From Kribbella rubisoli (lineage in GTDB: Bacteria; Actinomycetota; Actinomycetes; Propionibacteriales; Kribbellaceae): a stretch of 64,000 nt of DNA. This document shows, piece by piece, positions 1 through 64,000 of the stretch. The stretch is from NCBI RefSeq assembly GCF_004217145.1, contig NZ_SHKR01000014.1:62001-126000 (forward strand), written 5' to 3'. Position 1 is the first letter of the stretch, and each line of letters opens with the position of its first letter. The notes beneath the pieces were generated by a model. It saw nothing but the letters and a program-made list of their open reading frames with translations, was not told the origin of the DNA and ran no database searches. The position numbers and the translations under genes were made by a program.

Positions 1-535
1 CTTCGACGTCACCGTCGGCGAGCTGCTGGCGCACGTACGTCGACGACCACGGCTGCTGCTCCCCCGCCAGGCTCAATCCCTCGACCTGGAAGCCGTACTG
101 CGCGCCCGCCTGGACGAGCGTGTCGACGTGTCCGGCCGCCTTGTGGCCGAAGCGGAAGTTCTCGCCGACCACGACCGCCTTCGCGTGCAGCGCCGTGACC
201 AGCACGCGGTCGATGAACTCCTCCGGCGACCAGCCTGACACCTCCTTGGTGAACGGGAGGATCAGCACCGCGTCGGCGCCGTGCCGGCCGAGCAGCTCGG
301 CGCGCTGCTCGGGTTCGCTGAGCATCAGCGGCGCGTGGTCGGGCCGCAGTACCCGCATCGGGTGCGGGTCGAAGGTGAGCGCGACGACCGGCAGGCCGCC
401 CAGCTCGGCCGCTCGCGCCTTGGCATGCGCGAGCACCTCCTGGTGACCGCGGTGCACACCGTCGAAGTTGCCGATCGTGACGACCGTCGGCCCGAAATCC
501 GGGCTCACCTGGTCCAATCCGTGCCAGACACGCAT
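1..535 (-). CDS. ribF: Bifunctional riboflavin kinase/FAD synthetase, 3' end cut off by the window
   Basis: RibF phosphorylates riboflavin to FMN and adenylylates FMN to FAD in the cytoplasm. Only the N-terminal 178 codons lie in the window, which is the FAD-synthetase (nucleotidyltransferase) half. The nucleotidyltransferase signature GNFDGVHRGH is near residue 22. It is followed by ALTFDPHPMRVL and, further on, by GENFRFGHKA, the usual order in this family. The ATG start at 535 gives MRVWHGLD. The riboflavin-kinase half must lie beyond base 1. In actinobacteria ribF normally follows truB. Here three unrelated genes lie between them. Identification is firm; the 3' end cannot be judged. Confidence 0.93.
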   Translation of the reverse strand, partial: MRVWHGLDQVSPDFGPTVVTIGNFDGVHRGHQEVLAHAKARAAELGGLPVVALTFDPHPMRVLRPDHAPLMLSEPEQRAELLGRHGADAVLILPFTKEVSGWSPEEFIDRVLVTALHAKAVVVGENFRFGHKAAGHVDTLVQAGAQYGFQVEGLSLAGEQQPWSSTYVRQQLADGDVE

Positions 536-665
536 GGCAGCAGGATTCCATGTTCGCCGCGGCCCCGTCTCACCGGCCCGCGGATCACCCCTTGTAATCA
601 CGTGGTGACTCAACTTAAGGTGGCGGCGCACATTGACGGGCACTGGTGAGCCCTGGGGAGGTCTC

Positions 666-1667
666 GTGAAGTTACGTCGTCTGCTGGCCGCCTGCACGGC
701 ACTCGTGCTGCTCGGCAGCATTCCGGTTGCCAACGCCTCGGCCGCTCCGCGCTTCACCAACTACGTCGCGCTCGGCGACTCCTACACCTCGGCGCCGTTC
801 GTGCCGCTGCCGGATCTGCTGTCGCTCGGCTGCGTCCGGTCGTACAACAACTATCCGAAGCTGCTCGCGGCCGCGCTGCACGTTCGTCTGACCGACGTCA
901 GCTGCGGCGGCGCCGATACGACCAACATGCTGCAGCCGCAGAGCACCGTGCTCGGCACGGCCGCGCCGCAGTTCGATGCACTCAGGCCCGACACGGACCT
1001 GGTGACGGTCGGGATCGGCGGGAACGACTTCGGCGTGTTCGGCAGCATCATCGACACCTGCCCCGGGTTGCGGGCCTCGGATCCGACCGGTGCACCGTGC
1101 AAGGCGCACTTCACCGTCGACGGGGTGGACACGCTGCGGGCGAAGATCGCGCAGACCCAGACCCGGATCGCAGTCGTTGTCCAGGGCATCAAAGCCCGGT
1201 CGCCGAAGGCAACGATCCTGCTGGTCGGCTACCCGAAGATCGCGCCGGAGCACGGCACCTGCCCGTCGGTGCTGCCGTTCGCGGACGGCGACTACAGCTA
1301 CCTGTACTCGATCGAGCAGGCGTTGAACGCGGCTGTGTCGCACGCGGCCGCGGCGGGCGGAGCGACGTACGTCGACACGTTCGGACCATCCACCGGGCAC
1401 GACGCCTGTGCGCCGGACGGGCAGGCGTGGATCCAGGGCAAGGACATCAACCTGCTCCGGGCCTTCAACTACCACCCGCGCTACGAGGGCGAGGCCGGGA
1501 TGGCTGCGCTCACCTACAAGACGCTGACCGGCGCGCCGGCCACGGTGACCGCTGCGGAGCAGTCCGCGTGGGCTGCCAAGGCGCGGACGCTGGCGAAGCA
1601 GGCTGCTGCATCACCCCAGGCCCTCGAGGCCTCCCTGAACCGCGTACGGACCAGCGCGCAACGCTGA
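666..1667 (+). CDS. Secreted SGNH/GDSL-family lipase or esterase
   Basis: A 333-aa exported hydrolase, probably acting on ester bonds outside the cell. The GTG start at 666 is chosen because GGGGAGG lies just upstream and it opens directly into a signal peptide: a KLRR n-region, a hydrophobic stretch, and an ANASAA cleavage region near residue 27. Block I of the SGNH fold is GDSYTS with the nucleophile Ser39. The GGNDFG block follows, and the last block is YHPRYEGEAGMA, which carries the catalytic His. Several paired cysteines fit an extracytoplasmic protein. The layout resembles secreted actinomycete SGNH lipases, but the substrate cannot be read from sequence. The gene faces a sirtuin gene across a shared terminator. 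Confidence 0.88.
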   Translation: MKLRRLLAACTALVLLGSIPVANASAAPRFTNYVALGDSYTSAPFVPLPDLLSLGCVRSYNNYPKLLAAALHVRLTDVSCGGADTTNMLQPQSTVLGTAAPQFDALRPDTDLVTVGIGGNDFGVFGSIIDTCPGLRASDPTGAPCKAHFTVDGVDTLRAKIAQTQTRIAVVVQGIKARSPKATILLVGYPKIAPEHGTCPSVLPFADGDYSYLYSIEQALNAAVSHAAAAGGATYVDTFGPSTGHDACAPDGQAWIQGKDINLLRAFNYHPRYEGEAGMAALTYKTLTGAPATVTAAEQSAWAAKARTLAKQAAASPQALEASLNRVRTSAQR

Positions 1668-1692
1668 CCCTTTCCAATCCGTACTGCGGACT

Positions 1693-1727
1693 CCGGGCCG
1701 GGCCACCTCACGCGTGGCTCGGCCCGG
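1693..1727. terminator. Bidirectional hairpin terminator between the SGNH hydrolase and sirtuin genes
   Basis: Two 14-nt arms (1693-1706 and 1714-1727) pair with one G-T wobble around a 7-nt loop. On the plus strand a T-rich stretch (GGTTTCTT) follows. The hairpin overlaps the last codons of the convergent sirtuin gene and can serve both transcripts. Confidence 0.75.
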
Positions 1728-2604
1728 TGGTTTCTTCCAGCAGTTCGGTCAGGGCCTGGCCCAGCGGCAGGTTCACCCGCTGGGTCGCGTACGGGTCGCC
1801 GCGGGTCAGCCCCTGGTTGATGATCAGCACCGGCGTGCCTGACTTGGCCGCGTGCCGGACGAAGCGGAAGCCGGACATGACCGTCAGGGACGAGCCCAGG
1901 ACGAGTACGGCGTTGGCGTCGTCGATCAGCTGGTAACAGCGCTCGACGCGGGGCCGCGGCACGTTCTCGCCGAAGAACACGACGTCGGGTTTCAGGATGC
2001 CGCCGCACTTCGTGCAGTCGACCAGCCGGAACGTGCCGACCGCCTCGGCCGGGAGCTCCGCGTCGCCGTCAGGGTTGATCCGGGTGACCTCGGCCTCGAA
2101 GTCCTGGTTCGCCTCCTTCAGCCGGCGGTCGAGCGCCTCACGCGCGGACGTCGTACCGCAGCTGAGGCAGATGACGCGGTCGAGGTTGCCGTGCAGCTCG
2201 ATCACGTCGCGGGCTCCCGCCGCCTGGTGGAGGCCGTCGACGTTCTGGGTGATGACGCCGCTGAGGTAGCCGCGGGCCTGGAGCGCTGCGACCGCGCGGT
2301 GACCGTCGTTCGGGGTGGCGCGCGCGATGGTGCGCCAGCCGAGGTGGCTGCGCGCCCAGTACCGCTGGCGACCGGACTCGCTCGCCACGAAGTCGCCGTA
2401 CGTCATCGGGGTGTGGGTCCGCAGGCTGCCGCTCTCGCCGCGGTAGTCCGGGATGCCGGACTCGGTGGAGATGCCGGCGCCGCTCAGTACGACGACTCCG
2501 CCGGCGGCCACGGTCTGCGCGAGCGGGCCGATATCCGTCGACCCCGGCTCCAATGCCAGCACTTCAGGCCCAGGGGCCCATGCCAAGGTCGGACGAGAAC
2601 GCAC
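1708..2604 (-). CDS. SIR2-family NAD-dependent protein deacetylase (sirtuin)
   Basis: Removes acyl groups from lysines using NAD+, giving O-acyl-ADP-ribose and nicotinamide. The NAD-binding motif GAGISTESGIPDYRG, the TQNVDGLH segment and the catalytic His in ELHGNL are present. Two CxxC pairs (CLSC and, about 50 residues later, CTKC) form the zinc site. About 298 aa is normal for the family. The open frame continues upstream to 3099, but that stretch overlaps the LLM gene and is not sirtuin-like. Two GTG codons (2607 and 2604) are possible starts. 2604 is preferred because TACGCT lies exactly 6 nt upstream, the leaderless spacing seen elsewhere in this window. Substrate unknown. Confidence 0.9.
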   Translation of the reverse strand: MRSRPTLAWAPGPEVLALEPGSTDIGPLAQTVAAGGVVVLSGAGISTESGIPDYRGESGSLRTHTPMTYGDFVASESGRQRYWARSHLGWRTIARATPNDGHRAVAALQARGYLSGVITQNVDGLHQAAGARDVIELHGNLDRVICLSCGTTSAREALDRRLKEANQDFEAEVTRINPDGDAELPAEAVGTFRLVDCTKCGGILKPDVVFFGENVPRPRVERCYQLIDDANAVLVLGSSLTVMSGFRFVRHAAKSGTPVLIINQGLTRGDPYATQRVNLPLGQALTELLEETTGPSHA

Positions 2605-2621
2605 CACTCCAGCGTACGTGC

Positions 2622-3479
2622 TCAGTCGATACGGGGCGGTCCGGCTTCGAGGCGGCGTTCGGCGGCTTGGCGGACGACGGTGCGATCCATCGAGGACCAG
2701 TCCGCGTCGATCCACCAGGTGGCACCGGCCTCGGCCCACGGACGGACTGTGTCCGCGGCCTTCGGGTCCTCGGCGCGGGTGTTGCCTTCGGCGACGACGT
2801 CGTACCCGTCCATGGTCAGGTCGTGGGCGGCGCGTTCCCGACGGATCCAGTCGACGCCCTCGGCGAGATGCGTCGGGGTCAGCTCGCCCGGCTCTCCGCC
2901 CGGTGGGACGATGTAGTTCGGCAGCCAGCCGTCCTGCAGCGCGGCCCGACGCATCGACTTCGGCCGCGGCCACGCGCCGACCACCCACGTGGGCACCCGC
3001 GGCCGCTGCACCGGAGGCGGTGGCGCCGGTGGCATCAGCTCGGCGATCTTCCTCGCCCGGTAGTGCTTCCCGGAGTACTCGAAGGGTTCGTCGCGCCACA
3101 GGTGCGGCAGCATCTCCAAGGACTCGTCCATCAGCTCCGCGCGCACCTTCCGGCCCGGATCGTCCTCGAACAGCCAGAACCGGTCCTCCCCGGTCACTCC
3201 CAGGCCGGCCGCGAGGATCACCCGCCCATTGCTCAGGTTGTCAACGGTCGACACCTGTCCCGCGAGGTCCCACGGTTTTCGTCGCGGCACCGGCGTGAGC
3301 ATCGTGCCCAGCCGGATCCGCTCGGTCGTCATCGCCGCGGCACCGAGCATCACCCAGGCGTCGATCCCCCAGATCGACTCCCACACGAAGAACCCGTCCC
3401 ACCCGTGCTCCTCGGCGATCACCGCCAGCTCAGCGGCATCGCGTGCGTCGCCGTACGCCATCACGAATCCGTATTTCAT
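2622..3479 (-). CDS. LLM-class flavin/F420-dependent oxidoreductase
   Basis: A 285-aa luciferase-like monooxygenase-fold protein. Recognisable family segments are the first strand MKYGFVMAYG, the AEEHGWDGFFVWES segment, RIRLGTMLTPVPRRKPW and LSNGRVILAAGLG. Such enzymes use FMNH2 or F420H2. In actinobacteria F420 is likely, but neither cofactor nor substrate can be fixed from sequence. The stop is 17 nt upstream of the sirtuin start on the same strand, so the two may be co-transcribed. A TAGCGT hexamer lies 8 nt before the ATG and no clear Shine-Dalgarno is visible. Confidence 0.85.
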   Translation of the reverse strand: MKYGFVMAYGDARDAAELAVIAEEHGWDGFFVWESIWGIDAWVMLGAAAMTTERIRLGTMLTPVPRRKPWDLAGQVSTVDNLSNGRVILAAGLGVTGEDRFWLFEDDPGRKVRAELMDESLEMLPHLWRDEPFEYSGKHYRARKIAELMPPAPPPPVQRPRVPTWVVGAWPRPKSMRRAALQDGWLPNYIVPPGGEPGELTPTHLAEGVDWIRRERAAHDLTMDGYDVVAEGNTRAEDPKAADTVRPWAEAGATWWIDADWSSMDRTVVRQAAERRLEAGPPRID

Positions 3480-3513
3480 GCTTCAGCACGCTACGGGACC
3501 GCGCCGACAGTTC

Positions 3514-4401
3514 TCAGCTGACGAAGACGGCGGTGGGTTTGGCGATCGGTCCGTGCGGTTCGTAGAGCGCCAGGAAGGTGCCCGTGGGGTCGAACATCGC
3601 GGTCTGTCCCGGCTCGAGGTTGAGGCCTGGCAGCGGACGTCCGGTCCGGATCGCGGCGGCCTGGGCGTCGTCGGCGTCGTACCGAGGAAAGGTGCCGGCG
3701 GCAACATCCGCGATCGGCAGCCAGTCGAAGGAATCGGCCAACGACTCCAGGCTGCGGGCCGCCTTCAGGTCGAACGAGCCGACCCGGGTGCGACGCAGCG
3801 CGGTCAGGTGACCGCCGACGCCGAGCTCGGCGCCGAGATCGCGGGCAAGCGCCCGGATGTATGTGCCGCTGGAACAGTCGACCGACACGTCCACGTCGAT
3901 CGCGTCGGCGCCGACCCGGACGTCGAGGATGTCGTACCGCGAGACCGTGACGGCACGAGCCTTGAGCGCGACCTCCTCGCCCGCCCGGACACGTTCGTAC
4001 GCGCGCTTGCCGTCGACCTTGATCGCGGACACCTTCGACGGCACCTGCGAGATCTCCCCGCGGAAGCCGTCCACGGCCGCCGAGATCGCTTCAGCGGTCA
4101 CGCCGTCGACCGGGAAGGTCGACACGATCTCCCCCTCGGCGTCGTCCGTGGTGGTGGTCGCGCCGAGGCGGATCGTCGCGTCGTACGACTTGTCCGCCAA
4201 CTGGAGATGGCCGAGCAGCCGGGTGGCCCGGTTGAGGCCGACCACGAGCACACCGGTCGCCATCGGGTCCAGCGTGCCGGCGTGACCCACCTTGCGGGTG
4301 CCTGCCAGCCGGCGGATCCGGGCGACAACGGTGTGCGACGTCATCCGGCCCGGCTTGTCGACGACGACGATCCCGTCGGATGCCGGGGTGAAGTCAGCCA
4401 C
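3514..4401 (-). CDS. truB: tRNA pseudouridine(55) synthase
   Basis: Converts U55 of the tRNA T-loop to pseudouridine. The catalytic Asp is D45 in the motif GTLDPMATG. VVDKPGRMTSH near the N-terminus and YIRALARDLG are also family hallmarks. 295 aa is the normal length. The GTG start abuts the TGA stop of rbfA (TGAGTG), so translation is probably coupled. It is the last member of the rimP-nusA-ylxR-infB-rbfA-truB group in this window. Confidence 0.96.
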   Translation of the reverse strand: MADFTPASDGIVVVDKPGRMTSHTVVARIRRLAGTRKVGHAGTLDPMATGVLVVGLNRATRLLGHLQLADKSYDATIRLGATTTTDDAEGEIVSTFPVDGVTAEAISAAVDGFRGEISQVPSKVSAIKVDGKRAYERVRAGEEVALKARAVTVSRYDILDVRVGADAIDVDVSVDCSSGTYIRALARDLGAELGVGGHLTALRRTRVGSFDLKAARSLESLADSFDWLPIADVAAGTFPRYDADDAQAAAIRTGRPLPGLNLEPGQTAMFDPTGTFLALYEPHGPIAKPTAVFVS

Positions 4402-4842
4402 TCAGTCCTCGTCGTCCTCGTCGTCCTCGGACTTGCGCTTGTACGGATCCGCGTCGCCGGCCGGCTTGGCGCCCACTGCGGACTTGGCCACCTCGGCGTC
4501 GGCCTCGCGGGCCTTGGCCAGCAGCTCCTCGATCTGCCCGGCGTTCTCCGGGACGGCGTCCAGGAAGAACGCCACGCTCGGCGTGTGCCGCAGCCCCAGC
4601 GCCTTGCCGACCTCGCTGCGGATCAGGCCCTTGGCCGACTCCAGCGCCGCGGCGGTCGACGCGCGCGCCTGCTCGTCGCCGTACACCGTGTAGAAGACGC
4701 TGGCCTCGCGCAGGTCGCCGGTCAGCCGGGCATCCGTCACCGTGACGAAACCCAGCCGCGGGTCCTTGACCCGGCGCTCGAGCAGCTCCGCGACGAGCAC
4801 CTGGATCCGATCGGCCAGCTGCTTCGCCCTTGCTTCACCCAT
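4402..4842 (-). CDS. rbfA: 30S ribosome-binding factor A
   Basis: RbfA is a KH-like cold-shock and ribosome-maturation factor that acts on the 5' end of 16S rRNA in late 30S assembly. Typical segments are ADRIQVLVAELLERRVKDPR and GFVTVTDARLTGDLREASVFY. The 146-aa length includes an acidic C-terminal tail rich in Glu and Asp. The ATG at 4842 has GGGAG a short distance upstream. A strong hairpin separates it from infB, yet the gene order is the conserved one. The DUF503 gene often found between infB and rbfA in actinobacteria is absent. Confidence 0.95.
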   Translation of the reverse strand: MGEARAKQLADRIQVLVAELLERRVKDPRLGFVTVTDARLTGDLREASVFYTVYGDEQARASTAAALESAKGLIRSEVGKALGLRHTPSVAFFLDAVPENAGQIEELLAKAREADAEVAKSAVGAKPAGDADPYKRKSEDDEDDED

Positions 4843-4868
4843 CAGGGCTCACTCCCTCATTCATGAGT

Positions 4869-4900
4869 ACGTCCGGGGAGAACACCGTCTCCCCGGACGT
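4869..4900 (-). terminator. Perfect 12-bp hairpin between infB and rbfA
   Basis: Arms 4869-4880 and 4889-4900 are perfectly complementary around an 8-nt loop. No T-tract follows on the minus strand. It could be a U-less terminator limiting read-through from infB, or an RNA-processing or stability hairpin, since rbfA and truB downstream have no obvious promoter of their own. Confidence 0.5.
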
Positions 4901-4955
4901 TACTCCGACGGCCCGGACCAGCACGTTTCGGCCGGCCCGGGCCGTCACCGAACTA

Positions 4956-7900
4956 TCAGCTGCGCGGCTTCTCGCGGAGCTCGAACGCCTCGACGACGTC
5001 ACCGATCTTGATGTCGTTGAAGTTGTTGATGGTCAGACCGCACTCGAAGCCCTCGCGGACCTCGGACGCGTCGTCCTTGAACCTCTTCAGCGACGACAAC
5101 TCGGTGTTGTCGACGACCACGGCGCCGTCCCGGATCAACCGGACCTTCGCGTTGCGCTTCAGCAGGCCGCTGGTCACCCAGCAACCGGCGATGTTGCCCA
5201 CCTTCGAGGAGCGGAAGATCTCGCGGATCTCCGCCTGGCCGAGAGTGACCTCCTCGTAGATCGGCTTGAGCATGCCCTTCAGGGCGGCCTCGATGTCGTC
5301 GATCGCCGAGTAGATGACCGAGTAGTACCGGACATCCACGCCCTCGCGCTCGGCCAGGTCACCGGCCTTGCCCGCCGGCCGCACGTTGAAGCCGATGATG
5401 ACGGCGTTCGACGCGATGGCCAGGTTGACGTCGTTCTCGTTGATCGCACCGACACCGCGGTCGATGATCCGAAGATTCACCTCGTCGCCGACCTCGATCC
5501 GGACCAGCGCGTCTTCCAGCGCCTCGACCGAACCGGACACGTCGCCCTTGAGGATCAGCAGCAGCTCCTGGGCCTCACCCTTCTCCATCGAGGCCATGAA
5601 GTCCTCGAGGGTACGGCGGGCGCGACGCTTGGCGTTGGCGGCCGCACGGGCACGGGCTTCACGCTTCTCGGCGATCTGCCGGGCCCTGCGGTCGTCGTCG
5701 ACCACCAGGAACTTGTCGCCCGCACCCGGCACGGCGGTCAGACCGAGCACCAGGACCGGACGCGACGGGGTCGCCTCCTCGACGTTGTTGCCGTGCTCGT
5801 CGAGCATGGCCCGGACCCGGCCGTACGCCGGACCGACCACCATCGAGTCGCCGACCCGGAGCGTGCCGCGCTGAACCAGCACGGTCGCCACCGGACCACG
5901 GCCCTTGTCGAGGTTCGCCTCGATCGCGATGCCCTCGGCGTGCATCTTCGGGTTGGCCCGCAGGTCGAGCGCCGCGTCCGCGGTCAGCACGACACCTTCG
6001 AGCAGCCCGTCGATGTTGATCCGGGACTTCGCCGAGACGTCGACGAACATCGTGTCGCCGCCGTACTCCTCGGGCACCAGGCCGTACTCGGTCAGCTGAC
6101 CGCGCACCTTGGCCGGGTCCGCACTCGGGACGTCGATCTTGTTCACCGCGACCACGATCGGGACGTTCGCCGCCCGGGCGTGGTTCAGCGCCTCGATCGT
6201 CTGCGGCATCACGCCGTCGTCGGCCGCGACCACCAGGATGACGATGTCGGTGGCCTGCGCACCACGGGCACGCATGGCGGTGAACGCCTCGTGACCCGGG
6301 GTGTCGACGAAGGTGATGGCACGCTCTTCGCCGTCGACCTCGGTCGTCACCTGGTAGGCGCCGATGTGCTGGGTGATACCGCCGGCTTCCTTGGCAACGA
6401 CGTTCGCCATCCGGATCGCGTCCAGCAGCTTGGTCTTACCGTGGTCGACGTGACCCATGACGGTCACCACCGGCGGCCGCGGCGCCAGGTCGTCCTCGTC
6501 GCCTTCGTCGGAACCGAAGTCGATGTCGAACGACTGCAGCAGCTCGCGGTCCTCGTCCTCGGGCGAGACCAGCTGGACGTCGTAGTTCAGCTCGGTGCCG
6601 AGCAGTTCCAGCGTCTCCTCGTTGACCGACTGGGTCGCGGTCACCATCTCGCCGAGGTGGAACAGCACCTGGACGAGCGACGCCGGGTCGACTCCGACCT
6701 TCTCGGCGAAGTCCGTCAGCGACGCGCCGGCAGGAAGCCTGACAACCTCGCCGTCACCGTGTTTGACGCGGACGCCGCCGACCGCCGGAGCCTGCATGTT
6801 GTCGAATTCCTGGCGCTTCGCGCGCTTCGACTTGCGGCCACGACGCGCCGGACCACCCGGACGCCCGAAGGCGCCCTGTGTCCCGCCACGACCCCGGTTG
6901 CCCGGACCCGGACGGCCACCGCCGCCACCGGGCGGGCCGCTCGGACCGCCACCGGGACGGAAACCGCCGCCGGCGCCGCCGCCGCCACCGCGCGGACCGG
7001 CAGCCGGACCGCCGCCGGGACGACCGCCGCCGCCTCCGCCGCGGCCTCCACCGCCACCGCCGCCACCAGGACCGCTCGGGCGGCCGGTGAACGTGCCGGC
7101 AGACGACTTCGGCATCATCGCCGGGTTGGGGCGCGGAGCGCCAGGCACACCACTCGGGCGCGGCCGGTCGTTACCACCGCGGTCGCGGTCGTTGCCGCCA
7201 CGACCCTGCGGCGGACGCGGGGCCATACCGGCCGGGCTCGGAGCGCCCTGCCGGTCGCCACCGCCACCGCCCTGACCCGGACGCGCGCCACCGCGCTGCA
7301 TGCCCTGGGTCGAGCTGAACGGGTTGTTGCCCGGACGCGGAGCGCCCGGACGCGGGCCGCCGCCCTGGCCGCCCTGACGAGGTGCACCCGGACGCGGGGC
7401 ACCACCCGGACGGGGCGCACCCGGACGCGGAGCAGAACCCTGACCACCCGGACGCGGAGCGCCGCCCTGGCCGCCCGGACGCGGGGAGCCCGGCGTCGCC
7501 GGACGCGGCCCGGGACGACCCGCGGACTCGCCACCCGTACGACGGGGGGCGGGAGCCGGAGCCTCCGGAGTCGATGCCGCTGCGGCCGGAGCCTCGAACG
7601 ACGGGGTCGCCGGGGACGCCGGGGACTCGGCCTTCGCCGCCGGAGCGGACTCGACCGGTGCAGCCTCGACCGGAGCAGCCTCGACCGGAGCGGTCTCAGC
7701 CGGAGCGCTCTGACGCGGACCCGGCTTCGGGCCCGGACGCGGACCAGGCCTTGCGCCCGGTGCCGGAGCAGCCTTCGCCGGGGCCGACGCCGCGGCCGGC
7801 GCGGACTCGACCACCGGAGCAGACTCGGCCCTGGTCACCGGAGCTTCGGCGACGGGGGCAGGAGCCGACTCGGCGACGGGCGCGGGGCGCTCCGCCGGAG

Positions 7901-8180
7901 CCTTCGGGGTAGCCGGCTGGGCCGGCCTCTGTGCCGGAGCGGCAGGCGCGACCGGTGCGGTCGCCTGCGGCGCGGCAGACGTGCTTGCGGCGGCCTTCTT
8001 GGCCGCGCGCTTCTTCGGCGGGTTCTTCTCGAACTCTTCCGCCAACCGTCGTACGACGGGTGCCTCGATCGTCGAGGACGCCGATCGGACGAACTCTCCC
8101 ATGTCGTTCAGCCTGGTCAGAACGACCTTGCTGGTAACTCCGAGCTCTTTCGCGAGCTCGTAGACCCGGACCTTTGCCAC
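4956..8180 (-). CDS. infB: Translation initiation factor IF-2
   Basis: The GTPase that delivers initiator tRNA to the 30S subunit and promotes subunit joining. Order of parts in 1074 aa: an IF2_N helical domain at 1-50, then about 390 residues of Ala/Pro/Glu-rich and Gly/Pro/Arg-rich low complexity, a second IF2_N-like segment, then the G domain from about residue 570 ([26 protein letters not shown]), and finally domains II-IV. The low-complexity half is unusually long but open throughout, as in other actinobacteria. The GTG start has GGGAGA just upstream. It is followed by rbfA and preceded by ylxR in one operon. Confidence 0.97.
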
Positions 8181-8315
8181 TACTCTCCCTCTGGTCCGAG
8201 CCTGGGGCGCGGACCGTTAGTTGACGTACATGCTCATCGCATTGCACTCATCGTTCGACACTCATCGAGTGGTCATGAGTCGATGACCCGCCTTCATGTC
8301 GGTCACACGGTCCGG

Positions 8316-8609
8316 TCAGACCGTGCGTACATCTTGATTATCACGCTGCGCGAGGTAGTCGTGCAGCCCGGTGACGTCGAGCGGCCCCTGGACCCGGAAG
8401 GCCCGTGGGAACGCCTTGCGCCGGACAGCCAGCTCGAAGCACTCCGTCGTGGGGTGCAGGTGCGCTCCACGACCAGGTGCCCGACAGCCGGGATCCGGGA
8501 GGACAAGTCCTCCGGACACCGTCATCCGCAGCAGATCAGTCGGACTGGACCGCTTCCGGCACCCGATACAGGTGCGCTCCCGAACCTTGCCAGGACGCGC
8601 GTCTATCAC
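8316..8609 (-). CDS. ylxR: YlxR/RnpM family RNA-binding protein (DUF448)
   Basis: A 97-aa protein of the family encoded between nusA and infB in many bacteria. RnpM in Bacillus subtilis binds RNase P RNA and modulates its activity, so a similar role is an inference here. The signature RTCIGCRKR is near the N-terminus, followed by DLLRMTV and GRGAHLHP. The GTG start at 8609 lies 45 nt downstream of the nusA stop. The 135 bases between this gene and infB contain no open frame that I would call a gene. Confidence 0.9.
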   Translation of the reverse strand: MIDARPGKVRERTCIGCRKRSSPTDLLRMTVSGGLVLPDPGCRAPGRGAHLHPTTECFELAVRRKAFPRAFRVQGPLDVTGLHDYLAQRDNQDVRTV

Positions 8610-8654
8610 TAATTCCTCAGGGTGTGGTTGCGACTCAGTCGACCGACCGAGAGA

Positions 8655-9647
8655 TCAGTCTACCTTCTCCGGCTCAGGCGTCACATCGGTATCCGGCCGG
8701 ATGTCGATCCGCCAGCCGGTGAGCCGGGCGGCGAGGCGGGCGTTCTGCCCCTCTTTGCCGATCGCCAGCGACAGCTGATAGTCGGGTACGACGACGCGGG
8801 CCGCACGGGCCGCGGCGTCGATCACCTCTACAGACGTAACCTGCGCCGGGGACAGCGCATTCCCGACGAACGTCGCCGGGTCGTCGCTGTGGTCGATGAT
8901 GTCGATCTTCTCGCCGTGCAACTCGTGCATGATGTTGCGCACCCGCTGACCCATCGGCCCGATGCAGGCGCCCTTCCCGTTCACCGACGGGTTCAGGGTC
9001 CGGACGGCGATCTTGGTCCGGTGACCTGCCTCACGCGCGATCGCGGTGATCTCGACCGTTCCGTCGGCGATCTCCGGGACCTCGAGCGCGAACAGCTTCT
9101 TGACCAGGTTCGGGTGGGTCCGGCTGACCGTGATCTGCGGGCCCTTGAAGCCCTTGCGGACGCCGACGACATACACCCGCAGGCGGGAGCCGTGCTCGTA
9201 CTTCTCCCCCGGCACCTGCTCGGGCGCCGGCAGCACGGCCTCGATCTTGCCGAGGTCGACCATCACCGAGCGCGGGTCGCGGCCCTGCTGGACGACACCG
9301 GAGACGATGTCGCCCTCCTTGCCGGAGAACTCGCCGTACCGGACCTCGTCCTCGGCGTCGCGCAGCCGCTGCAGGATGATCTGCTTGGCCGTGGTGGCCG
9401 CGATCCGGCCGAAGTCGGCCGGGGTGTCGTCGTACTCGCGGGCCAGCGTGCCGTCCTCGGCGAGCTCGCGCGCGAACACGGTCACGTGCCCGGTCTTGCG
9501 GTCCAGCTCGACCCGGGCGTGTTGCTGGGCGCCCTCGGTGCGGTGGTACGCGACCAGCAGCGCCGCCTCGATCGCCTCGACGACGACCTCGAGGGCGATG
9601 TCCTTCTCGCGTTCGAGCGACCGCAGTACGGCCATGTCGATGTCCAT
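8655..9647 (-). CDS. nusA: Transcription termination/antitermination factor NusA
   Basis: NusA binds RNA polymerase and nascent RNA, and tunes pausing, termination and antitermination. In 330 aa there is an N-terminal polymerase-binding domain, an S1 domain ([13 protein letters not shown]), then KH1 and KH2 ([10 protein letters not shown] and [16 protein letters not shown]). The acidic C-terminal repeats of proteobacterial NusA are lacking, as usual in actinobacteria. The ATG at 9647 is chosen over the longer frame because GGAGGAG lies just upstream and the rimP stop is one base away. Confidence 0.97.
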
Positions 9648-9648
9648 G

Positions 9649-10188
9649 TCAGTTCTCCTCCACCGTGCCGTCGGCAGGTGTTTCTCCACCAGAAATAGAT
9701 GGCTCAGTGTCGTTGCCGGCAGCCCGGTTGAATTCGATCTGGACCTTGGCCTTGGCCACGTCGGCGTACGCGATGGTGCGCGCCTTGCCGTTCACATCCA
9801 GTTCGGCCGCCTCCTCGGAGGCGGACTTGATCCGGCCGGTCACCTTGCCGCCGGAGTTCAGCGTGACGGCGACCAGGCGCCTGACGTTGCGGCGCCAGTG
9901 CCGGGGCAGGGTCAGCGGACGGTCGACGCCGGGGCTCGAGACCTCCAGCGTGTACGCGCCGTCGCCCATGATGTCGTCGGCGTCGAGCGCCTTGGAGATG
10001 GCCCGGGTAACGTCCGCGACGTCGTCGAGGCTGATCCCGCCGTCGCGGTCGACGAGCACGCGCAGCAACCTGCGGCGGCCGGCCGGGGTGACGTCCGCCT
10101 CCTCCAGGTCGCAGCCGAACTGCTCGACGATCGGCCGCAGGAAGTTCTCGAGGCTCGTGGTGTCCGTGTGGTCTGGCTTTCGGCTCAC
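9649..10188 (-). CDS. rimP: Ribosome maturation factor RimP
   Basis: RimP acts early in 30S assembly. The 179-aa protein has the two typical halves. The N-terminal half contains [18 protein letters not shown] and a [10 protein letters not shown] segment. The C-terminal half is an SH3-like barrel around [15 protein letters not shown]. The open frame runs to 10431, but the upstream part is not RimP-like. The GTG at 10188 fits the family start and has purine-rich sequence upstream. It is the first gene of the rimP-nusA-infB operon. A TATGGT hexamer on the minus strand (10261-10266) is a possible -10 element. Confidence 0.93.
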
Positions 10189-10341
10189 AGGTTGACCTGC
10201 CTCTCTCTCCAGTTGTGCACCCGTTCCAGCCCCCGGCGGTCGCGCCAAGGGCAGTAGCCCACCATATCCGGCCGGTCCGATGATGCGGGTCACCGGCTCG
10301 TCCCAGGCAGGTGTCGGCGCGTCACCGGGTATCGTTCCGGC

Positions 10342-10896
10342 GTGCTCGAACGCCGCCTGACCCGACGCGCCGCCGTCGTGACCGCCGTCCTCGTCCCCGG
10401 CGCCGTCGCGCTGACCGGTTGCAAGGACCACGCTGCCGCCGGGGCCGGTACGCCGGGTGCCGTCAACGGCGGGCCGTCATCCTCGAAGGGCCCGGCCGAG
10501 GAGACTCCGACCGTGGACCCGGCGGTCGTCGCGGCGCTCACTCTGGCAGCGACCCAGGTGACTCAATTGTCCCAGCTCTACGCAAACATGAGCCGCAAGT
10601 TCCCCGCGCTGCGGGCCCAGCTCGCGGCCGGGGCGAAGTACCACGTGAGTCATCTTGCGAAGCTGAAAGCGACCGAGGGCGTTGCGGCCAAGGCCGCAAA
10701 GGCCGTTGTCGTGCCTACCTCCTCCGTTGCCGCGCTGACGACGCTCGCCAAGCAGGAGGCGATCGCTGCGGCCACGAACGCAGCCGCAGCAGCCAAGCTG
10801 TCCGGCGCGCCGGCCCGCTTACTTGCCGAGATCGCCGCCGCCCAGACCCAGCTGAGCTCCACGCTGACCCCGCCGAACAAGAAGGACAGGTCGTGA
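10342..10896 (+). CDS. Predicted lipoprotein with an Ala-rich helical domain
   Basis: 184 aa. The signal peptide has arginines (ERRLTRR), a hydrophobic core and the lipobox LTGC at about residue 27, so export and lipid anchoring are likely. A Gly/Ser/Pro linker follows, then an Ala-rich helical region (about 60-180) with the spacing of a ferritin-like bundle, but metal ligands are not convincing. The GTG start at 10342 has TATCGT 6 nt upstream, which suggests a leaderless mRNA. Its stop overlaps the start of the DUF4439 gene (GTGA), so the two products probably work together outside or at the membrane. Function unknown. Confidence 0.8.
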   Translation: MLERRLTRRAAVVTAVLVPGAVALTGCKDHAAAGAGTPGAVNGGPSSSKGPAEETPTVDPAVVAALTLAATQVTQLSQLYANMSRKFPALRAQLAAGAKYHVSHLAKLKATEGVAAKAAKAVVVPTSSVAALTTLAKQEAIAAATNAAAAAKLSGAPARLLAEIAAAQTQLSSTLTPPNKKDRS

Positions 10897-11306
10897 ACCA
10901 GGTCGAAGCCCTGCAGGCCGCTCTCGCCGGTGAGCATGCGGCGTTGTACGGCGTGGGCGTGGCCGGCGGCAAGCTCAACGGCGCCCGGTTCCAGGAGGCG
11001 ACCGACACGTTCGCGCGGCACCGCGACAACCGCGATCACCTGAGCGCGTTGCTCGTCGCCGCCGGCGAGACCCCGACCGCGGCCGAACCGGCGTACGACC
11101 TGCCCCAAGCGGTCACGAACGCCGCCACGGCCACCGCGCTGGTCCTGTTCATCGAGCGCCGGATCGCCGCGGTGTACGGCGACCTCGTCGAGGCCGCCGA
11201 ACAACCCGCCGTCCGCGCGTGGGCAATCGAGGCCCTACTTGGTACTGCGACCAGCCAGCTCACCTGGGGCGGCGCGCCCCTGGCCTTTCCTGGCGCGGCG
11301 GCCTAA
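10893..11306 (+). CDS. DUF4439 ferritin-like domain protein
   Basis: 137 aa, all helical in appearance, opening with VNQVEALQAALAGEHAALYGVG, a typical first helix of DUF4439. RHRDNRDHLSALL and a third helix with FIERRIAAVYGDL follow. The Glu and His residues are spaced as in ferritin-like proteins, but metal binding is unproven. The GTG start overlaps the stop of the lipoprotein gene by four bases. The TAA stop overlaps the TAG of the convergent phosphatase gene. Confidence 0.82.
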   Translation: MNQVEALQAALAGEHAALYGVGVAGGKLNGARFQEATDTFARHRDNRDHLSALLVAAGETPTAAEPAYDLPQAVTNAATATALVLFIERRIAAVYGDLVEAAEQPAVRAWAIEALLGTATSQLTWGGAPLAFPGAAA

Positions 11307-12694
11307 CGGCGGCGACGCCAGGGCCCGGTGATCGCATACGTGATCCCGGGCGTGTAGACGTTGAAGAACATCGTCCGGCCGTCGGCGGAGAAGCCGACCC
11401 CGGAGAGTTCGCCGTACGACGGCTCCTCGGGCGTGCCGAGGTTGACCCGGTTGCGCGCGAACTTGAACACCTCGCCGTCCTCGGTGGTGCCGAGGATGTG
11501 CTGCTCGCCGAGACCGTCCTCGCACATCATCAGACCGCCGTACGGCGACATCGTGATGTTGTCCGGAGCATCGAACTCCGGGTCGTCCGAGCCGGGCTTC
11601 GGCCGGGTGAAGATCACCTCGAGGCGGAGCGTCCGTTTGCGCGGGTCGAGCCGCCAGACCTGACCGTCGTGGTCCACCTTCGGCCCGAGCTCGGTCCGCG
11701 CGAACGACGAGACGAAGTACACGCACCGGTCCAGGTCGCCCCACCAGCAGCCCTCGAGCTTGTAGCCGCCGGTGATCGGCTTGGCGAAGTCCTGCGCGCG
11801 GACCGACTCGGTCGTCGCCAGCGGATCCGGGACCTTGACCCACTGCACGTCGTGGAACTCGGCGCCGGCCTCCTGGACCACGGACAGGTCCGGCAGACCG
11901 GGGATGTGCATCGCCTGCAGCTCACCACCGGCACGGAGCGTCCCCCAGCCGCCGCCTGGCCGATCGGGCAGGAATCGGTAGAAGCCGCCGAGTGGCGCGA
12001 CGAAGGCGTCCTCGGTCTCGTACACGATGCCGGTGCGCGGATCGATCGCGACCGCCTCGTGCTGGAACCGGCCCATCGCGGTCAGGGCGACCGGGCCGAC
12101 GTTGCGGCGATCGTCGTACGGATCGACCTCGAAGATGAAACCGTGGTCCTTCGTATAGCCGCTCTCACCGGCCTTGAGTTCGGTCTCCTCGCAGGTCAGC
12201 CAGGTGCGCCAGGGCGTGTGCCCGCCGGAGCAGTTGATCGCCGTACCGCCGAGGCTGACGAACTCCTTCGTCGACGCGTTGTGCCGGTCCACCACCAGGG
12301 TGCTCGTGCCGCCGGCGGCGGCCGGGTCGTAGGTCCGCTCGGCCGGAGCGACCACCTTGATCGCCGAGGTCGGACTGCACTCGTGATTGCGGACCAGCCG
12401 GGATCCGCCGTCGCGGTCGGGGAAGACCCCCATTCCGTCAAAGCGGCTCGGCGTCTGCAGCCCGTCCGGCCGCACCGTGCCTTCGCGGGACAGGATCCGG
12501 TAGCTGAATCCGCGCGGCAGGTCGAGCATGCCGTCCGGGTCCTCGACCAGCGGGCCGTAGCCGATCTTCGGGCCGGACGTGCCGAGCGCGGGCTGCGCGG
12601 AGTAGAGCGCGTCGACCGAGCCGGCCACGCTGACCGCTACACCGGCGGCTGCAGCTCGGCCGACGAACTGACGTCTGGACAGGGAGTTGGACAT
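11303..12694 (-). CDS. PhoX-family (DUF839) Tat-exported phosphatase
   Basis: A 463-aa beta-propeller phosphatase-family protein, predicted to release phosphate outside the cell with a Ca/Fe cofactor. The start at 12694 has AGGAGG upstream and gives a twin-arginine signal, SRRQFVGRAAAAG, for folded export. Family segments include RNHECSP, NCSGGHTPWRTWLTCEET, HEAVAIDP, YETED and SPYGGLMMCEDG. CEE and ETED carry likely metal ligands. Upstream lies a four-unit PHO box, which supports phosphate-starvation control by PhoP. It follows hisH on the same strand but is probably an independent transcript. PhoX versus a PhoX-like paralogue cannot be separated by eye. Confidence 0.88.
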   Translation of the reverse strand: MSNSLSRRQFVGRAAAAGVAVSVAGSVDALYSAQPALGTSGPKIGYGPLVEDPDGMLDLPRGFSYRILSREGTVRPDGLQTPSRFDGMGVFPDRDGGSRLVRNHECSPTSAIKVVAPAERTYDPAAAGGTSTLVVDRHNASTKEFVSLGGTAINCSGGHTPWRTWLTCEETELKAGESGYTKDHGFIFEVDPYDDRRNVGPVALTAMGRFQHEAVAIDPRTGIVYETEDAFVAPLGGFYRFLPDRPGGGWGTLRAGGELQAMHIPGLPDLSVVQEAGAEFHDVQWVKVPDPLATTESVRAQDFAKPITGGYKLEGCWWGDLDRCVYFVSSFARTELGPKVDHDGQVWRLDPRKRTLRLEVIFTRPKPGSDDPEFDAPDNITMSPYGGLMMCEDGLGEQHILGTTEDGEVFKFARNRVNLGTPEEPSYGELSGVGFSADGRTMFFNVYTPGITYAITGPWRRRR

Positions 12695-12727
12695 GGGCGG
12701 CCTCCTAGCTCGATGACAAGCAGTGGT

Positions 12728-12771
12728 GACCAGTGAACGTACGGTAAACAACAACCGAACGGCAAGTGAAC
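12728..12771 (-). promoter_or_regulatory. PHO box: four 11-nt direct repeats, predicted PhoP site
   Basis: Reading the minus strand from 12771 to 12728 gives four contiguous 11-nt units: GTTCACTTGCC, GTTCGGTTGTT, GTTTACCGTAC and GTTCACTGGTC. This matches the Streptomyces PHO box, direct 11-nt units built on GTTCACC. It ends 33 nt upstream of the PhoX-family start codon. Activation by PhoR-PhoP under phosphate limitation is the inference. Confidence 0.8.
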
Positions 12772-12788
12772 GAGTGTCACTCGTTCAC
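12766..12788. repeat. Perfect 23-bp palindrome at the hisH stop codon
   Basis: Arms GTGAACGAGTG and CACTCGTTCAC (11 nt each) flank a single central T. It covers the hisH TGA and overlaps the first PHO-box unit. With only one central base it is a poor RNA hairpin loop, so a protein-binding operator is as likely as a terminator. Confidence 0.6.
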
Positions 12789-13426
12789 AGCGAGCGGACC
12801 CAGTTCTCCAGGAGGGTGGCACCGGCGTCGCCGGATTTTTCCGGGTGGAACTGGGTGGCGGTCAGCGGGCCGTTCTCGACGGCGGCGACGAAGCGGTCTC
12901 CGCCGTACGTCGTCCACGTGACCAGCGGGGACACCGACTCGCGGGTGTCGACGAGCTCCCAGCGACGGACGCCGTACGAATGGACGAAGTAGAAACGGTC
13001 CTTCTCGATGCCGTCGAACAGGGTGCTGCCGGACGGCACGTCGACCGTGTTCCAGCCCATGTGCGGGACCGGCTGCGCCTCCTCGGGCTGCAGGCGCTCG
13101 ACGGTGCCGGGCCATTGGCCGCAGCCGTCGGTCTCGACACCGTGCTCGATACCGCGGCCGAACAGGATCTGCATGCCGACGCAGATGCCGAGCACGGGCC
13201 GGCTACCGGTCAGCCGGCGGTCGACCACGACATCTCCGCGGACCGCGGTCAGACCGGTCATGCAGGCCTCGAACGCGCCGACGCCCGGAACCAGCAGGCC
13301 GTCGGCGTTGCAGGCCAGATCGAAGTCCGAGGTCACCGTCACGTCGGCGCCGACGCGTTGCAGCGCCCGCTCCCCCGACCGGATGTTCCCCGAGCCGTAG
13401 TCGAGCAGGACGACCTTCTTGCTCAC
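12785..13426 (-). CDS. hisH: Imidazole glycerol phosphate synthase, glutamine amidotransferase subunit
   Basis: Hydrolyses glutamine and passes ammonia to HisF for the IGP/AICAR step of histidine synthesis. The class I amidotransferase triad is present: the nucleophile Cys in LGICVGMQ and the His and Glu in [17 protein letters not shown] opens the protein, and 213 aa is normal. Its ATG overlaps the hisB stop by four bases. hisA and hisF, which often follow in actinobacteria, are not next to it here. Confidence 0.96.
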
Positions 13427-14022
13427 AGAGCACCCTTGGTGGACGGGATGCCCGGCTGCCGCGGGTCGAGCTCGGCGGCGGCGCGCAGCGCACGAGCGAA
13501 CGCCTTGAACTGCGCCTCGACGATGTGGTGCGGGTCGCGACCGGACAGCACCCGGATGTGGATGCAGATCGCGGCGTTGAACGCGAGCGTCTCGAACACG
13601 TGCTGGGTCAGCGAACCGGCGTAGTCGCCGCCGATGATCGCGTAGACCTGACCTTCAGGCTCGCCGGTGTGGACGCAGTACGGCCGGCCGGACAGGTCGA
13701 CGGTGCAGTGCACGAGCGCCTCGTCCAGCGGGACGGTCGCATCGCCGAAGCGCCGGATGCCGCGCTTGTCGCCGAGCGCCTCCTTCAGGGCTTGGCCGAT
13801 GCCGATCGCGGTGTCCTCGACGGTGTGGTGCGCGTCGATCTCCAGATCGCCGACCGTGTTCACGTGCAGGTCGAGCAGGGCGTGCTTGGCCAGCGCGTTG
13901 AGCATGTGGTCGTAGAACCCAACACCTGTTGAGATATCGGCGCGACCGGTGCCGTCCAGGTCGAGCTCGACCAGGACCTTGGACTCGCTCGTCTCCCGAT
14001 CGATCCGGGCTGTGCGCGTCAT
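13423..14022 (-). CDS. hisB: Imidazoleglycerol-phosphate dehydratase
   Basis: Dehydrates imidazole glycerol phosphate to imidazole acetol phosphate. Metal-binding histidine motifs are visible: [24 protein letters not shown] and the later [15 protein letters not shown], which together form the di-manganese site. The 199-aa monofunctional enzyme lacks the phosphatase domain of enterobacterial HisB. It overlaps hisC upstream and hisH downstream by four bases each, which points to tight translational coupling. Confidence 0.97.
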
Positions 14023-15137
14023 GTCAGCCTTCCAATGTCTGTCTTGAGGATGCGCTCGAGTGAAGCGCGGAACGCGGCCATCTCCTCGCCGGTGCCGATC
14101 GAGACCCGCAGCCAGCCGTCCGGTCCGGTCTCGCGGATCAGTACGCCGTCGTCGAGCAACGTCTGCCAGACCGCGTGCCGGTCGGCGAACGTGCCGAACA
14201 GCACGAAGTTTGCGTCGGAGTCGACCGCGCGCAGGCCCTGCGCCCGCAGCCAGTCGACGGTCTCGTCGCGCTCGACCCGGAGCTGCTCGACCCGGCCGAG
14301 CAGCTCGTCGGAGTGCCGCAACGCGGCCCGCGCGACCGCCTGCGTCACCGCGGACAGGTGGTACGGCAGCCGGACGATCCGCAGCGCGTCGACGAACTGC
14401 TTGCTCGCGGCAAGGTATCCGACCCGCCCGCCGGCCATGGCGAACGCCTTCGACATCGTCCGCGCGACGGCGAGATTCGGGTACGACGGCAGCAGCGACA
14501 CCGCGCTCGGCGTCCCGGCGCGGCGGAACTCGGCGTACGCCTCGTCGACCAAGAGCACCGAACCCAGCGCGGCCGTCCGGGCTGCGATCGCCTCGACCAC
14601 CTCGATCGGCAGCGCCGTCCCGGTCGGGTTGTTGGGTGAGGCAAGCAGCACGACCGACGGGTGGTGCCGGGAGATCGCGGCCAGCGCCTTGCTCGGGTCG
14701 AGGGTGAAGTCCTCGGCCCGGCGGCCGGCCACCCAGGCTGTGTTCGTGTCCCGGGCGTACTCCGGATACATCGAGTACGTCGGGGCGAACGACAGCGCCG
14801 TACGACCCGGGCCGCCGAAGGCCTGGAGGATGTGCAGCATGACCTCGTTGGACCCGTTCGCCGCCCAGATCTGCTCGGGGGCGAGCTGCGCGCCGGACTC
14901 ACGGGCCAGGTACGCCGCGAGGTCCGCGCGCAGGTCCATGAACTCGCGGTCCGGGTAGCGGTTCATCCCACGGGCGGCGACCGCCACCGCCGCGGCGATG
15001 TCTGCGACCGTCTCCTCGCTCGCCGGGTACGGGTTCTCGTTGACGTTGAGCAGGACGGGTACGTCGAGCTGCGGGGCGCCGTACGGCTCGAAGCTCTTCA
15101 GCTCGTCGCGGATCGGCAGCCCGTCGAAACGGCCCAT
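14019..15137 (-). CDS. hisC: Histidinol-phosphate aminotransferase
   Basis: PLP enzyme converting imidazole acetol phosphate and glutamate to histidinol phosphate and 2-oxoglutarate. Family features are [12 protein letters not shown] near the N-terminus, [18 protein letters not shown] and the PLP lysine in [14 protein letters not shown]. The frame is open to 15314, but the ATG at 15137 is the start. It shares a base with the hisD stop (TGATG) and gives 372 aa, the normal length. It is the second gene of the hisDCBH operon. Confidence 0.96.
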
Positions 15138-16462
15138 CAGTGCTCTCCGGGGAATCGGGCGGAAACGGCGGCGCCGTGGGCCGGAAGGTCCTCGGCGTGA
15201 GCGAGCGCGAGCACGTGGCCGGCGACCTCGTGCAGCGCGTCGCGGGAGTAGTTGACGACGTGAACCGCCTTCAGGAAGCTGCGCACGGACAGGCCGGACG
15301 AGTGGCAGGCACAACCGGCCGTCGGAAGGACGTGGTTGGAGCCCGCGCAGTAGTCGCCGAGTGACACCGGCGACCAGCCGCCGACGAAGATCGCGCCGGC
15401 GTTGGTGATCAGCCCGGCCCGCTCCTCCGCGTCGACGGTCTGGATCTCGAGGTGCTCAGCGGCGTACGCATCGACGACCGCGGTGCCCTGGTCGAGGTCG
15501 TCGACCAGTACGACGGCCGACTGCTGACCGGTCAGGGCCTCGGTGACGCGCTCGCTGTGCTTGGTCTGCGCGACCTGGGTCGGCAGCTCGGCCTCGACTG
15601 CTGCGGCGAGAGCCTCGCTCGGTGTGACGAGGACGCTCGCGGCCATCGGGTCGTGCTCGGCCTGGCTGATCAGGTCGGCAGCCACGTGCTTCGGGTCTGC
15701 ACTGTCATCGGCCAGGATCGCGATCTCGGTCGGACCGGCCTCGGAGTCGATGCCGACCTCACCGAGCAGGAACCGCTTGGCGGCGACGACGTAGATGTTG
15801 CCCGGTCCGGTGATCAGGTTGACCTTGCGGCAACCGTCGAAGCCGTAGGCGAAGCCGGCGATCGCCTGCGCGCCGCCCATCGCGTACACCTCGTCGATCC
15901 CGAGCAGCGCGCAGACCGCGAGCACCGTCGGGTGCGGCAGGCCACCGAAATCCTTCTGCGGCGGGGATGCAACAGCCAGGGACGGTACGCCGGCGACCTG
16001 GGCCGGGACCACGTTCATGACCACTGAAGAGGCCAGCGGCGCACGGCCGCCCGGGACGTAGAGGCCCACCCGCTGGACCGGGACGAACCGCTGGGTCACC
16101 CGCCCGCCGGGCGCGGGCTCGGAGGCGATGTCGGTGGTGAGCTCGTCCTGGCTGACCTCGCGGACGCGGCGGATCGACTCCTCGAAGGCGCTGCGCACCA
16201 CCGGGTCGAGCTCCTCGAGCGCGGTCTTCAGCGCATGGGCCGGGACCCGGATGTCCTCGACGCGCACATGGTCGAACTTCTCGCCGGACTCCCTGATCGC
16301 CTCGAGGCCGCGATGGCGGACGTCCAGGCAGATGGGTCGGACGACGTCGAGAGCCTTCTCGACGTCGAACACGGCTCGGGGGACGAGGGCATTCACTTCG
16401 GCTTGGAGGTCGGTAACCTCTCCGGCCGCCACTCGGCCCCGCAGGTCGACGCGGCGAATCAT
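15137..16462 (-). CDS. hisD: Histidinol dehydrogenase
   Basis: Zinc enzyme that oxidises L-histidinol to L-histidine with two NAD+. Characteristic segments are [19 protein letters not shown], the [12 protein letters not shown] loop, the zinc/catalytic segments ISQAEHDP and AAEHLE, and [20 protein letters not shown]. At 441 aa it is full length. It heads the his operon here. The ATG has no Shine-Dalgarno, but TAGACT lies 6 nt upstream, which suggests a leaderless transcript. Confidence 0.97.
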
Positions 16463-16468
16463 GGGTTC

Positions 16469-16496
16469 AGTCTAGTGGTGACGGCCCGTGGGTCAC
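16469..16496 (-). promoter_or_regulatory. Candidate hisD promoter for a leaderless mRNA
   Basis: On the minus strand GTGACC (16491-16496) and TAGACT (16469-16474) are 16 nt apart. The second ends 6 nt before the hisD ATG, so transcription would begin at or within a base of the start codon. The -35 match is moderate. Confidence 0.4.
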
Positions 16497-16525
16497 GCGC
16501 CGTATCCACAAGCCGGGCCGTCACC
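16477..16525. repeat. 12-bp inverted repeat in the hisD / Lon-domain divergent spacer
   Basis: GGTGACGGCCCG at 16477-16488 and its exact complement at 16514-16525 are separated by 25 nt. One arm overlaps the candidate hisD promoter. A regulator binding site for the divergent pair is possible; no known motif is recognised. Confidence 0.5.
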
Positions 16526-16563
16526 GCGCGTCATGCCCAAGTGGATGCCCTAGGCTCCGTTGT

Positions 16564-17235
16564 ATGGACTCCCGCCTGCCGTTGCTCACTGTCGACACGG
16601 TGATCTTTCCCGGGCTGGTGCTCCCGATTCCGGTGACCGACGTCCAGGGCCGCGCGGTGGTTCGCGACCTGGTCGAGAACGGCGGCGAACTGGTGTGCGG
16701 GGCACTCGCCGTCCGGGACGGGTACGAGCTGGGTGAGCGGGTGTTCCGGTCGCTGTACGGGACCGGATGCGCGGCGACGATCTCCGAGATCACGCTCGAC
16801 GCGGACGACGACGGCCCGGTCGAGGTGACGCTGACCGGCAACCGGCGCTTCAAGGTCGCGGAGCTCGACGGCACCGGCGACTACCTGGTCGCGGACGTCG
16901 AGTGGCTGGACGACGACCTCGGCGACGACCCGCTGGGTACGGCGATGGTCGCGGTCAAGCGGTTCCGGAAGTACGCCGAGGCAGTCAGCGAGATCAGCCG
17001 CCCAGGCCTCCACCTGGGTGACCTGCCCGACGACCCCAGCACCCTGTCCTACCTGATGTCCGCGGCCATGAAGCTCATGACCCCCGACCGCCAGAAGCTC
17101 CTCGAGGCCGCCGACGTCACCACTCGCCTGGCCCAGCTGGTCGGCCTGATCGACAACGAGCTGGCCGCGATCACCGCGCTCCCCTCGCTTCCCGCGTTCG
17201 ACCTGATCAGCTGGTCCACGCTCTCCCCCAACTGA
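16564..17235 (+). CDS. Lon N-terminal (LON substrate-binding) domain protein
   Basis: 223 aa with only the LON substrate-binding domain: LPLLTVDTVIFPGLVLPIPV at the start and a beta-rich region with VTLTGNRRFKV, then a helical half. There is no AAA+ or protease domain, so it is not Lon itself. The cellular role of such stand-alone LON-domain proteins in actinobacteria is not known. The ATG at 16564 has TAGGCT 7 nt upstream and no Shine-Dalgarno, consistent with a leaderless message. It is divergent from hisD. Confidence 0.85.
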   Translation: MDSRLPLLTVDTVIFPGLVLPIPVTDVQGRAVVRDLVENGGELVCGALAVRDGYELGERVFRSLYGTGCAATISEITLDADDDGPVEVTLTGNRRFKVAELDGTGDYLVADVEWLDDDLGDDPLGTAMVAVKRFRKYAEAVSEISRPGLHLGDLPDDPSTLSYLMSAAMKLMTPDRQKLLEAADVTTRLAQLVGLIDNELAAITALPSLPAFDLISWSTLSPN

Positions 17236-17248
17236 CATGGAGCGGCAG

Positions 17249-17284
17249 ACCACCCTACCGAAATGAATCCCAGAGCGGTATGGT
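17249..17284. promoter_or_regulatory. Candidate operator and -10 region of the toxin-antitoxin pair
   Basis: ACCACCCTACCG (17249-17260) and CGGTATGGT (17276-17284) form an imperfect inverted repeat with a 3-nt bulge. TATGGT within the right arm lies 6 nt before the antitoxin ATG, so it also fits a -10 element of a leaderless mRNA. Autorepression by a ribbon-helix-helix antitoxin is typical of such loci. Confidence 0.4.
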
Positions 17285-17290
17285 CTTGGT

Positions 17291-17527
17291 ATGAGCAAAC
17301 AGATCACGGTCAGGCTGCCCGACGACCTGGTCGACTTCATGGACGAGCTCGTCGCCACCGACAAGGCGACGAGCCGGGCGTCCGTGGTCGCCCGGGCGAT
17401 GGAGCGTGAACGCCGCCGCGAGCTGGCCGCCCGCGACCTGGCGATCTTGAGCGAGCACGGCGGGTACGACGACCTGGACGGCCTCGCCACCGCGGCCTCG
17501 GGCACCGTCCTCAGCGATCTCGACTGA
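17291..17527 (+). CDS. Ribbon-helix-helix antitoxin of a MazEF-like pair
   Basis: 78 aa. The start MSKQITVRLPDDLVDFMDEL is a CopG/MazE-type ribbon, followed by the two helices (ATSRASVVARAMERERRREL). The C-terminal 30 residues are acidic, as expected for the toxin-binding tail. Its TGA shares a base with the toxin ATG (TGATG), the usual antitoxin-first, coupled arrangement. It probably binds the inverted repeat just upstream. It lies beside the graspetide locus, but no functional link is evident. Confidence 0.88.
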   Translation: MSKQITVRLPDDLVDFMDELVATDKATSRASVVARAMERERRRELAARDLAILSEHGGYDDLDGLATAASGTVLSDLD

Positions 17528-17829
17528 TGCGCGCCCTGCACATCGCCCGGCTCGACAAACCGCGGCCGGTGGTGGTGCTGACCCGCGAGCTGATCCGCCC
17601 GCGGCTCACCAACGTCACCGTCGCGCCGATCACCAGCACGATCCGCGGCCTGTCCACCGAAGTACTGGTCGGCCCGGACAACGGCCTCGATCATCCGAGC
17701 GCGATCTCCTGCGACAACATCCAGACCATCCCCAAGGCGCAGCTCGGGCGTCTGATCGGCCATCTGCACCCAGACCAGGAGCCGCTCCTGGCCGAGGCGA
17801 TCAACCTGGCGTTCGATCTGGAGCTCTGA
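17527..17829 (+). CDS. PemK/MazF-family endoribonuclease toxin
   Basis: 100 aa. The MazF fold is visible from LDKPRPVVVLTRELIR through NVTVAPITSTIRGLSTEV and the NGLDHPSAISCDNIQTI segment to a C-terminal helix. Such toxins cleave single-stranded RNA at short sequences. The cleavage site here is unknown. Translation is coupled to the antitoxin. The last 29 bases overlap the 3' end of the convergent ATP-grasp gene, so expression of one could interfere with the other. Confidence 0.88.
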   Translation: MRALHIARLDKPRPVVVLTRELIRPRLTNVTVAPITSTIRGLSTEVLVGPDNGLDHPSAISCDNIQTIPKAQLGRLIGHLHPDQEPLLAEAINLAFDLEL

Positions 17830-18787
17830 CGGCTCCGCTCAGGGCCTCGTCGTACAGGAAGTCGGCGAAGCCGGCGGTGAGATCCAGACCGGTCAGGCCT
17901 TGCACGAACAGGAACTGCCCCTGCGGGTTCAGCTCGAGCCAGACCGGCCGGCCGTCGGGATCGAGTTTGAGGTCGACCACACCCATGCGCAGGTCCAGCA
18001 GTTCCAGCACCCGAGCCAGCGCCTGCTGGATCAGCGGATCCAGCGTCACCGCCTCGATCGGTACGTCGAGATTCCGCCGCCAGTCGAGATCCGGCGAATC
18101 GATGGTCACGGCGTACGGCGTCGTACCGCAGCACAACACCCGCAGGTGCCGCGTCCCGGGCACGTACTCCTGGAAGATCGTCGGGCAGAGCCGCAGCGCA
18201 TCGTCGTCGGCCAGATGCTCGGGCGTCACCGGGAGCGTGTAGAGCTGGCTGCTCGGCGTACCGCGGACCGCCTTCAGAATGACCTGTCCGTCGAGCACCG
18301 AGCAGAAGCGCCGGATCTCGGCCGGATCCTGGCTGACCAGCGTTCGCGGTACGACGAACCCCGCGTCCGCGGCCGCACGCAACTGGATCAGCTTGTTCTC
18401 GGCCCGCCGGGTCGCGTCCGGGTGACTCACCCAGCGTCCGTCGAACTCGTTGCGCAAGGCCCCCATCAAGGTGCTCGCACAGCTCGCGTCGACGACCTCC
18501 CGATGGGCGGGCTCGGTCAGCTCCCGGCCGGCACGCTGCGGATGGTTCCAGCGCCGGAACCAGATCGCGTCGCAGCCGGCCAGATCGAGCCGGCCGCCGT
18601 CGCGCGTCGGCACCGACGTACCGAATCCCGGTTCCGTCGACCAGCTCAGTCCGCCGGGCCGATCCGCCATCGCGTCCACCTCGACGACCTCGCACTGCGC
18701 GCCGCGGTTGCGGCGGAGGTATGCCTGGATGACCAGGGCATGCAGATCATCGGTGAACGTCAGTACCGCGATCGACGGCCGGGTCAT
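17801..18787 (-). CDS. ATP-grasp ligase of the MvdC/MvdD (graspetide-forming) type
   Basis: 328 aa. Enzymes of this family activate Asp/Glu side chains of a precursor peptide with ATP and join them to Ser/Thr (ester) or Lys (amide), making macrocycles. The N-terminal pre-ATP-grasp part holds DAIWFRRW (73-80). ENKLIQLRAA (130-139) opens the ATP-grasp domain. Lys172, QEYVPGTRHLRV (206-217), DLKLD (272-276) and ELNPQGQ (285-291) match nucleotide and Mg-binding motifs of the family. In particular, the E-x-N-P-x-G-Q-(W/F) motif is typical of graspetide ligases. The ATG directly abuts the TAG of a precursor gene with no spacer, so the two are coupled. Only one ligase is present. No transporter, protease or acetyltransferase lies beside it. 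Confidence 0.85.
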   Translation of the reverse strand: MTRPSIAVLTFTDDLHALVIQAYLRRNRGAQCEVVEVDAMADRPGGLSWSTEPGFGTSVPTRDGGRLDLAGCDAIWFRRWNHPQRAGRELTEPAHREVVDASCASTLMGALRNEFDGRWVSHPDATRRAENKLIQLRAAADAGFVVPRTLVSQDPAEIRRFCSVLDGQVILKAVRGTPSSQLYTLPVTPEHLADDDALRLCPTIFQEYVPGTRHLRVLCCGTTPYAVTIDSPDLDWRRNLDVPIEAVTLDPLIQQALARVLELLDLRMGVVDLKLDPDGRPVWLELNPQGQFLFVQGLTGLDLTAGFADFLYDEALSGAVRAPDRTPG

Positions 18788-19012
18788 CTATTCGGCCAGG
18801 TAGTCGCAGTCGTCCATGCAGTCGTTCGGCAGCGTCGCGGACAGGCACTCCGACCCGCCGCCGTTGCGCGCGAACTCCACCGGGAGCCCGACGTCGTCGC
18901 GGACGCGCTGCTCCCACTCGTGCAGCTTGTCCGTCGGCACCAGATCGAACCGCGACGGCTGGTACATGAAGACCACCGGCTGCTTGCTGTTACCCGCGTT
19001 CGGTTCCGTCAT
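18788..19012 (-). CDS. Graspetide-like RiPP precursor peptide 2
   Basis: 74 aa, no signal peptide. Residues 11-43 are a leader-like helix-prone region related to precursor 1: P-x-V-F-M-(Y/F)-Q-P-x-x-F, then L-x-E-W-E and V-x-x-x-x-G-L. The C-terminal core (about 51-74) has hydroxyl donors Ser54, Ser58 and Thr60, followed by Cys65-x-Asp-Asp-Cys-Asp-Tyr and ends in Glu74. This is the donor-then-acidic-acceptor layout of graspetide cores. There are three cysteines. A GGG lies before the core, but no C39 protease is nearby. The stop abuts the ligase ATG, and the start is 12 nt after precursor 1. Family assignment is inferred from the neighbouring ligase and the pattern. Confidence 0.75.
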   Translation of the reverse strand: MTEPNAGNSKQPVVFMYQPSRFDLVPTDKLHEWEQRVRDDVGLPVEFARNGGGSECLSATLPNDCMDDCDYLAE

Positions 19013-19024
19013 CGCCCCGGCCTC

Positions 19025-19276
19025 TCACTCGTGCCAGTCGGAGTCGTCGGCACAGATCTGGCCGTTGCCGCAGTTCGACCACGACGCGGATCGCAGCATC
19101 AGGTCCCGTTCGAACCCGTCCGTCTTCAGGCCGAAGCCCTCCTGGACGCTGCGTTCCCACTCCGACAGCCGCTCCGGCGTCACCGGCTCGAAGCTCGTCG
19201 GCTGGAACATGAACACGGCCGGCTTGCGCCCCTCGTCGAGCGCAGCACGGAATCGTTCCTCCCGCTCGTCCCCCAT
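19025..19276 (-). CDS. Graspetide-like RiPP precursor peptide 1
   Basis: 83 aa. The ATG at 19276 is chosen over the longer frame (to 19447) because GGGGAGGGG, the strongest Shine-Dalgarno in the region, is just upstream. An acidic, basic-mixed N-terminus precedes the leader block shared with precursor 2 (RKPAVFMFQPTSFEPV, then LSEWERSV and GFGL). The core (about 60-83) carries Ser63, Ser65 and Ser67, two Cys (69 and 75), then Asp77, Asp78, Asp80 and the terminal Glu83, with Trp81 where precursor 2 has Tyr. Core and leader diverge at different rates, as expected of RiPP precursors. It is the first gene of the three-gene unit. Confidence 0.75.
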   Translation of the reverse strand: MGDEREERFRAALDEGRKPAVFMFQPTSFEPVTPERLSEWERSVQEGFGLKTDGFERDLMLRSASWSNCGNGQICADDSDWHE

Positions 19277-19310
19277 GACCCCTCCCCAGGTCAGGCATCC
19301 CCTGGCGACC

Positions 19311-19340
19311 AAGCTACGCCTGGCCGCCGTTCCGCCACAA
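19311..19340 (-). promoter_or_regulatory. Weak candidate promoter for the graspetide-like operon
   Basis: On the minus strand TTGTGG (19335-19340) and TAGCTT (19311-19316) are 18 nt apart, within the 103-nt spacer after ilvD. The first precursor ATG lies 34 nt downstream of the -10. Read-through from ilvD is the alternative, since no terminator hairpin is obvious in the spacer. Confidence 0.3.
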
Positions 19341-19379
19341 TGCGTCAGTGCGGATACTGCCGGGAAGTTGCGCAGGGCA

Positions 19380-21230
19380 TCAGCCCAGCTTGGAGACGTC
19401 CCGGACGGCGCCGCGGTCGGCGCTGGTCGCCATCGCGGCGTACGCACGAAGGGCCGCGGAGACCTTCCGCTCGCGGTTCTTGGGCGCGTAGACGCCGTTC
19501 AGCGCGTCGCGGCGGGCGGTCAGCTCGGCCTCGTCGACCAGGAGCTCGATGGAGCGGTTCGGGATGTCGATGCGGATCTGGTCGCCGTCGTGGACCAGCG
19601 CGATCGTCCCGCCCGCCGCCGCCTCGGGTGAGGCGTGGCCGATCGAGAGCCCCGACGTACCGCCGGAGAAGCGGCCGTCGGTGATCAGCGCGCAGACCTT
19701 GCCGAGACCGCGGCCCTTCAGGTACGAGGTCGGGTACAGCATCTCCTGCATGCCCGGACCGCCCTTCGGGCCCTCGTACCGGATCACGACCACGTCGCCG
19801 GGCTGGATCTGCTTGGCCAGGATCTTCTCGACGGCCTGCTCCTGCGACTCGCACACCACCGCGGGACCCTCGAACGTCCAGATCGACTCGTCCACGCCGG
19901 CCGTCTTCACGACACAGCCGTCGACGGCCAGGTTGCCCTTCAGTACTGCGAGACCGCCGTCCTTGGAGTAGGCGTGCTCGAGGTCGCGGATGCACCCGCC
20001 GGCCGCGTCGGTGTCGAGGGTGTCCCAGCGCTCCGACTGCGAGAAGGCAGTTGCCGACCGCACGCACCCCGGCGCCGCGTGCCACAGCTCGACCGCCTCC
20101 GGCGACGGCGAACCGCCGCGCAGGTCCCACGTCTTCAGCCACTCGTCGATCGAGTCGCTGTGCACGGTGTGGATGTTCTCGTTCAGCAGGCCGGCACGGT
20201 GCAGTTCACCGAGGATGGCGGGGATGCCGCCGGCGCGGTGCACGTCCTCCATGTAGTACGTGCCGCCCGGGGCGACGTTCGGCGCGACCTTGGCCAGGCA
20301 CGGGACCCGGCGCGAGACCGCGTTGATGTCGTCGAGGTCGAAGCCGACCTCGGCCTCCTGCGCGGCCGCGAGCAGGTGCAGGATCGTGTTGGTCGATCCG
20401 CCCATCGCGATGTCCAGCGCCATCGCGTTCCCGAAGGCTTCCTTGGTCGCGATGTTGCGCGGAAGCACGGTCGCGTCGTCGTTGTCGTAGTACCGCTTGG
20501 TGATCTGTACGACGGTCTCGCCGGCCTTCTCGTACAGCGCGCGGCGGGCGGTGTGGGTCGCGAGCACGGACCCGTTGCCCGGCAGCGAGAGGCCGATCGC
20601 CTCGGTCAGGCAGTTCATCGAGTTCGCGGTGAACATGCCCGAACACGAACCGCAGGTCGGGCAGGCGTTCTCCTCGATCCGCAGGATGTCGGCGTCGGAG
20701 ACGTTCTCGTTGACGGCCTCGGACATCGCGTCGATCAGGTCGAGCTTGCGGACCGTGCCGTCGACCAGCGTGGCCCGGCCGGCCTCCATCGGGCCGCCGG
20801 AGACGAACACGGTCGGGATGTTCAGCCGGAGCGCGGCATTCAGCATGCCGGGGGTGATCTTGTCGCAGTTCGAGATGCAGACCAGCGCGTCCGCGCAGTG
20901 CGCCTCGACCATGTACTCGACCGAGTCCGCGATCAGGTCCCGCGACGGCAGGCTGTAGAGCATGCCGCCGTGGCCCATCGCGATCCCGTCGTCGACGGCG
21001 ATCGTGTTGAACTCGCGGGCGATGCCGCCGGCCGCGTGGATGGCCTCGGAGACGATCCGGCCGACCGGTGCGAGGTGGGTGTGGCCGGGGACGAACTCGG
21101 TGAAGCTGTTCGCCACCGCGATGATCGGCTTGCCGAAGTCCTCGCGGGCTACCCCGGAGGCCTGCATGAGCGCGCGGGCGCCCGCCATGTTGCGGCCGTG
21201 GGTGACGGTACGGGACCTCAGAGCAGGCAC
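19380..21230 (-). CDS. ilvD: Dihydroxy-acid dehydratase
   Basis: Fe-S enzyme of valine, isoleucine and leucine synthesis that dehydrates 2,3-dihydroxy acids to 2-keto acids. [12 protein letters not shown] near the start, the cluster cysteines in [10 protein letters not shown] and [17 protein letters not shown], and [15 protein letters not shown] near the end identify it. The first loop reads [13 protein letters not shown], without the extra Cys of the plant-type [2Fe-2S] enzymes, so it resembles the E. coli [4Fe-4S] type. The open frame extends to 21470, but the GTG at 21230 has GAGGAGAT upstream and gives 616 aa, the family length. Confidence 0.95.
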
Positions 21231-21365
21231 GACGACATCTCCTCGCAGTAGAACGACGCTATTGATGTTGCCACGCCCGTCCGGATGGCGGTACGCGGGT
21301 CCCGGATCGTGGAGTGGCTGATGCTGTGAACCGATTCTGTCCGAGGCTGGATCTAGCCTGAGTTC

Positions 21366-22208
21366 ATGGCAGGGATGGAGCACCGCACGAGGCAGGTGCA
21401 CCCTGCCCTGCGGCCCTATGTCGGCGACCTCGTCGGCTACGCGTCGTACGGGTATCCGCCGGAGCTGCACCGCGGTCTGCCGTCACGCTTCATGACGATC
21501 GTCATCACGCTGGACGAGCCGCTCGGCGTCGCCTGGCCGGGCCTGCCGGTCGACAAGTACGACGCGCTCGCCGGCGGACTGCACTCCACCGCGGTGCACA
21601 TCGGCCAGACCGACAGCCGGGCCGGCGTGCAGGTCTCGCTCACTCCCCCGGCGGCCCGCGAGCTGCTCGGGCTGCCACCGGGTCAGCTGGCATCGATCGT
21701 GGTCGGTCTCGACGAAGTGTTCGGCCGGTCGGCGCATGAGCTGACCGAGCAGCTGCGCGAGGAGCCGAGCTGGGACAGACGATTCGACCTGATCGAGCGC
21801 TTGCTGCTCGAGCAACTCGGTCAACGCAACGCGGGCACTGCCCAGCCGGAGGTCGGCTGGGCCTGGCGGCGGCTCTGCGCATCGCGCGGAGCGATCGGCA
21901 TCCAGGAGCTCGCGACCGAGGTCGGCTGGAGCCGACGACATCTCACCGACCGCTTCACCCGAGAGCTCGGTCTCGCGCCCAAGGTCGCCGCTCGCGTACT
22001 GCGTTTCGAACGCGTCACCAGACACCTCCGCCAACACCCGAGGACCCGGCTTGCCGATCTGTCCGCTGCGGCGGGATATGCCGACCAGGCGCACCTGACC
22101 CGTGAGTTCCAGGCGATCGCGGGTTGCTCGCCGCGGCAATGGATGACCGAGGAACTCCCAAACCTTCAAGACTTCACCCCTGCCGAGGCGCGAGTCTCGA
22201 AGGTATGA
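21366..22208 (+). CDS. AraC-family transcriptional regulator
   Basis: 280 aa. The C-terminal third carries two helix-turn-helix units: [21 protein letters not shown] and [21 protein letters not shown], with the signature GCSPRQW. The N-terminal domain is a DUF6597-like sensing region with [17 protein letters not shown], ligand unknown. The ATG at 21366 has TAGCCT 7 nt upstream and no Shine-Dalgarno. An ATG three codons later is possible. The last four bases overlap the start of the VOC-protein gene, so regulator and VOC protein are one unit. Confidence 0.9.
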
Positions 22209-22630
22209 ACACAGTGACAGAGAAAAATGTGATCGGAGTCTGGCCCGGGCTGCACTATCGGGACGGCCAAGCAGCGCTGAAGTTCCTCACTGAAGGCCTC
22301 GGCTTCACCGTCGTCGCGTCGTACCCGGGCGCCGCGGAGGGCTCGATCGCCCACGCCGAACTGTCCTGGCCGACCGGCGGCGGGATCATGCTGGGCTCGG
22401 CCGACGCGAAGGCCGAGCCGGACGAGTTCACCGCGCTGACCGACCAGCGTCAGTCGGTCTATCTCGTGCATGCCGATCCCGACAGCCTGATCGGTCGCGC
22501 GATCGGCGCGGGCGCGGTCGTCGTCCGCGGTCTTGAGGACACGGACTACGGATCGCGCGGGTTCACCGTCCGCGATTTCGAGGGCAATCTGTGGAGCGTC
22601 GGCACGTATGCCGGCGAAATCGCCCGGTAA
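22205..22630 (+). CDS. VOC-fold (glyoxalase/bleomycin-resistance-like) protein
   Basis: 141 aa, PhnB-like. [23 protein letters not shown] opens the first beta-alpha-beta unit, [16 protein letters not shown] follows, and [20 protein letters not shown] is the characteristic end with the conserved Asp-x-x-Gly-Asn. Metal ligands of true glyoxalases are not all present, so function is open. Translation is coupled to the preceding AraC gene by an ATGA overlap. Confidence 0.85.
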
Positions 22631-22689
22631 TCCACAGGCTGCGGGGATGGAGTCGGCATCCGTCGGTGGATCTCATTAGACTCGCCGGG

Positions 22690-24522
22690 GTGAGCGAGAC
22701 AACCGGACTGCCTGACTCCGAAGCCCTGCAAGTGCTGCGGCGCGTCTTCGGGTACGACGCCTTTCGCGGTCAGCAGGCCGAGATCATCGACACCGTGGTC
22801 GCGGGCGGCGACGCGCTGGTGCTGATGCCGACCGGTGGCGGGAAGTCGCTGTGCTACCAGATCCCCGCGCTGGTTCGGTCCGGCGTCGGGGTGGTGATCT
22901 CACCGCTGATCGCGTTGATGCAGGACCAGGTCGACGCGCTCACCGCTCTCGGCGTGCGCGCCGGATTCCTCAACTCCACGCAGGACTTCGACCAGCGGCG
23001 CGAGGTCGAGCAGGCGTTCCTCGCCGGCGAGCTCGACCTGCTGTATCTCGCGCCCGAGCGCCTGCGGGTCGACGCGACCGTGCGGCTGCTCGACCAGGGC
23101 AAGATCGCGTTGTTCGCGATCGACGAAGCGCACTGTGTGTCGCAGTGGGGACACGACTTCCGGCCCGACTACCTGATGCTGTCCGAGTTGCACGAGCGCT
23201 GGCCCGACGTGCCGCGGATCGCGTTGACCGCGACGGCGACGGAGGCGACGCACAAGGAGATCGCGACCCGGCTCAACCTGTCCGAGGCCAAGCATTTCGT
23301 CGCGAGCTTCGACCGGCCGAACATCCAGTACCGGATCGTTCCGAAGGACAGTCCGCAGCGGCAACTGCTCGACCTGCTGCGGACCGAGCACGCCGGCGAC
23401 GCGGGCATCGTGTACTGCCTGTCCCGCAACAGCGTCGAGAAGACCGCGACTTTCCTGACCCAGAACGGGATCGAGGCCGTGCCGTACCACGCCGGCCTCG
23501 ACAGCCGGACCCGCGCGGAGAACCAGTCGCGGTTCCTTCGTGAGGACGGGCTGGTGGTCGTTGCGACGATCGCGTTCGGGATGGGGATCGACAAGCCGGA
23601 CGTCCGGTTCGTCGCGCATCTCGATCTGCCGAAGTCGGTCGAGGGCTACTACCAGGAGACCGGCCGCGCCGGCCGGGACGGACTACCGTCGACGGCCTGG
23701 CTCGCGTACGGCCTGCAGGACGTCGTGCAGCAGCGGAAGATGATCGACACGTCCGAGGGCGACCTCGCGCATCGACGCCGGCTCGGTTCGCACCTCGACG
23801 CGATGCTCGCGTTGTGCGAGACCGTGGAATGCCGGCGGTCGCAGTTGCTTGCGTACTTCGGACAGCACGGCGAGACCTGCGGGAACTGCGACACCTGCCT
23901 GACGCCGCCCGAGTCCTGGGACGGGACGATCGCGGCGCAGAAGCTGCTGTCGACGGTGTACCGGCTGCAGCACGAGCGCGGGCAGAAGTTCGGCGCCGGG
24001 CAACTGGTCGACATCCTGCTCGGCAAGGAGACCGACAAGGTCAAGCAGTTCCGGCACCAGGAGCTGACCGTGTTCGGGATCGGCACCGAGTTGAAGGACA
24101 CCGAGTGGCGCGGGGTGGTCCGGCAGTTGCTGGCGCTGCGGTTGCTGGCCGTCGAGGGTGATTACGGCACGCTCGTGCTGACCGAGGAGAGCGGCGAGGT
24201 GCTCGGTCGGCGGCGTGAGGTGATGATGCGTCGCGAGCCCGAGCGGGTCCGCTCGTCGTCCAGGTCGTCCGGCGGGAAGAAGGCGGCGGTCGACCTTGCC
24301 CCGGAGGCGGCGCCGGTCTTCGAGCGGTTGCGCGCCTGGCGCGGCGCGGTGGCGAAGGAGCAGGGCGTTCCGGCGTACGTGATCTTCCACGACGCGACGC
24401 TGCGGCAGATCGCGACCGACCTGCCGTCGTCGCTGGCCGAGCTGGGCCGGATCAGCGGCGTCGGCGAGAACAAGCTGGCCAAGTACGGGGACGGCGTTCT
24501 GGAGACACTCGCCGCGGACTGA
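22690..24522 (+). CDS. recQ: ATP-dependent DNA helicase RecQ
   Basis: A 3'-5' helicase for recombination and replication-fork repair. Walker A is PTGGGKS (47-53). The DEAH box lies in [20 protein letters not shown], and motif VI is [10 protein letters not shown]. The zinc-binding domain is marked by the [11 protein letters not shown] and CGNCDTC cysteines. A winged-helix region and a C-terminal HRDC domain follow. In the open frame from 22591 the first 33 codons are not RecQ-like. The GTG at 22690 is preferred because TAGACT sits 7 nt upstream, a leaderless arrangement. The resulting 610 aa fit the family. Confidence 0.95.
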
Positions 24523-24603
24523 TGTCGAATCCGGGCGGTTCTCTTCGACGCGAAGGCAGAGAGGGCGCGGATCAGCCGCGCCGTCGAGCTAAGGAGAACG
24601 CTC

Positions 24604-25176
24604 ATGTCTTCAGCTGTCTTGTTGATGTCGATGTCCGCCGACGGGTACATCGCCGGCCCGAATGACGGCGTGGGGAACCCGGGCGGCGACGAGTTCATGC
24701 GGCTGCATCAGTGGTACCTGACCGAGGACGGCGACGTCGGCCGGCCCGCGGGCGAGGCCGCTGTGATCTGGGACGAGCTGCAGGCGACCGGCGCGATCGT
24801 GGTCGGCCGTCGGACCGGCGAGCAGGTCGACTTCTACGGCGGCGACCACCACGGCGTGCCGATCTTTGTGGTCACCAGCGACCCGACCGCGACCTCGCCG
24901 TACGAGAAGGTCACGTTCGTGAGCGATGTCGAGACCGCGATCGCCCGGGCGAAGGAAGCTGCCGGTGACAAGGATGTGCTGGTGCACGGCGCGGTCACCG
25001 GCCAGACGGCGCTGGCGGCCGGCGTACTCGACGAACTGCAGATCGACCAGGTGCCGGTGCTGTTCGGCGGCGGCATGCGGCTGTTCGACGTACTGCCAGA
25101 ACGCATCGAGCTCGAGATCGCGCGCGTGATCGACACCCCGCAGGCAACCCACATCCGCTACCGCGTCCGCCGCTAA
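24604..25176 (+). CDS. Dihydrofolate-reductase-like (RibD C-terminal) protein
   Basis: 190 aa. SMSADGYIAGPNDGVGNPGG is the typical start of this NADPH-dependent reductase-like family, followed by GAIVVGRRTGEQVDFYGG, VLVHGAVTGQTALAAG and LDELQIDQVPVLFGGGMRLF. It is not folate DHFR itself. The substrate is unknown. AAGGAG precedes the ATG at good spacing. The TAA stop overlaps the TAG of the convergent serine-hydrolase gene. Confidence 0.85.
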   Translation: MSSAVLLMSMSADGYIAGPNDGVGNPGGDEFMRLHQWYLTEDGDVGRPAGEAAVIWDELQATGAIVVGRRTGEQVDFYGGDHHGVPIFVVTSDPTATSPYEKVTFVSDVETAIARAKEAAGDKDVLVHGAVTGQTALAAGVLDELQIDQVPVLFGGGMRLFDVLPERIELEIARVIDTPQATHIRYRVRR

Positions 25177-26327
25177 CTCAGCAGCGGCTGCACAGCTCTC
25201 GTCAGCTCACGCATCGTGCGGTCGACGTTCCTCCCGCCGTCGGCGAGGATCAGGGCGATAGAGATCCTCTTCGCGGGAATCACGATCAGCAGACTTGTGT
25301 GATCCGGCATGTCACCGCGGTGACCGTAAGCGTCCCCGATCCCGAACTGCTGGGTGAACCGCATCGTCCCGAGCCCGTACTCGCCGTCGCCCTTGGTCAT
25401 CACACCGACCAGGTCCGGTGGGAGTACGCGGCCGCCGTACAGCTGGTAGCCCCAGCGCGCGACCGTCGGGGCATCGGCAGCCAGTCCGCCGTACGCGGCG
25501 GCGGCGCTCGCGAACGCGCGGCACGGGAGGTACCCGTCGGGCGGGCCACAGGATTCGTTGTCGTCGACCGCCACCGGCGGTTGCGGTTTCTCTCCGTCCT
25601 GGAACGCCGCGTGCCGCAGTCCGGCCGGCGTTGCCAGGTCGCGCCGCAGCACGGTCGCAAGCGGCTCGCCCCTGATCTCCTCGATCAACATGCCCAGCAA
25701 CGCGTAGCTGGGATTGCTGTAACTGAACGAGCCGTCCGGCGCGCCGATCTTCGTCGTGTAGAAGTCCAACGACTGTGCGAGCGTCCAGTGCTTGCCCGGC
25801 GCTGCGGCGATCGCCTTGTCCAGGCTGCCAAAGTCGACCGACTGGAAGTCGGGCACGCCCGATGTCATCGACAGGTGCTGTCGCACGGTCGCATCGTTGG
25901 CCGTGAACTTGTTGTTCACGTACCGCGAGAGCGGCAGGTCAAGGTTGAGCTTGCCCTCCTGCGCGATCAGCATCACCTCCGCCGCGATGAAGGTCTTGGT
26001 GATGCTGGCGACGGCCATGGCCGTGTCCGCGCGCAGCGGCGTACCGCGGATGTCTGTCCCGACCGCACCTGACCACGCCCAATGATCTGTGACGACGGCC
26101 GCGGTGGCTCCTCGTGAACCGGACGGGCTGTCGGGGAACTCGACGATCTTCGCGAGAGCATCTTGCAGCGTCTTGGCCTTCGCCGGCTCGAGGGCCTGCG
26201 TTCCCGGGTCCGGAAAGATGTTTGCGGACGCAGACGCAGCCGTGTCCGGCGCGGGTGTCGGTACGTCTCCCCCACCAGAGCACCCGACCAACGCCAGCAA
26301 CAGCAGGGCGGTTGCGCTCCACCTCAC
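25173..26327 (-). CDS. Beta-lactamase-family serine hydrolase, lipoprotein
   Basis: 384 aa. The lipobox LVGC (Cys16) predicts a lipid-anchored extracytoplasmic enzyme. The class C/penicillin-binding fold is shown by the SxxK motif SITK in AVASITKTFIAAE, YSN in FSYSNPSYALLG, and a late HRG where many relatives have HTG/HSG. Such proteins include DD-carboxypeptidases, esterases and inactive homologues. Real beta-lactamase activity is not implied. The GTG start at 26327 begins directly with the signal peptide. Confidence 0.87.
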   Translation of the reverse strand: MRWSATALLLLALVGCSGGGDVPTPAPDTAASASANIFPDPGTQALEPAKAKTLQDALAKIVEFPDSPSGSRGATAAVVTDHWAWSGAVGTDIRGTPLRADTAMAVASITKTFIAAEVMLIAQEGKLNLDLPLSRYVNNKFTANDATVRQHLSMTSGVPDFQSVDFGSLDKAIAAAPGKHWTLAQSLDFYTTKIGAPDGSFSYSNPSYALLGMLIEEIRGEPLATVLRRDLATPAGLRHAAFQDGEKPQPPVAVDDNESCGPPDGYLPCRAFASAAAAYGGLAADAPTVARWGYQLYGGRVLPPDLVGVMTKGDGEYGLGTMRFTQQFGIGDAYGHRGDMPDHTSLLIVIPAKRISIALILADGGRNVDRTMRELTRAVQPLLS

Positions 26328-26358
26328 CGTTCGATCATGCCACCGAATCTTCCCGGCG

Positions 26359-27228
26359 CTAAGGCGTCCACGCCACCTGCGGCGCGATCGCGGCGAAGTC
26401 GTGGATCAGGCGGGAACGGCGCGACGAGACCCAGGCCAGGCAGACGGCGTTGAGCGCGAGGTCATCGACCGGGACCGCGACGACGTCGGAGCGCTGGTAG
26501 AAGGTGGCCACGGACAGCGGGATGATCGAGATGCCGCGGCCGGCGGCGACGTGTTCGAGTTTCTCCTCGACGCTGCGCATCACCGGGATCGGCTTCGCCG
26601 TCCGGGTGCGAAGTTCAAGTGCGATGTCGCGCCATTCCGGTACGGCGTCCGGGTCCTGCAGCAGGTGCTCGTCGGCGAGGTCGGTGATGTCGATGACGGG
26701 CTTGCCGGCGAGGCGGTGATCGGACGGGAGCATCGCGACCCGCGGCTCCTCGAACAGCGGGCGTACGGTCAGCCCGGCCTGGTCGATCGGCAGCCGGACG
26801 ATGCTCACGTCGACCCGCCCGTCCTGCAGTACGTCGACCTGGTCGTTCCAGGTGGTCCGGATCAGCTCGACCTCGATGTCGGGGTGCCTCGCGCCGAACG
26901 CCCGGACCGCTTCGGTCACGGTGAGGCCCGGCATGAAGCCGATCGTGAACGTCTTCGACCCTCGCGCCGCTCGGGCCACTCGCCGACGCGTCGCATCCGC
27001 CGCGGACAGCAGCGGGCGCGCATCGTCGAGCAGTTGCCGCCCGGCCGGGGTCAGCTCGGTGGCACGCTTGGTGCGCGCGAACAGCTGGGCCCTGAGCTCG
27101 TCCTCAAGCGCCCGGATCTGCCGGGACAGCACCGGCTGGGCGATGTGCAGCCGCTCCGCCGCCCGGCCGAAATGCAGTTCCTCGGCGACGGCCACGAAGT
27201 ACCGGAGCTTGCGGAGATCGAGGTCCAT
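26359..27228 (-). CDS. LysR-type transcriptional regulator
   Basis: 289 aa. The N-terminal winged HTH reads LRKLRYFVAVAEELHFGRAAERLH then QPVLSRQIRALEDEL, very typical of LysR. A periplasmic-binding-like effector domain follows (FTIGFMPGLTVTEAV). It is divergent from the SDR gene and its start codon overlaps an ATAC-N7-GTAT palindrome, the LysR binding pattern, so autoregulation and control of the SDR gene are likely. The effector is unknown. Confidence 0.92.
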   Translation of the reverse strand: MDLDLRKLRYFVAVAEELHFGRAAERLHIAQPVLSRQIRALEDELRAQLFARTKRATELTPAGRQLLDDARPLLSAADATRRRVARAARGSKTFTIGFMPGLTVTEAVRAFGARHPDIEVELIRTTWNDQVDVLQDGRVDVSIVRLPIDQAGLTVRPLFEEPRVAMLPSDHRLAGKPVIDITDLADEHLLQDPDAVPEWRDIALELRTRTAKPIPVMRSVEEKLEHVAAGRGISIIPLSVATFYQRSDVVAVPVDDLALNAVCLAWVSSRRSRLIHDFAAIAPQVAWTP

Positions 27229-27246
27229 AATACCTTCAGGGTATTA
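27228..27246. promoter_or_regulatory. LysR-type operator (ATAC-N7-GTAT palindrome)
   Basis: TAATACC and GGTATTA form a perfect 7-bp inverted repeat around 5 nt. It contains the consensus T-N11-A form ATAC-N7-GTAT. It begins at the first base of the LysR start codon and lies 83 nt before the SDR ATG. Confidence 0.7.
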
Positions 27247-27328
27247 CAGCGGCCGGAACAGGTCTTGGACGGCGGCTACCCGACGACCGCATCGTGGAAA
27301 GGAATCCCCCACCACGAAAGGTCTTGTC

Positions 27329-28030
27329 ATGACCCTGCAGAACCAGCGCGTCGTCGTCCTCGGCGGTACGTCGGGTATCGGCCTCGCCACCGCCGCACTC
27401 GCCTCCGACCACGGCGCGACCGTGATCGTTGCCTCAAGCAACGCTGAGTCGGTGAAGCGGGCGCTCGAATCGCTTCCGGACTCCGCGTCCGGTGAAGCCG
27501 TCGACCTCACCGACTCCGCTGCCGTGAAGGCCTTCTTCGACGGGATCGAGCCCTTCGACCACTTGGTGTTCACGGCCGGCGAAGCGCTGACGTTGCTCGA
27601 GATCGACTCGCTCGACCTCGACAAAGCCCGGCAGGCTTTCGAGCTGCGCTACTTCGCCGCGTTGGGCGCGGTCAGCGCGGCCGCAGCCAAGATCCGGCCG
27701 GGCGGTTCCGTCGTACTCACCACCGGAGCCGCCGGCGATCGTCCGGGACCGGGCTGGTCGGTCGCCGCAAGCATCTGCGGCGCCATCGACTCCGCCGTAC
27801 GGGCGCTTGCACTCGAGCTCGCGCCGATCCGCGTCAACGCCGTCAAACCAGGCGTCGTCCGTACGCCGTTGTGGCGCGGCGGTCTCGACTACGACGAGAC
27901 CGCCCGCCACCTGCCCGTCCAACGCGTCGGCGAGCCCGAGGACATCGCGTCGGCGTACGTCTACCTGATGAACCAGCCCTACTCGACCGGCTCGATCGTC
28001 TCGGTCGACGGCGGCCACGTCCTCGTCTGA
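27329..28030 (+). CDS. SDR-family protein with a degenerate active site
   Basis: 233 aa with a Rossmann fold: the cofactor loop GGTSGIGLA at 12-20, a region matching the NAG motif as FTAGEA, and a C-terminal GSIVSVDGG. Where normal SDR enzymes have Tyr-x-x-x-Lys this one has Val145 and Ile149 (VAASI), and the catalytic Ser position is replaced by Thr-Gly. Nucleotide binding may persist but classical dehydrogenase catalysis is doubtful. The start has AAAGG upstream. It is divergent from and probably controlled by the LysR gene. Confidence 0.82.
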   Translation: MTLQNQRVVVLGGTSGIGLATAALASDHGATVIVASSNAESVKRALESLPDSASGEAVDLTDSAAVKAFFDGIEPFDHLVFTAGEALTLLEIDSLDLDKARQAFELRYFAALGAVSAAAAKIRPGGSVVLTTGAAGDRPGPGWSVAASICGAIDSAVRALALELAPIRVNAVKPGVVRTPLWRGGLDYDETARHLPVQRVGEPEDIASAYVYLMNQPYSTGSIVSVDGGHVLV

Positions 28031-28031
28031 G

Positions 28032-28403
28032 TCAGACCTCGGAGATGTAGAGCCGATTTCCGTCCTGGTCGCGAAGGCTGAACATCGGCGGGATGCCGGG
28101 CCACTCGAGGAGCTCGTCAGTGTCCACACCGGCGTCGAGGAAGTGCTGGTGGGCGGCCTTCGCATCCGGGCTGCCCATCCGGATGCCGGTGTCGACGCCG
28201 GCCGGGTTGCCGTCCGACGCCGGTACGAGCGCGATACTCGCCGACGAGCCGGCCGGCGCGACGACGATCCAGCGGCCGCCGAGCTGTGGGAGCGGAGCAT
28301 CCATCAGGACCTCGAAGCCCAGGGTCTCGGTGTAGAACGCGACCGCCCGGTCCTGGTCGGTCACCGGTACGCCGACGGTCCGGATCTCGCTGATGTGATT
28401 CAT
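28032..28403 (-). CDS. VOC-fold glyoxalase-like protein
   Basis: 123 aa. The sequence runs from VGVPVTDQDRAVAFYTETLGFEV through GGRWIVVAP to FSLRDQDGNRLYISEV, the standard two-module VOC layout. The Asp-x-Asp-Gly-Asn end is typical. Substrate unknown. GAAGGAG precedes the ATG. It converges with the SDR gene with one base between stops. Confidence 0.87.
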   Translation of the reverse strand: MNHISEIRTVGVPVTDQDRAVAFYTETLGFEVLMDAPLPQLGGRWIVVAPAGSSASIALVPASDGNPAGVDTGIRMGSPDAKAAHQHFLDAGVDTDELLEWPGIPPMFSLRDQDGNRLYISEV

Positions 28404-28437
28404 GGTTCTTCTCCTTCTCGTGAAGAGGTGCTTTCAC

Positions 28438-29691
28438 TCAGGAGGTAGAACCCGATCCCGGCATTTCGACATCACCCGGCAAAGAATTCAGCCAGTAACG
28501 AGCGGCGGTGACGAGTGCGTCGACGCCGACCTCGATCGTCGGGCTGGGAACGGGGTGGTAGTGCGGAGAGTGGTTGGACGGCAGGCCGGCCACAACCCGG
28601 ATGATCTGCTCCATCGACTCGGCACCGGCGAACTCTGCCGGGTCTGCCCCACCTAGCAGCCAGTAGACGATCGGCACGTCGACGGCCTGGGCGAGAATGC
28701 CGACGTCCTCGCTGCCCGTGATCAGGCCCGGGTCGACCACCCGTCCGGCACCGACGACCGACTCCAGCACCTGCTGCGTCCGCACGGTGGCCGCATCATC
28801 GTTGACCACGGCAGGGACGGCCTCGAGCCGCTCGACGGTCGGGGGTCGCGGCGCACCGGCAGCCTGCGCTTCCGCGGCAACGATGCGCTCGATCGCTGCG
28901 AGCACCCTGTTGCGAACCTGCTCGGTGTAGCTGCGGACACTCAGCAGCAACTCGGCGGTGTCGGGGATGATGTTGGCCTTCGTGCCGGCGTTGATCGCAC
29001 CGACCGTCAGTACGGCGGTGTCGTTGCCGGCCACCTCGCGGGAAACCACGGTGTGCAGGCGGACGGTGGTCGTCGCCGCGAGCAGGACCGGGTCGACCGT
29101 CGCCTCCGGGCGGGAGCCGTGACCGCCGACGCCGAACAGGGTGACCCGCAGGGTGTCGGCCGAGGCGAACGACGGCCCGGGCCGCAATCCCAATGTGCCT
29201 GCCGGGATCGGGGCCACGTGCTGGCCGAGAACGATGTCGGGCTTCGGCACCTTCTCGTACAGGCCGTCGTCGACCATGTCCTGAGCGCCGGCGCCGATCT
29301 CCTCGGCAGGCTGGAACACGACCACCAGCGTCCCGCGCCAGGCATTACGGTCGGCCGCGAGCTCGACCGCAGCGCCCAGGAGGCAGGTGACGTGCATGTC
29401 GTGGCCGCAGGCGTGCATAACGCCGTCGACTGTGCTCGCGTACGGCAAGCCAGTTTCTTCGGCGACCGGCAAGGCGTCCATGTCGGCCCGCAGCAGCACT
29501 GTCGGCCCGTCGCCCTGACTCAGCACCCCGGCGACACCGGCTCCCCCGACGCCCTCGTGCACGTCGAAGCCCTGTTCGCGCAACCAGCCCGCGACGATCC
29601 CCGCCGTACGGTGCTCGTCTCCGGACAGCTCCGGGTGGGCGTGCAGATCCTCGTAGGTCGACCGCAACCGTGCTGCCAGGTCCCCGTCCAT
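28438..29691 (-). CDS. M20-family amidohydrolase/peptidase
   Basis: 417 aa cytoplasmic metallohydrolase of the aminoacylase/amidohydrolase (AmhX/HipO) group. Metal ligands appear in HACGHDMH and in PAEEIGAGAQDM. The dimerisation (lid) domain follows, with FGVGGHGSRPEATVDPV, and a late NHSPHYHP supplies the last ligand. Likely substrates are N-acyl amino acids, but this is family inference. The ATG has TAGTGT 6 nt upstream and no Shine-Dalgarno. A terminator hairpin separates it from the gene upstream. Confidence 0.9.
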   Translation of the reverse strand: MDGDLAARLRSTYEDLHAHPELSGDEHRTAGIVAGWLREQGFDVHEGVGGAGVAGVLSQGDGPTVLLRADMDALPVAEETGLPYASTVDGVMHACGHDMHVTCLLGAAVELAADRNAWRGTLVVVFQPAEEIGAGAQDMVDDGLYEKVPKPDIVLGQHVAPIPAGTLGLRPGPSFASADTLRVTLFGVGGHGSRPEATVDPVLLAATTTVRLHTVVSREVAGNDTAVLTVGAINAGTKANIIPDTAELLLSVRSYTEQVRNRVLAAIERIVAAEAQAAGAPRPPTVERLEAVPAVVNDDAATVRTQQVLESVVGAGRVVDPGLITGSEDVGILAQAVDVPIVYWLLGGADPAEFAGAESMEQIIRVVAGLPSNHSPHYHPVPSPTIEVGVDALVTAARYWLNSLPGDVEMPGSGSTS

Positions 29692-29718
29692 AACCGCACA
29701 CTAGACGATCACGAACAA

Positions 29719-29752
29719 GCCCCGGGCCGTCCACCTGCGGACGGCCCGGGGC
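29719..29752 (-). terminator. Perfect 14-bp terminator hairpin after the DUF3352 gene
   Basis: Arms 29719-29732 and 29739-29752 pair perfectly around 6 nt. On the minus strand the stem is followed by TTGTT. It ends the DUF3352 transcript before the M20 gene; the plus-strand ATTTTC side could also act. Confidence 0.85.
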
Positions 29753-29767
29753 ATTTTCAGGCAGTGG

Positions 29768-31588
29768 CTACTTCGCGACGACCCGCAGGCTGAACTCGGC
29801 CTGCCCGTCGCCGGTCGAGCGGGTGACGATGCCGGCCGAGCGGAGCGCGGCCAGGTCCTTGTCGTCCGCGAACCGCTGGCTGACCGCGCCCGCCGCCTCG
29901 AAATCGACGTACCCGATCATCAGGGCGCCCTTGGTGTCCGGCAGCGCCTGCTTGAAGTTGTCCGTCCCACCGAGGTTGCCGCCCTGCAGCACCTGGTCGG
30001 CGTACTCCTTGCTGGTCGAGACCACCAGCGTGTCGTCGTCCTTCGCGGTCTCGATCGGGATGTTGGCCGACGAACGCTGCCGCAGCAGCGACGTCAGCTT
30101 CTGCACCACCGGCTCGGCCTTCGCCGGGTCGGTCTCCATCCGGGCCGCGATCTTCGGCCCGTTCGCGGTGTCCTTGTCCATCGCGACCGCGAGGTTCTTA
30201 CCGGCCAGGCTCTTCAGGTCGTCCGGCAGGTTCAGGCCGGTCTCCTCGGCGATCCGGTCGAGCATCGGCTTGAGGTTCTCGCCGCCCGCCTTCTGCACCT
30301 GCTGCCACGCGGTGTCGATCAGGTTGTCGCCACCGGAGATCGCGATCGCGCCGGCCGTGCTGTCCGGCAGCTTCGAGATCAGGTCGGCGGCGTCGGCGCC
30401 CGAGTTCACCTTGATGGACTTGTCGCCCTGGCCGATCCCCTTGAGCTCGACGTACGACGCGTCGAACCGGAGCGCGACCGCTGTCGTGGCGTCGCCGAGG
30501 CCGGCGATCTGGCCGGAGTCGACCTTGCCGGTGATCGAGGCGATCCCCTTCACGTCCGCCCAGCCCGACAGGAAGCCCTGCTCGCCGAGCTTGTCCATGT
30601 CCGCGCTGAACTTCGCGTTCTTGGTCAGCGGGTTGCTCTTGGCGGTCGCGACAGCCGAGTCGACGGTCGCCTGGTCGTCGGAGAGCAGCATGTACCCGTC
30701 GCTGAACGCGCGACCGGGCTTCTTGTCCTCGTTCGCTAGCAGCTTGTCCATGCCCTTGTTCGCGGCGTCCTGGTTCTTCACCTGGACCGCGACCACGACA
30801 GTCGGCTCACGCTTGCCGTCGGCCGGCGGAAGCGCGGCGACACCGGCCCGGTCGCCGAGCCACGGCTTGATGTCCTTGTCGTAGTCGACGTCGGCGAGGT
30901 CGTCGCCGGAGGACTTCTTGATCTGCTCGAACAGCTTCTGCCGGAGATCGTCCGTGTCGCCGGTCAGGCCGAGCTTGTCCTTCACCGACGGGAACTTCAT
31001 CATGAACCGGATCGCCGCGACCTTCTGGCCAGCGGACGGGTTCAGGTCGACCCGGGCGTACGCAACTGCGGTGCCCGGCAGGACGTCGGCCGGCTGCTTA
31101 CCACCGGCAAGCTTGCCGTAGGCAAAGATTCCGCCGCCGGCCACGACCAGGACCATCGCGAGGGCGGCGATGATCGGGATCACCTTGCCGCGCTTCTTCT
31201 TCGGCTCCGGCTGCCACTGCGGCTGTCCGCCGTAGCCAGGACCCTGCGGCGGCTGTCCGCCGACGTGCATCTGCTCGTACGACGCCTGTCCCGGCTGACC
31301 ATACTGCGGACCGGCCTGGCCGTACTGCTGGCCCTGCTGCGGGCCGCCGTACTGCGGCTGGCCCTGCTGCGGGTGCTGCTGGTAACCGGGCTGCTGCTGG
31401 TACCCCGGCTGCTGTCCGTACTGCGGCGCCTGCTGCGGCCCGGGCCGCTGCACCTGCTGCGGCGGAACCGGCGGCCGGCCCTGCTGCGGCCAAGGGTTCT
31501 GGCCGGGCTGCTGGCCGGGCGGCGGACCGTACTGCGGACCGCCGGTGCCTGGGTACTGCGGGCTGGGGGGTTGGTTCTGGTCGGACAT
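29768..31588 (-). CDS. DUF3352 membrane-anchored protein with a Gln/Pro/Gly-rich N-terminus
   Basis: 606 aa. The first about 125 residues are low complexity, rich in Q, P, G and Y, with repeated PQYG and QPGYQQ units. A KKKRGK stretch and one membrane helix follow at about 130-152, so the large C-terminal DUF3352 domain (from LPGTAVAYARVDLNPSAG) is outside the membrane. No catalytic motif is visible and the function is unknown. The ATG at 31588 has GGGAGC upstream; the longer frame to 31633 is not supported. Confidence 0.82.
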   Translation of the reverse strand: MSDQNQPPSPQYPGTGGPQYGPPPGQQPGQNPWPQQGRPPVPPQQVQRPGPQQAPQYGQQPGYQQQPGYQQHPQQGQPQYGGPQQGQQYGQAGPQYGQPGQASYEQMHVGGQPPQGPGYGGQPQWQPEPKKKRGKVIPIIAALAMVLVVAGGGIFAYGKLAGGKQPADVLPGTAVAYARVDLNPSAGQKVAAIRFMMKFPSVKDKLGLTGDTDDLRQKLFEQIKKSSGDDLADVDYDKDIKPWLGDRAGVAALPPADGKREPTVVVAVQVKNQDAANKGMDKLLANEDKKPGRAFSDGYMLLSDDQATVDSAVATAKSNPLTKNAKFSADMDKLGEQGFLSGWADVKGIASITGKVDSGQIAGLGDATTAVALRFDASYVELKGIGQGDKSIKVNSGADAADLISKLPDSTAGAIAISGGDNLIDTAWQQVQKAGGENLKPMLDRIAEETGLNLPDDLKSLAGKNLAVAMDKDTANGPKIAARMETDPAKAEPVVQKLTSLLRQRSSANIPIETAKDDDTLVVSTSKEYADQVLQGGNLGGTDNFKQALPDTKGALMIGYVDFEAAGAVSQRFADDKDLAALRSAGIVTRSTGDGQAEFSLRVVAK

Positions 31589-31636
31589 AAGCTCCCTCGC
31601 TGGCTCCGGTGGCCTCACCCGCCGGACCTGCAAAGG

Positions 31637-32281
31637 CTAGTGGACCGGTGGCGCAGGGTCTGACGCAGGAGGTTGCGAAGTGGTTGCAACCGGACTAACA
31701 GGGTCCGCGCGCCAGGTCGCGGCCGCGATCACGGCGCACGCCAGCGCCGCGCCGACCAGCCAGGCTGCCGCCGGTGTCCAGGTATGCAACTCGAGCGGAG
31801 CCGCCACCAGATCACCCGGCCGGGCGGCCTGCAGCCGCGGCTCGATCGCGTCGTGGCCGAGCAGCATGCCGACGCCCCAGCAGATGCCGGAACCCAAGCA
31901 GGCGCCGAGGGCAACAATCGCCACCGACCACGGACCGTAGTTCCGCAGCCACCAGAACAGCGCACCGCCGAGCACCAGCGCAGTGAGGAATCCGATCGCG
32001 GTGAACGTCCCGTCCGGCCCGAAGATGCGGGTCATCTGCTCCTCGCCCAGCGCACCGCCCTGCTCGTCCACGGTGTACTGCGCGAGCGGCGAGAACTCCT
32101 GCCACGCCCAGCCGGCCACCACGCCGGCCACGAGGAACACCGCGACCGTCACCAGCACGGCCTTCGCCCACGGCAGCGGGCGATCCTCCACCGGCGGCGC
32201 ACCGAACGGATTGCTCGACGGCGGCGCCACGTACGGCGAAGGCTGAGACGACTCTTGACTCACGTCGACAGTGTGCCGCAT
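31637..32281 (-). CDS. Four-helix membrane protein of unknown function
   Basis: 214 aa. A Pro/Ser-rich cytoplasmic start precedes four hydrophobic helices near residues 40-60, 95-112, 118-138 and 172-188. It resembles DUF2567-type actinobacterial membrane proteins, but that name is a guess. The ATG at 32281, just after the dnaE stop, has GGA upstream. A GTG at 32263 is an alternative start. It may be co-transcribed with dnaE. Confidence 0.65.
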   Translation of the reverse strand: MRHTVDVSQESSQPSPYVAPPSSNPFGAPPVEDRPLPWAKAVLVTVAVFLVAGVVAGWAWQEFSPLAQYTVDEQGGALGEEQMTRIFGPDGTFTAIGFLTALVLGGALFWWLRNYGPWSVAIVALGACLGSGICWGVGMLLGHDAIEPRLQAARPGDLVAAPLELHTWTPAAAWLVGAALACAVIAAATWRADPVSPVATTSQPPASDPAPPVH

Positions 32282-32296
32282 CGGTTCCAGCGCCGA

Positions 32297-35200
32297 TCAG
32301 CTGGCCAGGCAGGACGGGCCGAGGAGCGCCTTCAGGTCGGCCATCAGCGAGGCCGTCGGCGTGACCCGGTACTGATCCGCGATCCGCCAGATCTCGGTCT
32401 TCTGCCGCGCCTGCAGCTTGAGCTGCACCTCGGTCATCCCCGGATGTGACTTCAGCACGTCCCGCAGTTGCGTAACGACCGGCGGCGTGCACCGGTTGGC
32501 TGCCATCGTGATCACGACCGGGCCGCTCGGGCCCTCGGTGAGGTCGGGAACGACGACTTCGTCACCGCTCAGCTCGAGCCGGTCCTCGCGGCGGCGCACC
32601 CGGCCCTTCATCAGGATGATCGCGTCGTTGGTGAGCAGGTGGGCGTGCAACTGGTACGCCGAGGAGAACATCATCACCTCGATCGAACCTTCGAGGTCCT
32701 CGATGGTGACGATCGCGTAGATGTCGCCGCGCTTGTTCACCTTCCGCTGGACCGCGGTCACCAGGCCGCCGATCGTGACCCGGCTGCCGTCCGGACGGTC
32801 CTCGTCGGCGAGCAGCTGACCGATCGTGCAGTCGCTGCCGTTGGTGAGCACGTGCTCGACGCCGAACAGCGGGTGGTCAGACACATACAGCCCCAGCATG
32901 TCGCGCTCGTGCGCGAGCTTGGTCGCCTTGTCCCACTCCTCGATCTCGGGGACGGTGACGGTCAGGCGGCTGTTGCCCTCGCCCTCGTCGGCCTCGTCGT
33001 CGCCCATCGAGAACAGGTCGAACTGGCCGTGTGCTTCGTTGCGCTTGAGGTCGATGGCTTCGTCGACGGCCTGCTCGTGCACCGCGACGACGGCCCGGCG
33101 CGCATGGCTCATCGAGTCGAACGAACCGGCCTTGGCCAGCGACTCGATCACGCGCTTGTTGCAGACCGGCAGCGACACCTTGTCGATGAAGTCGACGAAG
33201 TCGGTGAACCGCCCCTTCTCCTCGCGGGCCACGACGATCTCGGCGACCACGTTCACGCCGACGTTGCGGATCGCGGACAGGCCGAAGCGGATGTCGGTGC
33301 CGACCGGGGTGAAGTTCGAGTCGGACTCGTTGACGTCCGGCGGCAGCACCTTGATGCCCATCCGGCGGCACTCGTTCAGGTAGATGGCCATCTTGTCCTT
33401 GTCGTCCTTCACGGACGTCAGAACAGCGGCCATGTACTCCGCCGGGTAGTTCGCCTTCATGTAGGCGGTCCAGTACGAAACCAGGCCGTACGCCGCGGAG
33501 TGTGCCTTGTTGAACGCGTAGTCGGAGAACGGCAGCAGGATGTCCCACAGCGCCTTGATCGACGCCTCGGAGTACCCGTTCGCCTTCATGCCCTCCGAGA
33601 AGCCGACGTACTCGGCGTCGAGGACCTCACGCTTCTTCTTGCCCATCGCGCGGCGGAGCAGGTCCGCCTTGCCGAGCGAGTAGCCGGCCAGGCGCTGGGC
33701 GATCTCCATCACCTGCTCCTGATACACGATCAGGCCGTAGGTGACACCCAGCACCGGCTCGAGCGGCTCGGCGAGCTCGGGGTGCGGGTAACTGATCTCC
33801 TGCGCGCCGTTCTTGCGCAGCGCGTAGTTGGTGTGGCTGTTCGCGCCCATCGGGCCTGGCCGGTACAGCGCGGTACTCGCGGAGATGTCCTCGAAGTTGT
33901 CCGGCTTCATCAGCCGCAACAGCGCCCGCATCGGGCCGCCGTCGAACTGGAAGACGCCGAGCGTGTCACCGCGGGCGAGCAGGTCGTACGTCGGTTTGTC
34001 GTCGAGGTCCTTGCTCAGCTTGTCGAGGTCGACCGTGATGCCGTGCGCGGCCTCGATGTTCTTGACCGCGTCGTCCATGATCGTCAGGTTGCGCAGGCCG
34101 AGGAAGTCCATCTTGACCAGGCCGAGCGTCTCGCAGCTCGGGTAGTCGAACTGCGTGATGACCTGACCGTCCTGGTCGCGGCGCATGATCGGAATCAGCT
34201 CGATCAGCGGCTCGCTGGACATGATCACGCCGGCCGCGTGCACACCCCACTGGCGCTTCAGGTTCTCCAGGCCGCGGGCGGTGTCGACGATCTTGCGGAC
34301 GTCCTGGTCGCCCTCGTACAGAGTGCGGAACTCGCCGGCCTCGGAGTACCGCTTGTGCTGCGGGTCGAAGATGCCGGACAGCGGCACGTCCTTGCCCATC
34401 ACCGCCGGCGGCATCGCCTTGGTGATCCGGTCGCCCATCGCGAACGGGTAGTCCAGCACCCGGCCGGCGTCCTTGATCGCCTGCTTGGCCTTGATGGTTC
34501 CGTAGGTGACGATCATCGCGACCCGGTCGTCGCCGTACTTCTCGGTGACGTAGCGGATCACCTCGGGGCGGCGACGGTCGTCGAAGTCGATGTCGAAGTC
34601 GGGCATCGACATACGTTCCGGGTTCAGGAACCGCTCGAAGAACAGACCGTGCAGCAGCGGGTCCAGGTCGGTGATCTTCATCGCGTACGCGCACATCGAA
34701 CCGGCGCCGGAGCCACGGCCCGGGCCGACCCGGATGCCGTTCGCCTTCGCCCAGTTGATGAAGTCGGCGACGACGAGGAAGTAGCCGGCGTACCCCTTCG
34801 AGACGATGACCTCGAGCTCGTAGTCGGTGCGCTTGCGGACGTCGTCCGGGATGCCCTCGGGATAGCGGTGGTGCAGACCGGTCTCGACCTCGGCGACGAA
34901 CCAGGACTCCTCGTTGTGACCCTCCGGGCAGGGGAAGCGCGGCATGAACCGGCCCTCGCCCTCGGTGAAGCCGACCTCGCACTGCTCGGCGATCAGCAGC
35001 GTGTTGTCACAGGCCTCCGGGAAGTCCTTCCAGACCTCGCGCATCTCGGCGGCCGTCTTGACGTAGAACTCGTTCGCGTCGAACTTGAACCGGTTCGGGT
35101 CGGACAGCGTCGAGCCGGACTGGACGCACAGCAGCGCGGCGTGGGCGGTCGAGTCCTCGGGCTTGGTGTAGTGCAGGTCGTTGGTCGCGACCAGCGGGAG

Positions 35201-35845
35201 TCCGAGCTCCTTGGCCAGCTTCAGCAGGTCCTTCTGGATGTCCCGCTCGATGCCGAGGCCGTGGTCCATCAGCTCGCAGTAGAAGTTCTCCTTGCCGAAG
35301 ATGTCGCGGAACTCCGCGGCGGCCTCGACGGCCTGCTTGTACTGCCCGAGGCGAAGCCGGGTCTGTACCTCGCCGGACGGGCAGCCGGTGGTCGCGATCA
35401 GTCCCTGGCCGTAGGTGTTCAGCAGGTCGCGGTCCATCCGGGGCTTGAAGTAGTAGCCCTCGAGGCTGGCCAGCGAGCTCATCTTGAACAGGTTGTGCAT
35501 GCCGGAGGTGTTCTTCGCCAGCAGCGTCATGTGCGTGTACGCACCCGAGCCGGAGACGTCGTCACGGCCGGAGTTCGCGTCGCCCCACTTGACCCGCTTG
35601 CGCTCCGAGCGGTGGGTGTGCGGCGTCAGGTACGCCTCGACGCCGATGATCGGCTTGACGTCGTACTTCTTCGCGGTCTTCCAGAACTCGTACGCCCCGA
35701 ACACGTAGCCGTGGTCGGTCGTCGCGATCGCCGGCTGCCCCATCTCCTGGGCCGTTTTGAACAACTCGTCGATCCGCGCGGCGCCGTCCAGCATCGAGTA
35801 CTCGGTGTGCACATGAAGATGCACGAAACTGTCGCTGGACCCCAT
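32297..35845 (-). CDS. dnaE: DNA polymerase III alpha subunit (replicative)
   Basis: Main chromosomal replicase. The PHP domain begins at SFVHLHVHTEYSMLDGA and keeps most metal-binding histidines, as in proofreading DnaE1 of actinobacteria. The palm catalytic acids lie in MPDFDIDFDD, followed by the fingers, the helix-hairpin-helix (tandem HhH) and a C-terminal OB fold (VTIGGLVTAVQRKVNKRG). The ATG at 35845 gives 1182 aa, the DnaE1 length; the 22 codons before it are unsupported. Confidence 0.96.
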   Translation of the reverse strand: MGSSDSFVHLHVHTEYSMLDGAARIDELFKTAQEMGQPAIATTDHGYVFGAYEFWKTAKKYDVKPIIGVEAYLTPHTHRSERKRVKWGDANSGRDDVSGSGAYTHMTLLAKNTSGMHNLFKMSSLASLEGYYFKPRMDRDLLNTYGQGLIATTGCPSGEVQTRLRLGQYKQAVEAAAEFRDIFGKENFYCELMDHGLGIERDIQKDLLKLAKELGLPLVATNDLHYTKPEDSTAHAALLCVQSGSTLSDPNRFKFDANEFYVKTAAEMREVWKDFPEACDNTLLIAEQCEVGFTEGEGRFMPRFPCPEGHNEESWFVAEVETGLHHRYPEGIPDDVRKRTDYELEVIVSKGYAGYFLVVADFINWAKANGIRVGPGRGSGAGSMCAYAMKITDLDPLLHGLFFERFLNPERMSMPDFDIDFDDRRRPEVIRYVTEKYGDDRVAMIVTYGTIKAKQAIKDAGRVLDYPFAMGDRITKAMPPAVMGKDVPLSGIFDPQHKRYSEAGEFRTLYEGDQDVRKIVDTARGLENLKRQWGVHAAGVIMSSEPLIELIPIMRRDQDGQVITQFDYPSCETLGLVKMDFLGLRNLTIMDDAVKNIEAAHGITVDLDKLSKDLDDKPTYDLLARGDTLGVFQFDGGPMRALLRLMKPDNFEDISASTALYRPGPMGANSHTNYALRKNGAQEISYPHPELAEPLEPVLGVTYGLIVYQEQVMEIAQRLAGYSLGKADLLRRAMGKKKREVLDAEYVGFSEGMKANGYSEASIKALWDILLPFSDYAFNKAHSAAYGLVSYWTAYMKANYPAEYMAAVLTSVKDDKDKMAIYLNECRRMGIKVLPPDVNESDSNFTPVGTDIRFGLSAIRNVGVNVVAEIVVAREEKGRFTDFVDFIDKVSLPVCNKRVIESLAKAGSFDSMSHARRAVVAVHEQAVDEAIDLKRNEAHGQFDLFSMGDDEADEGEGNSRLTVTVPEIEEWDKATKLAHERDMLGLYVSDHPLFGVEHVLTNGSDCTIGQLLADEDRPDGSRVTIGGLVTAVQRKVNKRGDIYAIVTIEDLEGSIEVMMFSSAYQLHAHLLTNDAIILMKGRVRRREDRLELSGDEVVVPDLTEGPSGPVVITMAANRCTPPVVTQLRDVLKSHPGMTEVQLKLQARQKTEIWRIADQYRVTPTASLMADLKALLGPSCLAS

Positions 35846-35950
35846 ATCGGCGCGGACCTCCCAGGGCGTAAGTGAGCGTGACTGAAGCAGCCTAGTTCGC
35901 CCCTCAGACACTTTCCGAACGGGCTCTCCGACGAGTCCCCAACCCGCCCG

Positions 35951-36601
35951 CTATCCGGTCAGTCTCAGCACTCGTACGGCGAGCGGCACGACGCACAACG
36001 AGACCAGAAAGAGCGCGAACCGCTGGGCCAGACCCTGGACCGCGGTGCCGCCGGTGAACACCGTCACGGCCAGCGCGGCGGTGATGACGGAGCCGGCGAT
36101 CCGGGTCCGGCCGGCCAGGTCGCGCCAGGCGTCGATCATGCGCATCCGGCGGGAGAGCAGGAACGGCGCGATGACCGTCGCCACGCCGGCGACGACGTAC
36201 GACGCGAGGTGCACCTTCGCGTGCCATGAGTCGAAGGACGCGGTCGACACACAGCGGGCGTCCGCGTCGCGGCAGTCGAGGCGGAAGAAGGCGTCGCTGA
36301 GGTTGTCCCAGCCGGCCAGCGACAAGGCAACCAACCAGGCGCCGGCGGATTCGCGGCCGTCGGCGGTGCGCAGGGCCGGGCGCAGTACAAGAAGTGCGAA
36401 CGCGATCGTGAGGACACCGGCGATACCGAGGCTGAGGCGGGCCAAGGTCGCATGGTGGGCGGTGAGCGCCGCCAGGTCGCTGATGTCGTGGCGGGCGGCG
36501 TCGTACCCGTGGCCCTCGATCGCGCCGCCGACGAGCGTGCCGACGATGAAGACTCCCTGCGCGACGATGGTGGCGATCGTCAGCGCCCGGCGGGCCCTCA
36601 T
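35951..36601 (-). CDS. DUF998-like membrane protein
   Basis: 216 aa, six hydrophobic helices. The second loop reads [24 protein letters not shown], which matches DUF998 proteins. Function unknown. The ATG at 36601 overlaps the stop of the pseudouridine synthase gene (ATGA), so it is the last gene of the lspA unit. The open frame continues upstream but only in the shadow of that gene. Confidence 0.8.
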
Positions 36602-37521
36602 GTGTCGACGAGCAGGTCCAGGGCTTGGTCCAGGTCGGCCGGGTACTCCGAGGTGAACTCGACGTACTCGCCGGTGCCGGGGTGGGTGAAGCCGAGGCGC
36701 ATGGCGTGCAGCCACTGGCGGTTGAGGCCGAGGCGTTCGGCCAGCACCGGGTCGGCGCCGTACGTGAGGTCGCCGCAGCACGGGTGGCCGATCGCGGACA
36801 TGTGCACGCGGATCTGATGGGTGCGGCCGGTCTCGAGGGTGATCTCGAGCAGCGTCGCGTACCGGAACGCCTCGAGGGTCTCGTAGTGGGTGACGCTCGG
36901 CTTGCCGCCCGCCACCACGCCGAACTTGTAGTCGTGGTGCGGGTGCCGGTCGATCGGCGCATCCACGGTGCCGGTGAACGGGTCAGGGTGACCCTGCACC
37001 AGCGCGTGGTAGATCTTCTTGACCGTCCGCTCCTTGAAGGCCCGCTTCAGGACGGTGTACGCGTACTCCGTCTTGGCGACGACCATCAGCCCGGACGTGC
37101 CGACGTCGAGCCGGTGCACGATGCCCTTGCGCTCGGCCGCGCCGCTCGTGGAGATGTTGAAGCCCGCGCCGGCCAGATGACCGATCACGGTCGGGCCGGT
37201 CCACCCGGGCGACGGGTGTGCGGCGACCCCGACCGGCTTGTCGACGACGACGATCTCATCGTCGTCGTACACGATCCGCAGGTTGTCCACGGTCTCCGGC
37301 ACGACGGTCACCTCGGACGGCGGCGCCGGCAGCTCGACATCGAGCATCACGCCGGCCGCGACCCGCGAGGACTTCGGCGCCGGCGAGCCGTCGACCTGGA
37401 CCAGGCCGGACTCGATCATCTCGACCGCCTTGGTCCGGGACACCCCGAACAGCCGGGACAGCGCCGCGTCGAGCCGCTCCCCCGCGAGACCGTCCGGCAC
37501 CATCACGGTCCGCGACGTCAC
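36598..37521 (-). CDS. RluA-family pseudouridine synthase (RluD-like)
   Basis: 307 aa. An N-terminal S4 RNA-binding domain ([27 protein letters not shown]) is joined to the synthase domain with the catalytic Asp in [28 protein letters not shown] and a late LHAMRL are also family motifs. Location after lspA is typical of RluD-type enzymes that modify the 23S helix 69 region, but the exact target is inferred. The GTG start overlaps the lspA stop. Confidence 0.93.
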
Positions 37522-38141
37522 TTGCGCTGCTCCCGGGTGCCGTCGAGCTTGACCCCGCGCAGCGTCTGGATCACCAGCAGGATGGCGGCCGACGTCACCG
37601 CCATGTCCGCGACGTTGAAGATCGCCCAGTGCGGCGTCTGCAGGAAATCGACCACGTGCCCGTGGAACGCCGACGGCTCGCGGAAGATCCGGTCGATGAT
37701 GTTCCCGACCGCACCGCCGAACAGCAGACCGAACGCGACCGCCCAGCCCGCCGACCCGAGCCGCCTGGACAGGTAGATCACACCGATCGCGACGATGATC
37801 TGGACCGCCGAGATGTACGGCGTGTAGCCGGTCCCGAGGCTGAACGCGGCGCCCGGATTCCGGATCAGGTTGAACTTGAGCAGCGAGCCGACCACATTCA
37901 CCGGTTCACCCGGCGTGAGGTGAGCCAGCGCGAGCGCCTTCGTCACCTGGTCGAGCAGCAGGATCACGAGGCCGACCGCACCGAACAGTCCCATCCATTT
38001 CCAGGTTCGAACCGGCGGTGGCGGGGGCGGGGACGACGGAGAACCGGCCGACGGGTCGTCGGCCGGTTCCGTGGTATCTGCGTCTCCCACCTGGTGAGAC
38101 GAGGCGGGGTCGTTCAGCGGCGTTCCTGGCGTTCTTTGCAT
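37518..38141 (-). CDS. lspA: Lipoprotein signal peptidase (signal peptidase II)
   Basis: Membrane aspartyl protease that cuts diacylglyceryl-prolipoproteins before the lipobox Cys. Four membrane helices are visible. The two catalytic aspartates lie in [10 protein letters not shown] and FNVADMAV. A Pro/Ser-rich cytoplasmic extension of about 45 residues precedes the core. The ATG at 38141 is chosen, although it overlaps the preceding gene by 28 nt; a GTG further in is possible. At 207 aa it is longer than the E. coli enzyme because of the extension. Confidence 0.92.
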
Positions 38142-38800
38142 GACACGCACAGTGTCGCACGCGGGAACGCCTGCAGCCGACCCTTGCCGATCGCGTTGCC
38201 GCAGTTCTCGCAGACGCCGTACGTGCCGTCGTCGATCCGGGTCAGCGCGAACTCGATCTGGTTCAGCATGTCGCGGGCGTTGTTGGCCAGCGACAGCTCG
38301 TGGTACCGCTCCAGGGTCGTCGACCCGACGTCGGCCTGGTCGTTCCCGGCGCCGTCGCTGCCGTCGCGGAACAGGCCCGCGATCTCCTGCTCGGCGTCGC
38401 GGATCTCCTCCTTGAGGTGCTCGACCTCACCCTCGAGTTCCGTGCGGAGCTCGGCGAGCTCGGCAGCGGTCCACGGATCCTCGCCCGGCTTCACCTTGAA
38501 GGTTTCGGCCGTATGCGCAGCGGACTTCGCCGGCGCAGTGGCCGGGGTCCTGTTCTCGTTCGTCTTCATGGCCACCCTCTTCGTCTGGGCTTCCTTGGCA
38601 GGGATCTTCTTGGCCGGAGCCTTCTTTGCCGCGGTGGAAGTCGACGCCGACTTCTTCGCGGGAGTCTTCTTGGCCGGCGAGGTCTTCGCCGGGGCTTTCC
38701 GGGCTGCTGTCTTCTGGACCGGCTCGGACTTCTTCGCAGCGCTCTTCTTGGCCGCGGCGGGACGTTCGGGGGCGGACTTCTTCTGTGCCGATGTAGCCAT
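38114..38800 (-). CDS. DksA/TraR-type zinc-finger protein with a Lys/Ala-rich tail
   Basis: 228 aa. The C-terminal 110 residues form a coiled coil (WTAAELAELRTELEGEVEHL) and a four-Cys zinc finger (GVCENCG and LCVSCKERQ), as in TraR/DksA proteins. Such proteins often bind the RNA polymerase secondary channel, but the acidic DxxDxA tip of DksA is not clear here. The first 90 residues repeat AAKK/APAKK, like a histone-H1 tail, and may bind nucleic acid. Start ATG at 38800. Role not proven. Confidence 0.85.
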   Translation of the reverse strand: MATSAQKKSAPERPAAAKKSAAKKSEPVQKTAARKAPAKTSPAKKTPAKKSASTSTAAKKAPAKKIPAKEAQTKRVAMKTNENRTPATAPAKSAAHTAETFKVKPGEDPWTAAELAELRTELEGEVEHLKEEIRDAEQEIAGLFRDGSDGAGNDQADVGSTTLERYHELSLANNARDMLNQIEFALTRIDDGTYGVCENCGNAIGKGRLQAFPRATLCVSCKERQERR

Positions 38801-39066
38801 GCTGATCAGCTACCCCCTGCCTTCGTCGGAGACTGAAGCGGACTGGTCGCAAGACAGTAGGCCACGTGATCACCACGTGCCAGCCCGACGCGCAGACCGT
38901 GGACATACGGTAGTCGGTTCTTCAAGTCCGCTCGATGTTCCGCGCGTCACAGCCCTGTCTCAGCGACTACGCTACGTCACCGAACGTTTCAGTCGGCTCA
39001 CCGGCAACTCCCCCAAGAACGATTAACGATTCGTAGTCAGCTCGTACGACGCCGTACACTGACAAC

Positions 39067-39272
39067 CGCGATCCGCAAGGCAGTGATGGGGCTATCACCC
39101 CGGAGCCGCCGGAAGAACGGTCCGTAAGGGACCTATTAGAACCGGCAGCGGCAGCAAAAGGAAGTGGGTATCTCGCGGAGGGATACCAAGGAGGGTGGTA
39201 CCGCGCGGTGCCGGCGCCAAGCCGGTGCTTCGTCCCTCGTCCCGCAGGTCAGTGGCGACGAAGGACGATGAG
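39067..39272 (+). ncRNA. ileS translational T-box riboswitch leader with an ultrashort stem I
   Basis: The signature T-box AGGGTGGTACCGCG is at 39192-39205. A short hairpin GGGG-CTATCA-CCCC holds the isoleucine codon ATC (39094-39096) in its terminal loop, as in the actinobacterial ultrashort stem I class. Hairpins GGTCC/GGACC and GGTATC/GATACC (39167-39172/39182-39187) follow. No terminator with a T-tract precedes the gene. Instead CTTCGTCCC near 39230 can pair with the GACGAAGGAC ribosome-binding region. So uncharged tRNA-Ile should expose the start site and raise IleRS translation. TACACT at 39055-39060 is the probable -10, with transcription starting near 39067. The rest of 38801-39066 holds no gene. 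Confidence 0.92.
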
Positions 39273-42200
39273 ATGGCGGCAGAGAACCCACATACCCCCT
39301 GGCGGCAGGTTCCCGCTCAGGTCGACTTCCCCGCGCTCGAGCGCGAGATGCTCACCCTCTGGGACGAGCACGACACCTTCGCCAAGAGCCTCGAGCAGTC
39401 CGCCGGCGGTCAGCCGTGGACCTTCTACGAGGGCCCGCCGACCGCGAACGGCATGCCGGGCACGCACCACATCGAGGCCCGCGTCTTCAAGGACGTGTTC
39501 CCGCGCTACCGGACCATGAAGGGTTTCTGGGTCGAGCGCAAGGCCGGCTGGGACTGCCACGGCCTCCCGGTCGAGGTGGCCGTCGAGAAGGAGCTCGGCT
39601 TCAGCGGCAAGAACGACATCGAGGCGTACGGCATCGCCGAGTTCAACGCCAAGTGCCGCGAGTCCGTACTTCGGCATGTGGACGCGTTCAACGAGCTGAC
39701 CGTCCGGATGGGTTACTGGGTCGACCTCGAGCACCCTTACAAGACGATGGACCCGGAGTACGTCCAGTCGGTCTGGTGGTCGCTCAAGCAGATCCACGAC
39801 AAGGGCCTGCTGGTCGAGGACTACCGCATCACGCCGTACTGCCCGCGCTGTGGCACCGGCCTGTCCGACCACGAGTTGGCCCAGGGCTACGAGACCGTCG
39901 TCGACCCGTCGGTGTATGTCCGCTTCCCGCTGACCTCCGGTCCGCTGGCCGGCAAGGCGTCGCTGCTGGTCTGGACGACGACTCCGTGGACACTCGTTTC
40001 AAACACGGCAGTCGCCGTACATCCCGACGTCGAGTACGTCGTCGCCACCGACGGCGTGGAGTCGCTGGTCGTCGCCAAGCCGCTGCTCGACCGGCTCGGT
40101 GAAGGCTGGACGGTCACCGACGAGTACGCCGGCCGCGAGATGGAGCTGTGGAACTACCAGCGGCCGTTCGAGCTCGTGCCGTTCGACGAGCCGGCGCACT
40201 ACGTCGTGCTCGCGGAGTACGTCACCACTGAGGACGGCACCGGTCTGGTGCACCAGTCCCCCGCGTTCGGCGCGGACGACCTAGCCGTGGGGCGCGCATA
40301 CAACCTGCCGGTGGTGAACCCGGTGGATTCCAGCGGTCATTTCAACGCCGACGTACCGCTGGTCGGCGGGCAGTTCTTCAAGAAGGCCGACGAGGACCTG
40401 GTCAAGGACCTCGACGCGCGCGGTGTGCTGTTCAAGCACGTGCCGTACGAGCACCCGTACCCGCACTGCTGGCGCTGCCACACCCCGGTCATGTACTACG
40501 CACTCCCGTCCTGGTACATCCGCACCACGCAGGTGAAGGACGCCCTGCTCCGCGAGAACGAGCAGACCAACTGGTACCCGGACTCGGTCAAGTGGGGCCG
40601 GTACGGCGACTGGCTGCGCAACAACATCGACTGGGCCGTCTCCCGCTCCCGCTTCTGGGGTACGCCGCTGCCGATCTGGCGCTGCGCCGACGACCACCAG
40701 GTGTGTGTCGGCTCGCTGGCCGAGCTCGGCGAGCTGGCCGGCCGCGACCTGAGCGCCACCGATCCGCACCGGCCGTACGTCGACGACATCACCTTCGACT
40801 GCCCGCAGTGCGGTGCGGAAGCCCGCCGGGTGCCCGAGGTGATCGACGCCTGGTACGACTCGGGCTCGATGCCGTTCGCGCAGTGGGGCTACCCGTGGGC
40901 GGAGGGGTCGAAGGAGAAGTTCGCGACGACCTATCCGGCCGACTTCATCTCCGAGGCGATCGACCAGACCCGCGGCTGGTTCTACACGCTGATGGCGATC
41001 GGCACGCTGGTCTTCGACGAGTCGTCGTACCGCAATGTCGTCTGCCTCGGGCACATCCTGGCCGAGGACGGCCGGAAGATGTCCAAGCACCTGGGCAACA
41101 TCCTCGAGCCGATCCCGCTGATGGACGACCACAGCGCGGACGCGGTGCGCTGGTTCATGGCCGCGTCCGGTTCGCCGTGGAAGGCCCGCGGCATCGGTCC
41201 GAACGTGCTCAACGAGATCGTCCGGAAGGTGCTGCTCACCTACTGGAACACGGTCGCGTTCCACGCGCTGTACGCCCGGCTCGCGGACTGGTCGCCTGCC
41301 GACGCGCCCGCGGTCGAGGATCGTTCGGTGCTCGACCGGTGGCTGGTGAGCGAGACGCATCGGCTGGTCCGCGACACCGACGAGGCGTACGCCGCGTTCG
41401 ACACGCAGCGGCTCGGTCTGCTGATCAACTCGTTCGTCGACGTGCTGTCGAACTGGTACGTCCGCCGTTCGCGCCGCCGGTTCTGGGCCGGTGACGCCGG
41501 CGCGCTGGCCACCTTGCACGAGACGCTCGAGGTGCTGACGCGGGTGATGGCGCCGCTGACGCCGTTCGTCACCGAGCGGGTCTGGCAGGACGTGTTCCGT
41601 CCGGTCACACCGGAGCTGCCCGAGTCGGTCCACCTGTCGAGCTTCCCGACATACGACGAGACGCTGATCGACGACGTACTGGCGCAGCACGTGTCGATGG
41701 CCAAGCGGGTCGTCGAGCTCGGCCGGTCGGCCCGCGCCGAGGCGAAGGTGAAGACCCGCCAGCCGCTGGCCCGCGCTCTGGTCGGATCGGCCGCGATCGC
41801 GGACCTGTCGCCCGAGCTGCTGCAGGAGATCGCGGACGAGCTCAACGTGGGCACGGTCGAGCCGTTGTCCGCGGCGGGTGCGGACCTGGTCGAGTTCTCT
41901 GCCAAGGGCAACTTCCGTGAGCTGGGCAAGCGGTTCGCCAAGCAGACGCCGGTGGTCGCGGCCGCGATCGCCGCCGCCGATGCCGGCGCGCTCGCGGTCG
42001 AGCTCAAGGAGACCGGTACTGCGTCGGTCGTCGTCGACGGCGAGGATGTCCGGGTGAGTGAGGCCGAAGTACTGCTGTCCGAGCGGCCGAAGGAAGGCTG
42101 GTCGGTGGTCAACGAGCAGGGCGAGACCGTTGCCCTCGACCTCGAGGTGACGCCGGAGCTACGGCAGGCCGGCCTGGCCCGCGAGGTGGTCCGGACGCTG

Positions 42201-42422
42201 CAGGAAGCCCGGAAGAGCGCCGGCCTCGAGGTCTCGGACCGGATCAAGGTCTGGCTCACCTCGACCGACACCGAGCTGACCGATGCCCTGGGCAAGCACG
42301 CGGACGAGATCGCCCGCGAGGTGCTAGCCGTCGAGCTGAACCAGTCCGCCCCGTCGGAGGCAGACGTTGCCAGCGGCACCGAAGAGGACCTGCAGCTCAG
42401 CTACTGGCTGACGAAGGTCTGA
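39273..42422 (+). CDS. ileS: Isoleucyl-tRNA synthetase, long (type 2) form with a GXHH signature
   Basis: Charges tRNA-Ile with isoleucine. 1049 aa. The class I signature region reads GPPTANGMPGTHH; the usual HxGH is swapped to Gly63-Thr-His-His66. The KMSKS loop is KMSKHLG. An editing domain (TTTPWTLVSN) is present. The C-terminal region is that of the eukaryote-like type 2 enzyme found in actinobacteria. The ATG at 39273 follows GAAGGA by seven bases; an ATG five bases earlier is out of frame. It is regulated by the T-box upstream. Confidence 0.97.
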   Translation: MAAENPHTPWRQVPAQVDFPALEREMLTLWDEHDTFAKSLEQSAGGQPWTFYEGPPTANGMPGTHHIEARVFKDVFPRYRTMKGFWVERKAGWDCHGLPVEVAVEKELGFSGKNDIEAYGIAEFNAKCRESVLRHVDAFNELTVRMGYWVDLEHPYKTMDPEYVQSVWWSLKQIHDKGLLVEDYRITPYCPRCGTGLSDHELAQGYETVVDPSVYVRFPLTSGPLAGKASLLVWTTTPWTLVSNTAVAVHPDVEYVVATDGVESLVVAKPLLDRLGEGWTVTDEYAGREMELWNYQRPFELVPFDEPAHYVVLAEYVTTEDGTGLVHQSPAFGADDLAVGRAYNLPVVNPVDSSGHFNADVPLVGGQFFKKADEDLVKDLDARGVLFKHVPYEHPYPHCWRCHTPVMYYALPSWYIRTTQVKDALLRENEQTNWYPDSVKWGRYGDWLRNNIDWAVSRSRFWGTPLPIWRCADDHQVCVGSLAELGELAGRDLSATDPHRPYVDDITFDCPQCGAEARRVPEVIDAWYDSGSMPFAQWGYPWAEGSKEKFATTYPADFISEAIDQTRGWFYTLMAIGTLVFDESSYRNVVCLGHILAEDGRKMSKHLGNILEPIPLMDDHSADAVRWFMAASGSPWKARGIGPNVLNEIVRKVLLTYWNTVAFHALYARLADWSPADAPAVEDRSVLDRWLVSETHRLVRDTDEAYAAFDTQRLGLLINSFVDVLSNWYVRRSRRRFWAGDAGALATLHETLEVLTRVMAPLTPFVTERVWQDVFRPVTPELPESVHLSSFPTYDETLIDDVLAQHVSMAKRVVELGRSARAEAKVKTRQPLARALVGSAAIADLSPELLQEIADELNVGTVEPLSAAGADLVEFSAKGNFRELGKRFAKQTPVVAAAIAAADAGALAVELKETGTASVVVDGEDVRVSEAEVLLSERPKEGWSVVNEQGETVALDLEVTPELRQAGLAREVVRTLQEARKSAGLEVSDRIKVWLTSTDTELTDALGKHADEIAREVLAVELNQSAPSEADVASGTEEDLQLSYWLTKV

Positions 42423-42430
42423 TGACGAAC

Positions 42431-42460
42431 GGCGCGGGCCCGCACTGCCGGGCTCGCGCC
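42431..42460 (+). terminator. Hairpin terminator after ileS
   Basis: Arms 42431-42442 and 42449-42460 pair with one G-T wobble around 6 nt, starting 8 nt after the ileS stop. No T-tract follows, as is common in high-GC actinobacteria. Confidence 0.65.
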
Positions 42461-42587
42461 GAGAGTGTGTTCCCCGATGGACCGGCCGGGGAATCACCCG
42501 CACTACTCAGACTTGCGTTCTCTCGCCGGTCCTGACGCCCTGTCACCACGGTGGGACCGTGTGTCAAAAGTGTCCGGACATGACGAA

Positions 42588-42616
42588 GAGGCGGTGCCGC
42601 CGGAAAGCACCGCCTC
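42588..42616 (-). terminator. Hairpin terminator after wag31
   Basis: Arms 42588-42597 and 42607-42616 (10 bp, perfect) with a 9-nt loop, 16 nt past the wag31 stop on the minus strand, followed by TTCGTC. Confidence 0.7.
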
Positions 42617-42632
42617 CTCAACGAGGTTTTGT

Positions 42633-43394
42633 TTACACGCCGTGACCGTGAGCCTGGGCGCGGGCCTCCGGGCGGAAGCCGTTGCGCGGGCTGAGCGTGT
42701 CGTCGCCGTTGCCGAGCGCCTTCAGCTGCTCGGTGAAGTACGTCTTCAGGCGGCTGCGGTACTCACGCTCGTACGCGTGCAGGTCGTCGATCGTGCGCTC
42801 GAGCTGACCCTTCTGCTTCTCCAGCGTGCCGAGCATCTGCGCACGACGCTCAGCGATCTCGCCATCGAGCTTCTCGGCGCGGGCGCGAGCCTCACCGGTC
42901 ATCCGGTCAGCCTTGCCACGCGCCTCGTTCTCCAGGCGCTCCGCCTTGGCGCGGGCCTCGCCGATGATCTTGTCGGCGGTGTCCTTCGCCTCCTGGACCA
43001 GGTCGTCGGAGTGCTTGGTGGCCATCTCCAGCAGCCTGACGGCCGAGCTGGAGGCGTCGCCGACCGAGCCGGCCGCCGCAGCCGCACTCGCAGCCGCGAC
43101 CGGCGGCATCACCGGGGGCTTCTCCTCCGGCTTCTCGACCACGACCGGGGGCTTCGGCTGCTGCACGACAGGCGGCAGGGCGGCGGTCTGGTCGACGACC
43201 GGCCGCTGCTGGTCCGCACCCGCGCGCTGAGCCGCCGCGAGCTTGGCCCGCAGCTCCTCGTTCTCGGCGAGAAGTCGCTCGAGCTCTGCCTCGACCTCGT
43301 CGAGGAAGGAGTCGACCTCTGTGACGTCGTAGCCCTCCCGTAGTCGGACGGGCGTGAATTGCTTCGAGCGGACGTCATCCGGCGTCAGCGGCAT
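42633..43394 (-). CDS. wag31: DivIVA-family polar growth protein
   Basis: 253 aa. The DivIVA membrane-binding start MPLTPDDVRSKQFTPVRLR GYDVTEVDSFLDEVE-type region is clear, followed by a coiled coil, a Pro/Val/Gln-rich linker with an Ala run, and a second long coiled coil (about 125-230). In actinobacteria Wag31/DivIVA marks growing poles or septa and recruits wall synthesis. GAGGTGAAAG precedes the ATG. It closes the ftsZ-side group pgeF-yggS-sepF-yggT-wag31. The 197 bases up to the YggT gene contain no further gene that I can support. Confidence 0.95.
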   Translation of the reverse strand: MPLTPDDVRSKQFTPVRLREGYDVTEVDSFLDEVEAELERLLAENEELRAKLAAAQRAGADQQRPVVDQTAALPPVVQQPKPPVVVEKPEEKPPVMPPVAAASAAAAAGSVGDASSSAVRLLEMATKHSDDLVQEAKDTADKIIGEARAKAERLENEARGKADRMTGEARARAEKLDGEIAERRAQMLGTLEKQKGQLERTIDDLHAYEREYRSRLKTYFTEQLKALGNGDDTLSPRNGFRPEARAQAHGHGV

Positions 43395-43591
43395 CTTTCA
43401 CCTCGTTTGTCTGTGTCTTGGCGGAGTCCCCGTAGTGTTGCACCCCGGCGACTCAGTAGATCACGTTATCGCTTCGTTGTCTTATGACGGAATCCGGGCG
43501 GTCGACAACGGTCCTGCCCGGTGGAGCGGCCCCGTAGGAACGGCCCCGTTTTCCCGAGACTCTACCTACCCAGTCCTCGCCGTTCCCACCC

Positions 43592-43897
43592 TCACAACGA
43601 CCGCAAAGCCGTTGAGTTGATGGACATCGCCACCGAGACGATGACGAACAGCATCAGCATGGACAGGTCGATCCGCACCCCGCCCGCCCCGATGGGGGGC
43701 AGGATCCGCCGCAACGGCTTCAGCAGCGGATCGGTGATCGAGTAGATCAGCTCGAAGAACAGGAGCAGTGGACCCTTCGGGTGCCACTGGGGCGCGAACA
43801 TGACGATCAGACTGAGCACGAACCTCGCCACCAGTACCAGGAAGAAGGCGAGCAGCACCCAGCTGAGAACACTGAGGACGAGCGCTAGAGCAAACAT
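43592..43897 (-). CDS. YggT-family membrane protein
   Basis: 101 aa, two membrane segments (about 1-28 and 75-97) joined by FAPQWHPKGPLLLFFELIYSIT and DPLLKPLRRILPP, the hallmark of YggT proteins. They are encoded between sepF and divIVA in actinobacteria and are linked to cell envelope or osmotic functions, not well defined. The ATG at 43897 has TACACT 10 nt upstream and no Shine-Dalgarno, so a very short or absent leader is possible. Confidence 0.88.
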   Translation of the reverse strand: MFALALVLSVLSWVLLAFFLVLVARFVLSLIVMFAPQWHPKGPLLLFFELIYSITDPLLKPLRRILPPIGAGGVRIDLSMLMLFVIVSVAMSINSTALRSL

Positions 43898-43947
43898 GTC
43901 GTCAATGAGTGTAGAAGACGGCGGAAGGCCAGGAACCAACCAGAGCC

Positions 43948-44493
43948 TCAGCTCTGGTTGTAGAACCCGTCCGCGGCGATCTTCTCCTTCTCCTCGGCGG
44001 CGACCGTGACGTTCGGCGGGCAGACCAGGAACACCTTGGTGGTGATCCGCTCGATCGATCCACGGCAGCAGAAGATCAGCCCGGCAGCGAAGTCGACGAG
44101 TCGCTTGGCGTCGGCGTGATCCATCTCGGTCAGGTTCATGATGACGGGGGTGCCGTCGCGGAAATGCTCACCGATGACGCGCGCTTCGTTGTAGCTGCGC
44201 GGGTGCACGGTGGTGATGCGGGCCAACTCGGTAACCTCCGGGGACGGCGCGACCCCGCGCCGGTCTGGGAACTTGCTGACCGTCGCGCCGCTGCTGGTCT
44301 CACGGTCCTCGCGAGACTCGCGGCTCTCCCGGCCGGCAGGTACCGGCTCGGTCTCGTGGGAGTCCCCGTCAACATCGTCGACTGCGTCATCGTCGTACTC
44401 GTCGTACTCGTAGTCGTCGTACCGCGCGTTGTAGCGCTCCCCGTCCTCGACCAAGCCGAGGTACACACCCATCTTGCGCAGCGCGCCGCTCAT
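43948..44493 (-). CDS. sepF: Cell division protein SepF
   Basis: Membrane anchor and bundling partner of FtsZ; in actinobacteria, which lack FtsA, it is the main FtsZ tether. 181 aa: an amphipathic N-terminal helix ([16 protein letters not shown]), an acidic linker rich in D, E and Y, then the SepF domain ([43 protein letters not shown]). The ATG at 44493 has GGAGGG upstream; the longer frame is rejected. Its likely docking site is the FtsZ C-terminal peptide DLDIPDFLK. Confidence 0.95.
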
Positions 44494-44575
44494 GGCCCTC
44501 CAGCACCTCGATCCGGTTCTACGACAACTCCGACGACAACGGTGACCAGGAAGCAAAACCTGCTCGATGTCGACA

Positions 44576-45289
44576 CTAACCGAGTGGAGGACGCGTACCG
44601 AGTAAGGCGCGCCCGAGCCGGACGTGTGTCGCACCGTGCTTGATCGCGGCCTCCAGATCACCGGTCATCCCGGCCGAGATCCAGTCGGCGCCGGGGTGTT
44701 CGGAGCGTAGCCGCGACGCTACGTCCCGCAGCCCGGCGAGGGCTTCGTCAGGATCCGATCCCAACGGCGCGACAGCCATCACTCCGCCGAGCTCCAGTGC
44801 GTCCGCCGCCGCGATCTCCGCGGCCAGTCCGGGTACGTCGGAAGGCTCGACCCCGCCCCGCCCGGCGCCGGTCGCCGCCTCGGCCGATCCGTACGCCGCG
44901 AGGCTCACCTGGATCAGGCAGCGCACCGTCTTCTCCTCGGCGACCGCGGCCCTGGACAGCGCTTCGACGAGTGACGATCGATCGACGGAGTGCACGATCG
45001 ACGCGTTCCGGACAACGGACCTGGCCTTCTTCGACTGCAGCTGACCGACGAAGTGCCAGGTGAGGTCGGTGCACTCGGGCGCCTTCACCTTGAGCTCCTG
45101 CTCGCGGTTCTCGCCGACGTCCCGGACTCCGAGGGCCGCCAGCGCCCGTACATCGCTGACTGGGAAGGTTTTGGTGATCGCGACGAGGGTGACCTCCTCC
45201 CGGGACCTCCCGGCCGCCTGACAGGCCTTCTCGATCCGCTCCTGAACCAGCAGCAAGTTGCCGCGCAGCTCGTCGGCGCGGTCGGTCAT
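44576..45289 (-). CDS. YggS/PLPBP-family pyridoxal phosphate homeostasis protein
   Basis: 237 aa PLP-binding TIM barrel without its own catalytic domain. The PLP lysine lies in [23 protein letters not shown] and [15 protein letters not shown] are typical. The motif usually written SMGMSxD appears as SAGMTGD. The family buffers PLP in the cytosol. It sits between pgeF and sepF as in most actinobacteria, and its ATG overlaps the pgeF stop by four bases. Confidence 0.93.
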
Positions 45290-46011
45290 CGCGCCACCAG
45301 CTTGATCAGGCCCGCCATCCGGCCGCTGGTCGGGCCTTCGCGACGATACGAGTACAGGTTCTCGGACTCGATGGTGCAGGCCGTCGCGTCGACCACCTCG
45401 ACGTCGAGCTCGGCCAGTTGCGCCTTCACTCCGGCCGCCACGTCGAGGGCGGGCGTCCCCCAGCTCGTCTCGGAGTACGCCGCGGGCACCCGCTCGGCGA
45501 CCTCGGCCCGCATCTCTTCAGGGACCTCGTAGCACTTCCCGCAGGCATACGGCCCGAGTACGGCGGTGATGCGTGAGGCGCCGAGGTCCCGCATCGCGTC
45601 GACCGTCGCCGGCACGATGCCGACGTACATGCCCTTGCGTCCGGAGTGTGCTGCACCGATGACGCCGTCGCCGACCAGCAACACAGGCAGGCAGTCCGCG
45701 GCACGTACGGCGAGGACCACATCGGAGCGTGTCGTCACGAGCCCGTCGGCCTTCGGGTTCTGCTCCAGCGGTAGCGCGTCATCCGGGCCGACGACGTGGA
45801 CGTCGCGACCGTGGACCTGGCTGACCCGGACGACCGCATCGGGCTCCACCTCGAACGCGGCCGCGACCCGGCGGTAGTTCTCGGCGATCCGCTCGGCGTC
45901 CTCGCCGTACCCGCCGAGATTGAATTCGCCGTACGGCGGTTTGCTGGCGCCGCCGTACCGATCCGTGAAGACGACCCGGGCGGGGATGCGAACCTCGTCG
46001 TAGCCGAACAC
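45286..46011 (-). CDS. pgeF: Peptidoglycan editing factor PgeF (YfiH/laccase-domain family)
   Basis: 241 aa. Known metal-binding and active residues occur in QVHGRDV, ADCLPVLLVGD and AAHSGRKG (His-Cys-His set). E. coli PgeF removes L-Ser misincorporated in muropeptides, so a wall-quality role is inferred. The GTG start at 46011 has TAATCT exactly 6 nt upstream, which suggests a leaderless message starting inside the end of the preceding S41 gene, whose TAA overlaps this hexamer. Confidence 0.9.
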   Translation of the reverse strand: MFGYDEVRIPARVVFTDRYGGASKPPYGEFNLGGYGEDAERIAENYRRVAAAFEVEPDAVVRVSQVHGRDVHVVGPDDALPLEQNPKADGLVTTRSDVVLAVRAADCLPVLLVGDGVIGAAHSGRKGMYVGIVPATVDAMRDLGASRITAVLGPYACGKCYEVPEEMRAEVAERVPAAYSETSWGTPALDVAAGVKAQLAELDVEVVDATACTIESENLYSYRREGPTSGRMAGLIKLVAR

Positions 46012-46020
46012 GACTGAAGA

Positions 46021-47004
46021 TTACCCAGCGCTGACCCCGGCACCCAGCATCGCCCGCGCCTCGTCGGTCACACCGTTGCGTTCGGGATCCGGCGGCAGCT
46101 CGAGCACATACCCGGCTGCCAGGCGATAGGCCTCGGCGAACGCCTCATCCGCCGGTACGTCGAGGTCGGGAACGACACCGGTGCCCTCCCAGTTGGTCCC
46201 CGTGACCGAGCTCACCGAACGCGCCACCGGCACGCTCGCCTCGAGTTGCTCGTGCAACTTGAACCCCTGGCGCGGGTGCGCACCGCCGCCGGTCCGCTCT
46301 CCCACCACGACTGCACGCCCGAACTGCTGCAGGTTGTACGCCAGCTCCTCGCCGCCCGAGAACGTCGCGGGGCTGGTCAGAACCCAGATCGGCTTGGTGC
46401 CACTGAACCGCGGACCCGGCACGTACGGCATGGTCCAGAACTGCCGCGTCGTACCGTCGGCCGGTTTGACCAGATCGTGCAGGTGGACCGGCTCGTCGGA
46501 GTCGAGCAGATGACTGCAGACAAAGGCGACCTGATCGGGCGATCCACCCACGCAGCGGCGCAGATCGATGAGTAACGCATCGGTCGACGCGAGCAGCGAC
46601 ATCGCTGCCGTCACTGCCGGTCCGGCCATGTTGGGGGGATAGAGCAACGGACGAATTTCCAGCAGGCCGATGTTGCCGTCGAGCCGTTCGACGCGCGCCA
46701 TGCCGCCGGCGTCGAGCGCTGCACGGCGCCGCCAATGCGCTTCCTCGGCCACCGGGTCCGTCTCGTCCGGCAGTCCGTCGCGACGGAAGATGAGGCGCAG
46801 GTGTTTGTCGCGATTGCCGACCTGCAGATCGGCCGTGACCCGCTCGGCCAGCTGCTCCGGCGTGCCGAGGTCGTCGTACCGACCCTCGGCGACCGCCGCG
46901 GCGAGCCGGTCCGCGACCTCGGCGCCGATCTCGGGAAAGACGTAGTACTCGGCGACCAGCGCGCCCAGCCGGCCGACGACGGCCCTGATCTCTTCGGTGT
47001 GCAT
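46021..47004 (-). CDS. S41-family (tail-specific protease/IRBP-like) peptidase
   Basis: 327 aa. An N-terminal helical bundle (YYVFPEIGAEVADRLAAAV) leads into the S41 core. The catalytic Ser lies in TSPATFSGGEELAY and GERTGGGAHP follows. There is no PDZ domain and no signal peptide, so it is predicted to be cytoplasmic. The target is unknown. It lies between ftsZ and pgeF, where most relatives have nothing, and is divergent from an ArsR-type gene with an operator covering both promoters. The ATG has no Shine-Dalgarno and a -10-like TCTACT 7 nt upstream. Confidence 0.85.
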   Translation of the reverse strand: MHTEEIRAVVGRLGALVAEYYVFPEIGAEVADRLAAAVAEGRYDDLGTPEQLAERVTADLQVGNRDKHLRLIFRRDGLPDETDPVAEEAHWRRRAALDAGGMARVERLDGNIGLLEIRPLLYPPNMAGPAVTAAMSLLASTDALLIDLRRCVGGSPDQVAFVCSHLLDSDEPVHLHDLVKPADGTTRQFWTMPYVPGPRFSGTKPIWVLTSPATFSGGEELAYNLQQFGRAVVVGERTGGGAHPRQGFKLHEQLEASVPVARSVSSVTGTNWEGTGVVPDLDVPADEAFAEAYRLAAGYVLELPPDPERNGVTDEARAMLGAGVSAG

Positions 47005-47011
47005 GGGCAGA

Positions 47012-47056
47012 AGTAGAGCACGAGGTTTGACAAAGCGTCAAGAAATCTAGACGCTT
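47012..47056. promoter_or_regulatory. Divergent leaderless promoters with an ArsR-type operator
   Basis: Minus strand: TTGACG (47036-47041), 18 nt, TCTACT (47012-47017), then 7 nt to the S41 ATG. Plus strand: TTGACA (47027-47032), 17 nt, GACGCT (47050-47055), then 6 nt to the ArsR ATG. AAGCGTC (47033-47039) and GACGCTT (47050-47056) form a perfect inverted repeat that overlaps both promoters, so one repressor dimer could close both genes. Confidence 0.6.
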
Positions 47057-47061
47057 AATCC

Positions 47062-47580
47062 ATGGCCGAGATCGTCGATCACCTGGAGGTGTCGAGCGCC
47101 GCGCAGTTCAAGGCGCTCGGGCACCCGTTGCGGCACCGTTTGCTGTTCGCGCTCGGGCAGGAGGCGGCCACGATCAGCCAGCTGGCCGCTGCGCTCGGGA
47201 CAGCCAAAGGCAACGTCGCCCATCACCTGGGCGTGCTGCGTGACGCCGGGATGGTGCACGTGGCCGAGACCCGGCAAGTGCGCGGCGGCACCGAGCAGTA
47301 CTACCGACGGTCGGTGCGGCGGTTCGACTTCGTCGGTGAGGGCGCCCGGGCGGCCAACACCGTCGCGCTCCAGGCCGTCTCCGCCGAGCTCGAGTCCGCG
47401 GAGGACGACCCGTTGTTCAACCTGCGCAACATCCGGCTGACCGCCGCCCAGGCCGCGGAACTCGCCGCGACCCTGGACCGGATGGTCCACGACCTCACCG
47501 ACGCCGGCCCGACCGAGTCCCGCTACGGCATCCTGGTCTCCGTCTACCGCCCCCGGCAGCCGGACCCGACAGTTACTTGA
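47062..47580 (+). CDS. ArsR-family winged-helix repressor
   Basis: 172 aa. [19 protein letters not shown] and [45 protein letters not shown] form the ArsR/SmtB-like winged HTH. No metal-binding Cys motif (CVC) is visible, so this is a non-metal member. A helical C-terminal half follows. It probably represses itself and the divergent S41 peptidase. Its 3' end overlaps the ftsZ 3' end by 8 nt in the opposite direction. Confidence 0.88.
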
Positions 47581-49087
47581 GGAAGTCCGGGATGTCGAGG
47601 TCTTCCTCGGGCTCGGGCTTCTTCGGCTTGGGGGCGCTGGGCTGGGCGGACTGACTCGGCTGACCGGTGGACGAGGTGCTCGGGCCGTGGGTCGGCCAGG
47701 AGTGCGGCGCGGTCGGCGATGCCGGGGTGTGTGGCGTCGGCTGGGTCGACTGCTGACCGGACTGCACGGTGCGAACCCCGTCCCCGGCCGGCGGCCGCGC
47801 GGAGTTGGTCGTGCCGACGCCGGGCCGCGGCTCGGTCGGCGCAGGCACCGGGACCGTGTCGTCGGTCGGCAACGGAGGTGTCGTCGGTGTCACGTTCGCA
47901 GCCGGGCCGCCGGTTGCCGGTGCACCCTGCGTGTTGGCACCGGGAGCCATCGGCGGCTGCTGAGCCGGGGGCGGCGTCGTACCGGGGGTCTGACCCGGGG
48001 CGCCGGGGGCCTGTCCACCGGACGGCGCACCGCCGGCGGGCTGACCGGTCGTCGGGGCGCCAGACATCGGGGCCGAGTAGCTCTGGGGGCGGGAAGACTG
48101 CGGACGGGCCTGGTTCATCGCCTGCTCGCGACGCTTGGGCATGCCGCCGTCGAAGCCGGCCGCGATCACCGTGACGCGGACCTCGTCGCCGAGGGCATCG
48201 TCGATGACCGCGCCGAAGATGATGTTCGCGTCGGTGTGTGCGGACTCCGACACCAGCTGCGCCGCCTCGTTGATCTCGAACAGGCCCAGGTCGGACCCGC
48301 CCGCGATCGACAGGAGTACGCCGTGCGCACCCTCGATGCTTGCCTCAAGCAACGGAGACGAGATGGCTGCCTCGGCGGCCGCGACCGCGCGGTCCTCGCC
48401 GCGGGACGAGCCGATGCCCATCAGCGCGGAGCCGGCGTTCGACATGACCGCCTTGACGTCGGCGAAGTCGACGTTGATCAGACCGGGCGTGGTGATCAGG
48501 TCGGTGATGCCGGAGACACCTTGCAGCAGCACCTGGTCGGCCTGCTTGAACGCGTCGAGCACGGAGACGGCGCGGTCGGAGATCGTCAGCAGGCGGTCGT
48601 TCGGAATCACTATCAGCGTGTCGACTTCTTCGCGGAGGGTGGCGATGCCGTCCTCCGCCTGGGTCGCGCGCCGCTTTCCCTCGAAGGAGAACGGCCGCGT
48701 GACGACACCTATCGTCAGCGCGCCCAGCGAGCGGGCGATCCGGGCCACCACGGGCGCGCCGCCGGTGCCGGTGCCGCCGCCCTCGCCGGCGGTGACGAAG
48801 ACCATGTCGGCGCCCTTCAGCGCCTCCTCGATCTCCTCCGCGTGGTCCTCGGCGGCCTTCTGCCCGATCGCCGGGTTCGCGCCGGCGCCCAGACCGCGCG
48901 TCTCCTCGCGGCCGATGTCGAGCTTGACGTCCGCGTCGCTCATCAACAGCGCTTGCGCGTCGGTGTTGATGGCGATGAACTCAACGCCCTTCAGACCGTG
49001 CTCGATCATCCGGTTGACGGCGTTCACGCCGCCCCCGCCGATGCCGACGACCTTGATGAGTGCCAGGTAGTTCTGCGGTGCCGCCAC
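47573..49087 (-). CDS. ftsZ: Cell division GTPase FtsZ
   Basis: Tubulin homologue that forms the Z-ring. The core starts at [20 protein letters not shown]; the tubulin signature [11 protein letters not shown] and the T7 loop [11 protein letters not shown] are intact. After about residue 315 comes a Pro/Gly/Thr/Gln-rich linker of roughly 180 residues, longer than usual, ending in the conserved peptide DLDIPDFLK that binds SepF. The GTG at 49087 (GAGAGG upstream) gives 504 aa; the longer frame is not FtsZ-like. Confidence 0.97.
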
Positions 49088-49245
49088 GTCCGCGCCTCTC
49101 GCCTCGTTGCTTTCCCGTTGTCCAGCGAAAAGACTGAACCTCAAGTACATGCTTAGACTTATGTCAACTTTAGATTACGCCGCACGATACGGGACGCTTC
49201 CAGCCAAAAGCCACGCGCCTCGCCGCGCATCCGCGATGTGAGCCG
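49088..49245 (-). promoter_or_regulatory. ftsZ upstream region with an AT-rich promoter-like block
   Basis: The 158 nt between ftsQ and ftsZ hold no gene. On the minus strand TTGACA (49162-49167) lies in an AT-rich block, striking in this GC-rich genome, about 75 nt before the ftsZ start. The -10 partner is not clear. A dedicated ftsZ promoter is known in other actinobacteria and fits this spot. Confidence 0.45.
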
Positions 49246-49986
49246 TCATCGCTTTTCCCCTTTGGTGACAGGGAGATCGGGCGCCGAGACGTCGTACACC
49301 TTCGCCTGGCGCTTCATCAGCACGCTCAGTACCCCGGCCTTGCGCTCACTGTCATCGGAACTACCCCAAACGACCTTCACACCCGAGCTGAGGTTGAGCG
49401 TGATCGAGTCCGGCGACGCTGCCGAGATCGAGCTCACCTGCGCCCGCAGGGTGTCCGGCAGAGCGGCCGAAACCGTCACCACCGAGTGGATCGTGACGTC
49501 GCGCCGTACGCCGGTCACCTTCGCGTCCGGCAGTCCGGCCGGCCGGTCGGGCACGGTGCGGTACGACGCACCGGTCGCGTCGACCAGTTCGTACCGCGAG
49601 CCGTCGGTGACGACCACGACCGCAACCCGTTCGGTGACGACGATCACGATCTTGTTCGGCCAGGCGCGGGTCACCTGCGCGTCCGCGACCGCCGGGATCG
49701 TCCGCACCCGGTCCGCGATCGACCGCAGATCCACCTTCGCCAGCGGGGTGCCGATCGGTGCGGCCGCGGTCTGCTCGATCGTTGCCAGCGGCACCGTGTC
49801 GGCGCCGCTGATCCGCACGCCCGAGACAGCCAGCACGGAGGAGAAGTAGAACAACCAGACGATCAGCCCGGCCACGACGACGAGTCCGCCGCCGATCGCC
49901 CAAGGAAGCCAACTCCGCCAGCGCACCAGCCGTTGCCGGCGCGCGAACCGCTGCTGTGCCCGAGCCAGATCAACGCTCTGGCTCAT
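49246..49986 (-). CDS. ftsQ: Cell division protein FtsQ
   Basis: 246 aa bitopic divisome protein. An N-terminal cytoplasmic arginine-rich tail, one membrane helix (about 29-50) and an extracytoplasmic POTRA domain (LAVSGVRISGADTVPLATIE) with the FtsQ segment VTRAWPNKIVIVVTERVAV. It lies between murC and ftsZ in the conserved order and links FtsL/FtsB-type proteins with septal synthesis. ATG start 18 nt after the murC stop. Confidence 0.93.
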   Translation of the reverse strand: MSQSVDLARAQQRFARRQRLVRWRSWLPWAIGGGLVVVAGLIVWLFYFSSVLAVSGVRISGADTVPLATIEQTAAAPIGTPLAKVDLRSIADRVRTIPAVADAQVTRAWPNKIVIVVTERVAVVVVTDGSRYELVDATGASYRTVPDRPAGLPDAKVTGVRRDVTIHSVVTVSAALPDTLRAQVSSISAASPDSITLNLSSGVKVVWGSSDDSERKAGVLSVLMKRQAKVYDVSAPDLPVTKGEKR

Positions 49987-50004
49987 TCAACAAACCCCAC
50001 CCAA

Positions 50005-51477
50005 TTACTCCACCACAGCTACCGGCGTTGACTCGGCAGGCTCGCGGGTGGATCCACCAGCACTGGCGCGTTCGGCCAGCAGACCAACGACTTCCGGGCC
50101 GATCAGGGTCACGTCGCCCGCGCCCAGCGTCACGACCAGGTCACCCGGCTCGGCGAGGTCCGCGACGAGCTGCGGTACGGCGGACCACGACGGCTCGAAC
50201 CGGACCTGGTCAGGCTTCAGCGGCACGTGGTTCGCGATCAATGCTCCGGTGACGCCCGGCTCCGGGTCCTCGCGGGCCGCGAACACATCCATCACCACGA
50301 CCTCGTCGGCCAGCGCCAGCGCCTCGGAGAACTCCTTGGCGAAGATCCGGGTCCGGCTGAACAGGTGCGGCTGGAAGCACGCGATCACGCGCCCCTCCCC
50401 CGCCACCTGACGGGCTGCGGTCAGGTCGACGGCCAGCTCGGTCGGGTGGTGCGCATACGAGTCGAACACCCGCACACCGTCCTCGAGCCCCTTGAACTCG
50501 AACCGCCGGCCGGTACCGGTGAACGCCGCCAGCCCCTCGGCCAGGTCGACCGCGGAGAACCCGAGCCCGAGCCCGACCGTCAGCGCCGCCGACGCGTTCA
50601 GCACGTTGTGCTTGCCCGCCTGCTGCAGGTTCACGACCGGCAGCTTCCGCCCGTGGTACACCGGGACGAACGACTGCGTCGCCCCGGTCGCGGTGATCTC
50701 GGTGACATGCAGATCCGCGTCCTCGGACTCGCCGTACGTCCGGACGTCGATGCCGCGGTCCCGCGCGTACTCCGCGAGCCGGCGCGCGCCCGCGTCGTCC
50801 TGGCAGATCACCATGAAGCCCTCGGGCTGCACGCGGTCACAGAACTCGACGAACGCCTGCCGGTAGTTGGCCTCGGTCCCGTAGTTGTCCAGGTGGTCCG
50901 GCTCGACCGACGTGACGATCGACACCTCGGGCGTGTAGGTCAGGAACGACTTGTCCGACTCGTCCGCCTCGGCGACGAACAGGTCGCCGGTGCCGTCGTG
51001 GGCGTTCGACCCGGACTCGTTCAGGTTGCCGCCGATCGCGTACGACGGGTCGGCGCCGCAGTGCTGCAGCGCGACCGTGAGCATCGAGGTCGTCGTCGTC
51101 TTGCCGTGCGTCCCGGCCACCGCGAGCGTCCGCCGGCCGACCATCACCGAGGCGAGCGCGGCGGCCCGGGGCAGGATCGGGATCCCGGCCGCGCGGGCGG
51201 CGACCACTTCGGGGTTGGTCTCGCGGATCGCGGTCGACACCACCACGGTGTCGACGTCCTTCACGTGCTCGGCGGCGTGACCGACCCAGCAGGTCGCACC
51301 GAGCGCGCGGAGCGCGGCGAGCACCTTGCCGTCCTTGGCGTCGGACCCGGACACCTCGATCCCCCGGGAGGCCATGATCCTGGCGATACCGGACATGCCG
51401 GCTCCGCCGATTCCTACGAAGTGCACCCTGCCCAGCTTTTCGGCAGGCAGGAGCGTGTCAGGTGCGGTGACGATCAC
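50005..51477 (-). CDS. murC: UDP-N-acetylmuramate--L-alanine ligase
   Basis: Adds L-Ala to UDP-MurNAc, the first peptide step of wall precursor synthesis. The Mur ligase parts are all present: the UDP-binding start RVHFVGIGGAGMSGIARI, the P-loop AGTHGKTTTTSM, EADESDKSFL, TSVEPDHLDNYG and YAHHPTE. 490 aa, normal length. Its ATG overlaps the murG stop by four bases. Confidence 0.97.
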   Translation of the reverse strand: MIVTAPDTLLPAEKLGRVHFVGIGGAGMSGIARIMASRGIEVSGSDAKDGKVLAALRALGATCWVGHAAEHVKDVDTVVVSTAIRETNPEVVAARAAGIPILPRAAALASVMVGRRTLAVAGTHGKTTTTSMLTVALQHCGADPSYAIGGNLNESGSNAHDGTGDLFVAEADESDKSFLTYTPEVSIVTSVEPDHLDNYGTEANYRQAFVEFCDRVQPEGFMVICQDDAGARRLAEYARDRGIDVRTYGESEDADLHVTEITATGATQSFVPVYHGRKLPVVNLQQAGKHNVLNASAALTVGLGLGFSAVDLAEGLAAFTGTGRRFEFKGLEDGVRVFDSYAHHPTELAVDLTAARQVAGEGRVIACFQPHLFSRTRIFAKEFSEALALADEVVVMDVFAAREDPEPGVTGALIANHVPLKPDQVRFEPSWSAVPQLVADLAEPGDLVVTLGAGDVTLIGPEVVGLLAERASAGGSTREPAESTPVAVVE

Positions 51478-52562
51478 GAAGCAGACCTCACCACATCCAG
51501 GATGATCCGCGCCAATCGCTCGTCGGCATCCGTCCTGATCACACCGGTCGCAGCTGTGGACATGGCTGTCAGACGCTCGCGGTCGTGCAGAAGTTGCGGC
51601 ACGTTCGCCCGGATCCAGTCCGCGGTCATCTCAGCGTTGTCGATCAGCACACCTCCACCCACGTCAACCACGGGCTTGGCGTTCAGTCGCTGCTCACCGT
51701 TACCGATCGGGAGCGGAACGTAGATCGCGGGCAGCCCGACACCGGACACCTCGGTGACCGTGTTCGCTCCCGAGCGGCAGACGACCAGGTCGGCCGCGGC
51801 GTACGCCAGGTCCATCCGGTCGACGTAGTTCAGTACGACGTACGGATAGCGGCCGGTCTGCGGTACTTCGAGGGTGTTCTTCGGGCCGATCGCGTGCAGG
51901 ACCTGGATGCCGGCCGCCTGCAGGTCCGCGGCGGCGCCGGAGACGGCCTCGTTGATCTGCCGCGCACCCTGCGACCCGCCAGTCACGAACAGCGTCGGCG
52001 CATCCGGGTCCAGGCCGAAGAACTGCCGCGCCTCGGCCCGCAGCGCGGCCCGGTCCAGCGTCGAGATCGCGCGCCGGATCGGCAGCCCGACGTACTCCGC
52101 ATGTGGCAGCTCGCTGCCCGGGAACGACGTCTTCACGTGCTGCGTGCAGTAGCGCGCGGCGAACTTGTTCGCGATTCCCGGCACGGCGTTGCCCTCATGG
52201 ACGACGATCGGCGTCTTCCGCCGCCAGGCCGCGACGTACGCCGGGGTGGAGACATAGCCGCCGAACCCGACCAGGACGTCGGCCTTGGCCTCGTCGAGCG
52301 CCCGCCGGGCGGCGCTGACCGAGGCCAGCATCTTCCCCGGTACGGCGAGCAGGGCCGGGGTGGGCCTGCGGGGCAGCGGCACCGGCGGGATCAGCTCCAG
52401 CCGGTAACCGGCCTCCGGTACGACGCGGGTCTCGAGGCCGCGCTCGGTGCCGAGGGCGAGGATCTCGACGGTCGGGTCGATCCGGCGCAGGGCGTCGGCG
52501 GTGGCGATCAGGGGTGAGGTGTGGCCGGCGCTACCGCCGCCGGCCAGAACGATGCTGGGCAC
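51474..52562 (-). CDS. murG: UDP-N-acetylglucosamine--lipid I GlcNAc transferase
   Basis: Converts lipid I to lipid II at the inner face of the membrane (GT-B glycosyltransferase). The family loop GGGSAGHTSPLIA is at the N-terminus; HEGNAVPGIANK, VTGGSQGARQIN and CRSGANTVTEVSGVGLPAIYVPLP mark the acceptor and UDP-GlcNAc sites. The frame opens with TTG at 52571, but GGGAG is only two bases from it. The GTG at 52562 gives a standard start (MPSIVLAGGG) and is preferred. Confidence 0.95.
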   Translation of the reverse strand: MPSIVLAGGGSAGHTSPLIATADALRRIDPTVEILALGTERGLETRVVPEAGYRLELIPPVPLPRRPTPALLAVPGKMLASVSAARRALDEAKADVLVGFGGYVSTPAYVAAWRRKTPIVVHEGNAVPGIANKFAARYCTQHVKTSFPGSELPHAEYVGLPIRRAISTLDRAALRAEARQFFGLDPDAPTLFVTGGSQGARQINEAVSGAAADLQAAGIQVLHAIGPKNTLEVPQTGRYPYVVLNYVDRMDLAYAAADLVVCRSGANTVTEVSGVGLPAIYVPLPIGNGEQRLNAKPVVDVGGGVLIDNAEMTADWIRANVPQLLHDRERLTAMSTAATGVIRTDADERLARIILDVVRSAS

Positions 52563-52584
52563 AGCTTTCAACGCTCCCGCGGGT

Positions 52585-53835
52585 TCACTTGTGTTGCGGC
52601 GTACGCCGCGAAGGCAGCCACCCGAACCGGGGCCGCCTGGTCTCTTTCAGGGCGGCTTGCGCGCCGGGCTCGGCCTTCGCGAAGGACAGCAGCATGCCGA
52701 TCGCGATGAGGGTCGGCAGCAGTGCGGAACCACCGTACGACAAAAGCGGGAGCGGGATACCCACGATGGGTAGCAGTCCGATCACGGCGCCCAGGTTGAC
52801 GAGCGTCTGGGCCATGATCCAGATGGTGATCCCCGCCGCCGCGTAGCGGACGAACGGCTCGGTGTTCCGGGTCGCGATCCGCACCCCGGCGTAGGCCAGC
52901 GTGAGGAACAGAGCAAGCACGGTGAGCGACCCGACCAGGCCGAGCTCCTCACCGATCACCGAGAAGATGAAGTCGGTGTGCGCCTCCGGCAGGTTGCTCC
53001 ACTTCTGCCGGCTGTTGCCGATGCCGACGCCCCACCAGCCGCCGGTCGAGAGTGCGTAGAACGAGTGGTAGGCCTGCCAGCCCACCCCCATCGGGTCCGA
53101 GAACGGGTCGAGGAACGACGTGACCCGCTGCATCCGGTACTTCTCCGCGTTGACGAAGTACGTCGCCACCGCGCCGACCACGACGATCGTCGCGACGAAC
53201 AGCCGCGTCGGTGCGCCGACGATCCAGATCATGCCGATCATCACGGCCATCAGCACCAGCGCCGTACCGAGGTCGTGCTGGCCGACGACCAGCGCGATCA
53301 CCAGACCGCAGACCGGCACCATCGGAACGAGCAGATGCTTCCACTGGGTGAGCAGTTTCTCCTTGCGGGCGTACAGATCCGCGCACCACATCACCATCGC
53401 CAGCTTGGCGAACTCACTCGGCTGGATCTGCAGCGGTCCGCCGAGGTTCAGCCAGTTGGTGTTGCCGTTCACGCCGACGCCGAGGCCCGGGATGTAGGTC
53501 AGCACCAGCAGGAAGATCGATCCGAGCAGCGCGACGTACGCGAGCATGCGGAAATGCCGTGGCGTCATCCGCGAGGCGACGTACGCCATCGGCAGGCCGA
53601 CCACGACCCAGATCAGCTGACGGACGAAGATCGTGTAGCTGTTCCCGTTGATGCGCAGCGACAGCACACTCGATGCCGAGAGCACCATCATCAGCCCGAG
53701 CACGAGCAGCAGACCGGTCGCGCCGAGCACGATGTGGTACGACGTCAGCGGCCGGTCGAGCACGTCCCGGATCGCCGCGACCCAGGCCCGTTCGCCGTTC
53801 TTCCTGCCCTCGGGCTGATCCGCGATCGACGTCAC
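52585..53835 (-). CDS. ftsW: SEDS-family septal glycosyltransferase FtsW
   Basis: 416 aa with about ten membrane helices. Lipid II polymerase of the divisome, working with FtsI. SEDS hallmarks are NGNTNWLNLGGPLQIQPSEFAK, QHDLGTALVL, the external loop with HTDFIFSVIGEELG, and IVGIPLPLLSYGGSALLP. GTG start. The upstream 179-nt spacer from murD holds a large inverted repeat. The C-terminus is a short basic tail (KETRRPRFGW). Confidence 0.96.
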   Translation of the reverse strand: MTSIADQPEGRKNGERAWVAAIRDVLDRPLTSYHIVLGATGLLLVLGLMMVLSASSVLSLRINGNSYTIFVRQLIWVVVGLPMAYVASRMTPRHFRMLAYVALLGSIFLLVLTYIPGLGVGVNGNTNWLNLGGPLQIQPSEFAKLAMVMWCADLYARKEKLLTQWKHLLVPMVPVCGLVIALVVGQHDLGTALVLMAVMIGMIWIVGAPTRLFVATIVVVGAVATYFVNAEKYRMQRVTSFLDPFSDPMGVGWQAYHSFYALSTGGWWGVGIGNSRQKWSNLPEAHTDFIFSVIGEELGLVGSLTVLALFLTLAYAGVRIATRNTEPFVRYAAAGITIWIMAQTLVNLGAVIGLLPIVGIPLPLLSYGGSALLPTLIAIGMLLSFAKAEPGAQAALKETRRPRFGWLPSRRTPQHK

Positions 53836-53860
53836 GCGATCACCTCCGGATCAGTTGCCG

Positions 53861-54028
53861 TGGGGCGTGGCTGATGGTCCCACGCCGTAGCGAGCAGGTG
53901 CTCGGTGCGGCGCCTCGGCGTGCTGGAGGGGAGGCCTCGATGTGGTTTCATCGTGGCCTTTCCTCCAGTGCGTCGAGGTGCCGTGCCGAGTGCCGCGCAG
54001 TAGGCGTGGGACCATCAGCCACGCCCCA
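53861..54028. repeat. 168-bp element with 26-bp perfect inverted ends and an inner 20-bp hairpin
   Basis: The 26 bases at 53861-53886 are the exact reverse complement of 54003-54028. Inside lies a second near-perfect 20-bp inverted repeat (about 53930-53976; two G-T pairs and one mismatch). The right arm covers the murD stop codon; the left arm lies 26 nt before ftsW. Folded in murD-ftsW mRNA it could block or slow read-through. It also looks like a small transposon-derived element, but no target duplication flanks it. Confidence 0.7.
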
Positions 54029-55454
54029 AAGCGTGTACGGCTTCGGTGAAGGCGTCCCCACGGGCTCCGTAGTTGGCGAACATGTCCCAGGATGCGCAGC
54101 CAGGCGCGAGCAGCACGGTGTCACCCACCTGTGCGAGCTTCGCCGCCTCCCCCACCACGATCTGCATAGCTCCAGTGTCTGTTGCCTCGACGACGATCCT
54201 CGGGACATCTGGTGCGTGTCGCTCGAGTGCTTCGGCGATCACCTGCTTGTCCTGGCCCATCAGTACGACGGCCCGCAACCGTTCGCGGGCCGCGATCACG
54301 AGCTCGTCGAACGTCGCGCCCTTGGCCTGACCGCCGGCGATCCACACCACCTGCTCGTAGGCGAGCAGCGATGCCTGCGCGGCGTGCGGGTTGGTTGCCT
54401 TCGAGTCGTCGACATAGTTGACCCCGGCAACATCCGCGACATGCGCGATCCGGTGCTTGTCCGGCCGGAAGCCGCGCAGCCCGTCACGGATCGCGGTCGG
54501 CGGTACGCCGAACGAACGCGCCAACGCCGCCGCGGCCAGCGCGTTCGCGATGTTGTGCGGAGCAGCCGGCGTGACGTCGGAGATCATCGCCAGCTCGAGC
54601 GCCGATGTCGTGCGCTGCTCGACGAAGGCCCGATCCACCAGCAGGTCGTCGACGATCCCGAGCATCGACAGTCCCGGCGTACCGAGGGTGAAGCCGATCG
54701 CGCGGCAGCCCTCGATCACGTCCGCGTCCATCACGAGCTCTTCGGTCGCTTGATCCGCGACGTTGTAGACGCACGCGATCTGGCAGTTCTCGAAGATGCG
54801 GCCCTTGTCCTTGGCGTAGGCATCCAGCGAGCCGTGCCAGTCGACGTGATCCGGTGCGATGTTCAGCACGGCGGCCGAGTGCGCCGACATCGAGTGCGTG
54901 TAGTGCAACTGGTAGCTGGACAGCTCGACCGCGATCACGTCGTACGGCTCGGGGTCCATCACGGCCTCGAGCAACGGCAGCCCGACGTTGCCCGCGGCAA
55001 CGGCTCGGAGACCGGCGGCCTGCAGCATCGCGGTCAGCATTTGCACCGTGGTGGTCTTGCCGTTGGTGCCGGTGATGCACAACCACGGCGCGGCGGTCGC
55101 CGGGTCGCGCAGTCGCCACGCCAGCTCGATCTCACTCCAGATCGGTACGTCGCGCTCAGCCGCCTGTGCGAGCAACGGCGCGTGCGGCGGCACGCCGGGA
55201 GACGTGACGACGACGTCAACCTCCTTCGGCAACTCCGCCGCACTGCCCGGGCCGAGGGTGATCGTGGCGCCGAGCGTCTCCAAGATCACTGCCTTCTCGC
55301 GCAGCGCCTCGTTGTCGCGATCGTCGAGCACGACGAGGTGCTCGGCGCCGGCCTGGATCAGCGAGTCCGCGCAGGCGTAGCCCGCAGTACCGAAGCCGAG
55401 CACGACGAACCGCGTCGTCGCCCAGCCGTCGTCCGTCCGTGCGTCGAGACTCAT
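54015..55454 (-). CDS. murD: UDP-N-acetylmuramoyl-L-alanine--D-glutamate ligase
   Basis: Adds D-Glu to UDP-MurNAc-L-Ala. 479 aa. [21 protein letters not shown] is the UDP-binding start, [15 protein letters not shown] the P-loop, and [20 protein letters not shown] and [12 protein letters not shown] are family signatures. The frame is open far into mraY, but the ATG at 55454 overlaps the mraY stop (ATGA) and matches the family length. Confidence 0.96.
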
Positions 55455-56518
55455 CCGGTCACCCATTCCGCGTAGAAGACCCCGAGACCGATCACCACGC
55501 ACAACCCTTGAATGATCCAGAACCGGATGACGATGTTGACCTGTTCCCAGCCGAGCATCTCGAAGTGGTGATGCAGCGGCGCCATCCGGAACAGGCGTTT
55601 GCCCTTGGTGGCCTTGAAGTAGCCGACCTGCAGGATGACCGAAGCGGTGACGATGACGAACAGGCCGCCGAGCAGCAGCACGAGCAGCTCGGTCCGGGTC
55701 ATCACCGCCATACCGGCCAGGGCGCCGCCGAGCGACAGCGAACCGGTGTCGCCCATGAAGATCTTGGCCGGCGAGGCGTTCCACCACAGGAAGCCGAAGA
55801 GCGCACCGGTCAAACACGCGGCGACCACGGCAAGGTCGTGTGGATCTCGGACCTCGTAACACTTGGCGCCGACGCCGTTGGCGGTCGCACAGCTCTGGTT
55901 GAACTGCCAGATGCAGATCAGCGTGTACGCGCCGAACACCATCATCGACGCGCCGGTCGCCAGACCGTCCAGACCGTCGACGAGGTTGACGCCGTTCGAC
56001 ATACCGGCGATCAGCAGCAGGATCCAGATGATCACCAGGATGGCCGGCAGTTCCAGCCAGCCGATGTCGCGGATGAACGAGATGAACGGCGAGGCCGGCC
56101 TCTGCCCGCGCTCGTCCGGGAACTGCAACGCGAGCACCGCGAACACCACCGCGACGAAGGTCTGGCCGGCCAGTTTCGCCTTGCTGCGCAGGCCGAGGCT
56201 GCGCTGCCGGAAGATCTTGATGAAGTCGTCCAGGAAGCCGACCGCGCCCATCCCGGCGAACAGGAACAGCACCAGGATCGCCGAGGCGCTCGGCGGCGTC
56301 ATCGTGAACAGCTTCGCCGCGAAGTACCCGACGATCGTCGCGACGATGAAGACCGTGCCGCCCATGGTCGGCGTACCGCGCTTGATGTGGTGCGAGGTCG
56401 GGCCGTCGGCGCGGATCTCCTGGCCGTAGCCGCGCTTGGCCAGCCATCTGATCGCCCAGCGCGTGCCGATCAGCGTCAGCACCATCGCGACGGCGCCACC
56501 GAACAGGATCGAGATCAC
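55451..56518 (-). CDS. mraY: Phospho-N-acetylmuramoyl-pentapeptide-transferase
   Basis: Moves phospho-MurNAc-pentapeptide to undecaprenyl phosphate, making lipid I. 355 aa with about ten membrane helices. Signatures are [25 protein letters not shown] with the catalytic Asp pair, [35 protein letters not shown] and [14 protein letters not shown] start overlapping the murF stop by four bases. Confidence 0.97.
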
Positions 56519-57918
56519 TTGTTGTCCCCCCGGACGTCCTCCACCAATACGTCAGCGAGGCTGCGCAGTTTCGAGCCCTTGGAAGACTTCACCAGTACGA
56601 CGTCCCCCGCGCGCAGCTCGGACCTGAGCAGCTCGAGCGCTTCCGGGATCGTGTCGACGAACGCGGACTCGTTGCCCCACGAGCCTTCCAGCGAGGCGCC
56701 GAGATGGATCGGTTTCGCTCCCTCGCCGACCACGAGCAGCCGGTTCACGTCCAGCCGTACGACGAGACGCCCGATCGCGTCGTGCTCGTCGGCGGAGGTG
56801 TCGCCGAGCTCGAGCATCTCGCCGAGCACCGCCCAGGTCCGGGCACCGCGCGACCGGCCGATGGCGACCAGCGACTTCAGCGCCGCGCGCGTCGAGTCCG
56901 GGTTGGCGTTGAACGCGTCGTTGATGATCGTCACACCATCGGCCCGCTCGGTCAGCTCCATCCGCGCGGCAGAGATGCGGGTGGCGGCGTTCAGGCCCTG
57001 CATGATCTGCTCCGGCGTGAGGCCGATCGCCGACCCGACCGCCGCGGCGGCGAGGGCGTTCGACACGTAGTGCTCGCCGATGAATTGCAGTTGCACGTCG
57101 CCGCTGAAGTCCCCGATGTGCAAGGCGAACGCGGGACGTCCTTCCGCATCGAGCTTGACGCCCTCCGCGCGAATGTCGGCCTCGGCCGCCTCGCCGAAGG
57201 TCAGCACCCGGGCCTGCGTCCGGCTCCGCATCGCGGCGACGCGGTGGTCGTCGGCGTTCAGGATCGCGATGCCGTCGGCCGGCACCGCCTCGATCAGCTC
57301 GGCCTTGGCGATCGCGATGTTGTCCTGGGATCCGAACTCGCCGATGTGCGAGGTGCCGATGTTCAGCACCAGGCCGATGCCCGGCGGCGTGATCGCGGTC
57401 AGGTAGGCGATGTCGCCCCGATGCCGGGTCCCCATCTCGGCGACGAGGTACTTCGTCGCCGCGGTCGCCTGCAGCGCGGTGAGCGGATGCCCGATCTCGT
57501 TGTTGAACGAGCCTTCCGGCGACACGGTCTCGCCGTACGGGCGGATGACCTGGGCGATCAGGTCCTTGGTGCTGGTCTTGCCGGACGAACCGGTGAGTGC
57601 GATCACCTTCAGGTCCGGCAGCTTGCCGACCACGAACCGGGCCAGGTCGCCGAGGGCCCGCTGGGTGTCGTCGACGACGATGCACGGACTCCCCTCGATC
57701 GGCCGGGTGGTCAGCGCGGCGGTGACGCCGGCCGCGGTCGCCGTACCGACGTAGTCGTGCCCGTCGACGCGCTCACCGGGCAGGGCGACGAACAGCCCGC
57801 GCGGTTCGGCGGCTCGCGAATCGATCACCACCGCGCCGTCGACGACGGCCGCGGGCTCGACGCCCACGAGCTCGCCGCGGACGGCGTCGGCGATCTCGCC
57901 GCAACTGACAGGGATCAC
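56515..57918 (-). CDS. murF: UDP-N-acetylmuramoyl-tripeptide--D-alanyl-D-alanine ligase
   Basis: Adds D-Ala-D-Ala to the UDP-MurNAc tripeptide. 467 aa. Key segments are [25 protein letters not shown] (N-terminal domain), the P-loop [38 protein letters not shown] and [19 protein letters not shown] start overlapping the murE stop (GTGA). Confidence 0.97.
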
Positions 57919-59498
57919 CGGTCTGCCTCCAACAGGTCACGCACGGTTTCGCGGTCGTCGAACGGGTGGATCACACCGCCGACGTCCTGGCCGGTCTCAT
58001 GGCCTTTTCCGAGGACGACGACGGTGTCGCCGGGGCCGGCCAGCTCGATCGCGGACGCGATGGCCTGCCGGCGGTCGCCGATCTCGTGCAGGTCGACGGC
58101 TGGGACCGCCTCCCGCGCACCCTGCACTGCGGCGGCCCGGATCGTCGCCGGGTCCTCGCTGCGCGGGTTGTCGTCGGTCACGATCACCACATCCGCGGTC
58201 CGGGCTGCAGCGGCGCCCATCGCCGGCCGCTTCCACGGGTCGCGGTCACCGCCACAACCGACGACGGCGAACAGCCGGCCCTTGGTCGCGCCACGCGCCG
58301 CCTGCAGCGCCAGCTCGACCGCGTCCGGGGTGTGCGCGTAGTCGACGATCACGGCCAGTCCGTCCTCGCGGGTGAACAGCTCCATCCGCCCGGGCACGGT
58401 CGCCGTACGCAGCCCGGCTGCGATCGCATCAGCGGGTACGCCGGCCTGTCGCAGCATCACGGTCGCGAGCAGAGCATTGGCGATGTTGAACTCGCCCGGA
58501 AGCGCGATCTCCAGCGTCAGCGTCTCGCCCGGCCCTTGAACGTCGAACACCGTCGTGCCGTGCTCGGACTGATGCCGGTTGGCGACAGTCCAATCGGCTT
58601 CGCCCTTGGCCGACACGGTGACAAGCGGTACGACGGTCTGTGCCGCGAGCCTGCGCCCGTACTCGTCGTCGATGGTCACCACCGCGACATCACACCGCTC
58701 CGGGGTGAACAACGAGGCCTTCGCCTGGAAGTAGTCCTCGAACGTCTTGTGGAAGTCCAGATGGTCCTGCGTGAGGTTGGTGAACCCCGCGACCGCGAAC
58801 CGGGCACCGTCGACGCGGCCCAGCGCGAGCGCGTGGCTCGACACCTCCATCGCGCACCACGCGACCGCCTGCTCCCGCATCACCGCGAACAGAGCCTGCA
58901 GGTCGGTGGCCTCCGGAGTGGTCCGGACGCTCTTCACGACCTCGTCGCCAACACGCGTTTGAATCGTCCCGATCAACGCCGCCGGGCCGAGCCCCCGCAG
59001 TACCGCGTCCAGCAGGAAGCTGGTCGTGGTCTTGCCGTTGGTCCCCGTGACTCCGAGCAGCCGCAGCTCACTGGTCGGCTCGCCGTACACACGGGACGCG
59101 ACCGCACCGAGCACGCTGCGCGGGTTGTCGACGACCAGCACCGGCAGACCGCTCGCAGCGGCCCGCTCAGCGCCGGTGGGGTCGGTCAGTACGGCGACGG
59201 CGCCCGCCTGCTGGGCTTTGGCGACGTACTCCGCGCCATGCGTGACGGCACCGGGCAGGGCGGCGTACAGGTCGCCCGGGAGGACAGAGCGCGAGTCGAG
59301 GGTGACGCCGGTGACCGCTGCCGGCGACTCTGCCGGCAGCTGTGTGTGGGCGACGCTCGCGAGGTCGGCGAGGCTGACCGGCACGACGTGCCGTGGCCTG
59401 ATCGCTGCGACCGCGCCGCCTGCGGCGGTAGGGGTGGACACGGGCCCTGAGGCTACCGCTCCGGACCCTGTGACTCCTACCTGACCCTGCGTCACCAT
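57915..59498 (-). CDS. murE: UDP-N-acetylmuramoyl-L-alanyl-D-glutamate--diaminopimelate ligase
   Basis: Adds the third residue of the stem peptide. 527 aa. A Gly/Ala/Val-rich N-terminal extension precedes VTLDSRSVLPGDLYAALPG. The P-loop is [15 protein letters not shown], then AMEVSSHALALGRVDG. The motif DDNPRSEDP contains DNPR, typical of diaminopimelate-adding enzymes rather than lysine-adding ones. It does not separate meso- from LL-DAP. The ATG at 59498 shares one base with the ftsI stop; a GTG directly before it is possible. Confidence 0.96.
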   Translation of the reverse strand: MVTQGQVGVTGSGAVASGPVSTPTAAGGAVAAIRPRHVVPVSLADLASVAHTQLPAESPAAVTGVTLDSRSVLPGDLYAALPGAVTHGAEYVAKAQQAGAVAVLTDPTGAERAAASGLPVLVVDNPRSVLGAVASRVYGEPTSELRLLGVTGTNGKTTTSFLLDAVLRGLGPAALIGTIQTRVGDEVVKSVRTTPEATDLQALFAVMREQAVAWCAMEVSSHALALGRVDGARFAVAGFTNLTQDHLDFHKTFEDYFQAKASLFTPERCDVAVVTIDDEYGRRLAAQTVVPLVTVSAKGEADWTVANRHQSEHGTTVFDVQGPGETLTLEIALPGEFNIANALLATVMLRQAGVPADAIAAGLRTATVPGRMELFTREDGLAVIVDYAHTPDAVELALQAARGATKGRLFAVVGCGGDRDPWKRPAMGAAAARTADVVIVTDDNPRSEDPATIRAAAVQGAREAVPAVDLHEIGDRRQAIASAIELAGPGDTVVVLGKGHETGQDVGGVIHPFDDRETVRDLLEADR

Positions 59499-61693
59499 CA
59501 CCAGGTGATGGGAACGTTGGGCTGCTTTGCTCCGGTCGGCGGGACAACGTACTTCTGCAGCGCGTAGCTCATCACGTCTCGGAACACCGGTCCTCCTTGC
59601 AGGCCACCACCCCGAACGCCGTCACTCGGGTCGTGCAGTACGACGTAAGTAACGAAGCGCGGGTTGTCGGCCGGAGCAAATCCGGCAAAAGAAGTGGCCC
59701 ACTTGCGGTAGCAGCTGCAGGCCGAGTCGACCTCCTGCGCCGTACCGGTCTTGCCGGCCACCAGGTAACCGTCGATCGCGGCCTGCGGCGCCGTGCCCTT
59801 CTTGGCGGTCACCGCCTCCATCATCGTGGCGACCTCCTTGGCGGCCTTCTCGCTCACCACCCGGTGCGGCGCCGCCGTCTGGTTCGGGACCACGGTGCCG
59901 TTCGCGTCGACGTAGTTGCGGACCAGCTTCGGCGGCACGTAGACGCCGCCGTTGGCGACCGTGTTCACCGCGGCCGTCATCTGCACGGCGTTCACCGACA
60001 GGCCCTGGCCGAACGCGACGTTCGACCGGGTGATCTCAGGCCACTCGTCGCCGTCCATCAGCTTGCCGTTGCTCTCGCCGGGGAAGTTCAGGCCGGTCGG
60101 CTGGCCGAACCCGAAGTCGTGCAGGTACTTCACGAACTGCGGGATCCGCATCTGCTGCGCGGCCATGATCGTGCCGACGTTCGACGATTTCGCGACCACA
60201 CCGGCGATGGTCAGGTTCAGCGGGCCGTGGTCCCAGTGGTCCTTGATCTTGCGCCGCTGAACCTCGATGCTGCCCGGCACCCGGAGCTTGGTGTTCAGGT
60301 CGATCAGGCCGGCGTCGGCGAGCGCGGCCATGGTGGCCACCTTCTGCACACTGCCCGGCTCGTAGGTGCGCTCGAGCGCGGGGTTGTTCAGGTCGCTGGG
60401 CTTGTACGGCTTGTTCGGGTCGAAGGTCGGATAGTTGGCCATCGCCAGCAGCTCGCCGGATTTCACGTCCTCGACGATCACCGTGCCGGAGCTGGCCTTG
60501 TACTGCTTGACCGCCTCCTCGATCCGCTTCTCCGCGAAGTACTGCAGATCCCTGTCCAGGGTCAGCTGTACGCCGACGCCGGGCTTCGGCTCCTCGACCG
60601 TGTGGTTCGCGTTCGGGATCTTGTTGCCCTTGGTGTCGACCTCGTACATCGCCTTGCCGTCGTGGCCGGAGAGCTTGTCGTTCAGCCCGTACTCGAGCCC
60701 CGACAGTCCCTTGCCGTCGGCACCCGTCACGCCGACCACGGTCGCGGCGACGCTGCCGTTCGGGTGGCTGCGGATCGGGTCGTCCTCGGTGTACAGCCCG
60801 GCCAGCAGCGGGGCGGCCTGATCCTGCGGTTTGCCCTTGTTCTGCTGGGTGATGGTCGCGTTCGCGGTCTTGATCTCGGCCTGGATCGCGCTCCACGTCG
60901 TCGGCGGCACCTGATGCGCGAGATAGGCGAAGCGGCCCTTCCCGGTCATCGCGGCGACCAGCTTGGCGTACGTCGTAGTCGTGACCTTGGGCGCGATGAT
61001 CGAGGCGAGCTGCTGCGCCACCGGCTTGGTCTGTGTCGGGTCCGCGGTGATCGCGACCGCGTCCTCGGACACGGCCAGCTCGACGCCGTTGCGATCGGTG
61101 ATGGCGCCGCGGGTCGCGTGCAGGATGAACGGCTTGGTGTTCTCCCGGGTCGCAGCCTGCGCGTAGCTGTCCGGGTCCACGCCCTGCAGCAACACCAGCC
61201 GCCCGGCGAACAGCGACAGCACGAACGCCATCACCCCGAACGTCACCCGCAACCGAACCGCCGGCCGCCCCAACCGCAACATCCGGGGCGCCTTCGGCAC
61301 CCTCCGCTTCTTGGGCCGCGGCTGAGGCCGGTTCTGCGGCGGCCTCTTCCTGGCAGCACCCTTCTTCACCGGGCGCTTGGCCGTCTTCTTGGCCGCGCCC
61401 TTCACAGAAGCTTGCTTGCGCGGCGCGGCACCGCCGGGAGCAGGCCGCTTCGCAGCAGCCTTCTTCGCCGGCGCCTTCTTCGCTGCCGCCTTCTTCACCG
61501 GACGGCTCGCTGCCTGCTCCTCCTCGCGGGCCTTGCGGAGGAGGCGGTCCCGGGTGGATTCGGGGCGGGGCGGGGTCGTGCGGACACTGTCCGTAGTGGA
61601 CGGACGACGGGGTTGAGCCTTGCGCGGCGGGTTGTCCCGGCCAGGTGTGGCACCACGCTTGCGTGGCGGCTCGTTACCCCGTCGATCCGTCAT
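59498..61693 (-). CDS. ftsI: Septal class B penicillin-binding protein FtsI (PBP2b/3 type)
   Basis: Transpeptidase of septal peptidoglycan, partner of FtsW. 731 aa. Residues 1-147 are cytoplasmic and strongly basic, with AAKKAPAKK-like repeats at 64-135. One membrane helix follows at 150-168, then the dimerisation domain and the transpeptidase domain with SVQK (SxxK), SSN (SxN) and KTGTAQ (KTG). The tail is far longer than in E. coli FtsI. Start ATG 4 nt after the ftsL stop. Confidence 0.96.
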   Translation of the reverse strand: MTDRRGNEPPRKRGATPGRDNPPRKAQPRRPSTTDSVRTTPPRPESTRDRLLRKAREEEQAASRPVKKAAAKKAPAKKAAAKRPAPGGAAPRKQASVKGAAKKTAKRPVKKGAARKRPPQNRPQPRPKKRRVPKAPRMLRLGRPAVRLRVTFGVMAFVLSLFAGRLVLLQGVDPDSYAQAATRENTKPFILHATRGAITDRNGVELAVSEDAVAITADPTQTKPVAQQLASIIAPKVTTTTYAKLVAAMTGKGRFAYLAHQVPPTTWSAIQAEIKTANATITQQNKGKPQDQAAPLLAGLYTEDDPIRSHPNGSVAATVVGVTGADGKGLSGLEYGLNDKLSGHDGKAMYEVDTKGNKIPNANHTVEEPKPGVGVQLTLDRDLQYFAEKRIEEAVKQYKASSGTVIVEDVKSGELLAMANYPTFDPNKPYKPSDLNNPALERTYEPGSVQKVATMAALADAGLIDLNTKLRVPGSIEVQRRKIKDHWDHGPLNLTIAGVVAKSSNVGTIMAAQQMRIPQFVKYLHDFGFGQPTGLNFPGESNGKLMDGDEWPEITRSNVAFGQGLSVNAVQMTAAVNTVANGGVYVPPKLVRNYVDANGTVVPNQTAAPHRVVSEKAAKEVATMMEAVTAKKGTAPQAAIDGYLVAGKTGTAQEVDSACSCYRKWATSFAGFAPADNPRFVTYVVLHDPSDGVRGGGLQGGPVFRDVMSYALQKYVVPPTGAKQPNVPITW

Positions 61694-61697
61694 CCGA

Positions 61698-62342
61698 TCA
61701 TCCCCGTGTGGTCGTAGCAGGCTTCTTCGTCGTGACCGGCGGCTTCGTCGTCCCGGTCGGCGGCTTCGTCGTACCCGTCGGCGGCTTGGTGGTGCCCGCC
61801 GGCGGCTTGGTGGTGCCCGCCGGCGGCTTCACAGGTGTCTTGGTGGTCGGCGTCACGGGCGTCTTTGTTGTCGGCTTCACAACCGGCGGCTTGGTGGCGG
61901 TGCCGGTCGGCGTACCCGGGCCGAACATCGCCGTACCGGTCCCGGCCTTGCCCTCGGCCGGCACACCGAGCACCCGGCCGTCCGACAGCCGCAGGAACAC
62001 GGGGTTCGGGTTCGGCACCATGCCCATCCGCAGCGCGCGGTCGGACAGGTTCTGCGGCGACTCGAGCGTGCGGACCTGCTTCTCCAGCAGCTCCTGCTGG
62101 TCGCGCAGCTGATCCGCCTGGCTGCTCAGCTTGGTGACCTCGAACGTCCCGCTCTGCAGTTGCGTGTTCAGCAGCAGCAGACCGACCAGTCCGGCGGCCA
62201 GCAGCGACACCACGAAGATGACGAACGGCATCCGCGGCGGCCGGAACGGCGCGCCGTACACCACCCTGAGCCGCGGCTCAGAGCGCTTCTTCGCAGGGAC
62301 AGGCGTCACCCGCGCCTTCTGCGGGCTGAAGACAGTACTCAT
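61698..62342 (-). CDS. ftsL: FtsL-like cell division protein with a Thr-Lys-Pro repeat tail
   Basis: 214 aa. A basic cytoplasmic tail, one membrane helix (about 38-58) and a coiled coil (VTKLSSQADQLRDQQELLEKQVRTLE) match FtsL/DivIC-type septum proteins. The position between rsmH and ftsI supports it. The last 70 residues are not FtsL-like: 7-residue TTKPP(A/T)G repeats predicted outside the membrane. Its ATG shares a base with the rsmH stop. Confidence 0.88.
   Translation of the reverse strand: MSTVFSPQKARVTPVPAKKRSEPRLRVVYGAPFRPPRMPFVIFVVSLLAAGLVGLLLLNTQLQSGTFEVTKLSSQADQLRDQQELLEKQVRTLESPQNLSDRALRMGMVPNPNPVFLRLSDGRVLGVPAEGKAGTGTAMFGPGTPTGTATKPPVVKPTTKTPVTPTTKTPVKPPAGTTKPPAGTTKPPTGTTKPPTGTTKPPVTTKKPATTTRG
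61738..61821. repeat. Four 21-bp tandem repeats inside ftsL
   Basis: Units of 21 bp begin at 61738, 61759, 61780 and 61801; the last two are identical. They encode TTKPP(A/T)G heptapeptides, a site prone to copy-number change between strains. Confidence 0.85.
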
Positions 62343-63307
62343 CAGGCCACCAGTCCCTTCTCCCGGATTCGTGTCGCCGCCCGCACCCGAGCGGACGCGG
62401 CCCGCGGATTCGCCGCGACCTCTTCCTCGGTCGGGCGCTCGGCGCCGCGGGTCAGTAGTTTCAGATAGGGCTCATGTCCGGCCGGGATCACCGGCAGGTC
62501 GTCCGGTACGTCGCTCTTCGTGCCGGCCGCCAATGCCTGCTTGGTGATCCGGTCCTCGAGCGAGTGGTAGCTCATGACCACGATCCGCCCGTGCAACGCC
62601 AGCGCCTGCAGTGCTGCGGGCAGGGCGCGACGCAGTACGTCGAGCTCGCCGTTCACCTCGATCCGCAGCGCCTGGAAGGTCCGCTTCGCAGGGTGTCCCC
62701 CGGTCCGCCGGGCCGCCTGCGGAATCGCGTTCCGCACCAGCTCGGACAGCCGCGCGCTGTTCGTGAACGGTTCGGTCTCCCGCTCGCGCACGATCCGGTC
62801 CGCGATCCGGCGGGCGAACTTCTCCTCGCCGTACTGGAACAGGATCCGGGCCAGGTCGGCCGCGCTGTAGGTGTTGACGATGTCGGCCGCCGTGGTCGGG
62901 CCGGTCGAGTCCATCCGCATGTCCAGCGGCGCGTCCTGCGAGTACGCGAACCCGCGGTCGGCCTCGTCCAGCTGCATCGACGAGACGCCGAGGTCGAACA
63001 GGATCCCGTCGATCGCCGGTACGTCGAGATCCGCGAGTGCGCGCGGAAGCTGGTCGTACACGGCGTGCACGAGCGTGATCCGCTCCTCGTACGGCGCCAG
63101 TCGCTCACCGGCCAGCCGCAGCGCGGCCGGGTCCCGGTCGAAGCCGATCAGCCGGATGTCGGGGAACTCCCGCAGGAACGCCTCGGAGTGACCGCCGAGG
63201 CCGAGGGTCGCGTCGACGAAGACAGCGCCGGGATGCGCGAGTGCCGGCGCCAGCAGCGCGACCACGCGCTCCAGCATCACCGGCACATGCCGCTCCGCAG
63301 CGTTCAT
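62342..63307 (-). CDS. rsmH: 16S rRNA (cytosine(1402)-N4)-methyltransferase
   Basis: SAM enzyme methylating C1402 in the ribosomal P site. 321 aa. [13 protein letters not shown] opens the protein, the SAM motif is [15 protein letters not shown], and [32 protein letters not shown] and [13 protein letters not shown] are family signatures. It follows mraZ after a 230-nt spacer and starts the coupled chain rsmH-ftsL-ftsI-murE. Confidence 0.97.
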
Positions 63308-63373
63308 CTCGACCCTTCCCGTCGCCGCGGGAGCGACCCTGCCCCCGCAGGTCTTGTGTGGTACGTAGACAGC

Positions 63374-63489
63374 ACCGTCCGGTCAGATCGCGGGTACGCC
63401 TCCCGGGGAAGTACCTGATGGCCTTGGCGCCGGGGAAGTGACGCCAACACTGCAGGTCGGAAGTCGGACCCGTGATCTCACCGGACGGT
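63374..63489. repeat. Inverted repeat in the mraZ-rsmH spacer
   Basis: Arms 63374-63389 and 63474-63489 pair over 16 positions with one mismatch, 84 nt apart. The 230-nt spacer (63308-63537) has no gene that I can support. The repeat could be a leader structure or operator for rsmH. Confidence 0.5.
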
Positions 63490-63537
63490 CGGTGTGTCCT
63501 CGCACTCTGTTCAGCTGTCCATCGTTCATCTGTGCAG

Positions 63538-63969
63538 CTAGAAGATGCCTGGCAGCACTTCCTCGGAGAGGTCGGCGAACGCCTGCTCCTGCTCCGCGGA
63601 GTACCGGTTCCAGTTCTCCGTGTTCCAGATCTCCACCCGGTTCATCGCCCCGATGACGACGCAGTCGCGATCCAGTGACGCGTAATCGCGCAGCATCGGT
63701 GGGATGGTGACCCGGCCCTGCTTGTCCGGCATCTCGTTGGAGGCGCCGGCGAACAACATCCGTAGGTAGTCCCGCGCACCCTTGTTGGTGATCGGAGCCT
63801 GCTTCAACTGCTCGGTCAGCTGGACGAACTCACGCTCCGGCCACACGGACAGCGATCGCTCCTGCCCACGTGTGATCACCAGACCGTCGGCCAGCTCGTC
63901 GCGGAACTTCGCCGGCAGGAACAGCCGGCCCTTGTCGTCGAGCTTGGGGAAGTGAGTTCCGAGGAACAC
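63538..63969 (-). CDS. mraZ: Transcriptional regulator MraZ
   Basis: 143 aa with two AbrB-like SpoVT half-domains: [22 protein letters not shown] and [20 protein letters not shown]. MraZ binds repeats upstream of its own gene and represses the dcw operon. Only 31 nt upstream are in the window, so the operator cannot be judged. The GTG start has GGGGAGG just upstream. First gene of the dcw cluster. Confidence 0.96.
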
Positions 63970-64000
63970 GCTCCACCTCCCCGTTGCGGACTCTCCGACT

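Follow-up and report, generated by a model that had tools for sequence, protein, structure and literature searches.

Reading of the ORF list showed that the window, i.e., the whole 64-kb stretch of Kribbella rubisoli DNA analyzed here, is a housekeeping region with his genes, ilvD, translation factors, and cell-division and murein genes. Within it, the earlier note had placed two short genes and an ATP-grasp gene, and all three were confirmed, on the minus strand (Table 1). The ligase gene was also said to follow without a gap, and this held, as the ligase ATG comes immediately after the precursor 2 TAG stop, which is in frame with the ligase. A simple scan found no sigma-70-like promoter or terminator for the three-gene unit. 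The unit sits in a slot whose left border is ilvD, upstream and on the same strand, and whose right border is mazF/pemK, which is convergent to the ligase, overlaps its 3' end by 29 bp, and occurs at the same site across Kribbella. A stand-alone LON substrate-binding domain protein (PF02190; 16564-17235, plus strand), without the protease part, adjoins the mazEF pair.

Table 1. Positions of the graspetide-type unit, its predicted parts and the bordering genes, numbered along the window.
Feature	Position	Strand	Remarks
Precursor 1	19276-19025	minus	83 aa
Precursor 2	19012-18788	minus	74 aa; 12 bp from precursor 1
Graspetide-type ATP-grasp ligase	18787-17801	minus	328 aa
Predicted core of precursor 1 (S63-E83)	19028-19090	minus	core extent predicted
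Predicted core of precursor 2 (N50-E74)	18791-18865	minus	core extent predicted
ExNPxG motif codons of the ligase (ELNPQGQ)	17915-17935	minus	
mazF/pemK toxin gene	17527-17829	plus	PF02452, E 2e-14; outside the graspetide system
ilvD	19380-21230	minus	PF00920/PF24877; outside the graspetide system

The ATP-grasp protein keeps the ExNPxG motif, as had been noticed before, in the form ELNPQGQ at residues 285-291. In the preset comparison with non-RiPP ATP-grasp enzymes, it grouped with the RiPP ligases, scoring 165.5, 128.7, and 115.8 bits against the NCBIfam peptide-maturase models TIGR04187, TIGR04185, and TIGR04184, versus 43.5 bits against RimK. The TIGR04187 score lies below the curated cut-off of 350 bits, and no curated NCBIfam cut-off was reached, which places the ligase inside the superfamily and outside any named subfamily. 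All its PDB sequence matches were graspetide ligases (9bou being PruB). A structure model was generated with AlphaFold2, with precursor 2 fused in front through its TAG stop, and gave a mean pLDDT of 62.9, with low confidence concentrated in the fused precursor and in certain loops; the leader part, which bears on leader docking, was poorly predicted (pLDDT about 40-60). The best 32 PDB fold matches of the ligase model were all graspetide macrocyclase chains (MdnC, AMdnB, CdnC, PsnB, PruB, and MdnB), and RimK first appeared at rank 33. These results placed the enzyme in the graspetide-synthetase branch of the ATP-grasp enzymes. A search of the organism's own genome for a second ligase found none.

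The two small genes had been described as related, and their products indeed shared 34% identity; across the eight Kribbella sequences, 24 columns were invariant. Precursor 1 carries the leader motif RKPAVFMFQP..F..V...L..WE and the C-terminal region SASWSNCGNGQICADDSDWHE, and precursor 2 the leader motif KQPVVFMYQP..F..V...L..WE and the C-terminal region NGGGSECLSATLPNDCMDDCDYLAE. The predicted core of precursor 1 starts right after Arg62, and contains the candidate donors S63, S65, and S67, the candidate acceptors D77, D78, and D80, and Cys at 69 and 75; that of precursor 2 starts right after Arg49, with S54, S58, and T60 as candidate donors, D64, D67, D68, and D70 as candidate acceptors, and Cys at 56, 65, and 69. 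As in graspetide systems, a short precursor gene adjoins the ligase, a conserved leader is followed by a separate C-terminal core, and this core offers hydroxyl or amine donors together with carboxylate acceptors.

Among 38 genomes of the genus, the locus was found in three other Kribbella (G026, G034, and G012), with ligase identities of 92-94%. In G012 (L155; L032, Kribbella jiaozuonensis), a frameshift past roughly residue 150 splits the ligase but leaves both precursors intact, and this is either a pseudogene or an assembly error. In a sample of 392 genomes of the order, no ligase apart from those of the Kribbella carriers came closer than E 7e-39, and the precursor profile gave nothing above chance beyond the four Kribbella. 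The nearest further ligases, found in a class sample and in family f20, were 45-47% identical and came from four genera, six genomes being recovered by the ligase and two more by the precursor. A third branch was found on a plasmid of Streptomyces sp. NBC_00158, where the ligase is 38.6% identical, precursor and ligase overlap by 4 bp, and both are annotated as hypothetical proteins. About 4 kb beyond this plasmid precursor (L209:4759-5010) is a gene for a lantibiotic dehydratase.

The Kribbella, f20, and Streptomyces plasmid ligases formed one clade with support of 100/100 on a stem of about 1.1-1.2 changes per column, and the catalytic motif and 50 further residues were invariant among the ligases. 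Precursors adjoin the ligase at every locus of the clade. Thus, small genes with a related leader are conserved beside the homologous ligases in the three other Kribbella, the eight f20 genomes, and the Streptomyces plasmid, as the earlier reading of the locus required. A profile built solely from the Kribbella precursors retrieved that of the Streptomyces plasmid with an E value, scaled to 14386 ORFs, of 3.2e-7. With a profile of the f20 precursors only, those of Kribbella came next after f20, but at E 0.3-3, and the case for homology between f20 and Kribbella precursors is thus made by the position of the genes, the phylogeny of the ligases, and the link through Streptomyces.

The f20 precursor has the sequence MTVDTxVRPAIYVGQERMAxAPAPxLAxWERxLIERLxLEWDLHxIESMHP(D/N)ETISGSGDGWDDCDY, and that of the Streptomyces plasmid ends in APPVVFSTQATGFVELKTPEELRAWEVALRTTTGMEISAEALAGHTCETGCGPNCCCDKCDAA. 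Over all precursors, only M1, P19, L37, W40, E41, and D77 (precursor 1 numbering) were invariant. The leader segments P-A-V-F-M, P-V-V-F-M, P-A-I-Y-V, and P-V-V-F-S, with their invariant Pro, fit the graspetide leader form Phhx(1,2)h (PMC8939145). The cores are acidic and Cys-bearing, with a net charge of -2 to -6. The proposed core pattern C-x-D-D-(C/S)-D-(Y/W)-x(1,2)-E describes both Kribbella precursors but did not extend to the relatives, as its initial Cys and final Glu are missing in f20, and Streptomyces has Lys for the second Asp. The Kribbella cores, both of them, share with that of Streptomyces a pair of Cys in the arrangement S-x-C ... C-x-D. In f20, neither of these Cys is kept, and the cores carry only the Cys of DDCD; this residue is Ser in precursor 1. 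The Streptomyces precursor has six Cys within its last 22 residues, along with two Thr and two Asp. Genome G832 encodes two f20-type precursors; the second, upstream of the ligase (L150, 5500-5760, minus-strand region), has 63 aa, ends HPPYQTPTWCHGILDDLI, and combines the leader of the other f20 precursors with a different core, so two precursors per ligase are not confined to Kribbella. All four core types show an alternating spacing of donors (S/T/C at i, i+2, and i+4), but shuffled sequences reproduced it in 19, 15, 2.7, and 1.8% of cases, and this pattern, chosen post hoc, is no proof.

The absence of an adjacent exporter, protease, or acetyltransferase held for the window but not as a property of the family, as each of the eight f20 loci has an ABC exporter gene whose start lies at the stop codon of the ligase. 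Its product of about 580 aa has ABC membrane and ATPase domains, is 75-83% identical between loci, and contains no C39 peptidase domain. Beside the ligase, no exporter was found at any of the four Kribbella loci, and a search of the K. rubisoli genome for the f20 type gave only general ABC exporters at 39% identity or less, common to other Kribbella. The related proposal that maturation relies on genes elsewhere therefore stands for Kribbella, and for leader removal everywhere, but not for export in f20, where the exporter is in the operon.

To quantify selection, synonymous and nonsynonymous differences were counted pairwise among the four Kribbella and summed over genome pairs, so that the counts are not independent. 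The last 24 codons of precursor 1 showed 12 synonymous and 0 nonsynonymous differences, and the last 28 codons of precursor 2 showed 24 and 0, i.e., 36 versus 0 for the cores combined. The pN/pS was 0 for the Kribbella cores and 0.13 for the ligase; in f20, it was 0.12 for the core, 0.45 for the leader, and 0.33 for the ligase. The direction of these values is clear, and indicates that both small ORFs are translated genes with the core as their most constrained part. That the locus is kept in four Kribbella with purely synonymous core changes indicates more than chance, and a core kept this strictly within two lineages points to a fixed target rather than a rapidly varying weapon.

The junction between ilvD and mazEF (window 17235-19380; L167-L196) varies by Kribbella species, being empty or holding the graspetide unit, a phosphotransferase-like gene, or an acetyltransferase-like gene. 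In many other Kribbella without the unit, the distance from the ilvD stop to the convergent mazF end ranges from a few bases up to a few hundred; by the translations read, an aminoglycoside-phosphotransferase-like gene occupies the slot in six and an acetyltransferase-like gene in one. A search for remnants of the graspetide locus at this junction in other Kribbella gave only matches of 20-21 bp. In the ilvD tree, the four locus carriers cluster at modest support, and one phosphotransferase carrier falls within this cluster. The slot looks like a site of repeated gene gain and exchange.

Among published systems, of which 174 graspetide precursor families (PMC8939145) and 43 RODEO groups, several of Actinomycetota (PMC13097080), have been described, the closest ring plan is that of the graspimiditides (fuscimiditide ThfA/ThfB and amycolimiditide; group 13). 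These are likewise actinobacterial, and form a Thr-Asp ester hairpin with C-terminal acceptors (PMC13003496, PMC12291112); their leader segment RPFG and the segments RPAI, KPAV, and QPVV found here have an R-P-hydrophobic segment in common. However, a PIMT-type O-methyltransferase is adjacent in the graspimiditides, whereas none was recognized near the unit in the window or, by gene names read by eye, among the genes beside the relatives. In addition, the cores here carry Cys and D-x-(C/S)-D, and no NCBIfam or Pfam family matches the precursors above cut-off. The pairs of TIGR04187 ligase (GRASP_SAV_5884) and TIGR04186 precursor (GRASP_targ), present in many Streptomyces, belong to the same phylum and include the best NCBIfam model for the ligase, but the ligase falls in a separate clade and under their cut-off. 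TIGR04186 matched neither P0001, P0002, and P0005 nor the f20 precursor, and the positive control beside L033 scored 84.5 bits. The microviridin ligases MdnB/MdnC, AMdnB, and CdnC and the plesiocin ligase PsnB are alike in fold and catalytic motif, but are only 20-27% identical to the ligase in fold alignments, and neither their T-x-K-x-P-S-D or TTxxxxEE cores nor an acetyltransferase were found here. By the features tested, the locus is neither a TIGR04186/04187 pair nor a graspimiditide locus. Kribbella is absent from the text of PMC8939145, and no report of this branch's product was found in the literature.

By the features examined, the product is very probably a graspetide, its omega-ester bonds being predicted from the enzyme class, and the locus very probably belongs to a small, isolated, Cys-bearing branch of these peptides. 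The earlier suggestion that the unit makes a new graspetide is thus supported as to the type of locus; its novelty is only partly shown, by the lack of a matching NCBIfam or Pfam precursor family.

We consider it highly likely that this is a small graspetide (omega-ester peptide) locus, with two precursors and one ligase, working by the following steps. The operon would be transcribed and both precursors made, with the ligase translationally coupled to precursor 2, as the stop-start contact suggests. To bind the leader, the ligase would use the conserved segment xP[AV][VI][FY] and the amphipathic stretch L..WE..(L/V), in a role analogous to that of PFFARFL in the microviridins and RPFG in the graspimiditides. 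From what is known of the enzyme class, it would then use ATP to phosphorylate side-chain carboxylates in the C-terminal D-x-(C/S)-D block, and upstream Ser/Thr hydroxyls would attack them; the nested omega-ester rings so formed would number two or three, each with a loss of 18 Da. In the Streptomyces core, the only hydroxyl donors are T66 and T69 and the acceptors are D78 and D81 (and E68); this set of two Thr and two Asp, spaced i,i+3 on each side, suggests a two-ring hairpin, for which T69-D78 with T66-D81 nested would be the simplest plan. This is comparable to the fuscimiditide rings Thr7-Asp18 and Thr3-Asp22 (PMC12291112). The Kribbella cores could hold up to three rings. Finally, the leader would be removed and the peptide exported, in f20 by the in-operon ABC exporter, which has no peptidase domain, and in Kribbella by something encoded elsewhere, unless the peptide acts inside the cell.

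The Cys residues allow for a variant of this product in which they take part in the native cross-linked core, forming a disulfide rung alongside the ladder of omega-esters or serving as donors of a native omega-thioester, with the Streptomyces plasmid relative as the extreme case. The shared Cys pair, lost at both positions together in f20, and the Cys-rich Streptomyces end are consistent with it, and thioesters have been obtained with graspetide synthetases, although as non-native products, the published natural graspetides being esters and amides (PMC13097080). Nevertheless, the unit has no neighboring gene for an oxidase or radical SAM enzyme, the co-loss of the pair rests on three lineages, and the most constant Cys, that of DDCD, lies beside the acceptors, is replaced by Ser in precursor 1, and is the sole Cys in f20. 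We regard such Cys involvement as possible but doubtful; of the two forms, a disulfide is more likely than a thioester. The same acidic, Cys-bearing cores (DDCD, CCCDKCD) could instead bind a metal ion, with the ligase tuning the peptide and the f20 ABC protein exporting a metallophore. The Streptomyces core HTCETGCGPNCCCDKCDAA does resemble metallothionein-like spacing, but no metal-uptake or metal-regulated gene was recognized nearby, and the f20 cores have a single Cys, making metal binding improbable.

The remaining explanations question the pathway itself. Loss of the exporter might have left a decaying, productless locus in Kribbella, where no locus has an exporter, the best homologue in the own genome is 39% identical and of a kind that every Kribbella has, and one of the four ligase copies is frameshifted in its assembly; the purifying selection on cores and ligase speaks against this, and we find decay unlikely. 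Finally, the enzyme shares the ATP-grasp fold with RimK, which scored 43 bits, and could be a tail ligase adding amino acids to, or ligating, another substrate, with the small proteins as partners rather than precursors. This is very improbable, as RimK lay 73-120 bits under the maturase models and behind 32 macrocyclase chains by fold, and the small genes, with conserved leaders and variable cores at the end, are precursor-like.

The preferred graspetide reading leaves the picture of the class as such unchanged. It would offer a compact system of two precursors and one enzyme, whose cores trypsin would release by cutting after a single Arg. The calculated masses of these C-terminal peptides, unmodified and with free Cys, are 2280.844 Da for SASWSNCGNGQICADDSDWHE and 2591.976 Da for NGGGSECLSATLPNDCMDDCDYLAE, and each ring would take away 18.011 Da. 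The cores of Kribbella, f20, and Streptomyces would form a natural series for a single clade of ligases, and the system would reveal whether Cys-bearing cores are natural substrates of graspetide ligases. Ligases of separate actinobacterial clades were also observed beside small genes at L113 and L115 (family f7) and at L075 and L076 (family f2). These small genes end SSDDGVHCDSLD, GSDDGINCDSLD, or TSDDCAPIDTILT, with Asp and Cys near the C-terminus, and are candidates for further Cys-bearing graspetides.
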